DNA of 64,000 bases, taken from positions 28,002 through 92,001 of IMG/VR virus record IMGVR_UViG_3300021375_000017, one strand, 5' to 3'. The stretch comes from a virus. The position numbers were made by a program, and so were the translations under genes. Within the stretch, counting starts at the first letter, position 1, and every line of letters starts with the position of its first letter. This document shows, in pieces, positions 1-64,000 of this stretch. A model generated the notes under the pieces. It made no database searches, was not told the DNA's origin, and saw nothing but the letters and a program-made list of their open reading frames with translations.

Positions 1-378
1 GGTACTTTGCCTAAGGCAGACGGTAACCCCTATGCTACAGAGAAAGGAGCATTCCGCAATCACCCTTGCACCAAGTGGGCAAACGAGACTGTAGCAAACT
101 CTAGATGGTTACTTGCTCATGGTATTGCATTATGTGAAGAGTATTTCAATCGATATGGGAAATGCCATACTTGCTTCAAGACTCTCCTTGCTGCTGATGA
201 AATCATTCCTTATGTGAAATGGGATGGTCATACTCCTTTTGTTCGTGCAATGCCTGAGGAGTTCAAGTTTGATGATAGTATTGACACACTCACTGCTTAC
301 AAAATGTACATTGCATCTAAACCATGGGTGAAAGATAACTATCTTCGTCTCCCTGATCGTAAACCTGAATGGATATGA
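1..378 (+). CDS. conserved phage protein of unknown function (5' truncated)
   Basis: The frame is open at the window edge, so the gene starts upstream; the TTG at position 7 need not be the start. At least 125 residues are present. The N-terminal part carries HPCTKWANET, NSRWLLAHG and CEEYFNRYGKCHTC, and the end reads RKPEWI. This pattern (NHPC.KW, W.L.H, RYGK.H) matches my memory of a phage family of unknown function. Its stop overlaps the next start (ATGA), suggesting coupled translation in the run leading to gp44. Confidence 0.7.
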   Translation, partial: GTLPKADGNPYATEKGAFRNHPCTKWANETVANSRWLLAHGIALCEEYFNRYGKCHTCFKTLLAADEIIPYVKWDGHTPFVRAMPEEFKFDDSIDTLTAYKMYIASKPWVKDNYLRLPDRKPEWI

Positions 379-527
379 AAACTACATTAACTGTTAGTGA
401 CGATGGAATCCTTACATTTCCTGACGATCTGATGAAAGAACTTGGATGGAAAGAAGGTGATCTACTACAATGGATTGACAACAATGATGGTTCTTTCTCT
501 CTAGTAAAAAATGACGAAACACTTTAA
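375..527 (+). CDS. AbrB/MazE-like small protein, 50 aa
   Basis: Fifty codons that start in an ATGA overlap with the preceding stop. The product has the swapped-hairpin AbrB/SpoVT/MazE pattern: TLTVSDDGILTFPDDLM, then KELGWKEGDLLQW, then a closing FSLVK strand. The family binds DNA as dimers and often forms the antitoxin half of a toxin-antitoxin pair. No MazF-like toxin is next to it, so a regulator or orphan antitoxin role is inferred. It overlaps the next gene by 17 bases. Confidence 0.6.
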   Translation: MKTTLTVSDDGILTFPDDLMKELGWKEGDLLQWIDNNDGSFSLVKNDETL

Positions 528-720
528 ACAAACTTGTGACAAACCATATGATCGTCATGATTATAAAATGGTGTACTCAAACAATCAATCTGTGGTGGTA
601 GATTCATGGGAACAAGTTCGACAAATTTGGTGGGAAACTCCATCAGAATTTCAATCTCATATTGAAGTGTTGGATAAAATTAATATCCGTCCCAAACACA
701 TGACCAAAGGATTTGTATGA
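511..720 (+). CDS. hypothetical protein, 69 aa
   Basis: A small soluble protein with no signal peptide or membrane segment. Notable segments are YKMVYSNNQSVVVDSWEQ and VRQIWWETPSEF. It overlaps the AbrB-like gene at its start and the next gene by ATGA at its end, so it belongs to one tightly packed transcription unit that leads into gp44. Function not recognised. Confidence 0.6.
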   Translation: MTKHFKQTCDKPYDRHDYKMVYSNNQSVVVDSWEQVRQIWWETPSEFQSHIEVLDKINIRPKHMTKGFV

Positions 721-908
721 TCATTGATTATGATCACAACCAAGTACCAGTTCCACAAGAAATAGTTGATTTTTGTGACCACTTCACCTATAATGCTGAA
801 CGTGATGAACTGAGGTACCTTGATTGTGTCTATATGCATATGGGGTATTATGGTGGTGACCCTACACAACTTGAACAGATGAGACAACGTATTTTACCTA
901 TTTTTTGA
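717..908 (+). CDS. hypothetical protein, 63 aa
   Basis: Begins in an ATGA overlap with the preceding stop and ends 7 bases before gp44. Acidic, soluble and rich in aromatic residues (YMHMGYYGGDPTQLEQM). Function not recognised. The position suggests co-expression with the clamp-loader genes. Confidence 0.55.
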   Translation: MIIDYDHNQVPVPQEIVDFCDHFTYNAERDELRYLDCVYMHMGYYGGDPTQLEQMRQRILPIF

Positions 909-915
909 ATTTATT

Positions 916-1860
916 ATGAACAATGATTTTTTGTGGTGCGAGCGTTACAGACCACAGACCATTGATGAATGTATCCTCCCTGAGGCTACAAAGAAAACCT
1001 TTAAAGAATTTCTAGATAAGGGTGAGGTTCCTAATCTTCTTCTTTCTGGTCCTCCTGGTGTAGGTAAGACCACTGTCGCTAAAGCCCTTTGTAATCAACT
1101 TGGAGTAGATTCCTATGTCATCAACGGATCCGATGAAGGTAGATTTCTTGACACTGTACGGAATCAGGCCAAGAACTTTGCTTCGACCGTATCACTTTCG
1201 TCAGATGCAAAACACAAAGTCATCATCATTGACGAAGCTGATAACACAGGGAACGATGTACAACTCCTCTTACGGGCAAACATTGAGACGTTTTATAACA
1301 ACTGTCGATTCATCTTCACCTGCAATTATAAAAACAAAATCATCGAACCCCTACATTCTAGGTGTGCCGTCATTGACTTTGGAATCAAGGGAAAAGAACG
1401 ACAGGAAATTGCAGCAGGATTCTTCAAACGTCTCCAAGAAATCCTGGATGCAGAAGGTATTAAATATGATAACAAGGTCTTGGTAGAACTCATCAACAAA
1501 CACTTCCCTGATTGGCGTCGTGTTCTGAATGAGTGTCAAAGGTATTCCACTAGTGGTAGTATTGACTCTGCTATTCTTGCATCATTCTCTGACGTATCTG
1601 TAAATGACCTCATCAAAAACCTCAAAGAAAAGAACTTCTCCGAAGTTCGCAAGTGGGTTGTTTCTAACCTGGACAATGATGCTAGTGTCCTTTTCCGTCG
1701 TATTTACGATGCTCTTGTTGTATCCCTTGAAAACAATAGTATTCCTGCTGCTGTGTTGGTTCTTGCTAAGTATCAGTATCAAATGGCATTTTGTACGGAC
1801 CAGGAGATAAATATGCTTGCTTGTTTGACTGAAATAATGGTGGAGTGCGAGTTCCGTTAA
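916..1860 (+). CDS. gp44: sliding clamp loader large subunit (gp44-like AAA+ ATPase)
   Basis: A 314-residue AAA+ ATPase. Walker A GPPGVGKT is at residues 45-52, Walker B IIIDEAD at 103-109, and the SRC arginine-finger motif at 148-150. In T4, four gp44 and one gp62 load the gp45 clamp at primer-template junctions. The length and the order gp44, gp62, regA fit T4-like phages, although a small Sm-fold-like gene sits between gp44 and gp62. The N-terminal WCERYRPQTIDE is typical of clamp loaders. Confidence 0.96.
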   Translation: MNNDFLWCERYRPQTIDECILPEATKKTFKEFLDKGEVPNLLLSGPPGVGKTTVAKALCNQLGVDSYVINGSDEGRFLDTVRNQAKNFASTVSLSSDAKHKVIIIDEADNTGNDVQLLLRANIETFYNNCRFIFTCNYKNKIIEPLHSRCAVIDFGIKGKERQEIAAGFFKRLQEILDAEGIKYDNKVLVELINKHFPDWRRVLNECQRYSTSGSIDSAILASFSDVSVNDLIKNLKEKNFSEVRKWVVSNLDNDASVLFRRIYDALVVSLENNSIPAAVLVLAKYQYQMAFCTDQEINMLACLTEIMVECEFR

Positions 1861-1877
1861 TTAACTAATAAAAAACA

Positions 1878-2168
1878 ATGAATGTAAAACTATTTCGTAT
1901 TATCACTGGTGAAGAAGTGATTGCAGAACTTCTTTCTGAAGATGACTCAACTGTGACTCTTCAGAATGGTCTAGTTGTTCTCCCTTCAGGACAGAGTGTT
2001 GGGTTTGCTCCATGGGCAATGGTGATTGATAAGGATCAACCTGAGATCACGGTAAGTAGAACACACATCGTATACATCGCTGAGGTTGATGAAGGTATCA
2101 CCAAGAAGTATAATGAAGTATATGGAAGTAAACTGGTAACACCAGACAAAAAGAAATTGATTCTTTAA
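1878..2168 (+). CDS. small Sm-fold-like phage protein (paralogue A)
   Basis: Ninety-six residues starting MNVKLFRIITGEEVIAELL, the strand pattern of small Sm/LSm-like proteins (K-L...TGEEVIA). A central APW motif is followed by a C-terminal part ending in a YNEVY helix. The proteins at 5499 and 5806 share the same layout (K-L..L.....VIA, then PW), so this is one of three related copies near the polymerase genes. An RNA- or protein-binding role is only an inference from the fold resemblance. Confidence 0.6.
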   Translation: MNVKLFRIITGEEVIAELLSEDDSTVTLQNGLVVLPSGQSVGFAPWAMVIDKDQPEITVSRTHIVYIAEVDEGITKKYNEVYGSKLVTPDKKKLIL

Positions 2169-2171
2169 ATT

Positions 2172-2552
2172 ATGGAACTTAAGGACTGGTTGAACTCAAT
2201 TAATTTTACCAAGGAGAATCTGATTAAAGATGAACCTTCTTTGGCAAAAGACTATCCACCATACATCATCAATCGTTGTCTCTCTGGACACATGGATTGT
2301 ATTATGTTTGCCAACGAGATGAACAAGTACAGTTTTTTAGATAAAGATATGCAATATGAATTTTATCTAAATATATTGAGAAAGAGGAAGAGATTCTCTC
2401 CCTGGCTCCGCAAAGATAAGATCTCAGATTTAGAGATTGTGAAACGTTACTATGGTTATAGTAATGAAAAGGCTTCTCAGGCTTTGAAAATTTTATCCAA
2501 TGAGCAACTTAATTTTATTAAACAACGACTTGAAACTGGTGGAAAAAAATGA
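2172..2552 (+). CDS. gp62: clamp loader small subunit (gp62-like)
   Basis: 126 residues, matching the short gp62 of cyanomyoviruses. Segments YPPYIINRCLSGHMD and MNKYSFLDKDMQYEFYLN are typical: phage gp62 proteins carry a PYIINR...DCI..AN.MN block. It has no Walker motifs, as expected for the non-catalytic subunit. It lies between gp44 and regA as in T4 and overlaps regA by ATGA. Confidence 0.88.
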   Translation: MELKDWLNSINFTKENLIKDEPSLAKDYPPYIINRCLSGHMDCIMFANEMNKYSFLDKDMQYEFYLNILRKRKRFSPWLRKDKISDLEIVKRYYGYSNEKASQALKILSNEQLNFIKQRLETGGKK

Positions 2553-2992
2553 CACAGACTGTTGAGCCTCAGGTTGATTGGTCAAGAGACCAAATGGTAG
2601 AGGTTAGGCTAAATGAACCTGATGATTTCTTAAAAGTTCGTGAGACTCTGACCCGTATTGGGGTTGCCTCTAGAAAAGAAAAGAAACTTTACCAATCCTG
2701 TCATATTCTACATAAGCAAGGTAAATACTATATCGTACACTTTAAGGAGTTATTTGCCCTTGATGGTAAATACGCTAATCTTACTGTTAATGATGTTCAG
2801 CGTAGGAACCGTATTACTCGCTTGCTTGTTGATTGGGGCTTGATAGATGTTGTCATCGAAGAATCAATTCAAGATATTGCACCATTGAATCAAATCAAAG
2901 TACTCCCTTACAGAGAGAAGACAGAGTGGATTCTAGAACAGAAGTATAATATTGGTAAGAAGAATAATATCAAGGTTGGCCAACCTGAATAA
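2549..2992 (+). CDS. regA: RegA translational repressor
   Basis: 147 residues. RegA binds initiation regions of early phage mRNAs and represses their translation. Seen here: VEVRLNEPDDFLKVRETLTR near the N-terminus and CHILHKQGKYYIVHFKELF in the core, both RegA-like, with the expected position after gp62 (T4 order 44-62-regA). Its start overlaps the gp62 stop. A hairpin terminator follows about 50 bases downstream. Confidence 0.92.
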   Translation: MTQTVEPQVDWSRDQMVEVRLNEPDDFLKVRETLTRIGVASRKEKKLYQSCHILHKQGKYYIVHFKELFALDGKYANLTVNDVQRRNRITRLLVDWGLIDVVIEESIQDIAPLNQIKVLPYREKTEWILEQKYNIGKKNNIKVGQPE

Positions 2993-3041
2993 ATAAGACT
3001 GAGACTCCTTTCGTGCGGTCTCTACAAAAGTCGGAACACCC

Positions 3042-3077
3042 AAAGACCTCTTGTCTCTTGACAGGGGTCTTTTTTTA
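3042..3077 (+). terminator. Rho-independent terminator after regA
   Basis: An imperfect stem AAGACCTCTTGTC / GACAGGGGTCTT around a TCTT loop, followed by seven T. It closes the clamp-loader/regA unit. The same bases also form the -35 and spacer of a promoter. Confidence 0.75.
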
Positions 3078-3086
3078 TGTTATACT
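3058..3086 (+). promoter_or_regulatory. host-type early promoter overlapping the regA terminator
   Basis: TTGACA at 3058-3063, a 17-base spacer and TATACT at 3081-3086. The -35 lies in the terminator loop and 3' arm, and the T-tract is the spacer. It would drive the SF2 helicase gene at 3159. Confidence 0.65.
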
Positions 3087-3087
3087 G

Positions 3088-3095
3088 TATAAATA
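3088..3095 (+). promoter_or_regulatory. T4-type late promoter (TATAAATA)
   Basis: An exact TATAAATA two bases after the early -10, giving an early/late tandem upstream of the helicase gene. Confidence 0.6.
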
Positions 3096-3158
3096 AATTC
3101 GTTCTCCATGAAAAGAACTTAATTGCTTCTTGATTGGAAATTAAAAAAGAGGTAAACC

Positions 3159-4853
3159 ATGATTACACCAGAGGTGTATGAAGAATTTCGTACAGATGTT
3201 CTTAGCGTAATTAATAATCAAGAAATTTTTACATTAGCAAAAATAAAAGTTTTTATCAAACAAATGGCCGCTGGCAAGTCATGGTTCCAAGGTAAAGAAT
3301 TGTCGCCAGAGTTATATAAAGTATTTTGTAATCAAAAGTTTAATATTCGCGTAGCACCAAAAAACGAAACATGTAACGATGGTATCTTTGAAAAGGAAAC
3401 CGTTGTGGATGGTAAAAAATATAAGTACAGGGACATCACCCACATTAAAGATTCTTTGATGATGGATGAGTTTTTGTCTGATTGTTTTGACACAGATAAT
3501 ATCTATATTTTTTCAATCACTCATGCTAAATTTGGAATTTATTTTGAATGTTTTCTCAGATATGCCCTGTGTACAGTCCTGTGGATTGAAGAAGTTCATG
3601 AGTGTTTAGCAGTAGGTGATCCCGGATCAACTGCATATCAATATGGGACAGGATATAATACTCCATTTGATGCAAAGGTTGCATTGAGATTTAGAGAATG
3701 GATGAAAATTAATGGAAGAGTATTAGCGTTCACTGCTACTCCAACCCTGCATCAGCAAGAGTATGATGAATATATTATTGATGGTGGTATAAAAACAGAT
3801 CAAAAATTCTCTGATTTATTCTATAAGTGTAATGAACTTACAAATCTAGATTCTTTAATCCCTAACCAAGCTTGGGTGGATAAAACTATTCGATATAACC
3901 TTGTTTATAGAAAGACACAGGAATGTGTTGACCCGCATGTAGGAACTATGATTGATAGTTTATTAAACAGGGAATCTGAGTTAGAAGAACAAAAAAAAGT
4001 AGATCCCAATGTTCAATCAAAACTTACATCTCTGATTCGATGTGGTCAGGGTGGTGGAGCCTGGGGATGCCCTATTCATAAAGGTCCATTTGGTGGATCC
4101 GGCAAAAGAGATCCAATTGAACATGATATTGGAATGGTTCAAATTGTTGGAAAGCATCTTCAACAAAGAGGATTTGATTGTAATTCTCGTATGATTGCTA
4201 CTCTTCAGGAATCTGGTAGTGGTGGTAATAGAATCTGGAATTTAAATGGAGAGGTAGTCGAAAAGAAATTGTCATGGGAAGATGTGAAGAATCGTTTAAA
4301 TGATAATGATGATCTACTCCGACACTTAATTGTTGTAAATCGTGGTGGATCTGGAATTAATGTTTATAATATTGGAGCAATTTTTATTGCTTCTGTTAGA
4401 GATGCTCTTTGGTCCAGGGAACACATCCCATGTCAAGTTTTGGGAAGAGGTGTACGTTGTAATTGGGGATATGGAAATATTGGAAGAAAATATAATAACG
4501 ATTTGCGTAATTTTATCCCTGTCAAACAACTTGAAGGTAATATTGAAACTACTGTCGAAGTAATTAAAACAGCAAATAAATTAGATATTTGGTACCCTAG
4601 AGGACTTACCGACAGGGGTAGTAAAACTAAAGTTGATGTATGGGAAGATTCAGTTACTATTTTTAGACGTGACTATTGTAATTCTATACAAGATGGATAT
4701 TCTTGGTTACATGATCAAACCGGAACTAAACCCTCAATGATTGAAAGTGCATTACCTTTACCGGGGAAACTTCTGTGTCCACATTGTGGAAACCCAGTTT
4801 ATTATTCTGGAGATAAAACGGGTGATGGAACACTATTACCATTCTTTGAATAA
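3159..4853 (+). CDS. SF2-type helicase-like protein with C-terminal zinc-knuckle remnant
   Basis: 564 residues. Motifs in order: a degenerate P-loop MAAGKS (36-41), a DExH-like box IEEVHE (143-148), the SAT-like FTATPT (191-196), and motif VI QVLGRGVR (426-433). The second RecA-like lobe includes HLIVVNRGGSGINVYN. Near the end is one CPHC pair without a clear partner pair. The motif set supports a DNA/RNA translocase resembling type III restriction or repair helicases. It differs from the replicative gp41 and I cannot place it in a named phage family. It is flanked by its own early and late promoters and a late promoter behind it, so it looks like an inserted unit. Confidence 0.65.
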   Translation: MITPEVYEEFRTDVLSVINNQEIFTLAKIKVFIKQMAAGKSWFQGKELSPELYKVFCNQKFNIRVAPKNETCNDGIFEKETVVDGKKYKYRDITHIKDSLMMDEFLSDCFDTDNIYIFSITHAKFGIYFECFLRYALCTVLWIEEVHECLAVGDPGSTAYQYGTGYNTPFDAKVALRFREWMKINGRVLAFTATPTLHQQEYDEYIIDGGIKTDQKFSDLFYKCNELTNLDSLIPNQAWVDKTIRYNLVYRKTQECVDPHVGTMIDSLLNRESELEEQKKVDPNVQSKLTSLIRCGQGGGAWGCPIHKGPFGGSGKRDPIEHDIGMVQIVGKHLQQRGFDCNSRMIATLQESGSGGNRIWNLNGEVVEKKLSWEDVKNRLNDNDDLLRHLIVVNRGGSGINVYNIGAIFIASVRDALWSREHIPCQVLGRGVRCNWGYGNIGRKYNNDLRNFIPVKQLEGNIETTVEVIKTANKLDIWYPRGLTDRGSKTKVDVWEDSVTIFRRDYCNSIQDGYSWLHDQTGTKPSMIESALPLPGKLLCPHCGNPVYYSGDKTGDGTLLPFFE

Positions 4854-4905
4854 AACCGAATAAAAATCTACGGAGTTCACTACCCCGTTTTTTTGTTTTT
4901 TCTGT

Positions 4906-4913
4906 TATAAATA
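4906..4913 (+). promoter_or_regulatory. T4-type late promoter upstream of hsp20
   Basis: An exact TATAAATA 58 bases before the hsp20 start. It follows a weak ACGG/CCGT hairpin and T-run (about 4869-4896) that may end the helicase transcript. Confidence 0.6.
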
Positions 4914-4971
4914 ATGAGTGAACGCCTTCGGGGTTCACACAATCAAATCTCGCTTATTTAAGGAGAAGTAC

Positions 4972-5403
4972 ATGACCAATCTCATGAAGTATAATGCTGC
5001 CGACCTGGACAAATTCATGGACAGGATTACGCGCAACACAATTGGAATGGATGACTACATTGATAGAATCCTAAGAGGTCAAGAAACATCAAACTATCCT
5101 CCATACAACCTCATTCAAGTCAGTGACACAGAATCACAACTAGAGTTAGCTTTGGCAGGATTCAAACCAGAAGAAGTCAATGTCTACACAGAAGAAGGAA
5201 AACTTTTCGTCGAAGGAAAACGAGAAGAATCCACAGAGAAAACAACATTCGTCCACAGAGGAGTGGCTGCAAGATCTTTCACCAGAGCTTGGACACTGGC
5301 AGAGGATACGGAAGTTGGATCAGTTAAATTTGAGAATGGGCTCTTAACGATTTCTATGAAGAGGATTGTTCCAGAACATCATCAACGTAAGAACTGGTTC
5401 TAA
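4972..5403 (+). CDS. hsp20: Hsp20 small heat-shock protein
   Basis: 143 residues with an alpha-crystallin domain (about 38-135): PPYNLIQVSDTESQLELALAG opens it, followed by EEVNVYTEEGKLFVEGKRE, then AARSFTRAWTLAED and ENGLLTISM. Small heat-shock proteins hold unfolded proteins and are near-universal in cyanomyoviruses. The start was set at the ATG with AGGAGAAG just upstream; an upstream in-frame ATG at 4918 lies only 5 bases after the late promoter box. Confidence 0.93.
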   Translation: MTNLMKYNAADLDKFMDRITRNTIGMDDYIDRILRGQETSNYPPYNLIQVSDTESQLELALAGFKPEEVNVYTEEGKLFVEGKREESTEKTTFVHRGVAARSFTRAWTLAEDTEVGSVKFENGLLTISMKRIVPEHHQRKNWF

Positions 5404-5423
5404 ATAGAACGTATCGTCGCCGC

Positions 5424-5465
5424 AGAGGGGTAACTGGCACAATCCAGTGACAACCCCTCTTTTTT
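5424..5465 (+). terminator. Rho-independent terminator after hsp20
   Basis: Perfect AGAGGGGT / ACCCCTCT outer stem with an inner ACTGG / CCAGT stem, followed by six T. The 3' arm and T-tract double as the spacer of the next promoter. Confidence 0.85.
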
Positions 5466-5475
5466 ATGTTATAAT
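5447..5475 (+). promoter_or_regulatory. early promoter overlapping the hsp20 terminator
   Basis: GTGACA (5447-5452), a 17-base spacer formed by the terminator 3' arm and T-tract, then TATAAT (5470-5475). It would drive the Sm-like genes and gp43. Confidence 0.7.
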
Positions 5476-5498
5476 TTATAAGAGGTATATTGTAAAAG

Positions 5499-5870
5499 AT
5501 GACTGTTAAACTATTACTATTGAAGTCTGGAGAAGACGTTATCGCAGACGTAAAAGAGATGTGTGTTGGTGATGAGGAAAAACCTACAGTGGTTGGTTAT
5601 TTTCTTAGATACCCTTGTCGAGTAAAATTGGTTGGACAAGATACGGATCATAAGGGAGATAAACAGCACCCGTTTAGAATGCAACTTACTCCATGGATGC
5701 CCCTAAGTAAAGATGAAATGATTCCTGTTGTTGCAGATTGGGTTGTCACTGCAACTGAACCAATTGATGAACTAAAAGAAGCTTACGAAAAAGGAGTAGA
5801 GAAAAATGAAAATAGAAAACTTGAAACTACTGTCACTGACGGATCAGAGACTGATCCTGACACAGATTGA
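5499..5870 (+). CDS. small Sm-fold-like phage protein (paralogue B)
   Basis: 123 residues starting MTVKLLLLKSGEDVIADVKE, closely parallel to the 1878 protein (K-L...SGE-VIA), with a matching L-TPWMPL motif mid-protein. The C-terminal tail is charged and threonine-rich. It is the first gene after a strong early-type promoter and overlaps the next gene by 65 bases. Molecular function unknown. Confidence 0.65.
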   Translation: MTVKLLLLKSGEDVIADVKEMCVGDEEKPTVVGYFLRYPCRVKLVGQDTDHKGDKQHPFRMQLTPWMPLSKDEMIPVVADWVVTATEPIDELKEAYEKGVEKNENRKLETTVTDGSETDPDTD

Positions 5871-6072
5871 AGAGGTCTCAGCAGACCTGGGTGAACCAGA
5901 CTGTAAACTGATAGAACCTTTTATTCTTAATGCCAGTACAATGACACTATCCCCATGGTTTGTTGACATCACAAATCAGAATGAGTTTATGATTCATTCT
6001 GAAAAGATTTTGACAATTATGGAACCTAACAGTAAACTGAAAGTGATGTATGAGGACTTACTTAAGGAATGA
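5806..6072 (+). CDS. small Sm-fold-like phage protein (paralogue C)
   Basis: 88 residues. After a short lead it shows KLLSLTDQRLILTQIEEV, then KLIEPFIL, LSPWFVD and a closing YEDLL helix, the layout of the two Sm-like relatives but without the Gly-Glu pair. GGAG lies about 10 bases before the ATG inside the previous gene, which supports the 65-base overlap. It overlaps gp43 by ATGA. Function unknown. Confidence 0.6.
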   Translation: MKIENLKLLSLTDQRLILTQIEEVSADLGEPDCKLIEPFILNASTMTLSPWFVDITNQNEFMIHSEKILTIMEPNSKLKVMYEDLLKE

Positions 6073-8609
6073 ATTTCTATACAAACATACAGATGATTGG
6101 AAATCAATTCCTTGTTCGTGGTTATGAGGACGGAAAGAGAGTTCACTATCGTGATACCAACTATCGTCCAACTCTGTATGTTAACTCTAAAGTCCCCACA
6201 AAATACAAAACTCTGGAAGGTGAATATGTTGAGGAAATTCAACCTGGAACAGTAAAGGACTGTAGAGACTTTTATAAGAAGTATGATGAGATCGAGAACT
6301 TCAAGATCTATGGTAATGAGAGATATATCTACCAATACATTTCTGACAAGTATCCTCAGGATGAGATAAAGTTTGACATCAAGAAGATGAGACTTTTGAC
6401 TATCGATATTGAGGTCTCATCAGAAGAGGGATTTCCTGACCCAGAACATTGTTCTGAGGAGATGTTGACCATCTCTATTCAGGATTATGCAACTAAGAAA
6501 ATTACAACTTGGGGCAGAAAACCATATACCCCTAGTCAGGACAATGTGACCTATCATTATTATCCTGAAGAAAGAGAAATGCTTGGTGCATTCATTGATT
6601 GGTGGATGAATGACTATCCTGATGTTGTGACTGGGTGGAATACCCGTCTGTACGACATCCCATATATCTGTGGAAGGATCGATAGGGTTCTGGGTGAGAG
6701 GGCCCTTAGGAATCTGTCTCCATGGGGTCTAGCGACCAAGAGAGAGACTTGGATCAATGGCCGTATGTTTTATATCTACGATATTGGTGGTATCACTGAC
6801 CTAGACTATCTGGAGTTGTATAAGAAGTTTACTTATGTGAATCGTGAGTCTTACCGACTGGACTTCATTGCAGAGGTTGAACTTGGTCAAAAGAAATTAG
6901 ACCACTCTGAGTTTGATACATTCAAAGACTTCTATACTGGTGATTGGAAAAAGTTTGTAGATTACAACATCGTTGACGTGGAACTTGTTGACCGTATGGA
7001 AGACAAGATGAAACTGATTGAGTTGGTTATCACCATGGCATACGATGGTAAGGTAAACTTTGGTGACCCAATGTTCCAAGTTAGATTGTGGGACACCATT
7101 ATCTACAACTATTTGAAGAAGAGGAATATTGTTATTCCTCCAAGGATCAATACTGATAAGAGTGAAAAGTTTGCTGGGGCCTATGTAAAGGAACCCAAAC
7201 CAGGTGTATATGATTGGGTTGTAAGTTTTGACTTGAACTCACTTTATCCGCATTTAATTATGCAATACAATATCTCACCTGAGACACTTCAGGAAGAGAA
7301 GCACCCATCAGTTACCATTCAAAAGATTCTTGATGAGAAACTTGATTTTCAGATGTATAAGGACTATGCGGTCTGTGCCAATGGTGCAATGTACCGTAAA
7401 GATGTGAAAGGTTTCCTACCTGAACTGATGGAGAAGATGTATGCTGAACGTAAGGCATTCAAGAAGGAGATGTTGAAGTCTAAACAGAAACTGGTTGACA
7501 TTGAATCAAAACTGAAGACCAATAAGGATCCAGTTCTCCGTAGACAGAGAGAACAAACCATCAAAGATATTGCTAAGTTCAATAACTTTCAGATGGTGAG
7601 AAAGATTTGTTTGAACTCTGCCTACGGTGCAATTGGTAATGCATACTTTAGATATTTCAAACTTGCCAATGCAGAAGCGATTACGATGTCAGGTCAGACA
7701 TCTATTCGTTGGATTGAAAATCATATGAATGAATATCTAAATAACTTACTTTCAACAGAAGATGTAGATTATGTCATCGCATCTGACACCGATTCAATCT
7801 ATCTTAACTTTGGACCTATTGTTGATAAATTTCTTGGTGATAAAGTTAACGATACGAGCAAGGTTGTTTCTATCATTGACAAAGTCTGTCAAGAGAAACT
7901 GGAACCGTTCATCGAAACATCTTATCAAAATCTTGCGACGTATGTAAACGCATACGATCAGAAGATGCAGATGAAACGGGAGAACATTGCAGACCGTGGA
8001 ATTTGGACTGCAAAGAAGAGATACATTCTCAATGTATGGGATAGTGAAGGTGTTAGGTATGAAGATCCTAAACTTAAGATCATGGGTATTGAGGCAGTCA
8101 AGTCATCCACTCCAGCACCCTGTAGGAGTATGATTAAGGATGCTCTCAAACTAATGATGAATGGAACAGAAGATGATGTGATTGAGTATATTGATAAGTG
8201 TAGAAGTGACTTTAAGAAACTTCCCATTGAAGCTATTTCTTTCCCTAGATCTGTTTCTGATGCCCAGAAGTATAAGGCACATGCAACGATCTACTCAAAG
8301 GGAACTCCTATTCATTGTCGTGGTGCCCTATTGTTCAATCACTACATAAAAGAAAAGAAGTTAACAAACAAATATTCACTTATCAATAACGGTGAAAAGA
8401 TTAAATTTTGTTATCTTAAAAAACCAAATATCATCCATGAGAATGTGATCTCATTTATTTCAGAGTTTCCAACAGAGTTGGGACTTGACCAATATGTGGA
8501 TTATGACTTACAATTTGAAAAGGCATTCTTAGAACCTCTCAAGGTCATTCTTGATGCCATTGGATGGAATGTAACTAAGATAAATACTTTAGAAAGTTTT
8601 TTTATGTAA
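6069..8609 (+). CDS. gp43: DNA polymerase (gp43, family B)
   Basis: 846 residues; the replicative polymerase with 3'-5' exonuclease. Exo I is TIDIEV in the N-terminal third. Polymerase motif A is DLNSLYP (about 388-394), motif B is KICLNSAYGAIGN (about 510-522), and motif C is DTDSIYL (about 573-579). It is uninterrupted: no intein or intron is visible. The final codons lie next to a late-promoter-like GATAAATA that serves the following endonuclease gene. Confidence 0.98.
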   Translation: MNFYTNIQMIGNQFLVRGYEDGKRVHYRDTNYRPTLYVNSKVPTKYKTLEGEYVEEIQPGTVKDCRDFYKKYDEIENFKIYGNERYIYQYISDKYPQDEIKFDIKKMRLLTIDIEVSSEEGFPDPEHCSEEMLTISIQDYATKKITTWGRKPYTPSQDNVTYHYYPEEREMLGAFIDWWMNDYPDVVTGWNTRLYDIPYICGRIDRVLGERALRNLSPWGLATKRETWINGRMFYIYDIGGITDLDYLELYKKFTYVNRESYRLDFIAEVELGQKKLDHSEFDTFKDFYTGDWKKFVDYNIVDVELVDRMEDKMKLIELVITMAYDGKVNFGDPMFQVRLWDTIIYNYLKKRNIVIPPRINTDKSEKFAGAYVKEPKPGVYDWVVSFDLNSLYPHLIMQYNISPETLQEEKHPSVTIQKILDEKLDFQMYKDYAVCANGAMYRKDVKGFLPELMEKMYAERKAFKKEMLKSKQKLVDIESKLKTNKDPVLRRQREQTIKDIAKFNNFQMVRKICLNSAYGAIGNAYFRYFKLANAEAITMSGQTSIRWIENHMNEYLNNLLSTEDVDYVIASDTDSIYLNFGPIVDKFLGDKVNDTSKVVSIIDKVCQEKLEPFIETSYQNLATYVNAYDQKMQMKRENIADRGIWTAKKRYILNVWDSEGVRYEDPKLKIMGIEAVKSSTPAPCRSMIKDALKLMMNGTEDDVIEYIDKCRSDFKKLPIEAISFPRSVSDAQKYKAHATIYSKGTPIHCRGALLFNHYIKEKKLTNKYSLINNGEKIKFCYLKKPNIIHENVISFISEFPTELGLDQYVDYDLQFEKAFLEPLKVILDAIGWNVTKINTLESFFM
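8579..8586 (+). promoter_or_regulatory. late-promoter-like GATAAATA inside the gp43 3' end
   Basis: Matches the NATAAATA form of the T4-like late promoter and lies about 30 bases before the GIY-YIG start. An imperfect pairing, TGCCATTGG (8555-8563) with CCATGGGCA (8617-8625), could enclose it and cover the ATG at 8619, but it needs two bulges. Confidence 0.4.
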
Positions 8610-8612
8610 AGT

Positions 8613-9299
8613 ATGACCATGGGCAAATATTATACTTATGCCTATTTGCGTGAAGATGGAACTCCTTATTATATCGGTAAAGGATTAAAAAACAGGAAAT
8701 CTAAAAAGCATTTTAGAAGAAATGGAAAAGTATTTTCTCCTCCATCAGAAGATAAAATAATTATTCTCAAACAGAATTTAACTGAAAAAGAAGCATTTAA
8801 GCACGAAATTTATATGATTTCCGTTTTGGGTAGAAAAGATTTGGGGACTGGTATTTTGAGAAATTTGACTGAAGGTGGTGAAGGGAGTAGTGGATATAAA
8901 CACTCCGATGAATTTAAATCTAAAATTAGAAAAGTTCAGAGTGGTAGAGTTATTTCCAATACAACTAAAGAAAAAATGAGAAATGCAAATCTTGGAAAAG
9001 TTTTATCTGATGAACATAAAAAAAAGATTGGAGAATCGCAAGGGGGGAAAGTTGTAAATGAGGAGGTTAGAAAAAAAATAAGTAATACACTAAAAGGAAA
9101 AAAACATAGTCCAGAAAGAATTAATAATATAAGAAAGGGAATGGGATGTGAAACTTATAAATTCATTTCCCCAGAAGGTAAAATAATTGAAGTTGATAAT
9201 ATGACGCAATTCTGCTATGATAGAAATCTACAGCAAAGTTGTATGTCAAACATCTGGAACAATAAAAGAAACTTTCATAAAGGATGGAAAAAAGCATAA
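8613..9299 (+). CDS. GIY-YIG homing endonuclease (free-standing, NUMOD3 repeats)
   Basis: 228 residues. The N-terminal nuclease domain shows YYTYAYLREDGTPYYIGKG, with the conserved HEIYMISVLGRKDLG and LTEGGEGSSG blocks. The C-terminal half is repeated NUMOD3-like DNA-binding motifs (SDEHKKKIGES, SPERINNIRKG). An alternative start is the ATG at 8619. It sits between gp43 and uvsX as an insertion and ends in a TAATG overlap with uvsX. It is closely similar to the gene at 56873. In T4 relatives (seg genes) such enzymes spread by cutting homologous sites in co-infecting phage DNA; the target here is unknown. Confidence 0.9.
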   Translation: MTMGKYYTYAYLREDGTPYYIGKGLKNRKSKKHFRRNGKVFSPPSEDKIIILKQNLTEKEAFKHEIYMISVLGRKDLGTGILRNLTEGGEGSSGYKHSDEFKSKIRKVQSGRVISNTTKEKMRNANLGKVLSDEHKKKIGESQGGKVVNEEVRKKISNTLKGKKHSPERINNIRKGMGCETYKFISPEGKIIEVDNMTQFCYDRNLQQSCMSNIWNNKRNFHKGWKKA

Positions 9300-10216
9300 T
9301 GGACTTTTTATCAGATATTGTAAAAGAGATTGGAGATGACTTTACCAAACTTGCTGCCGACATCGATGACACTGAGACATATGTGGACACAGGTTCGTTC
9401 GTTCTTAACGCTCTTGTATCTGGGTCTATCCGTGGTGGTGTATCTGGGAATAAAATTACTGCAATTGCTGGCGAAAGTTCTACTGGAAAGACTTTCTTTT
9501 CACTCGCAGTGGTCAAGAACTTCTTGGATACTAATCCCGATGCATATTGCCTTTATTTTGATACTGAGGCAGCAGTTAATAAGTCACTACTAGTAAGTCG
9601 TGGCATTGATCTGAATCGACTAGTTGTTGTTAATGTCGTTACCATTGAGGAGTTTAGGAGTAAGGCTCTCAAGGCGGTAGACATGTATTCAAAAAAACCT
9701 GAAGATGAACGTAAACCTTGTATGTTTGTGTTAGATTCTTTAGGAATGCTTTCTACAGAGAAAGAAATCACTGATGCCCTCAATGAGAAACTTGTCCGTG
9801 ATATGACAAAATCTCAGTTGATTAAAGGGGCTTTCAGAATGTTGACTCTTAAATTGGGTCAAGCCAAAATACCAATGATTGTAACCAATCACACCTATGA
9901 TGTCATCGGAGCTTATGTTCCTACAAAGGAAATGGGTGGGGGTTGTTTAGTTGCGGGAACTAAGATACAAACAGAAAATGGTTCTATTCCTATTGAATCT
10001 ATTCAAGTTGGTGACAAAGTGAGAACTATGTTTGGTTATTCATCAGTTACTGACACTTTCCATTTCACCGATAAAGATGTTTATGAATTGGAATTGGAAG
10101 ATGGAGAAACTATTAGATGTTCTGGCGAACATAAGTTTTTAGTAGATACTGGAGATGGTTATGAATGGAAATCCGTTACTGAGTTATTACCTTCAGATAC
10201 TATCAAATCTATGTGA
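9299..10216 (+). CDS. uvsX: UvsX recombinase N-part fused to N-terminal half of a split intein
   Basis: The first 215 codons are UvsX/RecA (GESSTGKT Walker A at 58-65) and end at TKEMGGG. Cys-1 of an intein follows at 9944: CLVAGTKIQT (block A), then about 90 residues including CSGEHKFLV (block B), then a stop. The rest of intein and UvsX is encoded separately at 10890. The joined extein, GGG then SGLKYAAS, restores the usual UvsX sequence of 336 residues. The start is the ATG at 9299 overlapping the upstream stop. Active recombinase would need trans-splicing. Confidence 0.93.
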   Translation: MDFLSDIVKEIGDDFTKLAADIDDTETYVDTGSFVLNALVSGSIRGGVSGNKITAIAGESSTGKTFFSLAVVKNFLDTNPDAYCLYFDTEAAVNKSLLVSRGIDLNRLVVVNVVTIEEFRSKALKAVDMYSKKPEDERKPCMFVLDSLGMLSTEKEITDALNEKLVRDMTKSQLIKGAFRMLTLKLGQAKIPMIVTNHTYDVIGAYVPTKEMGGGCLVAGTKIQTENGSIPIESIQVGDKVRTMFGYSSVTDTFHFTDKDVYELELEDGETIRCSGEHKFLVDTGDGYEWKSVTELLPSDTIKSM

Positions 10217-10221
10217 AAGTT

Positions 10222-10258
10222 GGTTCTGGACTAAATAATAATAATTGAGTCCAGAACC
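10222..10258 (+). promoter_or_regulatory. perfect inverted repeat enclosing a late-promoter-like TAAATA
   Basis: GGTTCTGGACT (10222-10232) pairs exactly with AGTCCAGAACC (10248-10258). The 15-base loop carries TAAATA repeats starting at 10232. The HNH start codon begins at the next base. Transcripts from upstream would form the hairpin; one starting inside it would lack the 5' arm. Confidence 0.65.
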
Positions 10259-10930
10259 TTGTTTTTATCCAATAAGTATACTGATTGTTATTTCCGTATT
10301 ATTAATAAGGCAAATCTTAGGAAACTTCCTCAAATTACTGAATGTCATCATATTATACCTAAATCATTAGGTGGAGGAGAAGAACCAGAAAACAAAGTAT
10401 ATCTAACACCAAGAGAACATTTTGTCTGTCATCATCTTCTTCTGAAGATGTTAGAGGGAAAATCAAAACAGAAAATGTGTTATGCTTTTTATAGAATGAA
10501 CTCCAGTAATAATGGAGTTAGGTGTGAAAATCTCAATTCTTATGATAGAATAAGAGAACACTACTCTCATCTCACTTCTGGAGTAAATAACCCATTTTAT
10601 GGGAAGGGGCATTTTGGATATTCTAACCCAATGTCCAAACCTGAGGTTCGGGAGAAACATAAACAAATAGTTTCTTCACCTGAACATAGAAAGATGATGA
10701 GTGATAAAATGTCTGGTGAAAATAATCCATTTTACGGAAGAACTCATTCAGATGAAACCAAGAAACATCTTTCTGAGTTGGCGTCTCAGAGAACAGGTGA
10801 AAACTCTTCCCGTTATGGGAAGAAACACAGACGAGTTGTTTGTGAACACTGCCAAAAAGAAATTACTTACCCAATGTATAAGAGGTGGCATGGAACGAAT
10901 TGTAAAGTCTATCAAGAAAATAAAGACTGA
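10259..10930 (+). CDS. HNH homing endonuclease in the uvsX split-intein gap
   Basis: 223 residues if the TTG at 10259 is used, giving a family-like NKYTDCYFRIINKA start. The HNH core is ECHHIIPKSLGGGEEPENK with TPREHFVCHHLL. NUMOD3-like repeats follow (NPFYGRTHSDETKKHLSE), then a C-terminal zinc-binding CEHCQKE...HGTNC. It lies between the two intein half genes in the same direction and overlaps the C-half gene by 41 bases. It probably mobilises the whole interrupted-gene cassette by cutting intein-free uvsX. Confidence 0.88.
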   Translation: MFLSNKYTDCYFRIINKANLRKLPQITECHHIIPKSLGGGEEPENKVYLTPREHFVCHHLLLKMLEGKSKQKMCYAFYRMNSSNNGVRCENLNSYDRIREHYSHLTSGVNNPFYGKGHFGYSNPMSKPEVREKHKQIVSSPEHRKMMSDKMSGENNPFYGRTHSDETKKHLSELASQRTGENSSRYGKKHRRVVCEHCQKEITYPMYKRWHGTNCKVYQENKD

Positions 10931-11366
10931 GGATGTTTATGACATCACAGTTGAAGGAGAACATCATTATATTCTTGGTAATGGTGTCGTGTCTCACAAT
11001 TCTGGCCTTAAGTATGCAGCGTCTACAATCATCTATCTCTCAAAGAAAAAGGAAAAGGATGGAACAGAAGTGGTCGGCAATCTTATCAAGGCTAAGACTG
11101 CTAAGTCGCGTTTAAGTAAAGAGAATAAAGATGTTACTATACGTCTCTATTACGATGAACGTGGTCTTGATAGGTATTACGGTCTCTTAGAACTTGGAGA
11201 ACTTGGTGGACTATGGAAAAACGTTGCAGGACGTTATGAGATGGATGGTAAGAAAGTCTATGCTAAGGCCATCCTGAAAGAACCTGAGACTTATTTTACA
11301 CCTGAAGTGATGGAAAAACTAGATGAAATCGCAAAAGAACAATTCTCTTATGGTTCGTCATTATGA
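10890..11366 (+). CDS. uvsX: C-terminal intein half fused to UvsX C-part
   Basis: Starts at the ATG behind AAGAGG inside the HNH gene. Residues 1-37 are the intein C-half, containing DVYDITVEGEHHYILGNG (block F) and ending VVSHN. Splicing would join at Ser+1 (11001). The remaining 121 residues, from SGLKYAASTIIYLSKKK, are the UvsX C-terminal part. The intein N-half (90 aa) plus this 37 aa gives a normal minimal split intein. Without splicing, UvsX lacks its C-terminal third. Confidence 0.92.
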   Translation: MERIVKSIKKIKTEDVYDITVEGEHHYILGNGVVSHNSGLKYAASTIIYLSKKKEKDGTEVVGNLIKAKTAKSRLSKENKDVTIRLYYDERGLDRYYGLLELGELGGLWKNVAGRYEMDGKKVYAKAILKEPETYFTPEVMEKLDEIAKEQFSYGSSL

Positions 11367-11865
11367 TGTTGTTCCAGAGTCATACTGTAAAAAACTAATT
11401 GAGATATTTGAAAACTCCTCTAATCAGGAGTTTATCAATAATGATCACAAACCATGTTTCAGTCAGGTTAATCTGAGTAAAGAAAATCCTGAAATGGTCA
11501 GACAAATCATTCCCATTATTAAAGGTGTACATACTCTGTATAAGAAGGAAACCAAATCTTATTTTCTTCCAGAGTTAAATGCCCTTGAAGAACTTAGGAT
11601 TAAAAGATACCTTCCTAATGGTGAGGAAAGGTTTGATGAACATGTAGACGTGACTGACTATCCCTCATCAAGAAGGTCAGTTGCATTTTTATTTTATCTG
11701 AATACTAATGATGGTAATACAGTTTTTTCTAAACAGAAGTTGAACATTAAACCAAAGTGTGGTAGGGTAGTAGTATTCCCTCCTACATGGGAATATCCTC
11801 ATGCAAGACTCCCCCCAACAACTAGTAACAAATACATCATGAGTACATATATTCACTATGGATAA
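11350..11865 (+). CDS. 2OG-Fe(II) oxygenase
   Basis: 171 residues with a prolyl-4-hydroxylase-like double-stranded beta-helix. Iron ligands are H98-V-D100 (ERFDEHVDV) and H151 (YPHAR); K161 is a possible 2-oxoglutarate ligand. Such genes are common in cyanomyoviruses; the substrate is not known. The ATG chosen overlaps the uvsX end by 17 bases. It ends with an overlap into gp41. Confidence 0.85.
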   Translation: MVRHYDVVPESYCKKLIEIFENSSNQEFINNDHKPCFSQVNLSKENPEMVRQIIPIIKGVHTLYKKETKSYFLPELNALEELRIKRYLPNGEERFDEHVDVTDYPSSRRSVAFLFYLNTNDGNTVFSKQKLNIKPKCGRVVVFPPTWEYPHARLPPTTSNKYIMSTYIHYG

Positions 11866-12490
11866 GGTTGAATTTTTAGTTCTGAAAAATCTAATACACA
11901 ATGAAAAATACTTGAGAAAGGTTCTTCCATTCATTAAAGAAGAATATTTTGATGATACTAAATATAAGGTAATCTTCGACGAGATCTCTACCTTTACTGC
12001 TGAGTATAACGAACTCCCTACAAAAGAGATTCTCAATATTGAGATTGAAAAGAGAAGAGATATTAATGAGGACTCTTATAAACAGATTTCTCATGTAGTT
12101 AATTGTCTTGAGGACGATGTTGTAGAGTTTGATTGGTTGGTTAACACTACTGAGAAGTGGTGTCGTGACCGTGCCATTTATCTTGCCTTGATTGAATCCA
12201 TTCAGATTGCTGATGGAGGAGATGTCAAGAAGGCACCAGATGCCATTCCATCTATTCTGTCTGATGCTCTGGCAGTTAGTTTTGACAACCATGTAGGACA
12301 TGATTACCTTGAAGATTATGAATCACGATACGAGTCTTATCACAGGAAGGAGGAGAGAATTGAATTCGATCTCGACTATTTTAACAAAATCACGAAAGGT
12401 GGGCTCCCTAACAAAACTCTTAACATCGCACTTGCTGGTTGCGTTCATCCAGAAACTAAAGTTAAAATTAGATTTAAGAAGATTTCTTGA
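11858..12490 (+). CDS. gp41: gp41 replicative helicase N-part with very short intein N-fragment
   Basis: The first 194 residues are the gp41 N-terminal region up to TLNIALAG. An intein Cys follows at 12440 (CVHPETKVKIRF), and translation stops after only 16 intein residues. The rest of the intein and the helicase are encoded from 13177. The break falls inside the Walker A loop: ALAG joined to TGVGKS restores GTGVGKS, so neither half can bind ATP normally before splicing. The last 17 bases overlap the reverse-strand HNH gene. Confidence 0.92.
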   Translation: MDKVEFLVLKNLIHNEKYLRKVLPFIKEEYFDDTKYKVIFDEISTFTAEYNELPTKEILNIEIEKRRDINEDSYKQISHVVNCLEDDVVEFDWLVNTTEKWCRDRAIYLALIESIQIADGGDVKKAPDAIPSILSDALAVSFDNHVGHDYLEDYESRYESYHRKEERIEFDLDYFNKITKGGLPNKTLNIALAGCVHPETKVKIRFKKIS

Positions 12491-13142
12491 TTATGGAATT
12501 TGGTGCTGGTTCTCCAGTTCCAAATTTCCATCCTTCGTTTAATTTAGTATCAATATTTTCTGGTAGTATTCTTTTCCATCCCTTTGTTCCTGGTAAGTAC
12601 ATTACCTTTTTTCCTTTATGTGCTTTACCTCCAAGAGATGCTCTTTGTTGTCTTCCTTGATTAGACGCCCAGTAATTGAATTCTTTAGATGCTCTTTGCT
12701 TTCCTCCAAAAGATGCTCTTTCCTTTCTACCTTCTTCTGTACTCCAGTAATAAAAATTTTTAATGTTATCTTTTAAATATTCTTGTTTTTGAGTTTCCAT
12801 TCCTTTGACCATCCATTCTTTTCTTTCATCTATTGGAACAGAAAAGAAACCAATCTTATTATCTCTACAAAATTCCCCAATTATTTTTCTATATTGTGGA
12901 GATAAGTTTGCTCCTAACATTTTCATAGACCTTAAGTCATTTGGATTTTTGTATATTTTCCATAACAAATAATGTGCTATGATATGTTCTCTAACATTTA
13001 GGTATGTAAGGTTACAATCATCATCTGTTCCTCCCATATGTTTAGGAACAACATGATGTTCGTGTAGTCCTGAATATTTTTTATAATCTTCTTTTCTTGA
13101 CTTATTGCCTTTGCATAAGTTAGAATAGATACGATCAAACAT
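12474..13142 (-). CDS. HNH homing endonuclease, antisense, in the gp41 split-intein gap
   Basis: 222 residues on the reverse strand between the two gp41 pieces. HNH core: HEHHVVPKHMGGTDDD and NVREHIIAHYLLW. The middle holds degenerate repeats (GRKERASFGGK, GRQQRASLGGK) typical of DNA-binding tails of this family, and the end has KGWKRILPENID. It is a family relative of the HNH in uvsX. Opposite orientation means it cannot be read from the gp41 transcript; a reverse-strand TATAAATA lies 22 bases before its start. Confidence 0.88.
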   Translation of the reverse strand: MFDRIYSNLCKGNKSRKEDYKKYSGLHEHHVVPKHMGGTDDDCNLTYLNVREHIIAHYLLWKIYKNPNDLRSMKMLGANLSPQYRKIIGEFCRDNKIGFFSVPIDERKEWMVKGMETQKQEYLKDNIKNFYYWSTEEGRKERASFGGKQRASKEFNYWASNQGRQQRASLGGKAHKGKKVMYLPGTKGWKRILPENIDTKLNEGWKFGTGEPAPNSIIKKSS

Positions 13143-13164
13143 TCCCTGTCCCTGCTACTGCTAT

Positions 13165-13172
13165 TATTTATA
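13165..13172 (-). promoter_or_regulatory. late promoter for the antisense HNH gene
   Basis: The reverse strand reads TATAAATA exactly, 22 bases before the ATG (13142). No enclosing hairpin is visible here, unlike the sense-oriented endonuclease genes. Confidence 0.6.
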
Positions 13173-13176
13173 TAAA

Positions 13177-14352
13177 ATGTGGATTGAAAAAGAAACAACA
13201 ATTGCTGAAATCAAAACATTACTTGATAATGGATATGAAGTAGAAGTTGATTCTCCCGATGGATATGTTCCAGTTAATTTCTTTATTAACAAAGGAATGT
13301 ATGATGAATATGTTTTGAGAATCGATGGCATTGATGAACTTATAAGATGCAATGCCAATCATTTATTTCAGACATCTTTGGGGTGGATGAGTGCATCGCA
13401 TCTTTATAAAAAATATAAAATAATGCATTTTTTAACCGAGAGTGGTTATAAACTTGGTAGTGTATTTAAAACAGGAAATCAAATACCTATTGTTGATATT
13501 AATGTAAATCATCCAAATCACAGGTATTATACTAATGGAGTTTCTTCTCATAATACTGGCGTCGGGAAATCTCTATTCATGTGCCATGTGGCTAGCTCCG
13601 TCTTGCTCCAAGGGAGGAACGTTCTCTACATTACAATGGAGATGGCAGAAGAGCGCATTGCTGAAAGAATTGATGCGAACCTCTTGAATGTAAATATCCA
13701 GGAAATTGTTGACCTTCCAAAACAAATGTTTGAAACAAAGGTTACAAACCTGGCACAAAAGACTCAAGGTCACCTAATTATTAAGGAGTATCCTACTGCC
13801 TCTGCTCATGCTGGACACTTCAAATCACTTCTTAATGAACTTGCACTTAAGAAGTCATTTCGACCTGATATTATTTTCATTGATTACCTTAATATATGTT
13901 CTTCCGAAAGATATCGCGGAAATAGCACTGTCAATTCATATTCATATATTAAAGCAATTGCTGAAGAACTTAGAGGACTTGCTGTTGAAGCAAACGTCCC
14001 TATCATATCTGCCACTCAGACCACTCGTTCTGGTTATGGTAGCTCTGACGTTGAGCTTACTGACACTAGTGAGTCCTTTGGTCTCCCTGCTACTGCTGAT
14101 CTTATGTTTGCCCTTATTTCGACTGAAGAGTTGGAATCGTTGGGACAAATACTTGTAAAGCAATTGAAGAATAGGTATAATGATTACTCTGTCCATAGAC
14201 GTTTTGTTGTTGGTATTGATCGTGCCAAGATGAGATTATATGATTGTGAACAGTCTGCACAGGATGACCTTCTTGACAATGGTAAGGAAGAAGAGTACAA
14301 TAATGATGAACAAGAAAAACCTAAAAAATCATTTAGTGGATTTAAATTTTAA
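13177..14352 (+). CDS. gp41: long intein C-fragment fused to gp41 helicase C-part
   Basis: Residues 1-126 are the larger part of the split intein: CNANHLFQTS is block B and IPIVDINVNHPNHRYY with GVSSHN is the C-terminal block. The extein starts at Thr+1 (13555) with TGVGKS and runs 265 residues through RecA-like helicase motifs (ITMEMAEERIAERIDA; DIIFIDYLN; ISATQTTRSG). N- and C-exteins sum to 459 aa, near T4 gp41 (475 aa). No clear Shine-Dalgarno precedes this ATG. Confidence 0.92.
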   Translation: MWIEKETTIAEIKTLLDNGYEVEVDSPDGYVPVNFFINKGMYDEYVLRIDGIDELIRCNANHLFQTSLGWMSASHLYKKYKIMHFLTESGYKLGSVFKTGNQIPIVDINVNHPNHRYYTNGVSSHNTGVGKSLFMCHVASSVLLQGRNVLYITMEMAEERIAERIDANLLNVNIQEIVDLPKQMFETKVTNLAQKTQGHLIIKEYPTASAHAGHFKSLLNELALKKSFRPDIIFIDYLNICSSERYRGNSTVNSYSYIKAIAEELRGLAVEANVPIISATQTTRSGYGSSDVELTDTSESFGLPATADLMFALISTEELESLGQILVKQLKNRYNDYSVHRRFVVGIDRAKMRLYDCEQSAQDDLLDNGKEEEYNNDEQEKPKKSFSGFKF

Positions 14353-14756
14353 TGACTGTAAATACTGAAGCATATCTTGAATTTGTCAATGCCGTCACCT
14401 CACAACAAAGTAAAGATCACGAAGCATTCCTCTATCGTCTTCAAGAATTGGAAGGCCAAGAGTTTCCTACCGAGCGACTGTTTACTGCTGCTGTAGGAAT
14501 GTCTGCTGAGGCAGGTGAGTTTACTGAAGTTGTCAAGAAGATCGTCTTCCAAGGTAAACCAGTAAATGAAGAAAACTTATTTCATCTGAAACGTGAACTT
14601 GGTGATATTATGTGGTATGTTGCTCAAGCGTGTATGGGTCTTGATACGACCATTGATGAAATTATTGAGATGAATGTTGAGAAACTGAAGTCTCGTTATC
14701 CTGGTGGAGAATTTTCCGTAAAACATTCCGAAGTCCGAAAGGAAGGTGATGTATGA
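14352..14756 (+). CDS. mazG: MazG-like nucleotide pyrophosphohydrolase
   Basis: 134 residues with the all-alpha MazG fold pattern: SAEAGEFTEVVKKIVFQ followed by KRELGDIMWYVAQACMGL, supplying the Glu/Asp metal ligands. Cyanophage MazG is proposed to hydrolyse NTPs or dNTPs; early suggestions of ppGpp hydrolysis are disputed. Start overlaps the gp41 stop by one base and the stop overlaps the next gene by ATGA. Confidence 0.9.
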   Translation: MTVNTEAYLEFVNAVTSQQSKDHEAFLYRLQELEGQEFPTERLFTAAVGMSAEAGEFTEVVKKIVFQGKPVNEENLFHLKRELGDIMWYVAQACMGLDTTIDEIIEMNVEKLKSRYPGGEFSVKHSEVRKEGDV

Positions 14757-15448
14757 CCTACGACTTCTCATTTGCACATTCACCTGAAGGATTTGATAAT
14801 CATATCAACGATAGTATTCGTGGATATTCAAACCTCCTAGAAGATACTGTATCGTTCTCTCGATACTTTGTGGAGGATCATACTAAAGTTGTTGATGTTG
14901 GATGTTCAACTGGTAAACTTACCAAGATGATTATTGACAACAATCCTAATCGTCAGTACGCACATTATGTGGGTGTAGAACTTGCTGGTAGTTTTTATGA
15001 TGATCTTGAGGAACGTCATATAGAGGTTCGTAAAGAATACCCTGGTGCATTGTTAGAATGGGTTCGTGGTAATGTCACTAACTATGAGTTCAAGAACTGT
15101 TCTCTAGTAACATCACTGTTTACTCTACAGTTTATGCCCAAGACTACCAGACAAGATACGATCAATAAGATCTATAATGGTCTCAATGAAGGTGGTGCAT
15201 TTATCTTTGCTGAGAAGTTGATGTGTGAGAATGCATTCTTTCAAGAACTTCTTACCTTTAATCATTATGATTACAAGAGAAAGACTTTCAGTGCAGAACA
15301 AATCATGGATAAGGAGAAACAACTTCGTGATATGTTGAAACCTAATACATGGTCTGAACTAAGAGATATGGTGATGACTGCGGGGTTCAAAGACTGTCAG
15401 ATCTTCTGGAGAAACCATCAGTTCGTTGGAGTTATTGCAATTAAGTAA
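14753..15448 (+). CDS. class I SAM-binding protein resembling CmoA
   Basis: 231 residues. The SAM-binding motif I is VVDVGCSTGKLT. The whole layout (SIRGYSNLLEDTVSFSRYFV, then TSLFTLQFMPKTTRQ, LNEGGAFIFAEKLM, HYDYKRKTFSAEQI, and a C-terminal FVGVIAIK) parallels bacterial CmoA, which makes carboxy-SAM for tRNA wobble-uridine modification. No CmoB is seen nearby, so the reaction is uncertain; a plain methyltransferase is possible. It overlaps neighbours at both ends. Confidence 0.72.
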   Translation: MTYDFSFAHSPEGFDNHINDSIRGYSNLLEDTVSFSRYFVEDHTKVVDVGCSTGKLTKMIIDNNPNRQYAHYVGVELAGSFYDDLEERHIEVRKEYPGALLEWVRGNVTNYEFKNCSLVTSLFTLQFMPKTTRQDTINKIYNGLNEGGAFIFAEKLMCENAFFQELLTFNHYDYKRKTFSAEQIMDKEKQLRDMLKPNTWSELRDMVMTAGFKDCQIFWRNHQFVGVIAIK

Positions 15449-16845
15449 TGTGTGGAATTATTGGTGGATTTGATATTCCACAAATTGAAAAAGGTTTGAA
15501 CTCTATTATTCATAGGGGACCAGATAACCAACAGATTGTCCAAATGGAGAACATCTATTTTGGACATGTTCGTTTGTCTATTATTGATACTAGTAATGAG
15601 TCAAATCAGCCATTTGTTTATGGTGACACCACCATGATCTTCAATGGTACCATTTGGAACTATCGTGAGTTAAGAGAAGAATTGAATATTGAAACAAAGA
15701 CTTCAGGTGACACTGAGGTACTTTGTGCTATCTTGGATAGGTATGGTATTGAAGGATTGAATAAAGTTCAAGGAATGTTTGCCATTGCATTTACTCAAGG
15801 AGACGGTTCTATTACTATTGTGAGAGACCGTCATGGTGAAGTTCCTCTTCATTACTCTCTCCTTACAGGTCTCTTTCCATCATTCTCTTTCTGTTCAGAG
15901 ATCAAAGGTCTTTTGGCAATGGGGGAGATTGGTAAAACAGTTAAAATGTTAGAACCCGGATCATTTATTAAGGTTTCCTCTGATTACTCTGTAAAAGAGG
16001 GGTATTGGTATAACGTCAGAGAACATATCGAAGATACTTCTACATGGAACTTTAATGATTCTAAAGCGATGGTTTATAGAAACATTGTGATGGGTTCATT
16101 TGAAAGAACTGTTGCCGATGTTCCTGTTGCATGCTTACTCTCTGGTGGTATTGATTCTGCTATCACAACTCTCATTGCATCTAAACACATCCCAAACTTG
16201 GTGACATATACTGCAGTCCATGATGAGAACTCAAAAGATTTAAAGTCTGCTAGAAAAGTTGCTAAATATTTGGGAGTTGAACTCCGAGAAGTTATAGTTC
16301 AACCACCTACCATCGATGATGTTAATGATGTTATCAATACCATTGAGATGCCATATAAGGCCCAAGTAGAGATTGGATATCCTTGTATTCAACTTGCAAA
16401 AAGAATCCATGAAGATGGTTTTAAGGTGATTATGTCAGGTGAAGGTAGTGACGAACTCTGGGCATCCTATGGTATGAGTTACCATGGTATTAAGGATAAA
16501 GGTTGGACTGACTATAGAATAGGACTCTTTGGTTCACAACATCGTAAAAATTTCACAAGATGTAATAAGATTTTTATGAAGTATGGTATTGAATGTAGAC
16601 TACCTTTTTTAAACACTCAGTTAGTAGAGACTGCACTTGGTCTCAGTCAAGATACTGTTTGGGACGGTAAAGCTAGACCTAAAGCAATTCTCCAAGAGGC
16701 TTTCAGAGGTCAACTCCCAGATGATATTGTTGATAGAAAGAAGGTAGCATTTCAGGATGGTATGGGAATCAAATCTCTTTACGAAGACATTGTAGATTCT
16801 CCAAAAACATATTACACTAAACACTATAAGAAACAGTTCTCATGA
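15448..16845 (+). CDS. asnB: asparagine synthetase (glutamine-hydrolysing)
   Basis: 465 residues. Class II amidotransferase domain with catalytic Cys2 (MCGIIGGFD) and HRGPDNQQ, then a PP-loop synthetase domain with SGGIDS at 232-237 and SGEGSDELWASYG. It converts aspartate to asparagine with glutamine as nitrogen donor. It is shorter than bacterial AsnB (about 550 aa) but keeps both active sites. Overlaps both neighbours, so co-expressed with mazG and the methyltransferase genes. Confidence 0.93.
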   Translation: MCGIIGGFDIPQIEKGLNSIIHRGPDNQQIVQMENIYFGHVRLSIIDTSNESNQPFVYGDTTMIFNGTIWNYRELREELNIETKTSGDTEVLCAILDRYGIEGLNKVQGMFAIAFTQGDGSITIVRDRHGEVPLHYSLLTGLFPSFSFCSEIKGLLAMGEIGKTVKMLEPGSFIKVSSDYSVKEGYWYNVREHIEDTSTWNFNDSKAMVYRNIVMGSFERTVADVPVACLLSGGIDSAITTLIASKHIPNLVTYTAVHDENSKDLKSARKVAKYLGVELREVIVQPPTIDDVNDVINTIEMPYKAQVEIGYPCIQLAKRIHEDGFKVIMSGEGSDELWASYGMSYHGIKDKGWTDYRIGLFGSQHRKNFTRCNKIFMKYGIECRLPFLNTQLVETALGLSQDTVWDGKARPKAILQEAFRGQLPDDIVDRKKVAFQDGMGIKSLYEDIVDSPKTYYTKHYKKQFS

Positions 16846-18011
16846 AACTCCCCTACAAATTACAAGATGTTTATGACGGTGAAGCTCAACAGAAGTTCAC
16901 TGTCATTTCTACGTTCGCTGGTGGAGGTGGTTCGTCCACTGGTTATCGTCTTGCAGGTGGTAAGATCCTCTGTATCAATGAGTTTGTAGAAGAGGCAAGA
17001 AATACTTATTCCGAGAATTATCCATCTACTACTATTTTACCTGGTGATATTAAGGAGTTGACAGGTAAAGACTTCCTTGAAGCCACTGGTCTCAAACAAG
17101 GAGAACTTGATATTCTTGATGGTTCACCACCATGTTCTGCATTCTCTGTTGCAGGTTCAATGTGTCATAACATCTATGAAGAAGAGAGGGTAGACTTATT
17201 TGGAAACACCTACACCACTAGAGTTAGTGGTAAACATTCTGATGGTTGGGGAAAGACAAAAACTTATTCTGACGGTAAACAAGTTGAAAATATTGAAGAT
17301 TTGTTTTTTGAATATATCCGTATAGCAAAAGACATTCAACCAAAAGTAATTGTTGCAGAGAATGTCAAAGGATTGACTGTTGGTGAAGCTAAAACATACT
17401 ATGCAAAGATTACAAATGCATTTACAGAAATTGGATACCTAGTCACTTCTAAAGTAATGAAAGCATCAAATCATGGTGTGGGACAAGGACGGGAGAGACT
17501 TATCTTTATTGGAGTTCGTGAAGATATTGCAGATAAGATCGGAATGTTGATTACTGGAGTCAATAGTATATTTCCCAGACCTTCAAAAGAATCAACTACA
17601 ATTTCTGATATCATTGATGGTGTTGAGAATAATTCTGAAGATGTTAAAACTCTTACTGAAAAGTTGGTAAGTAGTAACATATACAAAAATGTTATCAGTA
17701 AGATGCCCAAGAATCCAGATAAAGTTTTGACTGGTATGGACTATCACCCTAAAGGACATTGTTTTAATACAAAGAGAGTCTCTTTAAAAAAACCATCTCC
17801 AACTCTTACTGCTAGTGGTGGTTTGATTCATTGGAACGAAGATCGTCCATTGACTGTTCCAGAACTTAAACGTATTCAATCACTTCCTGATGACTTTGTT
17901 TTGACTGGTACATATTCTCAACAGTCTGAAAGAGTGGGTAGAATGGTTCCACCTCTGATGATGAAAGCAATAGCAGAAAACATTTACAAAGAAGTCCTAT
18001 CTAAACTATAG
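16842..18011 (+). CDS. cytosine-C5 DNA methyltransferase
   Basis: 389 residues. Motif I STFAGGGGSSTGYRLAG, motif IV GSPPCSAFS with catalytic Cys98, motif VI ENV (173-175), motif VIII QGRERLIFIG (from 215), and the C-terminal GRMVPPLMMKAIA (motifs IX/X region). No partner restriction enzyme is adjacent, so it is an orphan enzyme, plausibly protecting phage DNA from host or competitor nucleases. Recognition sequence unknown. Confidence 0.93.
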   Translation: MKLPYKLQDVYDGEAQQKFTVISTFAGGGGSSTGYRLAGGKILCINEFVEEARNTYSENYPSTTILPGDIKELTGKDFLEATGLKQGELDILDGSPPCSAFSVAGSMCHNIYEEERVDLFGNTYTTRVSGKHSDGWGKTKTYSDGKQVENIEDLFFEYIRIAKDIQPKVIVAENVKGLTVGEAKTYYAKITNAFTEIGYLVTSKVMKASNHGVGQGRERLIFIGVREDIADKIGMLITGVNSIFPRPSKESTTISDIIDGVENNSEDVKTLTEKLVSSNIYKNVISKMPKNPDKVLTGMDYHPKGHCFNTKRVSLKKPSPTLTASGGLIHWNEDRPLTVPELKRIQSLPDDFVLTGTYSQQSERVGRMVPPLMMKAIAENIYKEVLSKL

Positions 18012-18022
18012 AAACTCTTCAA

Positions 18023-18030
18023 TATAAATA
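18023..18030 (+). promoter_or_regulatory. late promoter for the structural-type gene block
   Basis: An exact TATAAATA. An in-frame ATG starts right at its 3' edge (18031) and could not be translated from this promoter, which favours the ATG at 18061 for the next gene. Confidence 0.7.
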
Positions 18031-18060
18031 ATGATAATAGAAGTTGTTAGAACTAAAACC

Positions 18061-19533
18061 ATGTCGGATATGAGTAATCTGTACAGAGCTTATTCAGCTG
18101 TACACAGTTCTGAAGTTAGTGATCAGTTGAGTGAGTCTAGAGATCTCATTTCTGATATGCAGTTCAACCAACTGAACTCCTCTGATCTTCAGGAAGTTGC
18201 TGAAGAGATTCTGGAAGAGATGTTTGAACTTAGTCTTGATATTGAACAATCTTCTGATATCATTGCTGATATTTTGAGTGAGGCACTGAAGACCAGTCAG
18301 TCTGACCTCAAGTCACAAAAGATTGACTATATTGGAGAAGCATTTGATGCTGCTCTTGAGAATGGTCATACTGTAGAAAGATTCCTTGGTTATAGAAGGT
18401 CTAAGAAAGTTCAGGAGAACTTCCACAATACTTCCAACGAAGATCGTAGTAGTAAGAGACTTCACGAAGCCCTGATTGCTCAAGAGAGAAAGAACATCAA
18501 AGAAGGTATTCTTTCCCTGATTGAGAAGAAGACAAAAGATTCTTCTTACCTTGAGACCAACATGAAGAAGAGAGCGGAGAATAATGAGAAGGCCCGTAAG
18601 GACATGGAGAAGATGGGTTCAATGAAGAACCCCCAACTTGAAGAGTTCTCTCAAATCAGAAAAGATTGGAGTAGTGCCTACTCTTCCATCTATGAGAAGA
18701 TGGATCCTGTTGGTCAGGAAGATGGTGACATCGATAATGATGGTGATGAGGATAAGTCTGATAAGTATCTTGCTAATCGTCGTAAGGCCATTGGTAAGTC
18801 TATGGGTAAGAAAGGTAAGTGTGAGAAGTGTGGTAAAGATCCCTGTGAGTGTGATAAGAAAGAAGTAGAAGAAGGTTACAAGGAACTTCCTAAGAACAAG
18901 ATGTTCCGTAAGGCAGGTAACCTAGGACGTGAAGCGATCAGTACTCCTATTGATCCTGAGAAGCGTCAAAAGGCATATGATCGTTCTAAGAAAATCGTTA
19001 AGACTCTCAACAAAGCAAACGAAGAAGTCCAACAGGTTGATGAAGCAATCACCAGCGAAAAGGGTAAAGAAAAAATGAAGAAGATGATTGATGCTCGCAC
19101 CACTGATTCTGGTAGAGCAAAGCCAGGTAAAGGTCAAAACGTTAAAGACATTAGGCACATTGGTCGTGCTAATGTTGATGGGTATGGTGGTACACCTTCC
19201 AATCTAAAGGTTGCCAAGAACCCAGTAAAATCTAACTTCACTGGTCTCAATAGTGGAACCGGCAACAAAGCAGCAAAAAGAGCAGCAGCACTAAAGAAAG
19301 AAGAAGTAACATTCTCTGAAGCTGAACTGAAAGCCATTCAGACAAAGGTTGATGCATGGGATGTTGAAGAAGGTTATCAGCGTAATCCCGAGAAGGGAGA
19401 GGCTCAAGCAAGAAAGTCTGAAACTTCTGGTCAAAAGACAGAGAGAAATGTCCGTGATAGACTGAAGACTATGGATCCTAAGAAGGCTGAAGCAATGAAG
19501 AAACAGATGAGAGCTGTTGGTTTAAGTGTTTGA
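18061..19533 (+). CDS. predicted virion-associated protein, helical, with Ca- and Zn-type motifs
   Basis: 490 residues from the ATG at 18061. Acidic helical N-terminal half (SDLQEVAEEILEEMFELSL); then an EF-hand-like DGDIDNDGDEDKSDKY, a Cys cluster CEKCGKDPCEC, and a lysine-rich C-terminal half. Late promoter control and resemblance, as I recall it, to other cyanomyovirus proteins with the DNDGD...YLxNRRKAIGK motif support a virion or head-assembly role. Exact function not recognised. Confidence 0.6.
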   Translation: MSDMSNLYRAYSAVHSSEVSDQLSESRDLISDMQFNQLNSSDLQEVAEEILEEMFELSLDIEQSSDIIADILSEALKTSQSDLKSQKIDYIGEAFDAALENGHTVERFLGYRRSKKVQENFHNTSNEDRSSKRLHEALIAQERKNIKEGILSLIEKKTKDSSYLETNMKKRAENNEKARKDMEKMGSMKNPQLEEFSQIRKDWSSAYSSIYEKMDPVGQEDGDIDNDGDEDKSDKYLANRRKAIGKSMGKKGKCEKCGKDPCECDKKEVEEGYKELPKNKMFRKAGNLGREAISTPIDPEKRQKAYDRSKKIVKTLNKANEEVQQVDEAITSEKGKEKMKKMIDARTTDSGRAKPGKGQNVKDIRHIGRANVDGYGGTPSNLKVAKNPVKSNFTGLNSGTGNKAAKRAAALKKEEVTFSEAELKAIQTKVDAWDVEEGYQRNPEKGEAQARKSETSGQKTERNVRDRLKTMDPKKAEAMKKQMRAVGLSV

Positions 19534-19548
19534 TATCTCGGAGTCCCG

Positions 19549-21582
19549 ATGAAAGACGTATTTAAATTTCTAAAGGACTCTAGAAAACTCCTGGAGTCCA
19601 CAACCTCTGAGAGGGCGGCTGAACTTGGTTACGAATATCGTGCCCGTGGAGTTTGGGGTGACCCAAGAACCAATAAGAGATATAGGACTGATGGTAATCG
19701 TTTCGTAGAGATTGACGAACCTAAAAAACAAGAAAGAGATCCTAAGGAAAAGGAACCCAAAACACTTTCCCAATTCAAGAAAGATGTTCCTCAACAGAAA
19801 CAACCTGAAGAGGAAGTACCTTCTGTTGCAAATCAGATGGATAGAGTTGTTCCTGGTGGACCAACTGAAACTGCAATAAGTTCAGGTGACCAGAAGACTG
19901 TTGAAAAACAACTCTCTCGTGGTAGAGAGAATGTTCAAAGTCCTGAGAGAAAGAAGCAAGTTGCTCAACAAGCATCTGATATTATTGCACAGTTACAAGC
20001 AGAGAAAGAGGCCGAAGAGAAGGCTGAACTGGAGGCAGAAGCACAGGCTCAGGCAGAATTAGAAAATCAAGAACCAGTAGAACCAGAAAAAGGTCCAGAG
20101 GATTTTAGGACTATTGATGATGTAGTTGCAGAGAAAGAAGAAGAGATTGACTATAATGATGATGAAGAAGCCTTTGAACAAGAGTATGAAGCATATGAAA
20201 AAGAAGCAGCAGAGATGATGAAGTCTCTGACTGACCGTCAAAAAAAGATGATGGAGAAAAAGTTTGCTTCTTTCACAGAAAGTTTGAAGAAGATTCCTTC
20301 TGCAACAGATAAGAAATCATTCCTTCAGTCAATGGCTCATGCAAAGTCATTTGAAGGTCGTGTGAATGCTGGTGCTGGTAAGAATAACCTTGGTTATGCT
20401 GACATTCAGAACTTAATGGCCAATCGTGATCGTTTATTGGAAGGTTATGGTGATGGATCTCCAGAACAAATCAAAAAGTTTGTACAATCTGTAAGAGCTA
20501 TTAAGGTATCTGATGAATTTGTAGATGCTTCTTTTGAAGTTCTTCCTGATGCGTTCAAAAAATCACTAAGTGGTAAGGGTCAAGTAACAACTGACAAGTA
20601 TGTGTCTGACGATAAGGCACATAAAGATATGCATTATCTTGGTAGAAATGAAGATGGTACTGCCAGAAGAGGTCCTGCTAGTAATAAAGACAGAGCAAAG
20701 TTGATGTGGAGAATCTACCTAGAACAGGGTGGACGTGATGCATACACAGGTCTTCCTCTAGACCTCCAAGCCATGGACCTAGAACATGTTCGTGGGTTCA
20801 ACAATAAAGATGGTGGAAAACCTGGTAAGGTAGAGTGGGAACAAAGAGAGAATGATGATAACATGACTCTTATTAATTCCAATGTCAACCAACAGAAGGT
20901 AGACCTTTCAATGGAGGAATTCTTTAAGAAGAAGGTTGACCCTAATAAGGACAAAGGAGAAGCTGACTTTGGTGGTATTGAAAAACTATTTGACAAACAA
21001 AACCAGATTGGTACTGTTGGAGATGAGTTAGCACAAACACTTCTTGGTGAAGGTGGTAAGGGATTGGCCGAGGGTGTATCAAGAGAAATTCTTGATGAAC
21101 ACTTTGCATCTGATGACAATAGTTACAATAGTCTGAGAGAAGAGTTCCGTAAGGTAGCAACTACACCAAAAGATAAGGCAAAGGCTGCTGGTATGAAGTC
21201 TAAACTTGGTAAGACACTTCTTAAAGCAACTGGTCTTGCTCGTGGTATTACTGATAAGAGTGGTAGAAGAACTGTTGCACTACAAGAAAATGTATATCGT
21301 GGTTTCTTGAAGTCCATGGCAAATGCAAAACCTGCAGACCGTCAAAAATATATGGATGGTTGGGCAGAGGCTATCAAACAGGGTAATGAGGAGAGAGAAC
21401 CAAAGGCAGTTAACCGTAAGTTACTTGAACTTGGTTTGATTGATGAGGACATCCTGAATGATAAGAAATTAGGTAAAGTTTTTAAAGAAGAATACGATGA
21501 AACTAGGAGAACATCTAAAACATATGGTAGGATGTTTATATCCAAGTACCACAAGGATAATAAATACTTCTATGGAATCTGA
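19549..21582 (+). CDS. large protein with internal HNH nuclease domain, probable virion or internal protein
   Basis: 677 residues. The N-terminal ~50 residues resemble the N-terminus of the next gene product (SERAAELG...VWGDPR...RT). A long acidic coiled-coil-like region follows (EKEAEEKAELEAEAQAQ). An HNH-type nuclease domain lies around residues 390-460: DAYTGLPLDLQAMDLEHVRG then DDNMTLINSNVNQ. The C-terminal part is helical. It follows a late-promoter block with only 15 bases spacing. A nuclease ejected with DNA or one used in head maturation are both possible. Confidence 0.6.
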   Translation: MKDVFKFLKDSRKLLESTTSERAAELGYEYRARGVWGDPRTNKRYRTDGNRFVEIDEPKKQERDPKEKEPKTLSQFKKDVPQQKQPEEEVPSVANQMDRVVPGGPTETAISSGDQKTVEKQLSRGRENVQSPERKKQVAQQASDIIAQLQAEKEAEEKAELEAEAQAQAELENQEPVEPEKGPEDFRTIDDVVAEKEEEIDYNDDEEAFEQEYEAYEKEAAEMMKSLTDRQKKMMEKKFASFTESLKKIPSATDKKSFLQSMAHAKSFEGRVNAGAGKNNLGYADIQNLMANRDRLLEGYGDGSPEQIKKFVQSVRAIKVSDEFVDASFEVLPDAFKKSLSGKGQVTTDKYVSDDKAHKDMHYLGRNEDGTARRGPASNKDRAKLMWRIYLEQGGRDAYTGLPLDLQAMDLEHVRGFNNKDGGKPGKVEWEQRENDDNMTLINSNVNQQKVDLSMEEFFKKKVDPNKDKGEADFGGIEKLFDKQNQIGTVGDELAQTLLGEGGKGLAEGVSREILDEHFASDDNSYNSLREEFRKVATTPKDKAKAAGMKSKLGKTLLKATGLARGITDKSGRRTVALQENVYRGFLKSMANAKPADRQKYMDGWAEAIKQGNEEREPKAVNRKLLELGLIDEDILNDKKLGKVFKEEYDETRRTSKTYGRMFISKYHKDNKYFYGI

Positions 21583-21588
21583 TAAAAG

Positions 21589-22854
21589 ATGAAAAGTTTC
21601 TTTAGATTTATTACAGAAGCAAGAAGTACACCTGTATCTGAGAAGGCCAAGAAGCTTGGTTTAGTCAGTGATGGTAGTGGTGGATGGAAAGATAGAGCAG
21701 GTAAGACTGTTGCGAGAACAGTTGGTGGTGAACTTAAGTTTACTGATAGAGGAACATCATCAGTTCAGTCTGATGGTGGTCAACAACCCGTAGCACAACA
21801 GAGACAAGAAGTTCCTCAACAAAAGAGAGCGTCAACTGAAGAACCTACTGAGAGAAGAAGTGGTGGTGATGATGAGGAAGAAGGTGGAGATGGTAAAAGG
21901 ACTGGAGAAAATGCAACCCTAGTATTTGGTAGATTTAATCCCCCAACTGTAGGACATAAGAAACTTCTTGATGCAGCTCTTCAGATTTCAGGTGATGGTG
22001 ACCTGAGAATTTATCCTTCCAGATCGGTTGATCCTAAGAAAAATCCTTTAGAGACTGGTCAGAAGACAGAACTCATGAAGAAGATGTTCCCCGATCATAG
22101 TGATAATATTATTAATGATGAGAGTATCAAAACTATATTTGATGCATTGAAGTTGGCAAGTAATGATGGATTCTCAAATGTAAAAATTGTTGTAGGTTCT
22201 GATCGTGTTGCTGAGTTTGACAATCTAGCTCAGAAATACAATGGTAAACTATATGACTTTGAAGAGATTGAAACTATCTCTGCTGGAGAAAGAGATGAAG
22301 ATGCAGAAGGTGTTTCTGGAATGTCTGCCTCTAAGATGAGAAAGGCTGCAACAGAGAATGACTTTGAGACATTCAGAAAAGGTATTCCTGATACTTTGGA
22401 TGATACTGCAACAAAACAGATGATGAATACTGTTCGTAAAGCAATGCAGGTTCAGACAGAATCTTGGAGTCTATGGGAAATTGCTCCTAAGTTTGACTGG
22501 AAGAACTTGAGAGAGAACTATGTAACTGGTAAGATCTTTAAGATTAATCAGTTGGTAGAGAATTTGAATACAGGATTTGTAGGTAAGATTGTTCGTAGAG
22601 GAACTAACTATCTTATTTGTGTGACAGAAGATAATATTATGTTTAAGTCCTGGATCCGTGATCTCCGTGAATATGAAGAGAAGAAACCTGATACCCGTGT
22701 TGGAAGTCCTGGTTACTTTAAGTATGCTGCCAAGATGACACCTGGTTTTGATAAAGGAGATAAGACCAATCTTCAACCTGGCGGAAAACCTTACAAAGGC
22801 CCTAAGACAAATATCAAGGAATTCATAAATAGATACAAAAGTAGAAATCTCTGA
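21589..22854 (+). CDS. nucleotidyltransferase-like protein (HxGH superfamily) with structural-type tail
   Basis: 421 residues. After a ~50-residue N-terminal module shared with the previous gene and a low-complexity linker comes a cytidylyltransferase/NMNAT-like domain: GRFNPPTVGH (114-123) with its TVGH signature, IYPSRSVDPKKNPL, VVGSDRVAEF, and GMSASKMRKAA, the counterpart of the ISSTxxR motif. The C-terminal ~130 residues (ENLNTGFVGKIVRRG, SPGYFKYAAKM) look like late cyanophage proteins. Substrate unknown. Confidence 0.7.
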   Translation: MKSFFRFITEARSTPVSEKAKKLGLVSDGSGGWKDRAGKTVARTVGGELKFTDRGTSSVQSDGGQQPVAQQRQEVPQQKRASTEEPTERRSGGDDEEEGGDGKRTGENATLVFGRFNPPTVGHKKLLDAALQISGDGDLRIYPSRSVDPKKNPLETGQKTELMKKMFPDHSDNIINDESIKTIFDALKLASNDGFSNVKIVVGSDRVAEFDNLAQKYNGKLYDFEEIETISAGERDEDAEGVSGMSASKMRKAATENDFETFRKGIPDTLDDTATKQMMNTVRKAMQVQTESWSLWEIAPKFDWKNLRENYVTGKIFKINQLVENLNTGFVGKIVRRGTNYLICVTEDNIMFKSWIRDLREYEEKKPDTRVGSPGYFKYAAKMTPGFDKGDKTNLQPGGKPYKGPKTNIKEFINRYKSRNL

Positions 22855-22859
22855 GATTC

Positions 22860-23402
22860 ATGAAAAGGAAAAATAAATTCTCGGATTGGAGAGAAGACCT
22901 GATTGAAGTTGCTGGTATTCCTGAACAGGAACCAAAGACTGATACTGATTCTGAGAAAGAGATTACTGAGAAGAAGATAAAGAATAAGATTGTAATTAAT
23001 CCCTCAATGAAGGAAGCCTTTGAAGAAATTGGTGGTACACTTCTTGAAGTTACAGAACTTGATGAGAAGATGGACATGAAGAAGGCTGATATGGGAGATG
23101 TCATTGACGACTTCTATAAGTCTGATGCTCCTCAGTTCAAAGGTAAGTCAAAGAAAAAAAGACGTGAGATGGCCATTGCAGCCAAGTTGAATACTGAAGC
23201 CATGAGTGTAGTTGATCAGATGAAAGCATCTGCAGAGTATTGGAAAAAGAATCCTCGTAAGGATTACAAAGCTGGTGATGGTGTCAAGAGAAATGAACGT
23301 GACGCTAGAGTCAATGCAGCAAGAAAGCCTAAAGATACAAGAACTTCACAACAAAGGATGAATGATGCTGTTGGAAAATCACGTGTAGGAGAGAGTGATT
23401 GA
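22860..23402 (+). CDS. predicted virion-associated protein, 180 aa
   Basis: A charged, mostly helical protein starting MKRKNKFSDWREDLIEVAG. It contains KSKKKRREMAIAAKLNTEA and a basic C-terminus with DTRTSQQRMNDAVGKS. It is in the late block directly after the nucleotidyltransferase-like gene. No enzymatic motif is visible; a structural or packaged role is inferred from context. Confidence 0.55.
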   Translation: MKRKNKFSDWREDLIEVAGIPEQEPKTDTDSEKEITEKKIKNKIVINPSMKEAFEEIGGTLLEVTELDEKMDMKKADMGDVIDDFYKSDAPQFKGKSKKKRREMAIAAKLNTEAMSVVDQMKASAEYWKKNPRKDYKAGDGVKRNERDARVNAARKPKDTRTSQQRMNDAVGKSRVGESD

Positions 23403-23423
23403 TATATAGAGTATAGATACCCA

Positions 23424-23636
23424 ATGAGGTTTATCATGCTCACATTCCTACTCCCACTTGCATCCAAAATTATTTCTGATGCTGTCAACAAAATTCCAGA
23501 AAATGAAGAACTGGGTGAGAAACTTGTTGAGATCTGTCTTGCTATTCTTTCTAAGGCAGTTAAGTTGACCAAGACTGATATGGATGACCAACTTCTTGAA
23601 GTTGTAACCAAGGCAATTAAGAACAGAGAAGAGTAA
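23424..23636 (+). CDS. hypothetical helical protein, 70 aa
   Basis: A small protein with a hydrophobic N-terminal helix (MRFIMLTFLLPLASKII) followed by amphipathic helices (EKLVEICLAILSKAVKLT). The N-terminus could be a membrane anchor. Last gene of the block started at 18023. Function not recognised. Confidence 0.5.
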   Translation: MRFIMLTFLLPLASKIISDAVNKIPENEELGEKLVEICLAILSKAVKLTKTDMDDQLLEVVTKAIKNREE

Positions 23637-23664
23637 AAACCTGAGATATAGTCTCTCTAGTTTT

Positions 23665-23672
23665 TATAAATA
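23665..23672 (+). promoter_or_regulatory. late promoter (TATAAATA)
   Basis: An exact match 33 bases before the structural gene at 23705. Confidence 0.65.
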
Positions 23673-23704
23673 TTTCTATCTAACAAAGTTTATTAGGAAA
23701 AGAC

Positions 23705-24463
23705 ATGGCACTTTGGGGAAATAATGACAATGTAGATAGCGTAGGTGCTGTCGTCCTAGATTATGATACTGGTGTTGTTACTGGAACCGGTACTTCTTTT
23801 GGCCAGACCGGATCTGCTCAAGAGGGTGATGTACTCCGTTTTGGCACTAAGGCAACTACTTACTTTGGTGATGCAGTAATCGTTTCGATTGCATCTACCG
23901 TCCAATGTACTATTGGTTCTACTGCAGGTCTTTCTGGTGCCGCTATTGCCGGTGTACAGTTCGGAGTATCACAACTTCCAAAATATACTATTCTTGACAA
24001 TACATACAGTGAAACAAGAGCAGAAAATACATCTTTACTTGCAATTGTAAATACTTCGACCAGTACTATAGCAGTTGGTGGAACCACATTGATTCCTGTA
24101 ACTTCTGCTGAGGGAATCATTGTCGGAGATAGTCTTGAGGGTCCAACGTTCTCATCAACTTTAATTTCTGTTGTAGCTGATACACAACTGACTCTTGCAA
24201 GTGCTATTGGTGCAGGTGCTACCGTTAGTGCTGGTGCTGCACTCACAGTCAGTAGAGCACAAGGTGGGTATGATGCATTTGTTTACGGTACTAATGAAGT
24301 TTCGACTGAAGCTGAAACAGGTACTCAATATGAACTAACTCATGGTGGTTGGGTTGGTGTTACAACTTATACTGATAATGAAGGTAATTTGAGAGTTAAG
24401 AAAGAAACTCTGGTCGCAATGTCTGGTATTACCACAGGCGGAACAGACTACCACACTCCCTGA
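23705..24463 (+). CDS. predicted virion structural protein, beta-rich, 252 aa
   Basis: A glycine/threonine/valine-rich protein with repeated beta-strand patterns (GDVLRFGTKATTYFGDAVI, TTLIPVTSAEGIIVGDSL, DTQLTLASAIGAG) and few charged residues, typical of decoration, fibre or tail-surface proteins. It starts MALWGNNDNVDS, has no signal peptide, and sits directly behind a late promoter. I recognise it as a common cyanomyovirus structural type but cannot assign a T4 number. Confidence 0.65.
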   Translation: MALWGNNDNVDSVGAVVLDYDTGVVTGTGTSFGQTGSAQEGDVLRFGTKATTYFGDAVIVSIASTVQCTIGSTAGLSGAAIAGVQFGVSQLPKYTILDNTYSETRAENTSLLAIVNTSTSTIAVGGTTLIPVTSAEGIIVGDSLEGPTFSSTLISVVADTQLTLASAIGAGATVSAGAALTVSRAQGGYDAFVYGTNEVSTEAETGTQYELTHGGWVGVTTYTDNEGNLRVKKETLVAMSGITTGGTDYHTP

Positions 24464-24469
24464 TAAGTA

Positions 24470-24862
24470 ATGATTTTCAATGAATTGAACGAAGGGAATT
24501 TCCTTCTCTTTGCTATTAAATATTATGAAAATCCTCAGGCCTTAACAAAGGAGGATTTTAATAAAGACTTGAATCACTTCAAGTATATTAAGAGACTCCT
24601 GAAAAGATATAAGAATAGCGGTGAACTAAAGATACACTTACTGATAAATCACTTTATCATATTGTATAATATCTTTGGTGATGCCGCTACTCCTATGTTG
24701 TTTTATAAAATTGAAAAAGATCTGTGGACAACTGTAAAAACATTCATTGTTTTTATGGACAAACTACCTGAGTATCCTCATACTTATATTCATGATATTG
24801 AGATGGATCAAACATGCCTAGAAGAACTGGAGCGAGTTACCAATGGACAAGGACAAGATTGA
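24470..24862 (+). CDS. conserved cyanomyovirus protein, 130 aa, unknown function
   Basis: A helical protein starting MIFNELNEGNFLLFAIKYYE, with DLNHFKYIKRLLKRYK and a hydrophobic core LLINHFIILYNIFGDAA. I recall the pattern (NFLLFA..YY.NP, F..DL..FKYIKRL..RY, N..I..YN.FG) as conserved in T4-like cyanophages. It lies seven bases after a structural gene and overlaps the next by 20 bases. Function unknown. Confidence 0.6.
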   Translation: MIFNELNEGNFLLFAIKYYENPQALTKEDFNKDLNHFKYIKRLLKRYKNSGELKIHLLINHFIILYNIFGDAATPMLFYKIEKDLWTTVKTFIVFMDKLPEYPHTYIHDIEMDQTCLEELERVTNGQGQD

Positions 24863-25166
24863 TAAGTTTGTAGATGCATTTCGTTCAGCAATGTATAATG
24901 AGTTCAGTGTCAATGAGGAAGGCATGGTGGCAAATCCTCCTGGGGGATCTGGTGGATTTAGTGGTTCCTCCGCTGCTGCTGGTCCTACTGCTGGTTACGA
25001 CCCCGTTATGAAATTGGATGGTAGAAATAAGTATGTTAGAAAGGCTATCAAAGATTTGATGGATAGGAAACAGAAGAGAGTAGATAAGAAGGCTAAGAAA
25101 AAAGCATTAGAATTTAACCCATACTTCAAACCCTTCAATGGATCAGGTAAAGGTAGCTCTAATTGA
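24843..25166 (+). CDS. hypothetical protein with Gly/Ser linker and basic tail, 107 aa
   Basis: A short acidic helical start (DKDKIDKFVDAFRSAMYNEF), a Gly/Ser-rich middle, then a lysine-rich helix (DLMDRKQKRVDKKAKKKALE). It resembles small late proteins that contact nucleic acid or capsid, but there is no definite motif. Overlaps both neighbours. Confidence 0.5.
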   Translation: MDKDKIDKFVDAFRSAMYNEFSVNEEGMVANPPGGSGGFSGSSAAAGPTAGYDPVMKLDGRNKYVRKAIKDLMDRKQKRVDKKAKKKALEFNPYFKPFNGSGKGSSN

Positions 25167-25509
25167 GCAAAAATTAGATGATCTTAAACCTATCATCGTC
25201 AAATTGGACAAAGCAATTGAGAAATTATCTGAGGTAAATATATCAGTTAGCAGGATGCTTGCTGTCCATGAAGAGCGAATATCAAAACAAGAAGAGATTG
25301 ACATTGTACTCTTTGCAAAAATTGACAAACTCCGTGATAAAATGGACGCAGATCATGACAGTGTGCTGCAAAGACTACGTGGACTAGAGAAACGTGTCTG
25401 GATGGCAGTTGGTGGATTGGCAGTACTGTCATTCATCGTATCACCAATGATGCAGAACATGTTGACACCACTACCCATACCCACTACAATGGTAAGAGGT
25501 TCTTCCTGA
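25138..25509 (+). CDS. coiled-coil protein with C-terminal membrane segment (XhlA-like)
   Basis: 123 residues: about 80 residues of heptad-like helix (IEQKLDDLKPIIVKLDKAIE, IDKLRDKMDADHDSVLQ), then RVWMAVGGLAVLSFIVSPMM, a single transmembrane helix near the C-terminus. This layout resembles XhlA-type holin-associated or haemolysin-like proteins. A lysis role is inferred only; other membrane scaffolds look the same. Confidence 0.5.
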   Translation: MDQVKVALIEQKLDDLKPIIVKLDKAIEKLSEVNISVSRMLAVHEERISKQEEIDIVLFAKIDKLRDKMDADHDSVLQRLRGLEKRVWMAVGGLAVLSFIVSPMMQNMLTPLPIPTTMVRGSS

Positions 25510-25515
25510 TGACTA

Positions 25516-26505
25516 ATGGATTTTATTGATGTCAAATATATTCAACTTATATCATCAAGACTCCAGAAGTTCAAGAAGATAAAACCAAACCTGTATAACT
25601 GTCGTTGTCCTATCTGTGGGGACTCCCAGAAGGATAAGAAGAAGGCTAGAGGGTACTTCTACCGTATTAAGAATAATACCAACTACAAGTGTCATAACTG
25701 TGGGTTGAACATATCATTCAATAACTTCCTGAAACAGTTTGATGAACCTACTCATAAAGAATATATCTTTGAAAAGTTTAAAGGTAATCATACCGGGAAG
25801 AATTATCCAGTAGAACAACCAAAAGATATCTTTAAAAGGGTTGAGAGTTCTAAACCAACCTTTAAGAAAAAGGTAAAGATTGACTTACCTAATGCCTTTG
25901 ATGTTAATGTGTCAAAAGAGTATCTCCATAACAGAGCCATCTTTGATGGAAATTTTTACTATGCAGAAAACTTTCAGGTGTTTGTAAATACTCTGAAACC
26001 AGGGTCATTTACAAATACCAAATATGGTGAGAAAAGAATTGTGATTCCTCTTGTTAGGGATGACAAACTTATTGGTGTGCAGGGAAGAGCACTCTCCTCA
26101 AACCCTGTTAAATACTTAACCATTATGTTGGAAGAGGATGAACTCAAGGTGTATGGCCTTGATACAATTGACAAGGAGAATCCAATTTATGTCACAGAAG
26201 GACCATTTGACTCCACTTTCTTATCCAACGCTATTGCTATGTGTGGTAGTGATGTTGACCTCAGCACTATTGATTATCAATTCATATACGTCTATGACAA
26301 CGAACCAAGAAACAAACAAATCGTTGATCGAATCTCAAAACAAATTGATAGTGGGGAAAGGATAGTCATATGGCCATCTAACATTAAGGAGAAAGACATT
26401 AATGATATGATCCTATGTGGTCATAATGTGAAAGAGGTGGTAGAGAAGAACATCTATCAAGGATTAGAAGCAAAACTTAAGTTTACAACCTGGAAGAGAG
26501 TATGA
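25516..26505 (+). CDS. gp61: DNA primase (gp61-like)
   Basis: 329 residues. N-terminal zinc-binding domain with CRCPICGD and YKCHNCGLNI, then a TOPRIM-like core: IVIPLVRDDKLIGVQGRAL, PIYVTEGPFDSTFLSNA and YVYDNEPRNK. It works with gp41 to make primers for lagging-strand synthesis. Only 6 bases from the upstream gene, and overlaps nrdA by ATGA. Confidence 0.92.
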   Translation: MDFIDVKYIQLISSRLQKFKKIKPNLYNCRCPICGDSQKDKKKARGYFYRIKNNTNYKCHNCGLNISFNNFLKQFDEPTHKEYIFEKFKGNHTGKNYPVEQPKDIFKRVESSKPTFKKKVKIDLPNAFDVNVSKEYLHNRAIFDGNFYYAENFQVFVNTLKPGSFTNTKYGEKRIVIPLVRDDKLIGVQGRALSSNPVKYLTIMLEEDELKVYGLDTIDKENPIYVTEGPFDSTFLSNAIAMCGSDVDLSTIDYQFIYVYDNEPRNKQIVDRISKQIDSGERIVIWPSNIKEKDINDMILCGHNVKEVVEKNIYQGLEAKLKFTTWKRV

Positions 26506-28802
26506 GCAACGGTATCAAGGTACAAAAAAGAAATGGTGATGTAGAGAAACTAGACCTGGACAAAATGCATCTCATGGTTGATGAGGCATGTAAAGATCTT
26601 GCAGGAGTCTCAGCATCACAGGTAGAGATGACATCTGGTATTCAGTTCTACGATGGTATTACTACTGATGAGATTCAAGATATTCTTATCCGTAGTGCCA
26701 GTGACCTGATTGATTTGGAACATCCAAACTATCAGTTCGTTGCTGCACGTCTTCTTCTATTCACTCTTCGTAAGCAAGTCTTTCAGAATAAGAAAGGTGA
26801 TGCTCCTGGGTTGAGGGAACATATTGAGAAGTGTGCATATAATGATCATTACGATAAACAGATTTTTGAAAAGTATTCTCTTGAAGAGATTGATAAGGTA
26901 AATACTTTTATCTACCATGATCGTGACATGTTGTTTACCTATGCTGGTCTTCGCCAGGTAGTTGACAAGTATCTGGTTCAAGATCGTAGTACTGGGGAAG
27001 TGTTTGAGACCCCTCAGTTCATGTATATCATGATTGCCCTTACCATCTTTCAGGATTACCCAAAGGAGACCCGTCTTGACTACGTCAAAAGATACTACAA
27101 CGCAATCTCCAAACATCGACTCAACATCCCCACACCAATCATGGCGGGAGTTAGAACACCACTTAGACAATTTGCTTCTTGTGTTCTTGTTGATGTTGAT
27201 GACTCCCTCGATTCTATCTTTAGCTCTGATATGGCTATTGGCAGATACGTTGCACAAAGGGCGGGTATCGGTATCAACGCAGGTAGAATCCGTGGCATCA
27301 ACGCTAAAATCAGAGGTGGAGAAGTGCAGCACACAGGTGTTGTTCCTTTCCTTAAAAAGTTTGAATCAACTGTACGATGCTGCACGCAAAATGGGATTCG
27401 TGGTGGATCAGCAACAGTCCACTTCCCCATCTGGCACCAAGAAATAGAAGATATTATTGTTCTCAAGAACAATAAGGGTACAGAAGACAACCGAGTGAGG
27501 AAACTTGACTACTCAATCCAAATTTCAAAGATTTTCTACGAACGTTTCATTGCGAATGGAGAGATTAGCTTATTCTCACCGCATGACGTACCGGGCTTGT
27601 ATGATTCCTTTGGTACTGATAGGTTCGATGACCTATATGTTGGTTTTGAACGAGATGAGTCTATTCCAAGAAAGACTATCGGAGCACAAGAACTCTTTCT
27701 AGATCTTCTGAAAGAGAGAGCAGAGACTGGTCGTATCTACATTATGAATATCGACCACTGTAATAGTCACTCTTCCTTCAAGGACAAGGTGAACATGAGT
27801 AACCTGTGTCAAGAGATTACACTTCCGACAGACCCTATCAATCACATTGATGATGTTGTTGGTGAGATTGCTTTATGTATTCTGTCTGCAGTTAATGTGG
27901 GCAAGATTCGTTCTGATGAGGAACTTGAAGATTTGTGTGATCTTTCAGTCCGTGGTTTAGAAGAACTGATAGACTATCAGGAGTATCCTGTAAGGGCCGC
28001 AGAGATAGCTACAAAGGCCCGTAGATCCCTTGGTGTAGGTTTCATTGGTCTTGCACACTATCTGGCTAAACTGGGGCATAATTACGACAGTCAAGAGGCA
28101 TGGGATGCCGTTCATCAACTCTCAGAATCCTTCCAGTATTATCTTTTGAAGTCTTCAAATGAACTTGCTAAAGAAAAAGGACATTGTGAATATTTTGGTA
28201 GAACGAAGTATGCAGACGGGATCCTTCCTATTGACACATACAAGAAGGACGTGGACGAAGTTTCATCACAGGAGTTACAGCATGATTGGGAGAGTCTACG
28301 ATCATCTATATCCACCCACGGACTTAGACACTCAACACTGTCTGCTCAGATGCCATCAGAAAGCAGTTCCGTTGTGTCAAACGCAACAAATGGAATTGAG
28401 CCACCTAGAGACTATCTGTCCATTAAGAAAAGCAAAAAGGGTCCGCTTAAGCAGATTGTTCCACAGTATGGTTCTCTTAAAAACAACTATACTCTTCTTT
28501 GGGACATGGCTTCTAATCGTGGTTATATCAATGTTGTAGCAGTGATGCAGAAGTTCTTTGACCAAGCCATCAGTGGTAACTGGTCTTATAACCCTGAGAA
28601 CTACCCTGATAATGAGGTTCCAGTCTCTGTAATGGCACAAGACTTCTTGACAACATACAAGTTGGGATGGAAGACTAGTTATTATCAGAATACATATGAT
28701 ATCAAGACTGATGAAGCACCAGAAGAAACTCCCGAACTTCAAAATCTCCTAAATGATATTATGGAGTCCGATGAGGACGATTGTGAAAGCTGTAAAATTT
28801 AG
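26502..28802 (+). CDS. nrdA: ribonucleotide reductase class Ia, large subunit
   Basis: 766 residues. N-terminal ATP-cone-like VQKRNGDVEKLDLDKMH; active-site features FASCVLVDVDDSLDS and NLCQEITLPTDP; the C-terminal barrel signature PSESSSVVSNATNGIEPPR; and a CxxC tail (DCESCKI) for redox relay. With NrdB it makes deoxyribonucleotides for phage DNA synthesis. It is uninterrupted here. Confidence 0.97.
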   Translation: MSNGIKVQKRNGDVEKLDLDKMHLMVDEACKDLAGVSASQVEMTSGIQFYDGITTDEIQDILIRSASDLIDLEHPNYQFVAARLLLFTLRKQVFQNKKGDAPGLREHIEKCAYNDHYDKQIFEKYSLEEIDKVNTFIYHDRDMLFTYAGLRQVVDKYLVQDRSTGEVFETPQFMYIMIALTIFQDYPKETRLDYVKRYYNAISKHRLNIPTPIMAGVRTPLRQFASCVLVDVDDSLDSIFSSDMAIGRYVAQRAGIGINAGRIRGINAKIRGGEVQHTGVVPFLKKFESTVRCCTQNGIRGGSATVHFPIWHQEIEDIIVLKNNKGTEDNRVRKLDYSIQISKIFYERFIANGEISLFSPHDVPGLYDSFGTDRFDDLYVGFERDESIPRKTIGAQELFLDLLKERAETGRIYIMNIDHCNSHSSFKDKVNMSNLCQEITLPTDPINHIDDVVGEIALCILSAVNVGKIRSDEELEDLCDLSVRGLEELIDYQEYPVRAAEIATKARRSLGVGFIGLAHYLAKLGHNYDSQEAWDAVHQLSESFQYYLLKSSNELAKEKGHCEYFGRTKYADGILPIDTYKKDVDEVSSQELQHDWESLRSSISTHGLRHSTLSAQMPSESSSVVSNATNGIEPPRDYLSIKKSKKGPLKQIVPQYGSLKNNYTLLWDMASNRGYINVVAVMQKFFDQAISGNWSYNPENYPDNEVPVSVMAQDFLTTYKLGWKTSYYQNTYDIKTDEAPEETPELQNLLNDIMESDEDDCESCKI

Positions 28803-28815
28803 ACTAGAGGCGTAA

Positions 28816-30006
28816 ATGCAGTACGATTTCGTAGCAAGTAAAGAGTATAATAATGATAATAAGACTATTCAGGGAATGACAGTCTTCAATACCGAACAGG
28901 TCAATACCAAGAAACAACCAATGTTTTTTGGTAAACCACTTGGTATTCAAAGATATGATTCGTACAAGTATCCAGTTTTTGAGAAACTAACAACTCAACA
29001 ACTGGGGTATTTCTGGAGACCAGAGGAAGTTTCTCTCCAGAAAGATAGAGCAGACTATCAATTACTTCGTCCAGAACAGAAACATATCTATACTTCTAAC
29101 CTGAAGTACCAGATTATGTTGGACTCTGTTCAGGGTCGTGGCCCTGGTATGGCATTCATTCCTTACTGTTCCTTACCTGAATTGGAAGCTTGTATGGAAG
29201 TCTGGGGATTTATGGAGATGATCCATAGCCGTTCCTACACATACATCATTAAGAATGTGTATCCTGATCCTAGTGATATCTTTGATCATATTATCAATGA
29301 CCCACGTATCCTTGAAAGGGCTTCAAGTGTTACTGAGTCCTATGATGACTTTATTAATAGTGCCCAACAATGGGGTAACGGTAATATGTGGAAAGAAGAT
29401 TTCCGTGACACATATGCATCCAAAGAAGATATCAAAAATGTCAAAAGAAAACTCTATAGAGCAGTTGCAAACGTAAATATTCTTGAGGGTATCAGGTTCT
29501 ACGTTAGTTTTGCTTGTTCTTTCGCCTTTGGTGAACTTAAACTCATGGAAGGATCTTCCAAAATCATTTCACTAATTGCAAGAGATGAGAACCAACACCT
29601 AGCCATTACTCAGAATATCCTGAACAAGTGGAAAGATGGTGATGATCCTGAGATGAAACAGATTGCCAAGGAAGAAGAAGAGTGGGTCTACGCAATGTTT
29701 GACCGTGCAGTAAACGAAGAGAAGAAGTGGGCAGACTATCTGTTCCGTGATGGATCAATGATTGGTTTGAACGATGTTCTTCTTCAAAGATATGTTGAGT
29801 GGATTGCTAATCGCCGTATGAAGGCTATTGGTTTGAAACCTGTGTATGATGTTGCTGCTAAGAACAATCCTCTTCCCTGGACACAACATTGGATCTCTTC
29901 TAAGGGTCTTCAGGTTGCGCCCCAGCAAACTCAAGTGCAGTCGTATGTGGTTGGTGGAATTAAACAAGATGTCAGTAAAGATACATTTTCTGATTTTAAA
30001 CTTTAA
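28816..30006 (+). CDS. nrdB: ribonucleotide reductase class Ia, small subunit
   Basis: 396 residues. Di-iron ligand regions include LPELEACMEVWGFMEMIHSR (E and ExxH) and ARDENQHLAIT (ExxH-type second pair). The C-terminal tail ends DVSKDTFSDFKL, as needed to dock to NrdA. Thirteen bases downstream of nrdA and uninterrupted. A GIY-YIG endonuclease gene follows immediately. Confidence 0.97.
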   Translation: MQYDFVASKEYNNDNKTIQGMTVFNTEQVNTKKQPMFFGKPLGIQRYDSYKYPVFEKLTTQQLGYFWRPEEVSLQKDRADYQLLRPEQKHIYTSNLKYQIMLDSVQGRGPGMAFIPYCSLPELEACMEVWGFMEMIHSRSYTYIIKNVYPDPSDIFDHIINDPRILERASSVTESYDDFINSAQQWGNGNMWKEDFRDTYASKEDIKNVKRKLYRAVANVNILEGIRFYVSFACSFAFGELKLMEGSSKIISLIARDENQHLAITQNILNKWKDGDDPEMKQIAKEEEEWVYAMFDRAVNEEKKWADYLFRDGSMIGLNDVLLQRYVEWIANRRMKAIGLKPVYDVAAKNNPLPWTQHWISSKGLQVAPQQTQVQSYVVGGIKQDVSKDTFSDFKL

Positions 30007-30011
30007 TTGAC

Positions 30012-30063
30012 TTTAAGACTGAAATGTAGTATTATATAAATATTATTAGAGTTCAGTCTTAAA
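30012..30063 (+). promoter_or_regulatory. perfect 12-bp inverted repeat enclosing a TATAAATA late promoter
   Basis: TTTAAGACTGAA (30012-30023) pairs exactly with TTCAGTCTTAAA (30052-30063); TATAAATA is at 30035-30042 in the loop. The GIY-YIG ATG begins at the next base (30064). Readthrough mRNA would fold the arm against the start codon; late mRNA would lack the 5' arm. Confidence 0.8.
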
Positions 30064-30684
30064 ATGAATAATTATATTCTTTATTATTACTTAAGGGAGG
30101 ACTTCGGTTCCCCCTTTTATGTTGGTTATGGAAAACCGAGAAGAATTAATTCCAGACACTCTAGAAGAAATGGTGCTGAAATTTTACCACATAGAGAGAG
30201 GAGATGGATTGTAAAATCTGGTTTATCTAAAGAAGAAGCAATAGAACTTGAGATAAAACATATAGCACTCTGGAAAAGAGAATGTGATGGTGGTGTATTG
30301 TTAAATCAAAATCTTGGTGGAGAAGGAAAACCTGGAGGACAAAAAACAAAAGGTTTTAGTGGTAGAAAGCACACTGAAGAAGCAAAGAAAAAAATAAGTG
30401 AAAAAGTTGCAGGAAAAAATAATCCAAGTTATGGTGTTCCTTGTAGTAAAGAACGAAAAAGAAAAATAAGTGAAAGAGCAAAAGAAAGATTTGCCGAAGG
30501 ATTTAAATCTCCTTCATCAGTAACTTATCTTTTAACAAGTCATTCTAAAGAAAAATTTAAGGTATTTGGAGAACTTAAAAAGTTTTGTAAGTCTCAAAAT
30601 ATTTCATACGCAACGATGCGCGCAGCAATTCTTTATGATAGAAAAGGTCCTAGAAGAAATGGATGGAGTATTGAGAAAATTTAG
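30064..30684 (+). CDS. GIY-YIG homing endonuclease downstream of nrdB
   Basis: 206 residues. The nuclease motif appears as YYYLREDFGSPFYVGYGKP; the family block EEAIELEIKHIALWKRE and NLGGEGKPGG follow. NUMOD3-like repeats (HTEEAKKKISEKVAG, SKERKRKISERAK) lead to a C-terminal DNA-binding FKVFGELKKFCKSQNI. More diverged from the 8613 and 56873 genes than those are from each other. Inserted between nrdB and a small conserved gene. Confidence 0.88.
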   Translation: MNNYILYYYLREDFGSPFYVGYGKPRRINSRHSRRNGAEILPHRERRWIVKSGLSKEEAIELEIKHIALWKRECDGGVLLNQNLGGEGKPGGQKTKGFSGRKHTEEAKKKISEKVAGKNNPSYGVPCSKERKRKISERAKERFAEGFKSPSSVTYLLTSHSKEKFKVFGELKKFCKSQNISYATMRAAILYDRKGPRRNGWSIEKI

Positions 30685-31072
30685 GATATCATTACCAGAA
30701 GATAAGTGTGTGATAAAACTTCAGGAATATTGTAAGTTTTCTTATACTCTTTTAAAAGTTCCTGTAGTATCTAAGCCTTTATGCGCTGGCGCAAACTGCC
30801 ACAATAATGTAAATCATTATGGGAATACTTATGGTGGAGAAAAAATAAGCGGTTATTATTTAATTACAGATATTGATGATGAAACTTATGGATGTGCTAT
30901 ATACCATAGTATTTGGAAAAATACTTATGGAGACTTAATAGACATAACACCATTTGATGATGGAAGAGAATATAATATGTTTTCTGTGTTGGATGATACC
31001 GATTATTACTCTGGAGTTGTTTATGATGGAAAAGATTATAAATTATTAGAACCCGGACTTAATATTGTTTAA
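30659..31072 (+). CDS. hypothetical protein, 137 aa, with CAGANC and HYGG-type motifs
   Basis: Overlaps the endonuclease end by 26 bases, and its start is uncertain (ATG 30659; GTG 30668 or TTG 30671 also fit). Core: PLCAGANCHNNVNHYG, YGGEKISGYYLI, IYHSIWKNTYGDLIDITP, and a late FSVLDD. The order (C...N V..., GGE...GY, HS.W....G.L.DITP) resembles a family of proteins of unknown function seen in viruses and bacteria. The endonuclease insertion may have replaced its original upstream region. Confidence 0.6.
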   Translation: MDGVLRKFRISLPEDKCVIKLQEYCKFSYTLLKVPVVSKPLCAGANCHNNVNHYGNTYGGEKISGYYLITDIDDETYGCAIYHSIWKNTYGDLIDITPFDDGREYNMFSVLDDTDYYSGVVYDGKDYKLLEPGLNIV

Positions 31073-31073
31073 G

Positions 31074-31627
31074 ATGTCAAAAAAGACACGTTCTCAGGAT
31101 TCCAACTCTAAGGTTAAGGCCAAGAGACAGGATGATTGGTGGTTCCATGAGGAGCCACTAAATACCACAGATACAATGGATATGTGTGTGATTACGAAAA
31201 TCCGTGGTTGTTTCAAGGACAACCTTTTCTATCTGAGGATATTGGTGATTCTTTCGGCTTTGTCTATAGGATTACAAACCTCAAGAATGGTAGAAAATAC
31301 ATCGGGCGAAAGTACTTTTGGTCCAAACGAAAGCCTAGAGCTACAGTTAAGAACAAGTCAAGGCGAAGAGTTACAACTGAAAGTGACTGGAAAAAATACT
31401 ACGGAAGTTGTCCAGAGCTTAAGGACGATCTTACAAAGTATGGAAAGGAATCTTTTAGTAGAGAGATCATCTCACTCCATGTAACACTGGGAAAGGTAAA
31501 CTTTGAGGAGACCCGTCAGTTGTTTCTGAATGAGGTTCTGTCCCAAAAGTTGACAGATGAGACTCCTTTGTATTATAATTCCAACATCCTTGGTCGGTAC
31601 TACCGCAAGGATTATTTTAACAAGTAA
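31074..31627 (+). CDS. GIY-YIG nuclease-domain protein, apparently frameshifted
   Basis: The first frame (from 31074) encodes RQDDWWFHEEPLNTTDTMDM; the second, from the GTG at 31184, encodes CDYENPWLFQG, then FGFVYRITNLKNGRKYIGRKY (GIY-YIG core) and NILGRYYRKDYF. The frames meet at (TG)4 at 31183-31190; removing one TG gives a continuous 183-residue protein, TMDM running into CDYENPW. So this is either a genuine 2-bp slip, a sequencing error or a coupled pair. It lacks NUMOD repeats and looks like a resident gene rather than a homing insert. Confidence 0.65.
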
Positions 31628-31641
31628 ACTGATTTGGATTA

Positions 31642-32265
31642 ATGATTAAGAAAATTTTTATGGGGTTGGTTAGTGTCACTACCCTTACTACAGCATGTGT
31701 GGCATCAACAAACCTTGATAAAGAGCTTAATGACATTACAGGAACTGCTCCTACCATAGAAGGTGTAGAGGAAACACCTACAGAGGAATTGGTAAAGGTA
31801 GAAAAAACCTGGAACTGTCCTACATGTTCTCCCAATGAACAATATGTTCTTAAGAAACTTCAGGAATATACTAAAATTAGTGATCGTAATGCTCTTGCAA
31901 CGATCATGGGAAACATTAAATCAGAATCAAACTTTCGTGCCAACATCTGTGAAGGTGGTGCCCGTGTCTCCTACACTGAATGTAAGTCTGGTGGATTTGG
32001 ATTGATTCAGTGGACTAGTATCGGACGGTATAAAGGTCTCGGAAATTTCTGTGCTAGATATCAGTGTGATCCTAGTAGTTTAGAAGGTCAAGTTCGTTGG
32101 ATGGTTAATGAACCAATCTTCCAACGTGTCCTCCCTGAGTTTGAAGGACATGGAGATACTATTCCTCAGTATATGTCACATGCATATTACTGGTTAGGAT
32201 GGGGGATCAAAGGATATCGTGAACAGTATGCATATGATTATAGTAAGAAAATGGTATTGATATAA
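31642..32265 (+). CDS. exported lysozyme-like protein, probable lipoprotein
   Basis: 207 residues. N-terminal signal MIKKIFMGLVSVTTLTTAC with a near-consensus lipobox. After a linker, residues from about 55 show the phage tail lysozyme-like fold: VLKKLQEYTKISDRNALATI, GNIKSESNFRANICEGG, SGGFGLIQWTS and WMVNEP, with a catalytic-type Glu in KSESNF. It would cut peptidoglycan from the periplasmic side, at lysis or after secretion. The lipoprotein form is unusual for an endolysin. Confidence 0.7.
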   Translation: MIKKIFMGLVSVTTLTTACVASTNLDKELNDITGTAPTIEGVEETPTEELVKVEKTWNCPTCSPNEQYVLKKLQEYTKISDRNALATIMGNIKSESNFRANICEGGARVSYTECKSGGFGLIQWTSIGRYKGLGNFCARYQCDPSSLEGQVRWMVNEPIFQRVLPEFEGHGDTIPQYMSHAYYWLGWGIKGYREQYAYDYSKKMVLI

Positions 32266-32274
32266 CTGAGTCAC

Positions 32275-32303
32275 TTGACAAAGACCTCAGAGTAGTCTAT
32301 ATT
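32275..32303 (+). promoter_or_regulatory. early promoter for the tRNA cluster
   Basis: TTGACA (32275-32280), a 17-base spacer, TATATT (32298-32303). About 75 bases upstream of the first tRNA. Confidence 0.65.
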
Positions 32304-32339
32304 ATAAGGGTGGTTGAGAGACCACTGCGGTGATCCCCT

Positions 32340-32374
32340 TGGTAGTTCAGGATTAGCGGCGATAGGAACTACCA
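32340..32374 (+). other. strong stem-loop upstream of tRNA-Arg
   Basis: TGGTAGTTC (32340-32348) pairs perfectly with GAACTACCA (32366-32374) around a 17-base loop; a smaller TGGT...ACCA hairpin lies at 32311-32324. No T-run follows. Possibly a processing signal in the tRNA precursor. Confidence 0.4.
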
Positions 32375-32377
32375 CTT

Positions 32378-32450
32378 GCCCCGTTAGCTCAGGAGACAGA
32401 GCACGTTCCTTCTAAGAATGCGGTCGGGGGTGCGAATCCTCCACGGGGCG
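32378..32450 (+). tRNA. tRNA-Arg (anticodon TCT)
   Basis: Acceptor GCCCCGT/ACGGGGC (7 bp). Anticodon stem CGTTC/GAATG with loop CTTCTAA gives TCT (reads AGA/AGG). T-stem GGGGG/CCTCC with one G-T pair and loop TGCGAAT. Length 73, no CCA encoded. AGA codons are frequent in this phage (many R codons in the window are AGA), which fits a codon-supply role. Confidence 0.9.
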
Positions 32451-32454
32451 TCAT

Positions 32455-32527
32455 TGACCTATAGCTCAGTTGGTAGAGCGCGGAACTGTTAATTCTGTTG
32501 TCCTAGGTTCGAGTCCTAGTGGGTCAG
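32455..32527 (+). tRNA. tRNA-Asn (anticodon GTT)
   Basis: Acceptor TGACCTA/TGGGTCA with one T-G pair; D-arm AGCTCAGTTGGTAGAGC; anticodon stem CGGAA/TTCTG with loop CTGTTAA gives GTT; T-arm CTAGG-TTCGAGT-CCTAG. Four bases after tRNA-Arg, so likely one precursor. Confidence 0.92.
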
Positions 32528-32542
32528 TTGTTTTTTATTTTT

Positions 32543-32749
32543 ATGAGTCTTCCAGAATATTCATTTGGTGGTCGTCCAGTAGAGTCCACGAATCTCCTTC
32601 TACTTATTAGTGAGATGGAGGGTACATATCAACACCTTAAGTACATGGGGTTTGAGGATGATATGAATACTCTTGATGAGATGAAGAAGAGATACTACAA
32701 ACTTTATTTTAGAACAAAGAAGAATGAAGCCATTCAAAATTCTAACTGA
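32543..32749 (+). CDS. conserved small protein, 68 aa
   Basis: Starts at MSLPEYSFGGRPVESTN just after the tRNAs (an in-frame GTG at 32519 lies inside tRNA-Asn and is rejected). A helical remainder, TLDEMKKRYYKLYFRTKK, follows. Overlaps the oxygenase gene by 26 bases. Function not recognised. Confidence 0.6.
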   Translation: MSLPEYSFGGRPVESTNLLLLISEMEGTYQHLKYMGFEDDMNTLDEMKKRYYKLYFRTKKNEAIQNSN

Positions 32750-33299
32750 CGATTACTTTGTAGGAAACTTTGGATCTGTTGATGCCTCTGATGAAGTATT
32801 AAGATGCTGTAAAAGAAATTTTCCTGATGATGATAAACTAGATTCTGGAGCACTTCGTGGCGAATCAGTGGTAGATGAGAGACTTAGGAAATGTAAGACC
32901 AAAGGTATTAGTATAAGTCAAGTCAACTTTATTGAACAAGGACTGAGGAAGGCTATCATCTATATTAATGATATGAAGTGGAAGATGGATCTTAAACATG
33001 AGTGGGAGTCATCTATACAATACACTAGGTATATTGGTAAAGGAGATTTTTATGGTTGGCACAAAGACAACTCTGAATCTGCAAGTAGTATAGGTGATAG
33101 GAGACTTTCTATTGTGTATTGTTTAAGTTATGAGAAAGATTATACTGGTGCAGAGTTTGAAATAAAGGAAAGTAATGGTAATATATACAGAAGAAAGTTT
33201 GATTATGGAGACTTTATTGTCTTCCCTTCAGACAAACTACATAGAGTGAATCCTTTAAAGTCTGGAAACAGAACAACCTTAGTTGGTTGGTACATGTAG
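32724..33299 (+). CDS. 2OG-Fe(II) oxygenase (prolyl-4-hydroxylase-like)
   Basis: 191 residues. Iron ligands H113-K-D115 (YGWHKDN) and H173 (DKLHRV); R183 (NRTTLVGW) is the expected 2-oxoglutarate binder. A different subfamily from the one at 11350 (PiuC/P4H-like spacing). Substrate unknown; cyanophages often carry several such enzymes. Confidence 0.87.
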   Translation: MKPFKILTDDYFVGNFGSVDASDEVLRCCKRNFPDDDKLDSGALRGESVVDERLRKCKTKGISISQVNFIEQGLRKAIIYINDMKWKMDLKHEWESSIQYTRYIGKGDFYGWHKDNSESASSIGDRRLSIVYCLSYEKDYTGAEFEIKESNGNIYRRKFDYGDFIVFPSDKLHRVNPLKSGNRTTLVGWYM

Positions 33300-33322
33300 A
33301 GTCCATTTATCATACAAAAATT

Positions 33323-33985
33323 ATGAAAAAATTATTTGCTGCACTATTGTCATCAGTGGTTCTTACTACTCCAGTGATGGCTGACCCTGAAGTGAAGGGT
33401 TGGAAGACACATGACTCTATGGGATGTATGTTGCTTGGGGAATGTACTGATGATATTCAACAAGTCAGATCAATTAGAGACATTCAAAAGTATTATCCTA
33501 GTGATAGTTATAGTAATGTCGCTTCTGAGTTTGATTCAATTGTCCGGGCCCTTGATCAGATCGGAGTTAAAGTTTTTCTAGCGGATGAGAAATACTTTCC
33601 ACCAGGTCATAGGGGTGTATATCATACAGTAACTAACAACTTTTTCCTCAACACTAACTTCATGCACAAAGAAGGTGTATTGATGAGTGTGATGAGACAT
33701 GAAGGTTGGCATGCTGCTCAAGACTGTATGGCAGGAACCATTGATAACAGTATGATTGCTATCATTCTTCCAGAAGAAGAGATTCCTGCTATCTGGAGAG
33801 AGATGGCAGAGAGAACATATCCGGCATCAGCAGTACCATGGGAATCTGAAGCAGGTTGGGCAGGTAGAACTGAAGCAGTAACCGCAAATGCACTTGCCGC
33901 ATGTGCTAGGGGTTCTATGTGGACAGAGTATGAACCTACCCCAATGACGAGGGAATGGTTAGTTGAGAATGGATATATCAAATGA
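33323..33985 (+). CDS. exported zinc-metallopeptidase-like protein
   Basis: 220 residues from the ATG at 33323, which gives a clean signal peptide (MKKLFAALLSSVVLTTPVMA, cut before DPE). A zincin motif HEGWH is at residues 126-130 (MRHEGWHAAQDC). Four or more cysteines suggest periplasmic disulfides. A third zinc ligand cannot be fixed by eye; ESEAGWAGRTEA downstream is a candidate region. It may act on cell-envelope proteins or carry a non-enzymatic role. Confidence 0.62.
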   Translation: MKKLFAALLSSVVLTTPVMADPEVKGWKTHDSMGCMLLGECTDDIQQVRSIRDIQKYYPSDSYSNVASEFDSIVRALDQIGVKVFLADEKYFPPGHRGVYHTVTNNFFLNTNFMHKEGVLMSVMRHEGWHAAQDCMAGTIDNSMIAIILPEEEIPAIWREMAERTYPASAVPWESEAGWAGRTEAVTANALAACARGSMWTEYEPTPMTREWLVENGYIK

Positions 33986-34021
33986 TTAAAGAATTTACTT
34001 TAGTAAAGAGGTTATACTATC

Positions 34022-34270
34022 ATGTTGGTAGTAAGATGCAAACAATGTAACACGGAGATCCATAGCACTAACAAAACACAGTCGTGCGGATGTCCTAACA
34101 TGATGACAGTCATTGGAGAAAAGATTTCTGCAGTTGACTTAAACAAAGTCATCATGTTAAATTCACAGAAGAACACTAAACAAAAAGATGTTCTGTCTTC
34201 TCAAGACTTGATGTATCAAGAGGAGAGAAGAAGCCGAAAGGTAAAAAAACTTGATTTTGAAATTAGGTGA
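34022..34270 (+). CDS. small zinc-ribbon-like protein, 82 aa
   Basis: Two Cys groups near the N-terminus (VVRCKQCNTE, SCGCPN) indicate a compact zinc site; the rest is charged and helical (YQEERRSRKVKKLDF). Such small proteins are frequent in cyanophages. A DNA or protein adaptor role is only a guess. Confidence 0.55.
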   Translation: MLVVRCKQCNTEIHSTNKTQSCGCPNMMTVIGEKISAVDLNKVIMLNSQKNTKQKDVLSSQDLMYQEERRSRKVKKLDFEIR

Positions 34271-34272
34271 TT

Positions 34273-34434
34273 ATGTCTCATAACTGTATTACCGAAAAAC
34301 AGTGTCAGGAGATGATCGATAAAGCAATCGATAAACACAACAAAACTGCCTCACTCATTAGTGCTTGTATAGGTTCAGTATTACTGTTCTTCTATGCTCA
34401 AGGACTCTTGATTGTGGTAGGATTGTGGAAATAA
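34273..34434 (+). CDS. small single-pass membrane protein, 53 aa
   Basis: Starts two bases after the previous stop. A hydrophilic N-terminus (TEKQCQEMIDKAIDKHN) is followed by one transmembrane helix (ASLISACIGSVLLFFYAQGL). Function not recognised. Confidence 0.55.
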   Translation: MSHNCITEKQCQEMIDKAIDKHNKTASLISACIGSVLLFFYAQGLLIVVGLWK

Positions 34435-34456
34435 TAATCATATACATATTACAAGA

Positions 34457-34624
34457 ATGAAATTTTATTCCGTGGAACACTGGCAAGAGAACTGGGAAGA
34501 ACTAATCTCAAAGGTTGAGAATGGTGAGTCAATAGGAATAACAAATGGAAAACATAGAGCAGTGATGGTTCCTGCAGATGAAGAAATTATAAGAATTCAT
34601 ACTGAACATAATGACGCGTCGTAA
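34457..34624 (+). CDS. Phd/YefM-like antitoxin family protein, 55 aa
   Basis: The sequence SVEHWQENWEELISKVENGE followed by SIGITNGKHRAVMVPADEE matches the N-terminal DNA-binding fold of Phd/YefM antitoxins (helix, then ENGE...I...A..ML). The usual C-terminal toxin-binding tail is very short. No toxin is adjacent. It overlaps the next gene by 14 bases. May act as a repressor or as a neutraliser of host toxins. Confidence 0.6.
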   Translation: MKFYSVEHWQENWEELISKVENGESIGITNGKHRAVMVPADEEIIRIHTEHNDAS

Positions 34625-34958
34625 GAATAGATCATATAAAAGAGTCACAGATGATCGTGAACCAATCACAATCAAACATTCTGATATATGTTATCCAGGG
34701 GCTATCAAAGAGAAACAGGTAGATGATGCTGATACTTCTTATCCTGGTATTGTCATCAAATACGATACTGGATATCTGTTGGAAGATGGTGTTCATAGGA
34801 TAACCAAACTTCAACGTGAAGGTATCTATGAATCTCTTTTCTATGTGGTGACAGTGGAAGAATATAAGACTGGTCTGGTAGAGATGGTCTGTGGTTCTAA
34901 TCGTGTCACACTAGGAGAATGGAGCCATAACAAATTAAACTCACAAACTCATGGGTAA
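34611..34958 (+). CDS. hypothetical protein, 115 aa, possible ParB-like fold
   Basis: Basic N-terminus (TRRKNRSYKRVTDDREP), then YLLEDGVHRITKLQREG, a DGxHR..AL-like motif as in ParB/sulfiredoxin-type nuclease folds, and FYVVTVEEYKTGLVEM. Weak assignment. It overlaps both neighbours. Confidence 0.5.
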   Translation: MTRRKNRSYKRVTDDREPITIKHSDICYPGAIKEKQVDDADTSYPGIVIKYDTGYLLEDGVHRITKLQREGIYESLFYVVTVEEYKTGLVEMVCGSNRVTLGEWSHNKLNSQTHG

Positions 34959-35553
34959 GTCAAGAACAATTTCAAAAATAAACTGGTCTTGGGATTATGG
35001 AAAGGTTGTAAGTGAAATAACTTGTACTGATGGTATAACCCAAATCAGAAATAATGATAAGAGACCACCAACATATCCTGCCCATGATATCGCACATTTC
35101 ATATGTGGATTTCATGAGGACTATGACTGGGATTATTTGTGGGATCAACATTCAGAATCTCTAATAAATGTCAGACTTGCAGAATATAATGCTGTCTTTA
35201 TTGAGAATCTTCTTTACTTTTATATAACAAACAAATATAAAAATAGTCCATGGACCATATTACAACTGGCAGAACCAATAAAGAAACACTTGAACTGGTT
35301 TGTTAAGGACTATTATAAATTTATCACACCAGAACTAAAACTTAGAAAAATATTTTTATCCAAACTAGATGAAAATATAGTCTGTCAACACTATCAGACT
35401 TATCATGATGTCTGTCTACTCCAGTTAAAAACTCCTCCTGGTGAGGATGTGCGAGATATTAAACTGGCACTTACTATGGACTCAAGTCTTGACCAGAAGA
35501 ACACAGAGGTGTATGATTATATCATTGAGATGAAGAGCATCTTGGGGAATTAG
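34951..35553 (+). CDS. hypothetical protein, 200 aa
   Basis: A soluble, aromatic-rich protein with TYPAHDIAHFICGFHEDYDW (two His and Asp that could bind metal), ESLINVRLAEYNAVFIENLL and a helical C-terminus. Its last 10 bases form the 5' acceptor strand of a tRNA gene. Function not recognised. Confidence 0.55.
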   Translation: MGKSRTISKINWSWDYGKVVSEITCTDGITQIRNNDKRPPTYPAHDIAHFICGFHEDYDWDYLWDQHSESLINVRLAEYNAVFIENLLYFYITNKYKNSPWTILQLAEPIKKHLNWFVKDYYKFITPELKLRKIFLSKLDENIVCQHYQTYHDVCLLQLKTPPGEDVRDIKLALTMDSSLDQKNTEVYDYIIEMKSILGN

Positions 35554-35616
35554 CAATCTGGTGAATGCACCGAGCTCATAATTCGGTTAAGGTGGGTTCG
35601 GTCCCCACATTCCCTA
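35544..35616 (+). tRNA. tRNA with CAT anticodon (Met or Ile2)
   Basis: Acceptor GGGGAAT/ATTCCCT (one G-T at the end); D-stem GCA/TGC with GG in the loop; anticodon stem CCGAG/TTCGG with loop CTCATAA gives CAT; T-stem GTGGG/CCCAC, loop TTCGGTC (G at the usual A58). The first 10 bases overlap the end of the preceding coding region. Whether it is tRNA-Met or a lysidine-modified tRNA-Ile cannot be told by eye. Confidence 0.82.
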
Positions 35617-35645
35617 TTGACATTTCGGTGTCAAACCCTTATAAT
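35617..35645 (+). promoter_or_regulatory. perfect-consensus sigma70-type promoter
   Basis: TTGACA (35617-35622), 17-base spacer, TATAAT (35640-35645). It begins at the base after the tRNA discriminator. The -35 also pairs with TGTCAA in the spacer, a potential small hairpin. Confidence 0.85.
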
Positions 35646-35667
35646 ACTAAGGTCAACAAACAAGCAA

Positions 35668-35883
35668 ATGACTATCACTTCTAAGTTCAAAAAGGATCTT
35701 CAGACTCTACGTGGGGCTGCAAATGGGGACTTCTTCCTGGATGTAAAGAACCCAAAACTTTTTAAAAAAGTTCGTAAGTATTATGATAACAATGGAGTAG
35801 TATTTTCTGGTGATCCTTTGGATGATTATGATATTCTCATCGATTGTATTGCTGCAGATCTAGAAACTGTTGAGGTTGGTTGA
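35668..35883 (+). CDS. small conserved protein, 71 aa
   Basis: Starts at MTITSKFKKDLQTLRGA, 23 bases after the -10; a longer in-frame TTG start at 35617 lies in the promoter and is rejected. It contains DFFLDVKNPKLFKKVRKYY and an acidic end. First gene behind a strong early promoter, so probably made soon after infection. Function not recognised. Confidence 0.6.
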   Translation: MTITSKFKKDLQTLRGAANGDFFLDVKNPKLFKKVRKYYDNNGVVFSGDPLDDYDILIDCIAADLETVEVG

Positions 35884-36140
35884 TTGTGAAGGTGACTACA
35901 AAACCAACTGTTCTTCTGGAACAGTTTCCCTATCGGTATATTCAGGTCGGTGTATTAGAAATCAATGGTAAACCTGATTGTAGAATTCAGAAAGTGGATT
36001 CATATACCGGTCGTTATAAAGACATTTATCTTTGCGACAACGAAATGCAACTGATGACTGCAATGGAAGATTTTGAATACACTCGCTGGCTTGATCCGGA
36101 TGGGGTTCCTTGTTATGTTAGAGACTCGGTAGGTCGTTAA
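35880..36140 (+). CDS. hypothetical protein, 86 aa
   Basis: Starts with TTG overlapping the previous stop (TTGA); a GTG at 35886 is an alternative. A beta-rich protein with FPYRYIQVGVLEINGKP, SYTGRYKDIYLCDNE and EYTRWLDPDGVPCYV. Followed by about 80 bases with no clear gene, then a terminator. Function not recognised. Confidence 0.5.
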   Translation: MIVKVTTKPTVLLEQFPYRYIQVGVLEINGKPDCRIQKVDSYTGRYKDIYLCDNEMQLMTAMEDFEYTRWLDPDGVPCYVRDSVGR

Positions 36141-36220
36141 AGTGTCCTGGTGGAGTCAATAGACCCTTATGGTTTCTTGTTTCCATCTAAAGAACAAGTG
36201 GCGTGCATGAAAGACCTCTG

Positions 36221-36254
36221 AAGGGGATCCTAACAAGGGATCCCCTTTTTTTTC
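36221..36254 (+). terminator. strong Rho-independent terminator
   Basis: AAGGGGATCC (36221-36230) with GGATCCCCTT (36238-36247) around TAACAAG, then nine or more T. It ends the unit started at 35617. A late-like TCTAAATA follows at 36253-36260. Confidence 0.9.
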
Positions 36255-36285
36255 TAAATAGGTATAGTTACTAATCTTTGGTAAA

Positions 36286-36594
36286 ATGACATACAAAGGT
36301 ACGGCAGGTAAGTCTGCAAGTGGAGCATCTATGTCAAAGTATGATGTGGAAGTAGAAGCTAGACTTCAGGCACTAGAGTCAGAAACACATACAAAACCAA
36401 CTGGTGCAACACACGCAAAAATTGAAGAGAGACTGGCTGCTCTTGAAGCAGCAGTGACAGAACTTAAGTCTACATCAGCTGTCTCTGCACCATCTGGTAG
36501 TGTTGAAGCACTTATTAAAAGACTGAATGATATTCCTGCAATCACAGAACATTGTACTAAAGATGCTGATGGTGTCAGAAGACTTAAGGTGTGA
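36286..36594 (+). CDS. small coiled-coil protein, 102 aa
   Basis: An N-terminal Gly/Ser/Lys stretch, then repeated acidic heptads (VEVEARLQALESETH, KIEERLAALEAAVTELKS) and a C-terminal ALIKRLNDIPAITEHC. No enzymatic motif. Could be a small structural or oligomerisation protein. Precedes the glycan gene cluster. Confidence 0.55.
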   Translation: MTYKGTAGKSASGASMSKYDVEVEARLQALESETHTKPTGATHAKIEERLAALEAAVTELKSTSAVSAPSGSVEALIKRLNDIPAITEHCTKDADGVRRLKV

Positions 36595-36600
36595 TATAAT
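36572..36600 (+). promoter_or_regulatory. possible promoter of the glycan cluster
   Basis: GTGTCA, 17-base spacer, TATAAT (36595-36600), inside the 3' end of the preceding gene. The -35 is a weak match. Confidence 0.4.
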
Positions 36601-36622
36601 AAATTAGTTGTAGTAAAAAATT

Positions 36623-37678
36623 ATGAGTAAATATAATAAGACTGCACTAGTGCTTGGTGCAGGTGGTTTTATTGGTAGTCACATGGTAAAGAGACTACGT
36701 GCAGAAGGATACTGGGTTCGTGGAGTTGATCTCAAGAACCCAGAGTTCACTTCGACTGAAGCAAACGAATTCATTCGAGGAGACTTGCGTGAAGCTGACT
36801 TTGTTCGTCGTGTTCTTCGGTTCAAAGGATATCAAGGGAACTTCTATCATAGTGTTCCTGAAAGACTTCATCTTCCTTTTGATGAGATCTATCAGTTTGC
36901 TGCTGATATGGGTGGTGCAGGTTTTGTTTTCACTGGTGAGAACGACGCAGACATCATGCACAACTCTGTAACTATTAATCTTAATGTTCTTGAATCGCAG
37001 CGTCAATTAAATGACTATAAACAGGTCAATAGAACTAAAATTTTCTACTCTGGTTCTGCTTGCATGTATCCAGAGCACAATCAACTCGATCCAGATAAAC
37101 CTGATTGTCGTGAAGAATCCGCATATCCAGCAGCACCAGACTCAGAATATGGATGGGAGAAACTCTTCTCCGAACGACTATACCTATCTTATAATCGTAA
37201 TCATGGTATTCCTGTTCGGGTTGCTAGGTATCACAATATCTTCGGACCAGAAGGAACCTGGCAAGGTGGAAGAGAGAAGGCTCCAGCTGCTATCTGCAGG
37301 AAAGTTGCTAACCTCCCGCCACAAGGTGGAGCCATCGAAGTGTGGGGAGATGGTTTACAGACTCGTTCCTTCTTGTTCATTGATGAATGCATCGAAGCGA
37401 CTAGAAGAATGATGGACTCTGACTTCATTGGACCAGTGAATATTGGTTCTGAAGAGATGGTGACTATCAATCAACTTGTAGACATTACCGCGAGAGTAGC
37501 AGAGAAGGAAGTTACTAAGATTCATATTGATGGACCTCTAGGTGTTCGCGGTCGTAACTCTAACAATGATCTCATTCGTGAGAAGTTGAGTTGGAATTAT
37601 GAGATGACACTTGAAGAAGGTATCCGGTACACATATTACTGGATTAATGAACAGACCAATATACAGGAGACAAAATAA
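36623..37678 (+). CDS. GDP-mannose 3,5-epimerase-like NAD-dependent epimerase
   Basis: 351 residues of the short-chain dehydrogenase fold. NAD site VLGAGGFIGSHMVKRL; catalytic GSACMYPE (Cys), YGWEKL (Tyr/Lys) and GGREKAPAAICRK (Lys), the set used by GDP-mannose 3,5-epimerase; then WGDGLQTRSFLFIDEC. Length and motifs match plant-type GME closely. Product would be GDP-L-galactose or GDP-L-gulose. First gene of a run of eleven overlapping glycan genes. Confidence 0.88.
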   Translation: MSKYNKTALVLGAGGFIGSHMVKRLRAEGYWVRGVDLKNPEFTSTEANEFIRGDLREADFVRRVLRFKGYQGNFYHSVPERLHLPFDEIYQFAADMGGAGFVFTGENDADIMHNSVTINLNVLESQRQLNDYKQVNRTKIFYSGSACMYPEHNQLDPDKPDCREESAYPAAPDSEYGWEKLFSERLYLSYNRNHGIPVRVARYHNIFGPEGTWQGGREKAPAAICRKVANLPPQGGAIEVWGDGLQTRSFLFIDECIEATRRMMDSDFIGPVNIGSEEMVTINQLVDITARVAEKEVTKIHIDGPLGVRGRNSNNDLIREKLSWNYEMTLEEGIRYTYYWINEQTNIQETK

Positions 37679-38391
37679 TGGCTGGTATCACACATAGTCA
37701 GATTAAAAATCTGATGGCAGGCAGAGATAAAATTACTATATTTGAAATTGGTTGTGCAGATGGTAGAGACACTAAAAAGTTTCTGAATACTTTTGGTCCC
37801 GAACTTACCATCTACACCTTTGATCCTGAACCTATTAATGAGGTATTTGTAACACAACTTGGTCAGAAAGATGCATTTGGTGGTGGCAATGACCAACTGG
37901 CAAATGATGATAGGCATATCTTCCATCCTTATGCGATGTGTGATTATAAAGGAACCATCACATTTAACAGGTCTCAAAACTTAGATGGACCTGGACAAGG
38001 TGAAAATTGGGGTAGATACTCTGGTTCGATTCACCGTCCTGTAACTCACTTAGAAAGTCCTAAGTACGGTAAACGATGGGCTGCATGTATTTTTGAGGAA
38101 ACTGTAGAAGCAAAATGTTCTTCAATTGACATTTTCTGTGAAGAAAATGGTATTGATCATGTTGATTTTGTATGGATGGACACTCAGGGAGCAGAAAGAG
38201 ATGTTCTCAAAGGTGCTCAGAGAATGCTCCCAAACATCGATTATATCTATACTGAGTACTATGATGAAGAGATGTATAAAGATTGTGCAGGATTAGAAGA
38301 GATCAAATCTCTTCTTCCTAACTATGTTCTTGAGCACAATTGGAGATGTGATGATGCTGATGGTGGTGATGTTCTAATGAGGAGAATATGA
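37678..38391 (+). CDS. FkbM-family SAM methyltransferase
   Basis: 237 residues. IFEIGCADGRDTKKFL is the SAM loop; later CSSIDIFCEENGIDHVDFVW and MDTQGAERDVLKGAQ are the FkbM signature. FkbM enzymes O-methylate sugars or other small hydroxyls. It overlaps both neighbours, fitting sugar methylation in this cluster. Confidence 0.87.
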   Translation: MAGITHSQIKNLMAGRDKITIFEIGCADGRDTKKFLNTFGPELTIYTFDPEPINEVFVTQLGQKDAFGGGNDQLANDDRHIFHPYAMCDYKGTITFNRSQNLDGPGQGENWGRYSGSIHRPVTHLESPKYGKRWAACIFEETVEAKCSSIDIFCEENGIDHVDFVWMDTQGAERDVLKGAQRMLPNIDYIYTEYYDEEMYKDCAGLEEIKSLLPNYVLEHNWRCDDADGGDVLMRRI

Positions 38392-39239
38392 AGGTATTGA
38401 TTCTCGGTTCCAGCGGTCAGATCGGAGCATATTTAACTGAGTACCTTAGTGGTAAGTGTCATGAAGTATTTGAGTATGATATTGTCAACACAGAAGATCA
38501 AGACCTTACACAGATTCCAAACCTTGCATTAGAACATCTGATCAAGGAATCGGACTTTGTGTTCTTTCTTGCCTTTGATGTTGGTGGTTCTAGGTATCTG
38601 AAGAAGTATCAACACACTTTCAAGTTCATTGACAACAATGCCAGGATGATGGTAAGTGTCTTTGGTCTTCTAGAGAAGTATAAAAAGAGATTTGTGTTTG
38701 CATCTTCACAGATGAGTAACATGAGTCACTCTCCTTATGGTGTGATGAAGAGAGTTGGTGAACTCTATACCAAAACATTGAACGGTCTTCTTGTTAAGTT
38801 CTGGAATGTTTATGGTATTGAGAAAGACATGGACAAGGCTCATGTTATCACTGACTTTATCAAGAGGGGATTTGAAGAGGGTCAGTTTGAGATGTTGACT
38901 GATGGTACAGAACAGCGTCAGTTCTTATATGCTGAGGATTGTTGTGAAGCATTGGAGACAGTAATGGAAAACTATACTGACTTCAAACCAGAAGATCCAC
39001 TTCATATTACATCATTCCATTCAGACTCTATTAATCATATTGCTGGTATTATCCAAGGTCAGTTCAACTTAATTGGTAGGGATGATGTAAGAATCACACC
39101 TGGTGTTGCAAAAGATACTGTTCAACTTGATAAGAGGAATGAGGCCGACAACTACATACTAGGTTGGTGGGTACCAAAGACAGGAATTGACGTAGGTATC
39201 TCAAAAGTGTTTAACGAAATGAAGAAGAATTATGAATAG
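38388..39239 (+). CDS. NAD-dependent sugar epimerase/dehydratase
   Basis: 283 residues, SDR fold. NAD loop VLILGSSGQIGAYLTEYL; SSQMSNMSHSPYGVMKRVGE supplies Ser and Tyr-x3-Lys; EQRQFLYAEDCCEAL is the usual C-terminal SDR signature. Substrate not determinable: UDP- or GDP-hexose is likely. Starts in an ATGA overlap. Confidence 0.85.
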   Translation: MKVLILGSSGQIGAYLTEYLSGKCHEVFEYDIVNTEDQDLTQIPNLALEHLIKESDFVFFLAFDVGGSRYLKKYQHTFKFIDNNARMMVSVFGLLEKYKKRFVFASSQMSNMSHSPYGVMKRVGELYTKTLNGLLVKFWNVYGIEKDMDKAHVITDFIKRGFEEGQFEMLTDGTEQRQFLYAEDCCEALETVMENYTDFKPEDPLHITSFHSDSINHIAGIIQGQFNLIGRDDVRITPGVAKDTVQLDKRNEADNYILGWWVPKTGIDVGISKVFNEMKKNYE

Positions 39240-39948
39240 ACAACAGGTGCTGGCAGTAGCAACTTCATCAGATCTTGGATCAAATGCAAACGTATTGTGT
39301 GAGTTTATAGGTAAGAAAAAAGACTCTACCTTTGTTGACCTTGGTGTTCGTGATGGTTTTTCTTCTGCCCTTCTTTCTTTGAACTCTAAGAAGAATAACA
39401 ATAAGATCTATGGTGTCGATGTAAACTTCAATAACTTTAGATCTGAACTTGTAGATGGCCAGAACTATCTACAACTAGAAGGTGATAGTTCCACTATTGG
39501 TAAGTATGCTGACCTTGAAGACTTGAAAGAGATTGACTTCTTGTTTGTTGACTCTCTTCATGTTAGAGAACAGGTTCTTTGTGAACTTCATTACTGGGTT
39601 CCTCGTTTGAAGGAAGGTGGTACTGTCGCATTCCATGATTCTCATTGGCCAGAAGGTAAAAGAGACCAGACTGGTGGCAAGTCTTGGAACCGTGTTGATG
39701 ATGCCATTAGAGAGTTCTTTGGTTTAGATGTTCTTGAAGACTATGAAGATGACAACCTTGAGGTTACGTGTTATCCTCCTAGCTGGGGTATGACGTTTGT
39801 CACACTCAAGACTAAAAACTTTGAGAGTATTGTGAAAGATTGGAATAAAGTTTTCAGTACCCGTAATGACTTGATTTCAGTATTTTGGAACAAGGAAAAT
39901 GTTGGAGATAGGACAATTGAATTGGAGATGAGTTATGAAGCTAATTGA
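39232..39948 (+). CDS. class I SAM methyltransferase
   Basis: 238 residues. TFVDLGVRDGFSSALLSL is motif I, IYGVDVNFNNF motif II, IDFLFVDSLHVREQVLCELH the Asp-His active region, and GGTVAFHDSHWPEG the closing motif. Resembles methyltransferase-24/cephalosporin hydroxylase-like O-methyltransferases. Likely acts on a sugar or an amino acid in this cluster. Confidence 0.8.
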   Translation: MNRQQVLAVATSSDLGSNANVLCEFIGKKKDSTFVDLGVRDGFSSALLSLNSKKNNNKIYGVDVNFNNFRSELVDGQNYLQLEGDSSTIGKYADLEDLKEIDFLFVDSLHVREQVLCELHYWVPRLKEGGTVAFHDSHWPEGKRDQTGGKSWNRVDDAIREFFGLDVLEDYEDDNLEVTCYPPSWGMTFVTLKTKNFESIVKDWNKVFSTRNDLISVFWNKENVGDRTIELEMSYEAN

Positions 39949-40816
39949 TGTTTTTAATTTTTCACATGAACCTATTGAACTTTTAGAGATGAGACTGAGG
40001 ATTGTGTATCCTCATGTCGATCTCATCTGTATCAATGAAAATGCCACTACCTATACTGGTATTGAACGTGAACTACAATTTGAGAAGCATAAAGAACATC
40101 TAGATTTTTATTTTGGTGATAAGATTGTTCATCGTGTAATTGATACCAGAGAACGTAATCTAGACTTCACCACATTCCAACAGGAGTATCATACTAATAG
40201 AGATAAATCACATCCTACTAGACCTGCTACAAGAGGTCTTCCAGAACGTTGGCATCGTTCAATGTATGGTCGAGATTGTCTTATTGAATCTCCTTTAGAG
40301 GTTGCTGAGGATGAGGACATTATCATTCAGAGTGATTTGGATGAGATTCCTAACCCTGAGTTTCTGAAAGAAGCAAAAGAGATTGTGGAAGATGGTTACA
40401 TGTATACGTGTATCCAGAAGTTCTATATGTGTCATGTGAATAGACTCCAAACTGACAAGGGTAAGGATGTTGATGATTGGAGAGGTTCACAGTTTAGTAC
40501 ATTCAAGTATCTGAAAGAACATGGTGGTTTTAATGATTGTAGGAATCTTCCTCACGAACACGAATACACAATCGATAATGGAGGGTGGCACTTTAGCTTC
40601 CTTGGAGGAGAGGACAAGATCAAACAGAAACTCAATGGTTATGGTCACCAAGAACATAACCATGACGGTGTGAAGAACTCTCTTGGTTCTAACATCACAG
40701 ATAACCAGGATATTCTTGGTAGAACCTGGATGGGAACAAGAATTGTTCCTCTTGATAATGATCTCCCTGACGAGATTGTAAATAACCCAGAACGCTATAA
40801 GGAGTTCATTGCATGA
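39935..40816 (+). CDS. glycosyltransferase family 17-like
   Basis: 293 residues. DVFNFSHEPIELLEMRLRI opening, IIQSDLDEIPNPEF (DxD-type metal site), and GGWHFSFLGGEDKIKQKL, all typical of GT17 (relatives of beta-1,4-N-acetylglucosaminyltransferase III). It would transfer GlcNAc or another sugar from a nucleotide donor. Overlaps neighbours by 4-14 bases. Confidence 0.85.
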   Translation: MKLIDVFNFSHEPIELLEMRLRIVYPHVDLICINENATTYTGIERELQFEKHKEHLDFYFGDKIVHRVIDTRERNLDFTTFQQEYHTNRDKSHPTRPATRGLPERWHRSMYGRDCLIESPLEVAEDEDIIIQSDLDEIPNPEFLKEAKEIVEDGYMYTCIQKFYMCHVNRLQTDKGKDVDDWRGSQFSTFKYLKEHGGFNDCRNLPHEHEYTIDNGGWHFSFLGGEDKIKQKLNGYGHQEHNHDGVKNSLGSNITDNQDILGRTWMGTRIVPLDNDLPDEIVNNPERYKEFIA

Positions 40817-41772
40817 TTACATCTGAAATATATTATGGATCTGGTATTGGAAACCAGATTTGGCACTACGTTGTTACCAGACTCATTGCAGAGAAGAATG
40901 GTTATAAGTATGGGATCATGGGTAAAGATAGGTGGAAAGGTCAAGCCTTTATGCATATCGACTTTGGTGAAGAAGTAGTAGGTGGTTCAGGTCCAGAAGG
41001 AGGACCACCTGAGAGTCTTCCAGAAGGTATCACAAACTATTATAAAGAACACTTCCTACGTCACCCTGTGACTAATGGAAACGTAGGTCTTCCTGATCCT
41101 AACCTTCTCAATGTTCCTGATGGAACTAAGATTGAAGGAACCATGCAGAGGATGTCATATGTTGATGAATTTCGTGAAAAGATCTGTGAATGGTTATCTT
41201 ATTCTGAGGAATTGAGTTTCCCTGAATATACTGATAAAGATTCTTGTGTCATTCAGTTTCGTGGTGGTGATTACCTGACTGGTAACTCTGCACTTCCTCC
41301 ATCGTATTATGAAATGGCGATGGATAATATGAGGAGGGTGACCAATAATACAAAGTTGAAGTTCTATGTTGTTACTGATGATCCCACTAACGCAGCAAAG
41401 TATGTTCGTGGTGCAGAGGTTATTGGTTCTGCCATCACTAAAGAGAAAGACCCATATCAAGGAAGTATAGGATGGTATAAGTATCCTGGTGGTCCTATTG
41501 GTATTGATTATGCTATTCTCAATCAAGCAGAGAATGTGATTATCAGTTCATCTACCTTTGCCTTCTGGCCAGTATGGACTAACACTAATGCAGAGAATGT
41601 AATCGCTCCCAAGTATTGGTTTGATTGGAACAACTCTGATGGTTGGTGGAGACCTTCTGAAGCTATTGTTGATGACTGGTTCTGGATGGACAGGACAGGT
41701 GATATTGACAATGGTGTAGACTGTAAGAAACAGTTTGACAAATACAAAGAAACTAATAACTTGTATCAATGA
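40813..41772 (+). CDS. GT11-type glycosyltransferase (alpha-1,2-fucosyltransferase-like), copy 1
   Basis: 319 residues. GNQIWHYVVTRLIAEKNGYK is the GT11 opening, CVIQFRGGDYL the conserved H/RxGGDY-type motif, FYVVTDDPTNAAKYV and NVIISSSTFAFWPVW the donor-site region. GT11 enzymes normally use GDP-L-fucose; since this cluster carries a GME-like enzyme, GDP-L-galactose is a candidate donor. The copy at 43303 is closer to the family consensus. Confidence 0.85.
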   Translation: MITSEIYYGSGIGNQIWHYVVTRLIAEKNGYKYGIMGKDRWKGQAFMHIDFGEEVVGGSGPEGGPPESLPEGITNYYKEHFLRHPVTNGNVGLPDPNLLNVPDGTKIEGTMQRMSYVDEFREKICEWLSYSEELSFPEYTDKDSCVIQFRGGDYLTGNSALPPSYYEMAMDNMRRVTNNTKLKFYVVTDDPTNAAKYVRGAEVIGSAITKEKDPYQGSIGWYKYPGGPIGIDYAILNQAENVIISSSTFAFWPVWTNTNAENVIAPKYWFDWNNSDGWWRPSEAIVDDWFWMDRTGDIDNGVDCKKQFDKYKETNNLYQ

Positions 41773-42446
41773 TTGATCTACCTAATGTAACACTTATTTG
41801 TGTTTCCAGTGTGAATTTTGAACAGACCCTGTATGCCTTTCAAAAGAGTATGCAGGGTATTCGTTTTGGTGCTGTGAAACTTGTATCAGATCAGGATCGT
41901 CCTGACTTTGAGGAAACAGGTATCACTGTAGAGAAGTGTCCAAAGATTACTTCGATTGATGAATACAGTCACTACATGATATATGATCTACAGAAACATG
42001 TAGACACAACTCACTGTATTACTATCCAGGCTGACGGGTTTATTATCAACCCTGAGAAGTGGGATCCATTGTGGTTAGAGTACGATTATATTGGAGCACC
42101 ATGGGAACACTCTGACGGGGCATACATTGACCCTTGGGGAGGACACCAGAGAGTTGGTAATGGTGGATTCACTCTCCGCTCTAAGAAACTCCTAGAGGTT
42201 CCTAACAATGCTTATGTCCACTTTGATGTGAACTGGGGCAACTTCTACAAACACATGGACGCAAATGATACCGCAGAGGATGGATGTATCTGTGTCCATA
42301 ACAGACATATATACGAAGTATTAGGTTGTAAGTTTGCTCCTGTAACTGTTGCCGCCAGGTTTGCCCATGAGAAACCTGTTCCAGAAACCAGAGGTATCAC
42401 ACCTTTCGGATTCCATTATCATCTTCCTCCAGGAACTGTATTATGA
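41769..42446 (+). CDS. DUF5672-like putative glycosyltransferase
   Basis: 225 residues. LPNVTLICVSSVNFEQTLYA, TTHCITIQADGFIINPEKW, YDYIGAPWEHSDG and RVGNGGFTLRSKKLLE match the DUF5672 pattern (QxDxxx...W, D.IGAPW, VGNGG.SLRS). The family is believed to hold GT-A glycosyltransferases; donor unknown. Confidence 0.8.
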   Translation: MIDLPNVTLICVSSVNFEQTLYAFQKSMQGIRFGAVKLVSDQDRPDFEETGITVEKCPKITSIDEYSHYMIYDLQKHVDTTHCITIQADGFIINPEKWDPLWLEYDYIGAPWEHSDGAYIDPWGGHQRVGNGGFTLRSKKLLEVPNNAYVHFDVNWGNFYKHMDANDTAEDGCICVHNRHIYEVLGCKFAPVTVAARFAHEKPVPETRGITPFGFHYHLPPGTVL

Positions 42447-43306
42447 AAATTATTATTTGGGGACACTACCCTCTCCATAGTTCGACACATGGATATATTC
42501 ACGACACATATTTCAAAGCATTTGAAAGTCTTGGTTATGATGTAATGTGGGTCTCTAATGAAGACCATCTCATAGACTATGCAGGTACTGTCTTCTTTGT
42601 AGAGGACTCTCAGAAGTCTGCAATGCCTGTTAGACCTGACTGTAAATACATCACTCACCACGTAGACACCAAATACTTAACAGACCGTGGGGTTCCCTTT
42701 GAGAACGTTCTTAAACTAGGTAACTGTATTCGTAATACAGTTCATTTTGAAAAGGTTGAAGACCTATGCCATTGGGATGAGTCAACTAGAACTCTCTATC
42801 AAACATGGGGAACTGATCTTCTTCCCAATGAGATCAACGTTGATGAACCTACAAAGTTTGACGAAAGTAATCGATACATCAATTACATTGGTATGATGTA
42901 TGAACAAGGTCCATATTGGATTCAATACTTTGCACACTGTGCAGAAAAGAATGGTAAAGAAGTCAAACTCTACACACAGTCTGTGTCTCATCAAGAGAAT
43001 CGTATGTTGATTCGAAACTCATTTATCTGTCCTGACTTCAGAAGTGATTGGCATCTACAGTGTGGTTATATTCCTTGTAGGATTCAGAAGAATATTAGTT
43101 ACGGAAGAGTTCAAGGAACTAACTCTCCATTTATCAAAGAGGCCTTTGGTGACTACGTGGTTTATGGTGGAACACCAGAAACTCTTTACCATAACTTGAT
43201 TGATACAGAAAGAGGTGGTAAGATCAATATGAAGGAGGCAATGCAGTTCATTAAAGACAAGCATACCTACATTAATCGAATCAACAATATTCTAAAGTTC
43301 TTATGA
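42443..43306 (+). CDS. putative GT-B-type glycosyltransferase
   Basis: 287 residues starting KIIIWGHYPLHSSTHGYIHD, then YFKAFESLGYDVMWVS, NYIGMMYEQGPYWIQYF, and SYGRVQGTNSPFIKEAF, the kind of donor-binding segment seen in GT-B enzymes. No exact family is recognised. Its place between two sure glycosyltransferases supports the call. Confidence 0.65.
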   Translation: MKIIIWGHYPLHSSTHGYIHDTYFKAFESLGYDVMWVSNEDHLIDYAGTVFFVEDSQKSAMPVRPDCKYITHHVDTKYLTDRGVPFENVLKLGNCIRNTVHFEKVEDLCHWDESTRTLYQTWGTDLLPNEINVDEPTKFDESNRYINYIGMMYEQGPYWIQYFAHCAEKNGKEVKLYTQSVSHQENRMLIRNSFICPDFRSDWHLQCGYIPCRIQKNISYGRVQGTNSPFIKEAFGDYVVYGGTPETLYHNLIDTERGGKINMKEAMQFIKDKHTYINRINNILKFL

Positions 43307-44094
43307 TTGGTTTTAATCACCTTGGTATTATTGGAAGACTGGGTAACCAGATGTTCCAATATGCAGCACTCCGTGGTATTGCTAATACTCACGGTTATGA
43401 GTTCACTATTCCTGAAAGTGACTTCAATGATGAGTGGAATGACCATCAACTTTTTGATGCATTTAACCTTCCACATCTAAAGAGTAAAGGAAGAGTTTCT
43501 GACAAGTTTGTACAAGAAAGACAGTTCAATTATGATTCTGAAATGGTTGAACAGTGTCCTGATGATATTAGTCTTTATGGATACTTTCAGACAGAGAGAT
43601 ACTTCTCACACATTGCAGACTCTATCAAAGAGGACTTCACATTCAAGAAAGATGTAGTCACAAACTGTAAAGAAGTTATGGAGGAACTCTCAGAACCCAT
43701 TGCACTTCATGTCCGTAGGACTGACTATGTGGAGAAGTCACAAGACCATCCACCTTGTAGTCTAGAGTATTATCATATAGCACTAAAACGTTTCAATGAA
43801 AAGAGACCTGTTGTTATCTTTACTGATGATGTGCAGTGGTGCAAAGACCAGGACATCTTTGCACCTGATCGTTTCCTTATCTCAGAGACAGGAAACAATG
43901 TGTATGATTTGTGCCTTATGACTCTATGTACTGATTATATCATTGCAAATTCTTCATTCTCTTGGTGGGGTGCATGGTTGAGTCAGAATCCTGATCCAGA
44001 AGTTATTGCTCCTAAGACTTGGTTTGGTTCTACTGGATATACTGCAAAGAATAATACTGTAGATATTATCCCTAATCGTTGGACTCAAATTTGA
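43303..44094 (+). CDS. GT11-type alpha-1,2-fucosyltransferase-like enzyme, copy 2
   Basis: 263 residues. GRLGNQMFQYAALRGIANTH, IALHVRRTDYVEKS, PVVIFTDDVQWCKD and ADYIIANSS-type YIIANSSFSWWGAWLS are the classic GT11 motifs. Would add an L-fucose-like sugar (possibly L-galactose) in alpha-1,2 linkage. It is a diverged paralogue of the gene at 40813. Confidence 0.9.
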   Translation: MIGFNHLGIIGRLGNQMFQYAALRGIANTHGYEFTIPESDFNDEWNDHQLFDAFNLPHLKSKGRVSDKFVQERQFNYDSEMVEQCPDDISLYGYFQTERYFSHIADSIKEDFTFKKDVVTNCKEVMEELSEPIALHVRRTDYVEKSQDHPPCSLEYYHIALKRFNEKRPVVIFTDDVQWCKDQDIFAPDRFLISETGNNVYDLCLMTLCTDYIIANSSFSWWGAWLSQNPDPEVIAPKTWFGSTGYTAKNNTVDIIPNRWTQI

Positions 44095-44849
44095 TGACTA
44101 AACTTTCTATTGCTATCCCAACCTATGAGATGAATGATAAAGGTGCAGAATATCTCACAGAGTTGTTTGAGACTATTAAGTTCCAAACATTTCAAGATAT
44201 TGAAGTTTGTGTATCTGACCACTCACAGGATGATAGTATTCTAGATGTTTGTGGTGAGTATGCAAACTACTTTACTATTCAATACTACAAGAATGAAGAG
44301 AAGAGAGGTAATGGTCCAGCCAATACTAACTCTGCTGTAGAGATGTGTAGTGGTGACATTACTAAGATTATCTTTCAGGATGACTTACTTATTAGTTCTA
44401 TTGCACTTCAAAGAATTGTAGAGACTTATGAGGAACAAAACTGTAAGTGGTGTTTCAATGGGTTCTTACACACCAGTAACGGTAGAGAACACTTCCGACC
44501 AATGATCCCTAAATGGACACCGGAAATGTTAGAAGGTCGTAATCTTCTTGGTAGTCCTTCTAGTGTTTCTTTTATTACTAAAAAGTTTCTACCATTCGAT
44601 GAAGAATTAGTATTACTTATGGATACTGAATTCTATCACAGAATGAGATATGATCATGGTATGCCATATATCATTGAAGAGTATTTAACATCAAATAGAG
44701 AGCATGATAATCGTGTTAGTTCTTCGACTGTTAAATATAATGCTAGGGTAGAACACCCTGAAGGTCCTTGGTTAGTTAATACCGAAGAACTTAATTATGT
44801 TATTGACAAACATTTAGAAACAAGAAAGTATCCAGATGAAAAAGTTTGA
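44094..44849 (+). CDS. family 2 glycosyltransferase
   Basis: 251 residues from the ATG overlapping the upstream stop. GT-A fold: LSIAIPTYEMNDKGAEYL, DIEVCVSDHSQDDSI, GNGPANTNSAVEMCSG, IIFQDDLLI (DxD region), and a late DTEFYHRMRYDHG. Inverting transferases of this family build polysaccharides or glycolipids. Confidence 0.9.
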   Translation: MTKLSIAIPTYEMNDKGAEYLTELFETIKFQTFQDIEVCVSDHSQDDSILDVCGEYANYFTIQYYKNEEKRGNGPANTNSAVEMCSGDITKIIFQDDLLISSIALQRIVETYEEQNCKWCFNGFLHTSNGREHFRPMIPKWTPEMLEGRNLLGSPSSVSFITKKFLPFDEELVLLMDTEFYHRMRYDHGMPYIIEEYLTSNREHDNRVSSSTVKYNARVEHPEGPWLVNTEELNYVIDKHLETRKYPDEKV

Positions 44850-45663
44850 TTTATCAAGGGCAACCTTTATTATCCCAATCAGAATAGAATCTGATGACAG
44901 ATTGAGGAATGTAATCACCTCAGTCTGTTTTTTATTGTCTAATTTTGATACTAATGTAATTATCAAAGAGGTTGATAAGACCTCTGTATTTCACGAGAAA
45001 GCACTCCCACAGATCAAAGATTTTTGTGAGGACATTAGTGACCTAACTCATGTGTTTGAACAGTCAGACTCACCTTCTTTTCATAGACAGAAGGTTCTGA
45101 ATGATATGATTATGATGTCCACCACACAAGTGGTTGTGAATTATGATTGTGATATTATCCTTCCCATTGCTTCTTACATGCAAGCATATGATAGGATTGT
45201 AACTGGATCATCTGATGTTGTTTATCCCTATGGTAGTGGTAACTTCCAACTTCAAGTATTTGGAGATGACCAAGTTGTTACTAACTTTCTTGTGAATGAG
45301 TTTGACTTCTCTGCATTCAAAGATGTATTAAAAGTCTATGATGCAAAGTATGGATTTGTTCAGTTCTTCAATAGAGGTGTCTATATTGAAGGTGGATTAG
45401 AGAATGAAAACTTTGTTGCATATGCCCCAGAGGATGTTGAAAGACATTATAGATACACTACACTGGGATACAGTGTTTCTAGAATCAATGATGTAATCTA
45501 TCACTTAGAACATTCTAGGTCTCCAAACTCATGGTTTAATAACCCGTTCATGCATTCAAATAATGTTGAATGGGAAAAGATTCAGAGGATGGACAAAGAA
45601 ACTCTAAAGGAATATATCACTAGTCAAGATTATTATAAGGTGAGAATTGATGGACAAAAATAA
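44836..45663 (+). CDS. GT2-like galactosyltransferase-type enzyme
   Basis: 275 residues. ATFIIPIRIESDDRLRNVI opens a GT-A fold; SPSFHRQKVLNDMIMMSTT, VVVNYDCDIILPI (DxD), and GFVQFFNRGVYIEGGLENE followed by YAPEDVERHYRY resemble the N-terminal and GGxxxED regions of galactosyltransferase/chondroitin-synthase families. Overlaps both neighbours. Confidence 0.78.
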   Translation: MKKFDLSRATFIIPIRIESDDRLRNVITSVCFLLSNFDTNVIIKEVDKTSVFHEKALPQIKDFCEDISDLTHVFEQSDSPSFHRQKVLNDMIMMSTTQVVVNYDCDIILPIASYMQAYDRIVTGSSDVVYPYGSGNFQLQVFGDDQVVTNFLVNEFDFSAFKDVLKVYDAKYGFVQFFNRGVYIEGGLENENFVAYAPEDVERHYRYTTLGYSVSRINDVIYHLEHSRSPNSWFNNPFMHSNNVEWEKIQRMDKETLKEYITSQDYYKVRIDGQK

Positions 45664-46438
45664 GGCAGTATTCAAACTCAAAAATATTGGCCCAATCTAT
45701 TGTATCAATCTCGATGATCAACCTGAAAGATGGGAATACATGGAGAACCAATTTAAGTATTGGGAGATTGAAAACTACACTAGAGTCTCTGCGTATGATG
45801 GTAGAGAGGATGACCTAAGTGAGATACTCAAGGGTCGTTATCCAGACATGATGAGTTCTGGTGAGATTGGTTGTACTACATCTCACTTGAAAGCAATCAA
45901 ACAATTTTATGATTCAGGTGAACCCTATGCAATCATGATGGAAGATGATTGTGAACTTGATTTGGTAAGGTTCTGGAACTTTACTTGGCAAGACTTCTAT
46001 GCCAAGATTCCTTATGACTGGGATGTGTGTCAAATTGCAATTATATGTACAGGAGATATTCATATCAAAGTTCACAAGAGGTTTGTGAATGAGTTCTCTA
46101 CTGCATGTTATTTGATCACACGTCATCATGCAGAGAAATTAATTCGTCTTCATTGTAGAGGTGACAAGTACAAACTGGACAATGGTGTCAGACCACGTCC
46201 AGTTGCTGATGACCTGGTGTATAACTCAGGTAACACCTACGCCCTTCCACTCCTTCTGTATAAGACGGAACTGGGTTCAAGTATTCATCCTGACCATGTT
46301 GATGCATTCCACAAAGGAAATTATCAAGCTCAGATGAATTTCTGGAGTCAGAAGGGAGCACAGATGTCCATCAACGAACTGATGGAGTTTGATCCTTACC
46401 TGGGTCGGGTATCTGATCCAACACAACAAAAGGGTTGA
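45647..46438 (+). CDS. family 25 glycosyltransferase
   Basis: 263 residues. YCINLDDQPERWEYMENQF, SSGEIGCTTSHLKAIKQFY and AIMMEDDCELD are the defining GT25 motifs (LPS beta-1,4-galactosyltransferase and related). Last gene of the glycan cluster; a new early/late promoter pair overlaps its stop. Confidence 0.92.
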   Translation: MMDKNKAVFKLKNIGPIYCINLDDQPERWEYMENQFKYWEIENYTRVSAYDGREDDLSEILKGRYPDMMSSGEIGCTTSHLKAIKQFYDSGEPYAIMMEDDCELDLVRFWNFTWQDFYAKIPYDWDVCQIAIICTGDIHIKVHKRFVNEFSTACYLITRHHAEKLIRLHCRGDKYKLDNGVRPRPVADDLVYNSGNTYALPLLLYKTELGSSIHPDHVDAFHKGNYQAQMNFWSQKGAQMSINELMEFDPYLGRVSDPTQQKG

Positions 46439-46470
46439 CAAGATCACACTCTTATGATATATTATAAATA
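46435..46470 (+). promoter_or_regulatory. tandem early (TTGACA-TATATT) and late (TATAAATA) promoter
   Basis: TTGACA 46435-46440, 17-base spacer, TATATT 46458-46463, and TATAAATA 46463-46470 overlapping the -10. It would express the barrel gene at 46616 in both phases, as for psbA. Confidence 0.72.
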
Positions 46471-46475
46471 TACTG

Positions 46476-46594
46476 GTGTTAGGGGTTATCTTAACACTAA
46501 GTAATAAAACCAATCTCCGCAAACTTGAGTAAGGTTTTATATGATAAATCAGAGACAAGTCGAGTCTCTTAACATCCGTAGGTTAATCTCTACG
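46476..46594 (+). promoter_or_regulatory. structured 5' leader of the first barrel gene
   Basis: Four small perfect stems in a row: GTGTTA/TAACAC (46476-46497), AAAACC/GGTTTT (46507-46538), AGAGAC/GTCTCT (46551-46569), CGTAG/CTACG (46577-46594). May stabilise the mRNA or tune translation. Confidence 0.45.
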
Positions 46595-46615
46595 AGAAAA
46601 AAAGGTAAAACAAAA

Positions 46616-46987
46616 ATGTTCAAATCTGTATTCGCAGCAACTGCTGCTCTGTCCATGTCCACTGGCGCTGCTTTCGCTGGACCCTACGTCAATGTAGAAG
46701 CTAATTCTGGTTGGACCGGTTCTGATTACGGTGGTACCGCAACCGATCTTCACGTTGGCTACGAAGGTGAATTCGGTGAGAGTGCTTCTTACTACGTCCA
46801 AGGTGGTGCAACTATCGTCAGTCCTGATGGTGCTGAAAGCGACACTGTTCCTTCTGGTAAGGCAGGTCTCGGTCTTGCACTGACTGATGCTCTCGGTGCT
46901 TATGGCGAAGTCTCCTTCGTTGGTAGTGGCGACAGTGACATCGATCGCGGTTATGGTACCAAGTTGGGTCTGAAGTACAGCTTCTGA
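46616..46987 (+). CDS. predicted small outer-membrane beta-barrel protein (copy 1)
   Basis: 123 residues from the ATG at 46616. Signal peptide MFKSVFAATAALSMSTGAAFA, then GPYVNVEANSGWTG and alternating strands (HVGYEGEFGESASYYVQGGA, AGLGLALTDALGAYGEVSF) ending in LGLKYSF. A C-terminal Phe with alternating hydrophobics is the recognition signature for outer-membrane barrel assembly. Upstream in-frame ATG at 46541 lies in the structured leader and is rejected. Related to 47204. Role unknown: porin, receptor masking or a virion component. Confidence 0.65.
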   Translation: MFKSVFAATAALSMSTGAAFAGPYVNVEANSGWTGSDYGGTATDLHVGYEGEFGESASYYVQGGATIVSPDGAESDTVPSGKAGLGLALTDALGAYGEVSFVGSGDSDIDRGYGTKLGLKYSF

Positions 46988-47010
46988 TATTGTTACTAAA
47001 ATAACACATT

Positions 47011-47036
47011 AGACCTCCTTCGGGGGGTCTTTTTTT
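47011..47036 (+). terminator. Rho-independent terminator
   Basis: AGACCTCC with GGGGGGTCT around a short loop, then about seven T. Separates the first barrel gene from the Pho-box unit. Confidence 0.85.
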
Positions 47037-47100
47037 ATGGGCAGTTTTTGAAAGAGTTAAATTTTATTTAAGTGTGTATATATACCGAGGTTTGTTTATC

Positions 47101-47154
47101 TTTAAATCATCTTAACTTCATTTTAAAGACAAACCCTGAAGACCCTGTTACAAT
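47101..47154 (+). promoter_or_regulatory. Pho-box-like repeats and -10 element
   Basis: TTTAAATC (47101-47108), CTTAACTT (47111-47118) and TTTAAAGA (47122-47129) repeat at 10-11 base spacing; the middle one fits the cyanobacterial PhoB repeat (PyTTAAPyPyT/A). A -10-like TACAAT follows at 47149-47154. Cyanophage pstS genes are known to respond to host PhoB; this fits. Confidence 0.7.
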
Positions 47155-47203
47155 AAAAAAGTCTTCAACGGACAAACCCAAAAACATTACAAAGGAATTT
47201 TAA

Positions 47204-47563
47204 ATGAAACAAATTGCACTTGCCGTCCTGACATTAACTGCACTGGCGACACCTGCTATGGCTGGTCCCTATGTTGAATCCAAGTCTGAGTTCAAAGGAA
47301 CTGATGAAGATTTTGGTAAGCAAGTCCACCAAGGACGTATTGGATATGAGTGGAAGACTGGAAACTTTGCTCCATACATCGAAGGTGGTGCTGGAGTATC
47401 TGTTCCCGATGGTGGAGAACAAGAAGGTTTTACTGCACTTGAACTCGGTAGTAAAGTAAAGATCACTGATAATTTCAGTGCTTATGGTAAGTGGGAAAAC
47501 ATCTTCCAAGAAGATTCTACCCGTGATTGGAAAGTAGAAGTCGGCACCAAGTACAAGTTCTGA
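47204..47563 (+). CDS. predicted small outer-membrane beta-barrel protein (copy 2)
   Basis: 119 residues. Signal peptide ending ATPAMA, then GPYVESKSEFKGTDED, repeated strand patterns (GRIGYEWKTGNFAPYIEGGA, ALELGSKVKITDNFSAYG) and a terminal VGTKYKF with Phe last. Same design as the gene at 46616 (GPYV after the signal, GGAG/VSVPDG core). It is the first gene behind the Pho-box-like element and sits 10 bases from pstS, so a phosphate-starvation pore is an attractive inference. Confidence 0.65.
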   Translation: MKQIALAVLTLTALATPAMAGPYVESKSEFKGTDEDFGKQVHQGRIGYEWKTGNFAPYIEGGAGVSVPDGGEQEGFTALELGSKVKITDNFSAYGKWENIFQEDSTRDWKVEVGTKYKF

Positions 47564-47573
47564 TAGAAAATAA

Positions 47574-48533
47574 ATGAAACTCAAAGCAATCGCAGCAACT
47601 GCAGTAACCATTCCTCTTATGGTTGCCTGTGGTGGAGTTAAGGAAACATTTCAACTAAGTGGTGCAGGTGCTACCTTTCCTGCTCCTCTCTATAACTCCT
47701 GGTTCCAACGAATGGCGCAGGAGACTGGTAACCAAGTAAACTATCAAGCAGTTGGTAGTGGATCTGGTGTCCGTCAGTATGTTGCTGGTACAGTTGACTT
47801 TGGTGCCAGTGATGGTGCTGTAAGTGATGAGAAGCAAACCATTCCGATGATCCACATCCCTATGACTGGTGGTGCTATTGTTCCTGCTTACAATATGCCT
47901 GGTTGTGATGTTAAGATGACTCAGACACAACTTGCTGATGTATATCTTGGTAAGATTACTAACTGGTCTACCTTTGGATGTGAAAGTAAAACTATTGTTC
48001 CTGTCTTCCGTTCTGATGGTAGTGGCACCACAAAAGGTTTCACTAACTCACTATCAGCATTCTCTCCTGAATGGAAAGAGAATGTTGGCACAGGTAAGGC
48101 AGTAAAATGGCCTGTTGGTATCGGTGGTAAAGGTAACTCTGGTGTTGCCGCACAAGTGAGGCAAGTTACTGGTTCTATTGGTTACCTAAATTATGGTTAT
48201 GTTGTAAACAGTGACTTCCAACAGGTTGCTCTACAGAACAAGGCAGGTAATTATGTCACAGCAAATGCTAAAACATCTGCAGCAGGTCTATCAAAGATCG
48301 TCCTGGACGATCAGCTTCGTGGTGCTGATGCTAACCCTGCTGGTGCCAATGCATATCCTATTGTCTCTCTGACATGGATTCTTGCTTACCCTGAATCCAA
48401 ACCAGGAGTAAAAGAGACTCTTCGATATATGTTGAGTCCTGAAGCACAATCTATCTCTGACTCACTAGGTTATGTTCCTCTTCCAGAGGACCTTCGACAA
48501 AGAGCACTAGGTGCTGTTGATACTATCAACTAA
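47574..48533 (+). CDS. pstS: phosphate-binding protein PstS
   Basis: 319 residues. Lipoprotein-type signal with MVACGG, then the PstS pattern: LSGAGATFPAPLYNSWF, VGSGSGVRQYVAG, DFGASDGAVSD, VFRSDGSGTTKGF and GSIGYLNYGYV, which carry the phosphate-binding Ser/Arg/Asp residues. It feeds the host Pst transporter. A known phosphate-stress gene of cyanophages, here linked to a Pho-box-like element. Confidence 0.96.
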   Translation: MKLKAIAATAVTIPLMVACGGVKETFQLSGAGATFPAPLYNSWFQRMAQETGNQVNYQAVGSGSGVRQYVAGTVDFGASDGAVSDEKQTIPMIHIPMTGGAIVPAYNMPGCDVKMTQTQLADVYLGKITNWSTFGCESKTIVPVFRSDGSGTTKGFTNSLSAFSPEWKENVGTGKAVKWPVGIGGKGNSGVAAQVRQVTGSIGYLNYGYVVNSDFQQVALQNKAGNYVTANAKTSAAGLSKIVLDDQLRGADANPAGANAYPIVSLTWILAYPESKPGVKETLRYMLSPEAQSISDSLGYVPLPEDLRQRALGAVDTIN

Positions 48534-48541
48534 ATTTACAC

Positions 48542-48567
48542 AGGACAGTTGAAAGACTGTCCTTTTT
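48542..48567 (+). terminator. Rho-independent terminator after pstS
   Basis: AGGACAGT / ACTGTCCT perfect 8-bp stem around TGAAAG plus neighbours, then six T. Confidence 0.88.
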
Positions 48568-48639
48568 TGATGGGCCCCCAGATGATGGTATGATGCAACC
48601 AGTATATCAAGGTGTAAGGTCTCATTAGAGTCCCTTTTT

Positions 48640-48647
48640 AATAAATA
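48640..48647 (+). promoter_or_regulatory. late-promoter-like AATAAATA
   Basis: Matches NATAAATA, 21 bases before the membrane protein gene at 48669. Confidence 0.4.
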
Positions 48648-48668
48648 AATTAACACCGCTTTCATCAA

Positions 48669-49091
48669 ATGCCAGAGGAAGTTGCCAAGAAGGAAGAACC
48701 CAAAAAGAAGGGTATTCTGGGGAAAATAAAGGAGGCAACTGATGACAAAGAAGAACAGATTGCTATTTTGTCTACTTTTGTTAGGCTTGGTATCCTTGTT
48801 TGGAGTGGCGGAATACTCACACTCGCTTATATTAAACTACCCCCTGCACTGGGAATCCCCGAGCAGAAACTAGATCCTACTTTTATCGCAAGTGTCTTTA
48901 CTGGGGTGCTTGCGACTTTTGGTGTTCAGGCAGCAAAGAAAGCAGGTGAAAGTGGTAAAGGTAATGATAATGGAGTTACTAAACAAGATATGGAAAGATT
49001 GATTGAGGCAGCATCACAAACTGCTCCTTCACAGACAATTAGAATTGAACAAGTACCTGTTGTAATATCTGCGGTAGAACCTAAAGGTTAA
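48669..49091 (+). CDS. membrane protein with two transmembrane segments, 140 aa
   Basis: Lysine-rich N-terminus (KKEEPKKKGILGKIKEATDD), two hydrophobic helices (LSTFVRLGILVWSGGILTL; FIASVFTGVLATFGVQAA), and a soluble C-terminal tail. The two-helix layout resembles small phage holins but is not diagnostic. Conserved in cyanomyoviruses as far as I recall. Function not established. Confidence 0.6.
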   Translation: MPEEVAKKEEPKKKGILGKIKEATDDKEEQIAILSTFVRLGILVWSGGILTLAYIKLPPALGIPEQKLDPTFIASVFTGVLATFGVQAAKKAGESGKGNDNGVTKQDMERLIEAASQTAPSQTIRIEQVPVVISAVEPKG

Positions 49092-49285
49092 TGTGTACCA
49101 TCATTAATTATGGAATTGCTTTCTTCCAAGTAGTAATTATGAATTGTGTACAACCAGTCAATTGGCAGTACTGTTATCGTGTGGATCAATGGTTGGTCCA
49201 GGATCTTCAGTATGCATGGGAATTAAAGACAGGTAAGGTTCATCCCTATCAGACTGAAAAAGAATACCTAGAAAGTTTTAAGTAA
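49091..49285 (+). CDS. small conserved protein, 64 aa
   Basis: Start overlaps the upstream stop (TAATG); an ATG at 49139 giving MNCVQPVNWQYCYRVDQW is an alternative. Aromatic-rich, no signal peptide. The second form matches my memory of a cyanophage small protein. Function unknown. Confidence 0.5.
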   Translation: MCTIINYGIAFFQVVIMNCVQPVNWQYCYRVDQWLVQDLQYAWELKTGKVHPYQTEKEYLESFK

Positions 49286-49352
49286 GGATCTCATAACAAA
49301 CCACCATTCCTAAGGAACACCACTATAATAGATAATGTAGTTGGCAATCAAC

Positions 49353-49484
49353 ATGACTTTATCTCACGTATTACTTTGGATATCAATCCCATTTGTAATC
49401 ACTACAGTACTGTTTGGATTTTACAAAGGGGAGAACGTTTATTATGAATCAGATAAGTATGACGGGAATGGAACAGCACATTAA
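49353..49484 (+). CDS. small membrane protein, 43 aa
   Basis: One transmembrane helix (VLLWISIPFVITTVLFGFY) and a polar C-terminus (ENVYYESDKYDGNG). Overlaps the next gene by 41 bases. First of a run of very small genes. Function unknown. Confidence 0.5.
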   Translation: MTLSHVLLWISIPFVITTVLFGFYKGENVYYESDKYDGNGTAH

Positions 49485-49668
49485 AGTTCGTTATGAATTT
49501 GCCATGAGTTCATTTGCTAGAATGTATGGAGTCAAGAATGTACTAAACTCACAAACTATACCAACCTTCTGTAGAGAGTGGGCTATTGATGATGAAAAAA
49601 ATATACCAACAGGAACATTAACAACAGTTGATTTCTATTTTAGAGACTTATGGATGAGGGACAATTAA
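49444..49668 (+). CDS. small soluble protein, 74 aa
   Basis: Starts at MNQISMTGMEQHIKVRYEF behind GGGGAG. Soluble, helix-rich, contains FARMYGVKNVLNSQTIPTF. Function not recognised. Overlaps both neighbours. Confidence 0.5.
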   Translation: MNQISMTGMEQHIKVRYEFAMSSFARMYGVKNVLNSQTIPTFCREWAIDDEKNIPTGTLTTVDFYFRDLWMRDN

Positions 49669-49733
49669 TTGTAATTAGTTTTTATACTTTCATTGGATTA
49701 TTTTTATTTGTACTTTCTTTAATTTCAGAATAA
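49650..49733 (+). CDS. putative tiny membrane protein, 27 aa
   Basis: MDEGQLIVISFYTFIGLF followed by LFVLSLISE: a single hydrophobic helix with short polar ends. Overlaps the previous gene by 19 bases and shares its stop with the next start (TAATG). Its reality rests on the tight stop-start chain. Confidence 0.4.
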   Translation: MDEGQLIVISFYTFIGLFLFVLSLISE

Positions 49734-49819
49734 TGACACACTATATTACAGCAATGCTAATACTAACTTCAATAACATCATTTGTTTTATGGGGACTTAA
49801 TAATGCGTATCCATCATGA
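49733..49819 (+). CDS. putative tiny membrane protein, 28 aa
   Basis: MTHYITAMLILTSITSFVLW plus a polar tail. Single hydrophobic helix. Chained to the neighbours by TAATG and ATGA overlaps. Confidence 0.4.
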   Translation: MTHYITAMLILTSITSFVLWGLNNAYPS

Positions 49820-49905
49820 TTAGTGGTCTTTTTGTATTCTCATTCATCATACTACTGGTTAGTGGTATGGAATTAACATGGTCAGTTAAACAAGGAAAAA
49901 AATGA
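49816..49905 (+). CDS. putative tiny membrane protein, 29 aa
   Basis: MISGLFVFSFIILLVSGMEL then a basic tail (TWSVKQGKK), following the positive-inside pattern. Overlaps the next gene by ATGA. Confidence 0.42.
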   Translation: MISGLFVFSFIILLVSGMELTWSVKQGKK

Positions 49906-50063
49906 TACTACAGTTTGCTAGGTTTTGTGGGACTGTACTAAACAACCCATACGGATTAGGATTCCTATCATCTATTTTAATTTTGGTTCCCATCGTGGGA
50001 ATGTGGGCAGTTCATAAATATCAGTGGGAACACTGGGAACCTTTTACGAGGAAACATAAATGA
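49902..50063 (+). CDS. small membrane protein, 53 aa
   Basis: A short amphipathic start (QFARFCGTVLNNPYGLG), one transmembrane helix (FLSSILILVPIVGMWAV), then a Trp-rich basic tail. Overlaps both neighbours by 4 bases. Function unknown. Confidence 0.5.
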   Translation: MILQFARFCGTVLNNPYGLGFLSSILILVPIVGMWAVHKYQWEHWEPFTRKHK

Positions 50064-50269
50064 ATCCAGTAATATTAATCGGTTACTTCACACCGCTGGT
50101 TATTATTTTTATAGTATTGAAACTTTCTATATGGGTATCTGCTGTCAACGACGAAAAAAATTATGTCGGAAAAGAACCCTTTAGAAAACGAGGACCCTAT
50201 ACTATGGAGGCGTATATAGATGTTGACGCAGAGGAAGAAGAATATGGAGATCGCACAGACTATAGATAA
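50060..50269 (+). CDS. small membrane protein, 69 aa
   Basis: An N-terminal transmembrane helix (PVILIGYFTPLVIIFIVLKL) followed by a soluble acidic tail. Preceded by GAGG. Function unknown. Confidence 0.5.
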   Translation: MNPVILIGYFTPLVIIFIVLKLSIWVSAVNDEKNYVGKEPFRKRGPYTMEAYIDVDAEEEEYGDRTDYR

Positions 50270-50393
50270 TGCTCTTTATCAACACTATACAATTGAACAA
50301 GGAAAACCTGTACCAAATTGGAGGTATATAAAAGACCAAGATTGGTGGTGTGAATACCTTAAAAATCTAGGAATAGATCCAAGAAATCCATGA
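50244..50393 (+). CDS. small soluble protein, 49 aa
   Basis: Starts at MEIAQTIDNALYQHYTIEQ behind GAGGAAGAAG, overlapping the previous gene by 26 bases. Contains WRYIKDQDWWCEYLKNLG. Function unknown. Confidence 0.45.
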   Translation: MEIAQTIDNALYQHYTIEQGKPVPNWRYIKDQDWWCEYLKNLGIDPRNP

Positions 50394-50587
50394 ACGAAGA
50401 AGAGGATTATGACTACACAATAAGTGTAAGAATAGAAGATATAAAACTCATGCATCACTGTGTGAAAGAAACTATTAAGTATTGGCCAGGAGCTCCAGCC
50501 AGACCCTATGAAGAACAAGAACAGTTATGGGCTCTAAGAGATAACTTATTTAAAATAATACTTGAAGACCAATTTGAGAATTCATGA
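50390..50587 (+). CDS. small acidic protein, 65 aa
   Basis: Starts in an ATGA overlap. ISVRIEDIKLMHHCVKETI and a C-terminal helix with LWALRDNLFKIILE. Function unknown. Confidence 0.5.
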   Translation: MNEEEDYDYTISVRIEDIKLMHHCVKETIKYWPGAPARPYEEQEQLWALRDNLFKIILEDQFENS

Positions 50588-50739
50588 AATTATTACTACA
50601 TCCACATACTAATGTAAGCGATCCTGTGTGGTCGGTCATTTTTATGGTCTTTCTTTCTCTTTGTATGGCTGGTTATAGTATCTACTATATACTAGGAGTT
50701 GATGAAAAGAAAGTTGAGAAGACAATTAGATATAGATAG
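50584..50739 (+). CDS. small membrane protein, 51 aa
   Basis: One transmembrane helix (VWSVIFMVFLSLCMAGYSIY) with a basic C-terminus. ATGA overlap with the previous gene. Function unknown. Confidence 0.5.
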   Translation: MKLLLHPHTNVSDPVWSVIFMVFLSLCMAGYSIYYILGVDEKKVEKTIRYR

Positions 50740-50785
50740 AGAAGAACTTATGAAAAGGATTACGGAAGATGCAAAAACTAATTAA
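50702..50785 (+). CDS. putative tiny basic protein, 27 aa
   Basis: MKRKLRRQLDIDREELMKRI: a short charged helix, overlapping both neighbours. Possibly spurious. Confidence 0.25.
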   Translation: MKRKLRRQLDIDREELMKRITEDAKTN

Positions 50786-51026
50786 TGTTTTAGCACTATT
50801 GTCGTTTGCAGGAACTGCATCTATTGTAGGTGGTGGCACATATGTTTATCTCAATAAGGATTCTATTATTGAGAATGTAAAGGGACAAGTTGCGAGTGCT
50901 GCAGCCGAAGCAATTTCTGGAGCACTTCCTGGTATGTTGGATTCTACAATGCCAGAACTTCCTGGTGTTACTGGCGACGCAATTCCATCACTTCCTACCA
51001 CCACTGGTCCAGCACTTCCATTCTAA
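50769..51026 (+). CDS. small anchored protein, 85 aa
   Basis: N-terminal hydrophobic helix (INVLALLSFAGTASIVGGGT), an Ala-rich amphipathic section, and a Pro/Leu-rich tail with repeated LPG/LPT units ending ALPF. It precedes the Pro-rich gene at 51033, and the two may work together. Function unknown. Confidence 0.5.
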   Translation: MQKLINVLALLSFAGTASIVGGGTYVYLNKDSIIENVKGQVASAAAEAISGALPGMLDSTMPELPGVTGDAIPSLPTTTGPALPF

Positions 51027-51032
51027 CAGTTG

Positions 51033-51833
51033 ATGGATATTCCAAACATCAGAACAAACACTATACCCACTAATAGTATACCTATTAATAGTATAAAAAT
51101 TTTACCAGTTAGAAGTGTTTTAAATGATGTACCTTCAATACAAACTTATGATCCACCGGTTACGGTTCAGGTAGGTACTCCCATTGTTGATATACCTGGT
51201 TGTGTTGAGGCACATGAATCTAATAATCCGTTAAACGAAAACCTTGACGATTCAAGAGGAATACTAACATATTGTGATGGAAATGTACCGTCATTCAATC
51301 CACCTAATTATACACCAAATCAAACATTACCCACCAGACCTTCTACGGTAGACACCAGGTTTAATGAACCGGATACAAAAATAGAATCACCAAGAACAGA
51401 TTCTTCATCAACTGCACCGACAGTTAAATGTCCCACACCTGTTCAAGAAACAAGAGAACCTGTTGGAACGTATCTTAATGGATATAAAGAGAAAGTAATT
51501 GCCTATGAGTTGATCGATGGCACTTGTATCAGAATTACAGAACCTGTACCAATTATAGAACAAGTTATCTCTGGTCTTCCTAGTGGTGGTCAGGTAATGC
51601 AGGTTGGTGGTATTACAGTGATCGCAACTACATCTGCACTATTAGCAAAACCGTTGGTCGATATACTATTGAAAGTAATCAAACCAACGGTAAAGAAAGT
51701 TCTAAAGAAGATTTCCACTATTCGGGGGAAACAACTGAAGACCTTGTCTGTAAAGGAACGCCAAGCAGAGCAGCGGGATCGGAATCAAGCGATTGCAAAG
51801 TTGAAGTCTGTGAAGGCGAAGGTGAAGAAGTAG
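51033..51833 (+). CDS. proline-rich protein with C-terminal membrane-like and basic segments, 266 aa
   Basis: The N-terminus repeats NTIPTNSIPINSIKI. The middle is Pro/Thr-rich with a few Cys, followed by VIATTSALLAKPLVDILLK (a possible membrane helix) and a strongly basic helical tail. The first 100 residues look extended, like a fibre or linker protein. Its last 116 bases overlap the reverse-strand gene at 51718 tail to tail. Confidence 0.55.
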   Translation: MDIPNIRTNTIPTNSIPINSIKILPVRSVLNDVPSIQTYDPPVTVQVGTPIVDIPGCVEAHESNNPLNENLDDSRGILTYCDGNVPSFNPPNYTPNQTLPTRPSTVDTRFNEPDTKIESPRTDSSSTAPTVKCPTPVQETREPVGTYLNGYKEKVIAYELIDGTCIRITEPVPIIEQVISGLPSGGQVMQVGGITVIATTSALLAKPLVDILLKVIKPTVKKVLKKISTIRGKQLKTLSVKERQAEQRDRNQAIAKLKSVKAKVKK

Positions 51834-52500
51834 GTCTAGGGATAGAATGACGATGTTGTGGAACAACAGTAACATTTTGAACTACTACATCAGCACAGAT
51901 TTTATAGTAAGGACTTTTGGGATGAAAACTAATACCAGATTTCATTAACTCACCACAGTTCTTGAGTCTTGCAATCTCAAAGTCCAATCTTTTGTTGGCT
52001 GTGATTTGTTGTTGTAATTCTATTTGAGTTTGTGCTGCTAACTTACATTGGTCTTGAAGAGTTTTGTCTAAAGGACGAGACCAAGTAACAGAAAATCCAA
52101 GACCTAAATTATAATTATCTTTTTGACCAGTTCTTACAGGAACCTCATACACAACTCTTCCTGGATTATCTGGAATACCATCACCAATGTCATTACCATC
52201 CTCATCAAAACGACCCTCAAAGTCTGTCATGTCATATACAGGATCATTATAATATGGTTCCCAAGGTAATGACCTGGAGACTGCTCCAGTAACGTATGGT
52301 GTAACATTCATTGTGGGACCTTGACACTGAATACCTCCCCCGTAGGTGTTTGTAATATAAGGTCCCTGGAGGACTTGGATGGCTTGGTTGGTAACTGAAC
52401 CAGAACTATTAGCAACAGGGGCAGCAGTAGCACTGACACCTCCAACAGACTCTGCAAGAACCTTTGTAGGTGATAAGAAACCAATTAAACATACTCCGAT
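51718..52500 (-). CDS. exported structural-type protein with non-ATG start
   Basis: The frame stays open upstream to an ATG at 52665, but the clean signal peptide, GVCLIGFLSPTKVLA, starts right at 52500, where the upstream stop reads TAATC rather than the usual TAATG; so the start is probably ATC, or an unseen upstream codon. The mature part includes LQGPYITNTYGGGIQCQGP, LGLGFSVTWSRPLDKTLQ and a helical Gln-rich segment. Third gene of a reverse-strand group of exported proteins. Start confidence is low. Confidence 0.55.
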   Translation of the reverse strand: MGVCLIGFLSPTKVLAESVGGVSATAAPVANSSGSVTNQAIQVLQGPYITNTYGGGIQCQGPTMNVTPYVTGAVSRSLPWEPYYNDPVYDMTDFEGRFDEDGNDIGDGIPDNPGRVVYEVPVRTGQKDNYNLGLGFSVTWSRPLDKTLQDQCKLAAQTQIELQQQITANKRLDFEIARLKNCGELMKSGISFHPKSPYYKICADVVVQNVTVVPQHRHSIPRPTSSPSPSQTSTLQSLDSDPAALLGVPLQTRSSVVSPE

Positions 52501-52943
52501 TACTGGGAAAAAATGGAAATTGTGTCGGTTACTGACTCTACTACTGTTTCTCTTTGTATTATTGTTTGGTTTTGAAGACCAGGTCCGCTGTATGTTTCTG
52601 TATATTGAAAGGCTCCTCCTGGAAGAGTCTGAGAGAAACTTGGTCTGTTTGATAATCCTACCCATCGTGAAGTCACTCCTTCAATTTCATTAACAGTTGA
52701 TGATGTTGCAGGTCTCAATTCACCTGCTGCAGTAATACCACTTCCAGTCACAGAGTATTCATATCCTGTTCTGTAATCCATCGAATTGATGGTTTCTTTG
52801 ATGTTTTGTGTCGTCTCTGTGTGACTTGTCATACTTCCTTGCGTAAAGTTGGGCACGACTGGCACTGCACCAACAGGTTGAAGCAGTCCATGTATAATGC
52901 CCAAGATTAAACCAAAACCAATAGACTCTTTTAGTCTAGACAT
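52500..52943 (-). CDS. exported/membrane-anchored structural-type protein, 147 aa
   Basis: N-terminal hydrophobic segment (GFGLILGIIHGLLQPVGAV), then a Ser/Thr-rich mature region with EYSVTGSGITAAGEL and AFQYTETYSG. These segments echo TYSVSGSNITASTL and AFSFTETNF in the 52952 product, so the two are diverged paralogues. Role unknown; late expression suggests a virion or envelope role. Confidence 0.6.
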   Translation of the reverse strand: MSRLKESIGFGLILGIIHGLLQPVGAVPVVPNFTQGSMTSHTETTQNIKETINSMDYRTGYEYSVTGSGITAAGELRPATSSTVNEIEGVTSRWVGLSNRPSFSQTLPGGAFQYTETYSGPGLQNQTIIQRETVVESVTDTISIFSQ

Positions 52944-52951
52944 GATTTAAA

Positions 52952-53446
52952 TCAACGAATAGTTACTTCAGTTACGAATTGTCCTGTGGCAGTAGTGCCA
53001 GCTCCACCAGCAGTAAGAGTCATAACACCCGCAGAATCGATAGTACCCGCAAGAGTTCCTGCAGTTCCACCAATCTGAGTTGTAGAATCTCCATAAAGAT
53101 TTGGAGAGTCAAATTGACCAGAAGTCAATGCCACTTGTGTGGTCGTGGTAGTGTCGCCAATAAAATTAGTCTCTGTAAAACTAAATGCTTCACCAGAGTT
53201 AGTAACAGCATAACTTCCTGCACTAATTGTAGCTGGAGCAGTAGCAGAACTACCAGTTAATCCACCCAAGGTGGAAGCAGTAATATTAGATCCAGAAACA
53301 GAATAAGTAGAACCAAGTCTTGTGGACTGAATAGCTGGTCCTTCAACGGTCAATTGAACACTAGAAGAATGTCTAGAAGTAAGTTCACCAGCAGATACAC
53401 TTCCGGTAGTCATCATTAACATAATAAAAGGTAAGAACCTTTTCAT
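52952..53446 (-). CDS. exported beta-rich protein, 164 aa
   Basis: Signal peptide MKRFLPFIMLMMTTGSVSAG. The mature part is Thr/Ser/Gly-rich with regular strands (TYSVSGSNITASTLGG, AFSFTETNFIGDTTTT), like secreted or surface proteins. First gene of the reverse-strand group, behind a GATAAATA late-type promoter. The next gene is its paralogue. Confidence 0.62.
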   Translation of the reverse strand: MKRFLPFIMLMMTTGSVSAGELTSRHSSSVQLTVEGPAIQSTRLGSTYSVSGSNITASTLGGLTGSSATAPATISAGSYAVTNSGEAFSFTETNFIGDTTTTTQVALTSGQFDSPNLYGDSTTQIGGTAGTLAGTIDSAGVMTLTAGGAGTTATGQFVTEVTIR

Positions 53447-53472
53447 TTGTTATCGAACTCATACACTGTTTT

Positions 53473-53499
53473 TATTTATCTAAAGGTGATCTATAAATA
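53473..53499. promoter_or_regulatory. divergent late promoters
   Basis: Reverse strand GATAAATA (53480-53473) serves the exported-protein group; forward strand TATAAATA (53492-53499) serves the gene at 53533. Twelve bases separate them. Confidence 0.6.
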
Positions 53500-53532
53500 T
53501 ACTTACTGTATAGGAATGAACAGTTTAATATA

Positions 53533-53790
53533 ATGTCCGATAAAGAGCTATCTGACCTGTCATTTAACAGGAAAGAATGTCCCAAGTGCGGTGCTGTATG
53601 GTTAAATGGTAATCATATATGGAGAACAGGTATTAATGGAAATGAAGACACTCTTCATAACTTAGTCTGTTCAAAAGCAAATGATCCTCAATGTATTAAT
53701 AGAAAATACAAAAAAGGATTTGTCTATGAAAACGCTGACTCTTGGGAAAAGAGATCAGTATTTATTGGTAACTGGAATCCTAATGAGTAA
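53533..53790 (+). CDS. small zinc-ribbon-like protein, 85 aa
   Basis: Cys pairs at ECPKCGAVWLNGNHIW and NLVCSKANDPQC suggest a zinc site. Remainder: KKGFVYENADSWEKRSVFIG. Starts 34 bases after a TATAAATA. Function unknown. Confidence 0.55.
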   Translation: MSDKELSDLSFNRKECPKCGAVWLNGNHIWRTGINGNEDTLHNLVCSKANDPQCINRKYKKGFVYENADSWEKRSVFIGNWNPNE

Positions 53791-53944
53791 AAATCAAGTG
53801 AAGAAAGAAGAACTTAAAGTAAAAGTTCTAAAACTTAAAGACGAAGTATATAACGAACCAAAAACAGTTTGGCAAAAAGAAAAAGATCTAGCCCATAAGT
53901 ATCTTAATAAGGTGTTAGATATTCTAGAAGAATATAGATACTAG
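53783..53944 (+). CDS. small charged helical protein, 53 aa
   Basis: Starts at MSKNQVKKEELKVKVLKLKD overlapping the previous stop; helical with a YRY end. An in-frame ATG at 53681 would add 34 residues overlapping the previous gene and is rejected. Last gene before psbA. Confidence 0.5.
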   Translation: MSKNQVKKEELKVKVLKLKDEVYNEPKTVWQKEKDLAHKYLNKVLDILEEYRY

Positions 53945-54015
53945 TTCTTATGAACCCGGACAAGCCTAATCCTACAGGGATTGAGCCAGTCTGTCAAGTG
54001 GCTTTAGAAAAAGGG

Positions 54016-54049
54016 TTGACAGACACCTGGGAATGGTTTATTATAAATA
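54016..54049 (+). promoter_or_regulatory. psbA promoter: early TTGACA-TATTAT overlapping late TATAAATA
   Basis: TTGACA 54016-54021, 17-base spacer, TATTAT 54039-54044, and TATAAATA 54042-54049. A ~165-base leader follows. Supports psbA expression across the infection. Confidence 0.78.
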
Positions 54050-54213
54050 AGTCGAGAGGTTACGGAATCAACACATTCCTTTACTGTTCGTAACACTCCT
54101 CAAACCGAGACCTATAGGGTGTATAAATCACGTCTCTCATATCCCCGGCTGAGGGTGCTGGGGAAATAGTAACTCCACCATTCCCTGATGGTCTTACTTT
54201 TTTGTTCAAAACA

Positions 54214-55290
54214 ATGGCTACAACTCTTTCAAGACAACAAACATCCCCATGGCAGAATTTCTGTGAGTGGGTAACTTCAACAAACAATCGTCTTTATGTC
54301 GGCTGGTTCGGTGTGCTCATGCTCCCGACACTGCTTGCAGCAACAATCTGCTTCATCGTTGCCTTCATCGCTGCTCCGCCTGTTGACATAGACGGCATCC
54401 GTGAACCCGTTGCTGGTTCACTCATGTATGGTAACAACATCATCTCTGGTGCAGTTGTTCCTAGTTCAAACGCAATTGGTCTTCACTTCTACCCCATTTG
54501 GGAAGCAGCATCTTTGGATGAATGGCTTTACAATGGTGGTCCTTTCCAACTGGTAGTCTTCCACTTCCTTATCGGCATCTATGCATATATGGGACGTGAG
54601 TGGGAACTTTCCTACCGCTTGGGCATGAGGCCCTGGATCTGTGTAGCATACTCTGCTCCAGTAGCAGCAGCATCTGCTGTATTCCTCGTCTACCCCTTCG
54701 GTCAAGGTTCATTCTCCGACGCTATGCCACTTGGCATCTCTGGTACGTTCAACTACATGTTGGTCTTCCAATCAGAGCACAACATCCTGATGCATCCCTT
54801 CCATATGGCGGGTGTAGCAGGTGTCTTCGGTGGTTCACTGTTCTCCGCCATGCACGGCTCACTGGTGACCTCTTCCTTGGTTCGTGAAACAACCGAGACC
54901 GAGTCACAGAACTATGGTTACAAGTTTGGTCAAGAAGAAGAGACCTATAACATCGTCGCAGCCCATGGTTACTTCGGTCGTTTGATCTTCCAATACGCAT
55001 CATTCAACAACTCCCGTTCCTTGCACTTCTTCCTTGCTGCATGGCCTGTTGTTGGCATCTGGTTCACCGCTCTTGGTGTTTCTACGATGGCTTTTAATCT
55101 CAACGGTCTGAATTTTAATCAGAGCATTCTGGATAGTCAGAACCGTGTTGTTAATACCTGGGCCGACGTGTTGAACCGTGCCGGTCTTGGTTTAGAAGTG
55201 ATGCACGAAAGAAATGCTCATAATTTCCCACTTGACCTCGCCGCAGCAGAAAGTACTCCTGTAGCACTTACTGCTCCTACTGTTGGTTGA
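54214..55290 (+). CDS. psbA: photosystem II D1 protein
   Basis: 358 residues from the ATG at 54214 ([15 protein letters not shown]); the upstream TTG is rejected. Five transmembrane helices; [19 protein letters not shown] holds the P680 ligand His; the C-terminal [14 protein letters not shown] retains the Mn-cluster His/Glu/Asp set. A 15-residue extension, [15 protein letters not shown], follows the predicted CtpA cleavage site after LDLA. It replaces photodamaged host D1 during infection. No intron is present. Confidence 0.98.
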
Positions 55291-55316
55291 GTTAGTTAGA
55301 AAAACTGAATAACAAG

Positions 55317-55342
55317 AAAGAGACCTTTGGGTCTCTTTTTTT
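55317..55342 (+). terminator. Rho-independent terminator after psbA
   Basis: AAAGAGACC / GGTCTCTTT perfect stem around TTT, then more T. Confidence 0.9.
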
Positions 55343-55375
55343 TGTGTATAGATATATTTCACGGGTGATCAGACA

Positions 55376-55405
55376 TTGGAACAATAATGGAAATAATGAT
55401 ATAAT
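55376..55405 (+). promoter_or_regulatory. possible talC promoter
   Basis: TTGGAA (55376-55381), an 18-base spacer, and TATAAT (55400-55405), 28 bases before the talC start. Confidence 0.45.
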
Positions 55406-55432
55406 ACATAATGAAGTTCTTCAAAAACAATC

Positions 55433-56092
55433 TTGAAAATATTTTTAGATACTGCAGACCTTGATATGATCACTCCTGCGTATGAGACTGGTCTCATTGA
55501 TGGTGTCACAACAAACCCCACACTCATTCTAAGGAGTGGTAGAACCCTTCAAGAGGTTGCACAGGAACTCTCAGGTCTCCTGGCATTAGAAAGTATCTCT
55601 ACAGAGGTTGTAGCGGATACTTCAGGAGAGATGTTGAACCAGGCCCAAGAGTTTATTACTATCTCTCCAGCAATAACCATCAAAGTTCCTTGTACTGTTG
55701 AAGGACTGAAGGCGTGTAAGGAATTATCTAAAGTTGGTGTAAAAACTAATGTCACCCTTGTCTTCTCAGTTGCACAAGCAATCTTAGCAGCAAAGGCAGG
55801 AGCAACTTATATCTCCCCATTCATTGGTAGATGGGAAGATAATTCAGTTGATGGTTTGGAATTGATTCAGAAGATTAGGAAGGTCTATAACCAACTCAAT
55901 GCAACAGGTCTTAAGACACCTCAAATTTTAGGAGCATCAATTCGTGATGTGAGACAGGTAGAGAAATGTGCAGAGTATGGTGCAGACGTTGTTACCATTC
56001 CTCCTATCGTATTTTGGAAGATGTATAAGAACGTTATGACTGACAAAGGACTGGAACAGTTTCAAAAAGATTGGGAAGATGCAAACAAGTAG
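55433..56092 (+). CDS. talC: transaldolase (TalC-type)
   Basis: 219 residues with a TTG start giving the family N-terminus MKIFLDTADLD. Schiff-base Lys84 in ITIKVPCTVEGL; substrate motifs GVTTNPTLIL and GATYISPFIGRWED. Diverts hexose/pentose carbon toward the pentose phosphate pathway, supporting NADPH and ribose supply for phage DNA. Present in nearly all cyanomyoviruses. Confidence 0.96.
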   Translation: MKIFLDTADLDMITPAYETGLIDGVTTNPTLILRSGRTLQEVAQELSGLLALESISTEVVADTSGEMLNQAQEFITISPAITIKVPCTVEGLKACKELSKVGVKTNVTLVFSVAQAILAAKAGATYISPFIGRWEDNSVDGLELIQKIRKVYNQLNATGLKTPQILGASIRDVRQVEKCAEYGADVVTIPPIVFWKMYKNVMTDKGLEQFQKDWEDANK

Positions 56093-56180
56093 AAACACTC
56101 ATTGACTTCTATTGTAAAGAAATATAAAGATACACTTAAGTCACTAAAGGGTCTTATGGACACCTGAATAACCGTCCACC

Positions 56181-56205
56181 ACCTCCTTGACGGGGGTGGT
56201 TTTTT
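56181..56205 (+). terminator. terminator after talC
   Basis: ACCACCTCC...GGGGGTGGT hairpin with TTGAC in the loop, then six T. Confidence 0.82.
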
Positions 56206-56215
56206 ATTGTATAAT
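56187..56215 (+). promoter_or_regulatory. early promoter overlapping the talC terminator
   Basis: TTGACG (56187-56192), 17-base spacer made of the terminator 3' arm and T-tract, TATAAT (56210-56215). Drives the gene at 56237. Confidence 0.75.
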
Positions 56216-56236
56216 AATCTCATACACATCAGACCC

Positions 56237-56671
56237 ATGTCCTACGAAGCAACTGTTGAATTCAAATTTGATGCCACCTACACTCATGATTATAGTCGTG
56301 GGTTTGGTTCTACCATTGATGACGACTTCATTCCAGAAGAACACTTTGTAATCACTGCACCTGCTGCTGACCTCAGTGCCCGACAATACTTCAAACTATT
56401 TGAGAAGTTTATGTTGGCAGTTGGTATGACTCCTCATAACATTCGTGAGGGTGCTATGTCTTTGGTCTTGAATGAATGGGTCAATGATGCAGACCAACGT
56501 AAAATCTGTGAGGAGTATGAAGTCACAAGGAATGAAGACCTCCATGAAAAGTTTAAGGAATGGAAGGAACGTGATGAAGAGATTGAGTCCATTCGCAATT
56601 CGCAAATAACGAATGACATTGACTCTGCAAATGGTGTAGCATGTGTTGATGGAACTTTTAATGAGGTTTGA
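56237..56671 (+). CDS. conserved hypothetical protein, 144 aa
   Basis: Starts at MSYEATVEFKFDATYTHDYS, 22 bases after the -10 (the in-frame ATG at 56207 is inside the promoter). Helical C-terminal half with KFKEWKERDEEIESIRNSQ. An acidic protein; function not recognised. Overlaps the next TTG start. Confidence 0.58.
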   Translation: MSYEATVEFKFDATYTHDYSRGFGSTIDDDFIPEEHFVITAPAADLSARQYFKLFEKFMLAVGMTPHNIREGAMSLVLNEWVNDADQRKICEEYEVTRNEDLHEKFKEWKERDEEIESIRNSQITNDIDSANGVACVDGTFNEV

Positions 56672-56778
56672 CCTATGGGTATGATATTGACACTGGTAAA
56701 GAAGAAGTCATTCCTATGGATGAGGACTTTATGAACCGATTGCAAGACCTGGTAAAAGATGTGGAGTTAGACGATTAG
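56668..56778 (+). CDS. small acidic protein with TTG start, 36 aa
   Basis: A TTGA overlap with the previous stop starts MTYGYDIDTGKEEVIPMDED, then DFMNRLQDLVKDVELDD. Coding-like composition and clean coupling support it. Function unknown. Confidence 0.45.
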   Translation: MTYGYDIDTGKEEVIPMDEDFMNRLQDLVKDVELDD

Positions 56779-56798
56779 TAATGGGGCAGCAAAGTCGG

Positions 56799-56862
56799 GT
56801 AGGGGTATTTGGCTTGCGTAAGTCCCCATTTTATTCTATAATATAAATAGTAATACCCCTAC
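56799..56862 (+). promoter_or_regulatory. perfect 11-bp inverted repeat enclosing TATAAATA
   Basis: GTAGGGGTATT (56799-56809) pairs exactly with AATACCCCTAC (56852-56862). TATAAATA lies at 56842-56849. The GIY-YIG start is 10 bases past the 3' arm. Third such device in the window. Confidence 0.78.
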
Positions 56863-56872
56863 TAAAAGAACA

Positions 56873-57619
56873 ATGTATTATACTTACGCATACCTGCGGG
56901 AAGATAAAACTCCTTATTACATTGGAAAAGGCAAAGGCGATAGAATTTATAAAAAAAGCAATAGGGAAATTAAACCACCAAAAGATAGGACAAGAGTAAT
57001 TTTTCTAAAACAAAACCTCACTGAAGAAGAAGCATTTAAACATGAAAAATATATGATTGCCGTGTTTGGTAGGAAAGATTTAGGAAATGGTATTCTTCGC
57101 AACAGGACTGATGGTGGAGAAGGAAATAGTGGGTTGATTCATAGTCAAGAATCAAAAAGAAAAATAAGTGAAGCAGTAAAGGGAAAAAATCATCCTCTAT
57201 ATGGAATATCTCCTTCAAAAGAAACGAGGAAAAAAATGAGTAATTCTTTGAAGGGAAGAATAATCTTTCCAGAATGGAGAGAAAAAATGAGTAAATCTCA
57301 TATTGGAAGACCAGGAACTTATGGATTTGATGGAAAGTTTCATAGTCAAGAAACTAAACAAAAATTGAGACAAATAAATCTTGGTAGAAAACATTCTGAA
57401 GAAACTAGAAGAAAAATAAGTGAATCGCATAAATGCTCAAATCATTATCAATATGGAAAACCTCTTTCAGAAGAAACAAAGAAGAAATTAAAAGAAATAA
57501 ATATTGGAAAAAATAATCCAAATTATGGAAAACACTGGTGGAACAATGGACATATTTCCAAACTTAGTATAGAATGTCCTGGAAATGGTTGGATTCGTGG
57601 TAGAATTGCAAATAGATAG
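56873..57619 (+). CDS. GIY-YIG homing endonuclease, NUMOD3 repeats
   Basis: 248 residues. Nuclease: MYYTYAYLREDKTPYYIGKG, KHEKYMIAVFGRKDLGNGIL, TDGGEGNSG. Six or so NUMOD3-like repeats follow (SKETRKKMSNSLKG, SEETRRKISESHK). C-terminus has KHWWNNGHISKLS. Closest relative in the window is 8613. It sits directly upstream of the gene at 57634, whose ribosome site (AGGAGG) overlaps its stop. Confidence 0.9.
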   Translation: MYYTYAYLREDKTPYYIGKGKGDRIYKKSNREIKPPKDRTRVIFLKQNLTEEEAFKHEKYMIAVFGRKDLGNGILRNRTDGGEGNSGLIHSQESKRKISEAVKGKNHPLYGISPSKETRKKMSNSLKGRIIFPEWREKMSKSHIGRPGTYGFDGKFHSQETKQKLRQINLGRKHSEETRRKISESHKCSNHYQYGKPLSEETKKKLKEINIGKNNPNYGKHWWNNGHISKLSIECPGNGWIRGRIANR

Positions 57620-57633
57620 GAGGTAATTTTACT

Positions 57634-58029
57634 TTGGGAATGTTTGATTATCTGAGAAGTTCTTATGATTTAGGCGAGCAGTTTACCAATACTCGTCTTC
57701 ACACAAAAGACATAGAAGAGCATGGAATAGGTGGCACAATGACTCAATACTGGTTGTCTCCTGATGGACAACTATATTGGATTGATTACTCTCATACTGC
57801 TGACTTTGTTGAATTCAAAGAAGGTGATGAAGGATACACTGAAAAGAATTCCTGGACAAACTTCCAGTGGATTCCAAACGGAACCCGTGGTAGAGTGAGA
57901 CCAACGAACCTCACCAAATACATCACCGTGTATCCTGAAAGTTGGGATGGTGAGTGGGAACACTGGCCTGAGTGTCGTATCCATTTTAAAGGAGGTGTCC
58001 TACAAGATTATGAAAACTCTTATCTATGA
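57634..58029 (+). CDS. conserved phage protein (MGMFDY family), 131 aa
   Basis: A TTG start 11 bases after AGGAGG yields MGMFDYLRSSYDLGEQ, a start I recall from a widespread phage/bacterial family of unknown function. Contains HTKDIEEHGIGGTMTQYWLS and ESWDGEWEHWPECRIHFKGG. First of a run of small genes after the endonuclease insertion. Confidence 0.65.
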   Translation: MGMFDYLRSSYDLGEQFTNTRLHTKDIEEHGIGGTMTQYWLSPDGQLYWIDYSHTADFVEFKEGDEGYTEKNSWTNFQWIPNGTRGRVRPTNLTKYITVYPESWDGEWEHWPECRIHFKGGVLQDYENSYL

Positions 58030-58038
58030 GGAAGTAAA

Positions 58039-58203
58039 ATGACTAAAGAAGAAAAACTCTTGAATTATATTCAAGATAATATTGATGATTGGACTAACGA
58101 AGCAATTTACGATTATAACCTGTATGGTGTGGTTGATTACGAAACTGCTAAAAAGTTAATTCTTTTTGGTGCTAGTACTATTGCTTATGAGAGGGACACT
58201 TGA
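58039..58203 (+). CDS. small protein, 54 aa
   Basis: Starts MTKEEKLLNYIQDNIDDWTN behind GAGG. Helical and acidic. Followed by a hairpin. Function unknown. Confidence 0.5.
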   Translation: MTKEEKLLNYIQDNIDDWTNEAIYDYNLYGVVDYETAKKLILFGASTIAYERDT

Positions 58204-58212
58204 AGAACTGGC

Positions 58213-58249
58213 ACAGGGATGCTCCAAGTGTCCCTGTATTGACTTTTTT
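58213..58249 (+). terminator. possible terminator with overlapping TTGACT
   Basis: ACAGGGA / TCCCTGT stem (58213-58237), then ATTGAC and six T. TTGACT (58239-58244) with an 18-base spacer reaches TAGACT (58263-58268), a weak promoter. Confidence 0.5.
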
Positions 58250-58328
58250 GAGGGTGTTGGGTTAGACTTGGGAAAATGTTTTGAACAGATTATCTACCAC
58301 CGCACACTGAACTCTTTGCATTATACAA

Positions 58329-58487
58329 ATGACTAACGAACAAATTGAAATGCTCCGCCTTCTTATTCAAGATGAGATTGAAATTGCTGGAGTTGGAGTT
58401 GAAGGTATGGAAGATGGTGTCTGGGACTTTATGGATAGTCAATTAGACAAACGATGGAAAGAGTTTCAGGAGAGTTTCAATGACTGA
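58329..58487 (+). CDS. small acidic protein, 52 aa
   Basis: MTNEQIEMLRLLIQDEIEIA then a Trp-containing C-terminal helix. Overlaps the next gene by 8 bases. Function unknown. Confidence 0.5.
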   Translation: MTNEQIEMLRLLIQDEIEIAGVGVEGMEDGVWDFMDSQLDKRWKEFQESFND

Positions 58488-58689
58488 ACACAAGATTGAC
58501 TACAAGATTAAATACAAACCTCAATTCCCAGAACCTTCTAATTGGCAGTGTTATTTGTATGGAAACAGACCTGGAGGATGGGGATTGGTATACTGTCCAG
58601 AAAAAGGAAAAGTACCAAATCGTTTTGTGAGATTTATGATGAGAATTTGTTTTGATTGCTATTGGGTAAAGAAGGACAACAATGACTGA
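58480..58689 (+). CDS. small protein, 69 aa
   Basis: Basic and aromatic: YKIKYKPQFPEPSNWQCYLY, GWGLVYCPEKGK, MMRICFDCYW. Overlaps both neighbours by 8 bases (ATGACTGA). Function unknown. Confidence 0.5.
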   Translation: MTEHKIDYKIKYKPQFPEPSNWQCYLYGNRPGGWGLVYCPEKGKVPNRFVRFMMRICFDCYWVKKDNND

Positions 58690-58822
58690 AAAAGAAGGAC
58701 AACTTTACTTTGTTATATCTGAATGGTGGGATCAAGTTTTCACATCAGGAGATAGCAAAGACGTGAGCATCCGTACACTTGTAGAATACATTATGGAACT
58801 GGAGGATGAAGATGATGATTGA
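58682..58822 (+). CDS. small acidic protein, 46 aa (WWDxVF family)
   Basis: MTEKEGQLYFVISEWWDQVF followed by SIRTLVEYIMELED. Closely parallels the N-terminal half of the gene at 59540 (LYDVIADWWDEVF...DLVKSISEIDD), so the two are local paralogues. Confidence 0.55.
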   Translation: MTEKEGQLYFVISEWWDQVFTSGDSKDVSIRTLVEYIMELEDEDDD

Positions 58823-59048
58823 TTATGACAAGTTTAAGCAAATGTTTCTTCAGGGTGCTGCTTTCAGTATTGGTATTGTAGGCATTGCAATCATCTGTAT
58901 TGTTATGCTCTCTGGTGGTGAAGATGAAACACTCATGAAACCACATGCCGAAGTAGTTGACACCTACAAAGGATGTGATATAGTAAGATGGTCTACGAGT
59001 AAAATGGCTGAGTATAAGTATTTCCTCTACTGTGAGAAAAACAAATGA
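58806..59048 (+). CDS. small membrane protein, 80 aa
   Basis: One transmembrane helix (SIGIVGIAIICIVMLSGG) and a C-terminal domain with two Cys (YKGCDIVRW, YFLYCEKN). Overlaps both neighbours. Function unknown. Confidence 0.52.
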   Translation: MKMMIDYDKFKQMFLQGAAFSIGIVGIAIICIVMLSGGEDETLMKPHAEVVDTYKGCDIVRWSTSKMAEYKYFLYCEKNK

Positions 59049-59359
59049 CGTATTTTAAATACATCACAGATCATCTGCTTCGTGCTTGGGTTCAGTCCTG
59101 GACTTATAACTTCAGGATTTGGGCAGACCTAATGACCAATAACTATGAGACATATGCTAATCCTTATGGTGAAAGTCCAGAACGAGAATGTTATGAATGG
59201 TTCTGGGCATCTATCAATATGGATGAGACATACCCTAAAGAGTTCCTTGAATATCTTCAGCAGATGGTAGATGATATTGATAGTGGTAAAGTGAAGACAT
59301 ATCCTATGGATGATGTTCTTAAAATATGGACAGAAGATGCACAAAAGTATTATGACTGA
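59045..59359 (+). CDS. hypothetical protein, 104 aa
   Basis: Aromatic-rich and helical: YITDHLLRAWVQSWTYNFRI and ERECYEWFWASINMDETYP. ATGA overlap upstream. Function unknown. Confidence 0.5.
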   Translation: MTYFKYITDHLLRAWVQSWTYNFRIWADLMTNNYETYANPYGESPERECYEWFWASINMDETYPKEFLEYLQQMVDDIDSGKVKTYPMDDVLKIWTEDAQKYYD

Positions 59360-59540
59360 CAACTGGAAGAAATGGACTATCTGGACTTCCATTTATGTTT
59401 TTGATTATTGTGTGTTTTCTTGGAGAAATCACATGTGGCCACATCTTGATGGATACGCAGATGAAGGTATGATGAAAACACTTTTCTGGCATTACCTAAA
59501 CTACGGCAATACTACAATCTACTATGAATGGGACAACTGA
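59352..59540 (+). CDS. small aromatic-rich protein, 62 aa
   Basis: Start at MTDNWKKWTIWTSIYVFDYC overlapping the previous stop; ends sharing a base with the next ATG. Possibly membrane-associated. Function unknown. Confidence 0.48.
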   Translation: MTDNWKKWTIWTSIYVFDYCVFSWRNHMWPHLDGYADEGMMKTLFWHYLNYGNTTIYYEWDN

Positions 59541-59827
59541 TGACTGATTACGAACAAAAACTCTATGATGTGATTGCTGATTGGTGGGATGAAGTGTTTG
59601 TTGTCAATCCACCATCAGTAGATCGTGATGGTGAGTATATGGATAAGAACCCTACCATCATTGACCTTGTAAAATCTATCAGTGAGATAGATGATTGGGA
59701 TAAACCAATCCCAGAAGGTGTTGATCCTTACAATTTAACTGGAAGAGATCCAACACGTTCTGTATGGAAGAATGGTAAACGCCCTTCCCCAGATTATTAC
59801 GAAATATGGTATACAAAAGAACAATGA
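59540..59827 (+). CDS. WWDxVF-family protein, 95 aa
   Basis: Start at MTDYEQKLYDVIADWWDEVF (TGATG overlap). The N-terminus matches the smaller paralogue at 58682; the C-terminus adds PYNLTGRDPTRSVWKNGKRP. Function unknown. Confidence 0.52.
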   Translation: MTDYEQKLYDVIADWWDEVFVVNPPSVDRDGEYMDKNPTIIDLVKSISEIDDWDKPIPEGVDPYNLTGRDPTRSVWKNGKRPSPDYYEIWYTKEQ

Positions 59828-60144
59828 CACACAACCTCCCAGATAAAGATGATGCTCCATGGTTGAATACAACTCTGGATGGATTCAATGAAGAACTTGC
59901 ATTAAAATCTCTTGGAATTGATCGTGAAACTTTTGGACAGAAACCTTGGAATGAAGGTGATTTAGATTATGAAGCACCAAATGGTGATCACATCAAGAAC
60001 TATCCTGATGTCACCCGTGTAGAGGTGATTGGTAGTGATGGACGTGAGTATGTTCGTTATGAATGTTCTAACGTTCAGGTGTCACTACAGGATGACGGAC
60101 AAACAATCAAAGTATTTCTATTTTCTACCTATGACAATCCCTAA
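59824..60144 (+). CDS. conserved hypothetical protein, 106 aa
   Basis: Start at MTHNLPDKDDAPWLNTTLDG in an ATGA overlap. A mixed alpha/beta protein with TRVEVIGSDGREYVRYECSN and VSLQDDGQTIKVFLF. Function unknown. Confidence 0.5.
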   Translation: MTHNLPDKDDAPWLNTTLDGFNEELALKSLGIDRETFGQKPWNEGDLDYEAPNGDHIKNYPDVTRVEVIGSDGREYVRYECSNVQVSLQDDGQTIKVFLFSTYDNP

Positions 60145-60514
60145 TTTCAAATCCCGACATGATTGGGAAGCATTTACATCAATGTTTGATGCACGTTGGC
60201 ATTGTAAGAAAGCATTGCTAGATCGTGTCAAAGATGATCTCTATCCCAAATATAGATGGGAAGAACTCAATGCAGGAACACTTGAAGTGATCAATGACAT
60301 CACACAATCTCTGTTGTATGATGTAGAGCACACATTCAAAGAAGAGCATCCAGAGTATAAGACTGAGGATGATGAATGTTTTATCCCTCGTTCTTCATTC
60401 AAGGAGAATGTAACAGAAGCTCTTCTGGAAGCAAACCAGAAGTTCTGGAACTCTGCTAACGAATGCCCTCCATGTGACACTCTGCATGTAAAGAATGTGA
60501 TAAAGCAAGAGTGA
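60131..60514 (+). CDS. hypothetical protein, 127 aa, C-terminus altered by HNH insertion
   Basis: Start at MTIPNFKSRHDWEAFTSMF. Helical, with NDITQSLLYDVEHTFKEEH. The last ~15 codons (from about 60470) read across bases that, in another frame, encode ACKECDKARVKARH, part of the HNH protein, so the natural end was probably replaced when the HNH sequence arrived. Its stop overlaps the HNH GTG start (GTGA). Confidence 0.5.
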   Translation: MTIPNFKSRHDWEAFTSMFDARWHCKKALLDRVKDDLYPKYRWEELNAGTLEVINDITQSLLYDVEHTFKEEHPEYKTEDDECFIPRSSFKENVTEALLEANQKFWNSANECPPCDTLHVKNVIKQE

Positions 60515-60840
60515 AGGCAAGACATCAAGCAAACCCAGAACGCACAAGAAATAATGATCTGAAAAGAAACTATGGTATAACTCTTGAAGAACATACAAAA
60601 ATGTATGAAGAACAAAATGGACGATGTGCTATTTGTGGTAATGAAGGTAATGGTAAGTGGAAAAAGTTATGTGTAGACCATTGTCACACCACTGGTAAGA
60701 TTAGAAAACTACTCTGCAACAACTGTAACACCGCACTGGGGCTGGTAGGAGACAATGTAGATACCCTTCAGAAGATGATTGAGTATCTTGCTGCTGCTGA
60801 GTCTACACCTGTAGCACTCGTAGCACCATCTGTAGGATGA
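60511..60840 (+). CDS. HNH endonuclease (endonuclease VII-like) ending in a D1 C-terminal peptide
   Basis: 109 residues from a GTG start. NYGITLEEHTKMYEEQNGRC, CAICGNEGNGKWKKLCVDHC, HTTGKIRKLLCNNCNTALGL is the endonuclease VII-like HNH core with zinc Cys. The frame is open back to 60478, encoding an extra CKEC half of a zinc finger, so the N-terminus is truncated. The last 17 residues, [17 protein letters not shown], match the D1 C-terminus from psbA at 15 of 17 positions. Either a psbA-homing relic or a functional tail. Confidence 0.85.
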   Translation: MKARHQANPERTRNNDLKRNYGITLEEHTKMYEEQNGRCAICGNEGNGKWKKLCVDHCHTTGKIRKLLCNNCNTALGLVGDNVDTLQKMIEYLAAAESTPVALVAPSVG

Positions 60841-60858
60841 TATGCCTGATGGTAGTCT

Positions 60859-60887
60859 TCACCACTCCCTTGACGGGGGTGCTTTTT
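60859..60887 (+). terminator. terminator after the HNH gene
   Basis: CACTCCC / GGGGGTG (one T-G pair) around TTGAC, then six T. Confidence 0.72.
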
Positions 60888-60898
60888 TATTGTATAAT
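60870..60898 (+). promoter_or_regulatory. early promoter overlapping the terminator
   Basis: TTGACG (60870-60875), 17-base spacer including the T-tract, TATAAT (60893-60898). Nearly identical in design to the one at 56187. Drives the gene at 60930 and the purine genes. Confidence 0.75.
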
Positions 60899-60929
60899 GA
60901 CCACAGATAAAACTAACCAAGAATGTCAT

Positions 60930-61163
60930 ATGTCATATGAATACGGATCAAAAGAATTCTATGCAGAACAATTTGCTGATTTGATTGCAGATGTTCAACA
61001 TGACTCGCCAGAATTTAGTGACAATCTAGTTGCTGGCTTCTTGCTTGCCCTTGATGACTGGCGTCAGTATCACGTCAAGCAAATTCTAGAACTAGACAGA
61101 GTTGAATTTAAACTCAATGACCAAAATAGTGACCACATGACAAACACCCCAGATGAAATTTAA
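60930..61163 (+). CDS. small conserved protein, 77 aa
   Basis: Start at MSYEYGSKEFYAEQFADLIA (earlier in-frame ATGs fall in or at the promoter). Acidic, helical; contains SDNLVAGFLLALDDWRQYH. Overlaps purS by 11 bases. Function unknown. Confidence 0.55.
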   Translation: MSYEYGSKEFYAEQFADLIADVQHDSPEFSDNLVAGFLLALDDWRQYHVKQILELDRVEFKLNDQNSDHMTNTPDEI

Positions 61164-61434
61164 AGCATTAGTATTCATCCGTCTACGATCACAGGTTGAT
61201 GACTCTCCAGGTAATGCTGTGAGAGATGGTAGTAAGCGATTGTCTGAGCTGAATATCAAGAAACTTAGACTTGGTAAGGTAATTGATATTTGGTTGGAAG
61301 CACCGACCAGAGAGTATGCAGTGAAAGAAATTGAAATGCTTTCTGATCGTTTCTATGCCAACACAGTCATGGAAGATTGGGACTATGAATTGACTGAGAT
61401 TGAAAGTTTCCCCAAAGGTATTGACAATGGATGA
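61153..61434 (+). CDS. purS: PurS subunit of FGAM synthase
   Basis: 93 residues. FKALVFIRLRSQVDDSPGNA, LNIKKLRLGKVIDIWLEAP and EMLSDRFYANTVMEDWDYEL match PurS, which bridges the PurQ and PurL subunits. Purine synthesis genes are common in cyanomyoviruses. Followed by purC and purM, with small genes in between. Confidence 0.85.
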   Translation: MKFKALVFIRLRSQVDDSPGNAVRDGSKRLSELNIKKLRLGKVIDIWLEAPTREYAVKEIEMLSDRFYANTVMEDWDYELTEIESFPKGIDNG

Positions 61435-61621
61435 TTTTAACGCACCAGGATCCAATAAGAGTTGGATGGACGATGGTTTCAAGAAGTATGCTGCTGAATG
61501 GCAACTCAATAATATTGAGAAACTATTAGATGCTAAGGTAGAACGCTGTCATGTATACAACAGCGACGACCGAGATGTAGTATACAATCAAATTACTATT
61601 ACATACAAACAGGAGGACTAA
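61427..61621 (+). CDS. small protein, 64 aa
   Basis: Start at MDDFNAPGSNKSWMDDGFKK in an 8-base overlap with purS; stop shares a base with the purC ATG. Ends with YNQITITYKQED. Function unknown. Confidence 0.5.
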   Translation: MDDFNAPGSNKSWMDDGFKKYAAEWQLNNIEKLLDAKVERCHVYNSDDRDVVYNQITITYKQED

Positions 61622-62319
61622 TGGAAGTAATTGTAGAAGGAAAGGTAAAAACAGTATATCAAGGTGACGATGCTGATCGTGTCATCATTGAGTATCACGA
61701 TAAAGTGACTGCAGGGAACGGAGAGAAGGAAGATCATCCTTTAGGAAAAGGATCTCTCTGTTGCAGTATCTCATCTGTTATCTTTGAGAAACTTACTAAA
61801 GAAAATATTCCAACCCATTACATTGATATGGTTGGTGCTAATAAGATGATCTGTAAGAAGGTAGAGATTGTTCCACTAGAAGTTATTTGTAGGAATCGTG
61901 CTGCTGGATCTATTGTTCGTGAGACAACTCTCAAGGAAGGTTATCCTCTTCCTCATCCTATTGTAGAATTCTTCTTAAAAGATGATAGTAAGCATGACCC
62001 TTTACTTACACCAGATCGTGTGCGTTTGATGGGATATGATCCTGAACCTTTCATTGAGATGACACTAAGGATTAATGATTACCTTCGTCAGATGTTCTAC
62101 ATCATGGGTATTGATCTTGTAGATTTTAAAATTGAGTATGGATATACTGCTCATGGTGAGTTACTACTTGCCGATGAGATCAGTCCTGATAGTATGAGAC
62201 TATGGAAGATTGGTAGTGACGAAAGATTTGATAAAGATCTATTCAGAAACGATGAAGGTGATATTGTCCCTGCCTATCGTGAGATCCTTGACCGACTACA
62301 ACCCCTTGCAATTCAATGA
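61621..62319 (+). CDS. purC: SAICAR synthetase
   Basis: 232 residues. Starts EVIVEGKVKTVYQGDD; GKGSLCCSISSVIFEKL, EVICRNRAAGSIVRE, LLLADEISPDSMRLWKI and DKDLFRNDEGD are classic PurC motifs covering ATP and CAIR binding. Catalyses the Asp addition step to form SAICAR in purine synthesis. AGGAGG precedes the start. Confidence 0.95.
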   Translation: MEVIVEGKVKTVYQGDDADRVIIEYHDKVTAGNGEKEDHPLGKGSLCCSISSVIFEKLTKENIPTHYIDMVGANKMICKKVEIVPLEVICRNRAAGSIVRETTLKEGYPLPHPIVEFFLKDDSKHDPLLTPDRVRLMGYDPEPFIEMTLRINDYLRQMFYIMGIDLVDFKIEYGYTAHGELLLADEISPDSMRLWKIGSDERFDKDLFRNDEGDIVPAYREILDRLQPLAIQ

Positions 62320-62576
62320 CTGAAGAACAACTTGACAAGATCCGTTTTAGATTTGGTGGAGACTGGTATGATACTTGGTGGTTAGCAATCAGTGAAAGGT
62401 TTGATTCATTAAACTCATTAGCATCGTGGGAACCAAGTTTCTTTGATCTCATCAATAAAGGATGGTTAGATATGTACTACATACCCCCAAAGAAACAAAC
62501 TCAAGAAGAGTATATTAAATCCTTCCTTAACTCCAACCCATACTATAACGAGAAGTATTACGGATATGAAACATGA
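62316..62576 (+). CDS. hypothetical protein, 86 aa
   Basis: ATGA overlap with purC. Aromatic-rich: FRFGGDWYDTWWLAISERF and EPSFFDLINKGWLDMYY. Overlaps the next gene by 4 bases. Function unknown. Confidence 0.5.
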   Translation: MTEEQLDKIRFRFGGDWYDTWWLAISERFDSLNSLASWEPSFFDLINKGWLDMYYIPPKKQTQEEYIKSFLNSNPYYNEKYYGYET

Positions 62577-62803
62577 AACTAATTAAGTTCACCCGTGATT
62601 GTGATTTTGGACAAGATTGGTATGTCCAAGTATTATTCACCAAACGATGGGCACTTTTTCAAGCATCAGCACATTGGTATGAGTATCCTGTTTGGCCTTT
62701 TCTTCAAATCCAATCTGGTATGGGCAATCTAATTTCTATTTTGTTTAGTTTCTATAAGTTTGGATTCAATATTGGATTACTGGAACGCACTTGGAGATTT
62801 TAA
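62573..62803 (+). CDS. hypothetical protein, 76 aa
   Basis: ATGA overlap upstream. TRDCDFGQDWYVQVLFTKRW and ALFQASAHWYEYPVWPFLQI; ends LLERTWRF. Compact beta/aromatic protein; function unknown. Confidence 0.5.
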   Translation: MKLIKFTRDCDFGQDWYVQVLFTKRWALFQASAHWYEYPVWPFLQIQSGMGNLISILFSFYKFGFNIGLLERTWRF

Positions 62804-62805
62804 TA

Positions 62806-63039
62806 ATGACCATCAAAGAAAAAAAGACCCTACTTAAGAAACTTGAAACTGCCTATAAAACTTGTTTTGATTGTGGACACAAGTATGGAGTTTATTCTGT
62901 AGGTTGTTCATCTGTTTATGAATCAAAGTGTGGTGTATGTGGTGAGACAAAACCTATTACAGAAACCCGAGACTTTGGTTTCTTCAGTAGTACAATACGC
63001 AAACTTAAAAAAGAGATTAATGAAACACGAAATCCCTGA
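62806..63039 (+). CDS. small zinc-ribbon-like protein, 77 aa
   Basis: Start at MTIKEKKTLLKKLETAYKTC. Two CxxC pairs (TCFDCGH and CGVCGETKP) flank YGVYSVGCSSVYES, a likely zinc ribbon. Overlaps the next gene by 20 bases. Function unknown. Confidence 0.55.
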   Translation: MTIKEKKTLLKKLETAYKTCFDCGHKYGVYSVGCSSVYESKCGVCGETKPITETRDFGFFSSTIRKLKKEINETRNP

Positions 63040-63289
63040 TATCATTAGAAAGAATTCTTTTGATTGCTTCAAGAGTTTGAATGAAGCAGAACGTGCTGTT
63101 GTTATGTTTGGTGAGGATGAGTATCGTAAGTCATTAGACCTTGATAATGATGATGCTCCCTGTTGGAAGATACCTAGTGGAGAGTCAACTACCTTTGTTG
63201 GTTGGAACCCTATGTGTATCCCAACGATGGATTACATAGTATGGAAACTACAAAACCGTGAGAAAATTATTAAAGGAGAAATTTACTGA
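63020..63289 (+). CDS. hypothetical protein, 89 aa
   Basis: Start at MKHEIPDIIRKNSFDCFKSL; includes SGESTTFVGWNPMCIPTMD. Its stop overlaps the purM start by one base. Function unknown. Confidence 0.52.
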   Translation: MKHEIPDIIRKNSFDCFKSLNEAERAVVMFGEDEYRKSLDLDNDDAPCWKIPSGESTTFVGWNPMCIPTMDYIVWKLQNREKIIKGEIY

Positions 63290-64000
63290 TGGACTATAAA
63301 ACTTCTGGTGTTGACATCATTAAGGGACGATCTTTTGTAGATTATATCAAAGCACTGGCACCTAACATTGGTGGGTTCAATGGAATAATGGAAATCCCAT
63401 CGGGATATGAGAAACCTGTACTTGTATCTGGTGCTGATGGTGTCGGAACTAAAATTAATATCTGTAGGATTGCTAATGATTACACCACTATTGGTCAGGA
63501 TCTCGTTGCTATGTGCGTCAATGACGTTATATGTTCTGGTGCTAAACCATTATATTTTCTAGATTATATCTCTACCAAATCACTTGATGATAATGTCAGT
63601 GATATTGTGCGTGGAGTTGCCACTGGTTGTGCAATGGCTGGAATGGAATTACTAGGTGGAGAAACTGCCGAACATTTTAGAGCAAATGATTATGACCTTG
63701 CTGGTTTCTGCACTGGTATTGTAGAGAAGAACCAGATTATTGATGGTAGTGAAATGTGGCCGGGTGATGTAGTCATCGGTATTGAGAGTAGTGGTCTTCA
63801 TAGTAATGGATACACACTGGTCAATGATATGCTGTGGCGAAATTATATTTACTATAAGGAGATGCCGGAACTGTTGGTGCCAACCACCATCTATGCCCGT
63901 CTCATTCAGCACCTGTTGGACGAAGTTCCTATCCTAGGAATGGCACATATTACTGGAGGAGGACTGCCTGAGAACCTCCCACGATGCCTTCCAGAGCATC
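63289..64000 (+). CDS. purM: AIR synthetase (3' truncated by window edge)
   Basis: The first 237 codons of PurM: MDYKTSGVDIIKGRSFVDYI, LVSGADGVGTKINIC (ATP/Mg loop), GQDLVAMCVNDVICSGAKPL, and LLGGETAEHF, all family motifs. Forms AIR from FGAM in purine synthesis, directly after the PurS/PurC genes. GGAG is upstream of the ATG. The gene continues past the window. Confidence 0.95.
   Translation, partial: MDYKTSGVDIIKGRSFVDYIKALAPNIGGFNGIMEIPSGYEKPVLVSGADGVGTKINICRIANDYTTIGQDLVAMCVNDVICSGAKPLYFLDYISTKSLDDNVSDIVRGVATGCAMAGMELLGGETAEHFRANDYDLAGFCTGIVEKNQIIDGSEMWPGDVVIGIESSGLHSNGYTLVNDMLWRNYIYYKEMPELLVPTTIYARLIQHLLDEVPILGMAHITGGGLPENLPRCLPEH

Follow-up and report, generated by a model that had tools for sequence, protein, structure and literature searches.

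The arrangement of two small barrel genes before pstS is known from the Prochlorococcus phage P-SSM2. Its genes 246, 247 and 248 encode two DUF680 proteins and PstS, an order shared with our window, and as in the window a Pho box is found before 247 and none before 246. P-induction of P-SSM2 pstS and gene 247 was reportedly described by Zeng and Chisholm in 2012 and by Lin in 2016. The pstS gene of P-SSM2 is under the control of host PhoBR, PhoB binding and induction by P starvation have been demonstrated for other phage promoters, and under P stress phages bearing pstS escape delayed lysis (PMC10976474). The DUF680/PhCOG173 family has further been tied to phosphate limitation (PMC6224464), and Pho boxes have been described upstream of its genes (PMC9146016). 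Both barrels in the window belong by profile to this family (PhCOG173/DUF680/PF24653/phrog_417), for which these two studies do not distinguish the two paralog classes or their promoters. In view of the P-SSM2 layout, the published Pho boxes and the phosphate role, the regulation described here is ordinary for the group. The novelty put forward in an earlier sequence-only reading, a phage carrying both the outer-side and inner-side parts of phosphate uptake, is smaller than claimed there, since the three-gene order already exists in P-SSM2; the outer-side role gains a lead from host relatives. The host group of P-SSM2 is a different one, its sequences have diverged from those in the window, and the window adds a clear distal promoter element of pstS. 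The useful additions are this element, a paralog-specific split of promoters and relatives of the barrel at host zinc loci.

The window, which is the whole stretch of DNA analyzed, comprises 64 kb out of a 92-kb contig from a marine cyanobacterial virus, and all features given below lie on its plus strand. While the sequence-only reading had covered OMP-B, pstS and the repeats before them, OMP-A and the distal promoter element are additions. OMP-A (46619–46987), the first PF24653 barrel paralog, has 122 residues (phrog_417, 1.9e-54; PF24653, 4e-50) and is followed by an intrinsic terminator with an 8-pair stem and a T run (47011–47036). OMP-B (47204–47563; PF24653, 2.2e-40), the barrel of the earlier reading, has 119 residues and is 31% identical to OMP-A. 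As had been noted, pstS (47574–48533) begins 10 bases downstream of it; it encodes a periplasmic phosphate-binding protein of 319 residues, recognized by the pstS-family profile phrog_5385 (2.2e-167) and the PBP-like domain PF12849 (7.5e-36), and a second terminator with a 9-pair stem and a T run follows (48542–48568). With terminators after OMP-A and after pstS, OMP-B and pstS look like one two-gene unit. Before the operon lies an extended series of genes for nucleotide sugars and glycosyltransferases (36623–46438; families 2, 11, 17, 25, and epimerases), which perhaps serves surface glycan change.

Homologs of OMP-B were found in 163 phage records, nearly all of them cyanophages, and OMP-A lies just upstream in 77 of the 101 OMP-B loci whose 5' flank was long enough. 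Sampling by pstS alone, a PF24653 gene directly upstream, ending at most 200 bases before pstS, was present in 61 of 66 loci. The synteny of pstS is said not to be conserved in cyanophages (PMC10976474); its immediate upstream neighbour is an exception.

Upstream of the two-gene unit, positions 47101–47131 read TTTAAATCATCTTAACTTCATTTTAAAGACA. The three repeats at 10–11-base spacing that had been read there are borne out, with TTAA cores beginning at 47102, 47112 and 47123. They make up a putative proximal Pho box (47101–47129) of tandem PyTTAAPyPyT/A-like units with an 11-base period, exact for the last two TTAA. The core promoter (47126–47154) consists of a degenerate −35 element, AAGACA, a spacer of 17 bases and the extended −10 TGTTACAAT (47146–47154), and its −35-like GACA overlaps the end of the box. 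A triple TTAA with gaps of 6–7 bases occurs once in 64 kb compared to 0.11 expected from dinucleotide shuffles, 11 of 100 of which contain one, and by itself, within the window, it is only suggestive of a Pho box. The evidence becomes strong through comparative data. When 55 non-redundant regions upstream of barrels located at most 40 bases from pstS were aligned on the extended −10 only (TGTTATAAT is the consensus in relatives), two TTAA units emerged 11 bases apart at a fixed distance, with 69–90% conservation at each base; at their end stands a −35-like GACA, separated from the −10 by 17 bases.

An independent view comes from the hosts. Among 63 collected pstS promoters of Cyanobiaceae, 30 contain a TTAA-N7-NTAA repeat (consensus CTTAACCnnnCCATAACGACC), compared to 3.7% of shuffles. 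They share with the window the 11-base TTAA/ATAA repeat, a trailing GAC and a distance of about 18–19 bases to the extended −10; their GC content is higher than in the window, and they drive pstS with no PF24653 barrel. Since a consensus-letter score of three YTTAAYYW units separated the promoter classes weakly (21% versus 0%), we adopted a weight matrix trained on the host sites alone. With this matrix, position 47111 of the window reaches 9.6 bits and is eighth among about 128,000 positions. At 8 bits or more it recovers 67% of the pstS-adjacent OMP-B promoters, versus 2% of the OMP-A promoters, 13% where no pstS was found and 0% where a single barrel lies farther from pstS, and the best scores of the pstS-adjacent class exceed those of OMP-A paralogs and unlinked barrels combined (Mann-Whitney, p=4e-18). 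In the isolates P-SSM2, S-SM1, S-SSM5 and S-TIM5 the box of the barrel directly before pstS scores 7.4 to 14.2 bits, whereas this matrix detected none for the OMP-A paralogs (P-SSM2, S-TIM5) or for a podovirus barrel. That about one third of the pstS-adjacent barrels score below 8 bits is a point against the explanation we prefer. Control of barrel and pstS by a Pho box, as the sequence-only reading proposed, is nonetheless well supported by the host-trained matrix, conservation and promoter geometry, and judged from these sequences Pho control of OMP-B and pstS is very likely.

The paralogs differ in their promoters. OMP-A is preceded by a T4-late-type promoter, TATAAAT (46463–46469), a motif that also occurs in upstream regions of relatives: 35 of 43 for OMP-A (3.8% in shuffles) and 3 of 55 for OMP-B (7.8% in shuffles). 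Such a pattern indicates a regulatory split, in which one PF24653 paralog would be of late type and the other would respond to a host-like phosphate switch.

A conserved distal promoter element (47058–47096), composed of GTTAAATTTTATTTAAG, TATATA and then GGTTTGT, lies upstream of the proximal Pho box. In an exact pattern scan of IMG/VR (2.9 million viral contigs), 57 of 114 sites among the matches listed stand directly before pstS or OMP-B, whereas a control pattern with a spacer one base longer gave 0 of 108 such sites. In loci lacking OMP-B the element lies directly 5' of pstS. By these placements it is a promoter-like element specific to pstS. It has an 11-base TTAA pair of its own and may perhaps represent an older Pho promoter. 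At one locus (L155) the OMP-B-type −10 region is kept before pstS and OMP-B is absent, which looks like a deletion of the barrel gene.

PF24653 (Phage_OMP, 'Cyanophage outer membrane protein like beta barrel domain'; also PHROG 417, 'DUF680' and PhCOG173) is among the commonest cyanophage genes lacking an assigned function. OMP-B matches it over its full length (residues 1–119) with 138.2 bits, above the Pfam gathering score of 27 bits. The protein combines a signal peptide, in which an AMA/GPYV processing-like site can be recognized by eye at the N terminus, with a terminal F and amphipathic strands that alternate hydrophobic and polar faces (p=0.0036). AlphaFold predicts six strands in both paralogs, with a pLDDT of 84 for OMP-B and 78 for OMP-A. 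No closed outer-membrane barrel is known to have fewer than eight strands, so a six-stranded monomer would be an unusual small barrel, a model with missed strands or part of an oligomer. The closest structural neighbours are OprF, OmpX and OmpA-type domains together with parts of larger barrels, at tied Z-scores; a sequence search of the PDB with the PF24653 family profile returned nothing convincing, and Foldseek against the PDB gave no match with E <0.02. The family assignment, amphipathic strands, signal peptide and AlphaFold model agree with the outer-membrane β-barrel proposed before, and OMP-B is in all likelihood an outer-membrane protein.

Starting from the gene content, promoter geometry, conservation and likeness to host pstS promoters observed here, we infer the following course of events. 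In a phosphate-starved host, active PhoB would bind the TTAA direct repeats at 47101–47129 and, overlapping the weak −35, would bring the host's RNA polymerase to the extended −10 (47146–47154). The product would be a two-gene message for OMP-B and PstS. After export, OMP-B would reside in the outer membrane of the host, and PstS would supply the host PstCAB importer from the periplasm. OMP-B would then play its part in this nutrient-stress response at the outer membrane, most likely as an accessory to uptake or in membrane adjustment, and OMP-A would be a paralog made late and without phosphate control. A PhoB-switched OMP-B/PstS unit with OMP-B as outer-side accessory is, taken as a whole, the reading we moderately favour, and for the narrower claim that OMP-B helps phosphate acquisition we would put the chance slightly below even. 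Further observations weigh against the preferred reading. The PF24653 family also occurs without pstS, and the copy of podovirus P-SSP2 lies beside a photosystem gene and has no Pho box, which suggests that the basic role of the family is not phosphate-specific. During laboratory evolution of S-TIM4 in nutrient-replete WH8102 cultures a DUF680 gene was lost or inactivated, and the authors took this to mean that a gene for nutrient response had been given up (PMC6224464); we count this loss against our explanation as well.

Host genomes offer an indirect lead on the outer-side role. In a survey of 400 Cyanobiaceae genomes, 48 had PF24653-like matches. A few strong ones were short proteins, and the one contig examined among these (L639) is cyanophage-type by its neighbours; another cyanophage-type contig was found in a Lewinella bin (L585), L639 itself being in a cyanobacterial bin, so some 'host' matches stem from viral contamination or from prophage-like fragments. 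L638 and L640–L642 may be similar to L639. The bacterial proteins have 260–360 residues (loci including L643, L702–L705 and L629) and match the family distantly, above the cut-off with E about 1e-13 to 1e-8; they probably, though not certainly, share an ancestor with the phage barrels. In 16 of 18 host loci the neighbourhood includes ZnuA/ZnuC and/or CobW genes. These proteins thus share with OMP-B a membrane barrel next to high-affinity uptake, but they are larger, some are two-unit proteins, and zinc takes the place of phosphate. This type of barrel is thus found alongside systems that take up scarce nutrients with high affinity, for zinc in hosts and for phosphate in phages. A common setting does not prove a function, but it lends indirect support to a partner on the outer side of an uptake system. 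Near host pstS, the loci examined yielded no PF24653-like gene, which counts against the preferred reading and suggests that barrel and pstS were brought together in phages; a MED4-type host porin, which presumably adjoins pstS, was considered and then set aside. Together with the promoter split, the host relatives suggest a testable role, namely a small barrel that adapts the host outer membrane to scarce-nutrient uptake. If this is true, phages would have a hand in both membranes across which nutrients are imported, beyond the binding protein alone.

OMP-B might instead alter or mask the host surface, by superinfection exclusion or receptor blocking, and be switched on under P stress since infection is then slow. 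Small barrels of the OmpX/Ail type often function at surfaces, the AlphaFold model resembles OprF, OmpX and OmpA domains, and the occurrence of the family without pstS would fit as well. However, nutrient uptake accounts better for the Pho box and for the tight coupling to a pstS gene 10 bases away, and the loops of OMP-B are short and conserved instead of variable. We consider a surface function unlikely.

Somewhat less likely still is a true phosphate channel, in which OMP-B, alone or as a 12-strand dimer pore, would supply PstS. Five host relatives are two-unit proteins, as seen in those of about 260 residues at zinc-uptake loci; in four of the five the halves are detectably similar (30–34% identity), and Pfam finds two PF24653 stretches per protein in both that were tested. 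The six-strand model also superposes on parts of 10–12-strand barrels with 2.3–2.7 Å rmsd, compared to 4–5 Å on 8-strand barrels, at tied Z-scores, but the OMP-A model fits 8-strand barrels about equally well. The inward polar face of OMP-B, moreover, carries 9 K/R versus 9 D/E at near-invariant positions, suggests a core held by salt bridges more than it does an anion channel, and such bridges may close the lumen. The phosphate-entry pore suggested by the sequence-only reading is consequently not indicated, given six strands, this balanced interior and no anion ladder. A phosphate-selective porin of the OprP/OprO type, a 16-strand trimer with an arginine/lysine ladder, was rejected as a candidate in view of the 119 residues, six predicted strands and balanced interior charges. 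More specifically, a 12-strand channel split into two halves could be assembled in the outer membrane of the host, from two copies of OMP-B or from OMP-A and OMP-B, and would then resemble the two-unit proteins of host zinc loci. Such a channel is distinctly improbable; if real, it would give the phage a phosphate-switched outer-membrane entry route of its own, matched to its PstS.

A virion-associated or assembly protein, next to pstS through coincidence in a hyperplastic region, is suggested by the 122-residue DUF680 protein listed in the particle proteome of S-SZBM1 (PMC9146016). By its length that protein fits OMP-A, OMP-B having 119–120 residues, and the late promoter stands on OMP-A and not on OMP-B. 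The S-TIM4 study handled its DUF680 protein as non-structural (PMC6224464), and a host outer-membrane protein could contaminate particles. For OMP-B a place in the virion is accordingly most doubtful.

That the TTAA repeats are an accident of AT-rich phage DNA or the site of another regulator, as the triple TTAA in 11% of shuffled windows might suggest, has very little probability in view of the independent host-trained matrix, the conservation in 55 relatives, the right spacing to the −35 and −10, and the lack of the box in paralog promoters. Around the −10, an inverted repeat GAAGAC...GTCTTC is located on both sides (47138–47167). In addition, ACAAACCC occurs at 47129–47136 and 47175–47182, with GGTTTGT at 47090–47096, and similar repeats are found in many relatives; the inverted repeat and the ACAAACCC repeats are possibly a second operator.

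Follow-up and report, generated by a model that had tools for sequence, protein, structure and literature searches.

An endonuclease gene fragment that ends in a captured psbA tail in a cyanophage genome, and its probable origin in illegitimate repair

Why should a reading frame for an endonuclease end in the C terminus of the photosystem II protein D1? In the window (the whole stretch of 64,000 nucleotides (nt) of viral DNA analysed here), the open reading frame (ORF) at 60511-60840 on the + strand closes with 17 residues, all of which (17/17) match the D1 C terminus of several cyanophages. An earlier note on this DNA had offered two answers: that the endonuclease once lay at the 3′ end of a psbA gene, or that the peptide is kept for a function. 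Here we describe the two parents of the frame and its joints, survey the family to which the nuclease belongs and weigh the possible origins of the fusion.

Composition of the fused reading frame

The fusion is present in four further IMG/VR contigs, of which three (L009, L010 and L011) are 100% identical to the window over 900 bp and the fourth (L012) is 100% identical over all 525 bp that it holds. This identity rules out an assembly error and settles the concern, raised in the earlier note, that the match might disappear once the sequence was corrected. Judged by the same identity, all five contigs that carry the fusion are from a single virus population. A degenerate DNA scan of IMG/VR detected no nuclease–psbA tail fusions beyond this virus. 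The features of the locus are listed in Table 1.

Table 1. Positions of the features discussed (window coordinates unless a contig is named)
Feature	Position	Strand	Remarks
Own psbA of the phage, intronless	54202..55290	+	Own D1 tail at 55237-55290
Upstream cyanophage gene, function unassigned	60131..60514	+	Native C terminus overwritten by nuclease DNA
5′ joint, microhomology GACACTCTGCATGT	60476..60489	+	Common to the end of the upstream gene and the nuclease gene
F-CphI-family (Endonuclease_7 / DHHRN) homing-endonuclease gene fragment	60476..60788	+	
Chimeric reading frame	60511..60840	+	Conserved internal Val codon listed as the GTG "start"; overlaps stop of upstream gene (GTGA)
Endonuclease_7 catalytic domain	60559..60792	+	PF02945 residues 17-94, E 5.6e-26
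Captured 3′ end (17 codons and the stop) of the psbA of another cyanophage	60787..60840	+	Nucleotide and amino acid identity
Terminator/promoter-like module	60860..60917	+	86% to L110 3525-3582; begins ~20 nt past captured tail
Displaced second psbA tail	L016 4124-4180		With psbA-type terminator, behind inserted nuclease block
Displaced second psbA tail	L019 7191-7256		With psbA-type terminator, behind inserted nuclease block

The label 'HNH' in the earlier note was loose: the domain is Endonuclease_7 (PF02945), and the gene belongs to the F-CphI/DHHRN family. F-CphI of Synechococcus phage S-PM2, a DHHRN/Endonuclease VII enzyme that takes part in 'collaborative homing' with a psbA group I intron, shares 64% amino acid identity with ORF residues 1-104. 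In the alignment, C39, C42, D56, H57, H59, R65, C69, C72 and N73 of the ORF fall on C84, C87, D101, H102, H104, R110, C114, C117 and N118 of F-CphI, respectively; the Endonuclease VII catalytic motif (CxxC, D-H-x-H, R, CxxC, N) is complete and the zinc cysteines are intact. The other nearest annotated relatives are genes behind psbA in S-SRM01, S-H68, RB11-B, S-B05 and S-SKS1. The predicted structure has a compact folded catalytic core (pLDDT mostly 70-90) and a tail of low confidence. At the nucleotide level, the fragment is 98.9% identical to L013 (60476-60755), 99.6% to L029 (60476-60731) and 95.5% to L016 (60476-60788).

The fragment is without the first ~35 codons of DNA (~45 codons of reading frame) and the native last 1-5 codons of the gene, and the start and the N-terminal region (residues 1-45, with CMTC..CKEC) are absent from the fused ORF. 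Because the listed GTG is an internal Val codon, an in-frame TGA (60475-60477) precedes it and ~45 codons are missing, the apparent '109-aa protein' is a 5′-truncated reading frame. Its product probably does not home, owing to the loss of the N-terminal CxxC..CxxC region.

The last 18 codons (including TGA) are homologous at the nucleotide level to the 3′ end of psbA, with frame and stop matching. Our recount against the window's own psbA tail gave exactly the figures first reported (15/17 residues and 4/18 codons identical, with the same stop codon) and 37/54 nt. The best psbA match is that of L103/L105, with 52/54 nt (96%) and 16/18 codons identical, and both differences are at synonymous sites. 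Judged by its nucleotides, the tail was copied recently from the psbA end of another phage. The earlier note was right to exclude a recent origin from the psbA of this phage; the low codon identity, though, is no sign of age or of selection on the peptide, in view of the match to the psbA of another cyanophage. All 17 residues also occur in D1 of Syn1, S-RIM44, ACG-2014i and one S-CAM8 isolate, an agreement well outside what chance would give. An exact 29-mer from the tail was found in 19 IMG/VR stretches, 4 of which are the same fused gene and 15 of which are psbA 3′ ends.

Could the D1-like tail have been kept because it serves the endonuclease, through CtpA processing, stability or localisation to the photosynthetic membrane? 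The extension is in frame and full length, it includes the residues that flank the D1 cleavage site, and no frameshift interrupts the fused reading frame in any of the five contigs. However, DNA that was copied so recently accounts for the identity of the residues with no selection on the nuclease, an in-frame joining has a chance of ~1 in 3, and the nuclease gene has neither a proper start nor its N-terminal region. Furthermore, none of the 64 full-length relatives described below ends in a D1-like C terminus, and the fusion is unique to one virus. We therefore regard a kept tail as very improbable. We give as little credence to the proposal that the fused frame is expressed with a functional D1 extension, whether trimmed by host CtpA or acting as a tether to thylakoid-associated protein processing; neither a retained role for the peptide nor CtpA processing has support. 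The start of the tail near the CtpA site, on which the earlier note remarked, is explained by the cutting of psbA by this enzyme family at the intron site (after codon 337), ~7 codons upstream.

Linkage of the nuclease family to psbA

The concept of collaborative homing was founded on F-CphI and proposed from few isolates. A near-complete search of IMG/VR for the F-CphI family yielded 72 loci: 64 full-length members (including L152, which leaves its contig before the stop), 4 from this virus and 4 that are distant. The 64 full-length genes represent 42 distinct genes at 97% identity. The earlier note had pointed to cyanophage psbA 3′ ends as the place to look for such nucleases, and every full-length gene (64/64) is found there, 45-100 nt behind the psbA tail (median of 71). 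Exon 1 is present on the contig at 54 of these loci, and at 52 of them psbA is interrupted at codon 337 by a gap of 202-242 nt. In S-PM2, in S-SRM01 and in each representative that was examined with Rfam, a group I intron is scored at the equivalent position. The intron falls after codon 337 (window psbA numbering, listed TTG start), and the exon 2 behind it encodes just the D1 tail. F-CphI itself is characterised as a free-standing homing endonuclease that cuts intronless psbA, and the group I intron shields its own genome (PMC6083498).

The window copy shares with F-CphI of S-PM2 the conserved catalytic and zinc residues and membership of a psbA-linked family; it differs in that it is truncated at its 5′ end, has had its native C terminus swapped for a psbA tail and is situated 5.2 kb from the window's own psbA rather than directly behind it, displaced from the usual site of the family. 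The setting also differs, in that the psbA of the window phage has no protective intron: the gene is continuous at codon 337, with the empty intron site between 55212 and 55213, and no group I intron (Intron_gpI, Rfam) was found in the 64-kb window. Of the two answers that were first proposed, the link to psbA stands, as the family homes into psbA and its members lie at the psbA 3′ end, whereas a function for the peptide finds no support in the 0/64 relatives with the tail.

The nuclease might instead once have been inside a psbA intron before exon 2, and have been read into exon 2 after loss of the 3′ part of the intron. The psbA of S-SRM01 does have an intron-encoded endonuclease, in an upstream intron, but no F-CphI-family gene lies inside the codon-337 intron (0/64), all being behind exon 2, which makes this origin most unlikely.

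Variation was also seen in psbA itself. In S-SRM01 (L002 391-2796), the gene is in four pieces with three insertion sites; two of the insertions are scored as group I introns, and an endonuclease ORF lies in the first. L184 and L199 have F-CphI-family genes behind intronless psbA, and the target region of L184 is altered (NSHQFPLDL), possibly as a second way of escaping self-cutting.

Other candidate homing elements occur in the window. The uvsX (RecA-like) gene (9284-11366) is fractured: its N-part closes with the N-terminal region of an intein, its C-part carries an intein C terminus (..VVSHN/SGLKY), and a free-standing NUMOD3/HNH-type ORF (10259-10930) lies between them. The arrangement is that of a split intein whose halves are separated by an endonuclease gene. 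A gp41-like helicase gene (11858-14352) is fractured at GCVHPETKV.., where the intein N-fragment is only ~16 residues in length; there follow an opposite-strand ORF (12474-13142) and then a long intein C-part (..VSSHN/TGVGKS) with the remainder of the helicase, in what looks like an atypically split intein. By eye, three reading frames resemble GIY-YIG homing endonucleases: 8613-9299 (after polB), 30064-30684 (after nrdB) and 56873-57619 (in the psbA–purS region).

Joints and displaced psbA tails

The microhomology at the 5′ joint is 14 nt in length, and relatives of the upstream gene read GATACACTGGCATGT at this position. The native C terminus of these relatives is ..CPPCDTLxCxDHLTDE (also ..CADHLTDE); in the window, it is overwritten by out-of-frame nuclease DNA. 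At the 3′ joint, between nuclease and psbA tail, microhomology is only 2-4 nt. The final ~30 nt of the nuclease part (60756-60786) have no good match in any known family member, which points to a direct nuclease parent that is unsampled. A search elsewhere for the native 3′ terminus of this particular nuclease allele found none, and the source of the ~19 nt that follow the captured tail was likewise not found. The module beyond these nucleotides is 92% identical to window 56177-56215 via L010 1667-1705, and copies of this module, which combines a terminator with a promoter-like element, are found in intergenic spacers of both this phage and S-CAM8-like phages. The small ORF downstream of the fusion has only distant matches, in small (41-47 kb) Synechococcus phages, and no clean empty site that retains the two flanking genes was found in a search.

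In two other lineages, a second psbA tail has been displaced (Table 1). The order in L016 is psbA exon 1, intron, exon 2, nuclease, another ORF and then the second psbA tail with the psbA terminator. In the displaced tails of L016 and L019, foreign DNA gives way to psbA 9-24 nt beyond the intron site; the start of the window tail is near the same place (~24 nt past it). Beyond the displaced tail, L016 matches S-SKS1 DNA (97% over 98 bp), as is consistent with a displaced recipient end.

The positions of these joints bear on whether the fusion arose by generic non-homologous mosaicism, in which a nuclease fragment and a psbA end were joined by chance and enzyme cutting was uninvolved. The psbA–purS region is a hypervariable exchange zone in which S-CAM8 has different genes, and the 5′ joint at the upstream gene has the form of ordinary microhomology joining. 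Against this, the captured piece consists of the few tens of bases that follow the family's own psbA target site, and two other loci have nearly the same joint position. We consider a chance origin unlikely.

Origin of the fusion

The fusion is probably a chimeric relic of the illegitimate, one-sided repair of the nuclease's own cut in psbA, which was later moved. The two parental sequences, the joints, the truncation and the linkage of the family to psbA are observed; the break, the way in which it was repaired and the sequence of events are inferred, as follows. In the ancestral setting, an F-CphI-family gene would have lain just behind a psbA in which the intron-split last exon encodes the D1 tail. 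The enzyme would have cut an intronless psbA close to the intron site; the right-hand end of the cut gene (of the L103/L105 type) may then have been attached, by illegitimate joining rather than by homology repair, to the nuclease gene at its 3′ end. If the copied donor block stopped at the nuclease gene, an in-frame nuclease–psbA tail fusion would result. At that point or subsequently, this fusion would have lost its 5′ third and joined the end of an unrelated gene at the 14-nt microhomology, ~5 kb downstream of the intronless psbA of this phage. The psbA tail would be passive cargo. A search of IMG/VR for the intermediate, an intact nuclease gene fused to the tail at a psbA locus, found none, and for this reason we infer two steps.

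Several observations support repair of the nuclease's own cut. The captured piece lies close behind the target site of the family, and the L016 and L019 joints nearly coincide with its start; the nuclease part is 99% identical to psbA-linked genes over 60476-60755 and the tail 96% identical to a foreign psbA; the family is linked to psbA at all full-length loci, nearly all of those with exon 1 on the contig having the codon-337 gap; F-CphI cuts intronless psbA and is blocked by the intron (PMC6083498); and only one virus carries the fusion. There is also a precedent in phage T4, in which one-sided intron homing, when one exon is without homology, proceeds by illegitimate double-strand-break repair with microhomology joints, according to the summary in PMC2988022. 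The likeness to the T4 case (Parker et al. 1999, as summarised there) extends to short-homology joints adjacent to the cut and a displaced flanking exon; that case, as the summary presents it, concerned the td intron in the laboratory, whereas ours is read from natural psbA sequences. Homing endonuclease genes (HEGs) also mark exchange boundaries in phages (PMC10448857) and, as there, the nuclease gene edges a variable exchange region; unlike there, the window nuclease gene is itself broken and chimeric. One-sided illegitimate repair is the most economical mechanism.

These results extend the linkage between the nuclease and psbA from a few isolates to all of the full-length environmental loci. 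The natural scars (one fusion and two displaced psbA tails) sit where the botched repair of a cut should leave them, and a striking protein oddity would be explained without a new function. The idea that homing into a photosynthesis gene remodels the genomes of phages by way of illegitimate repair can now be tested.
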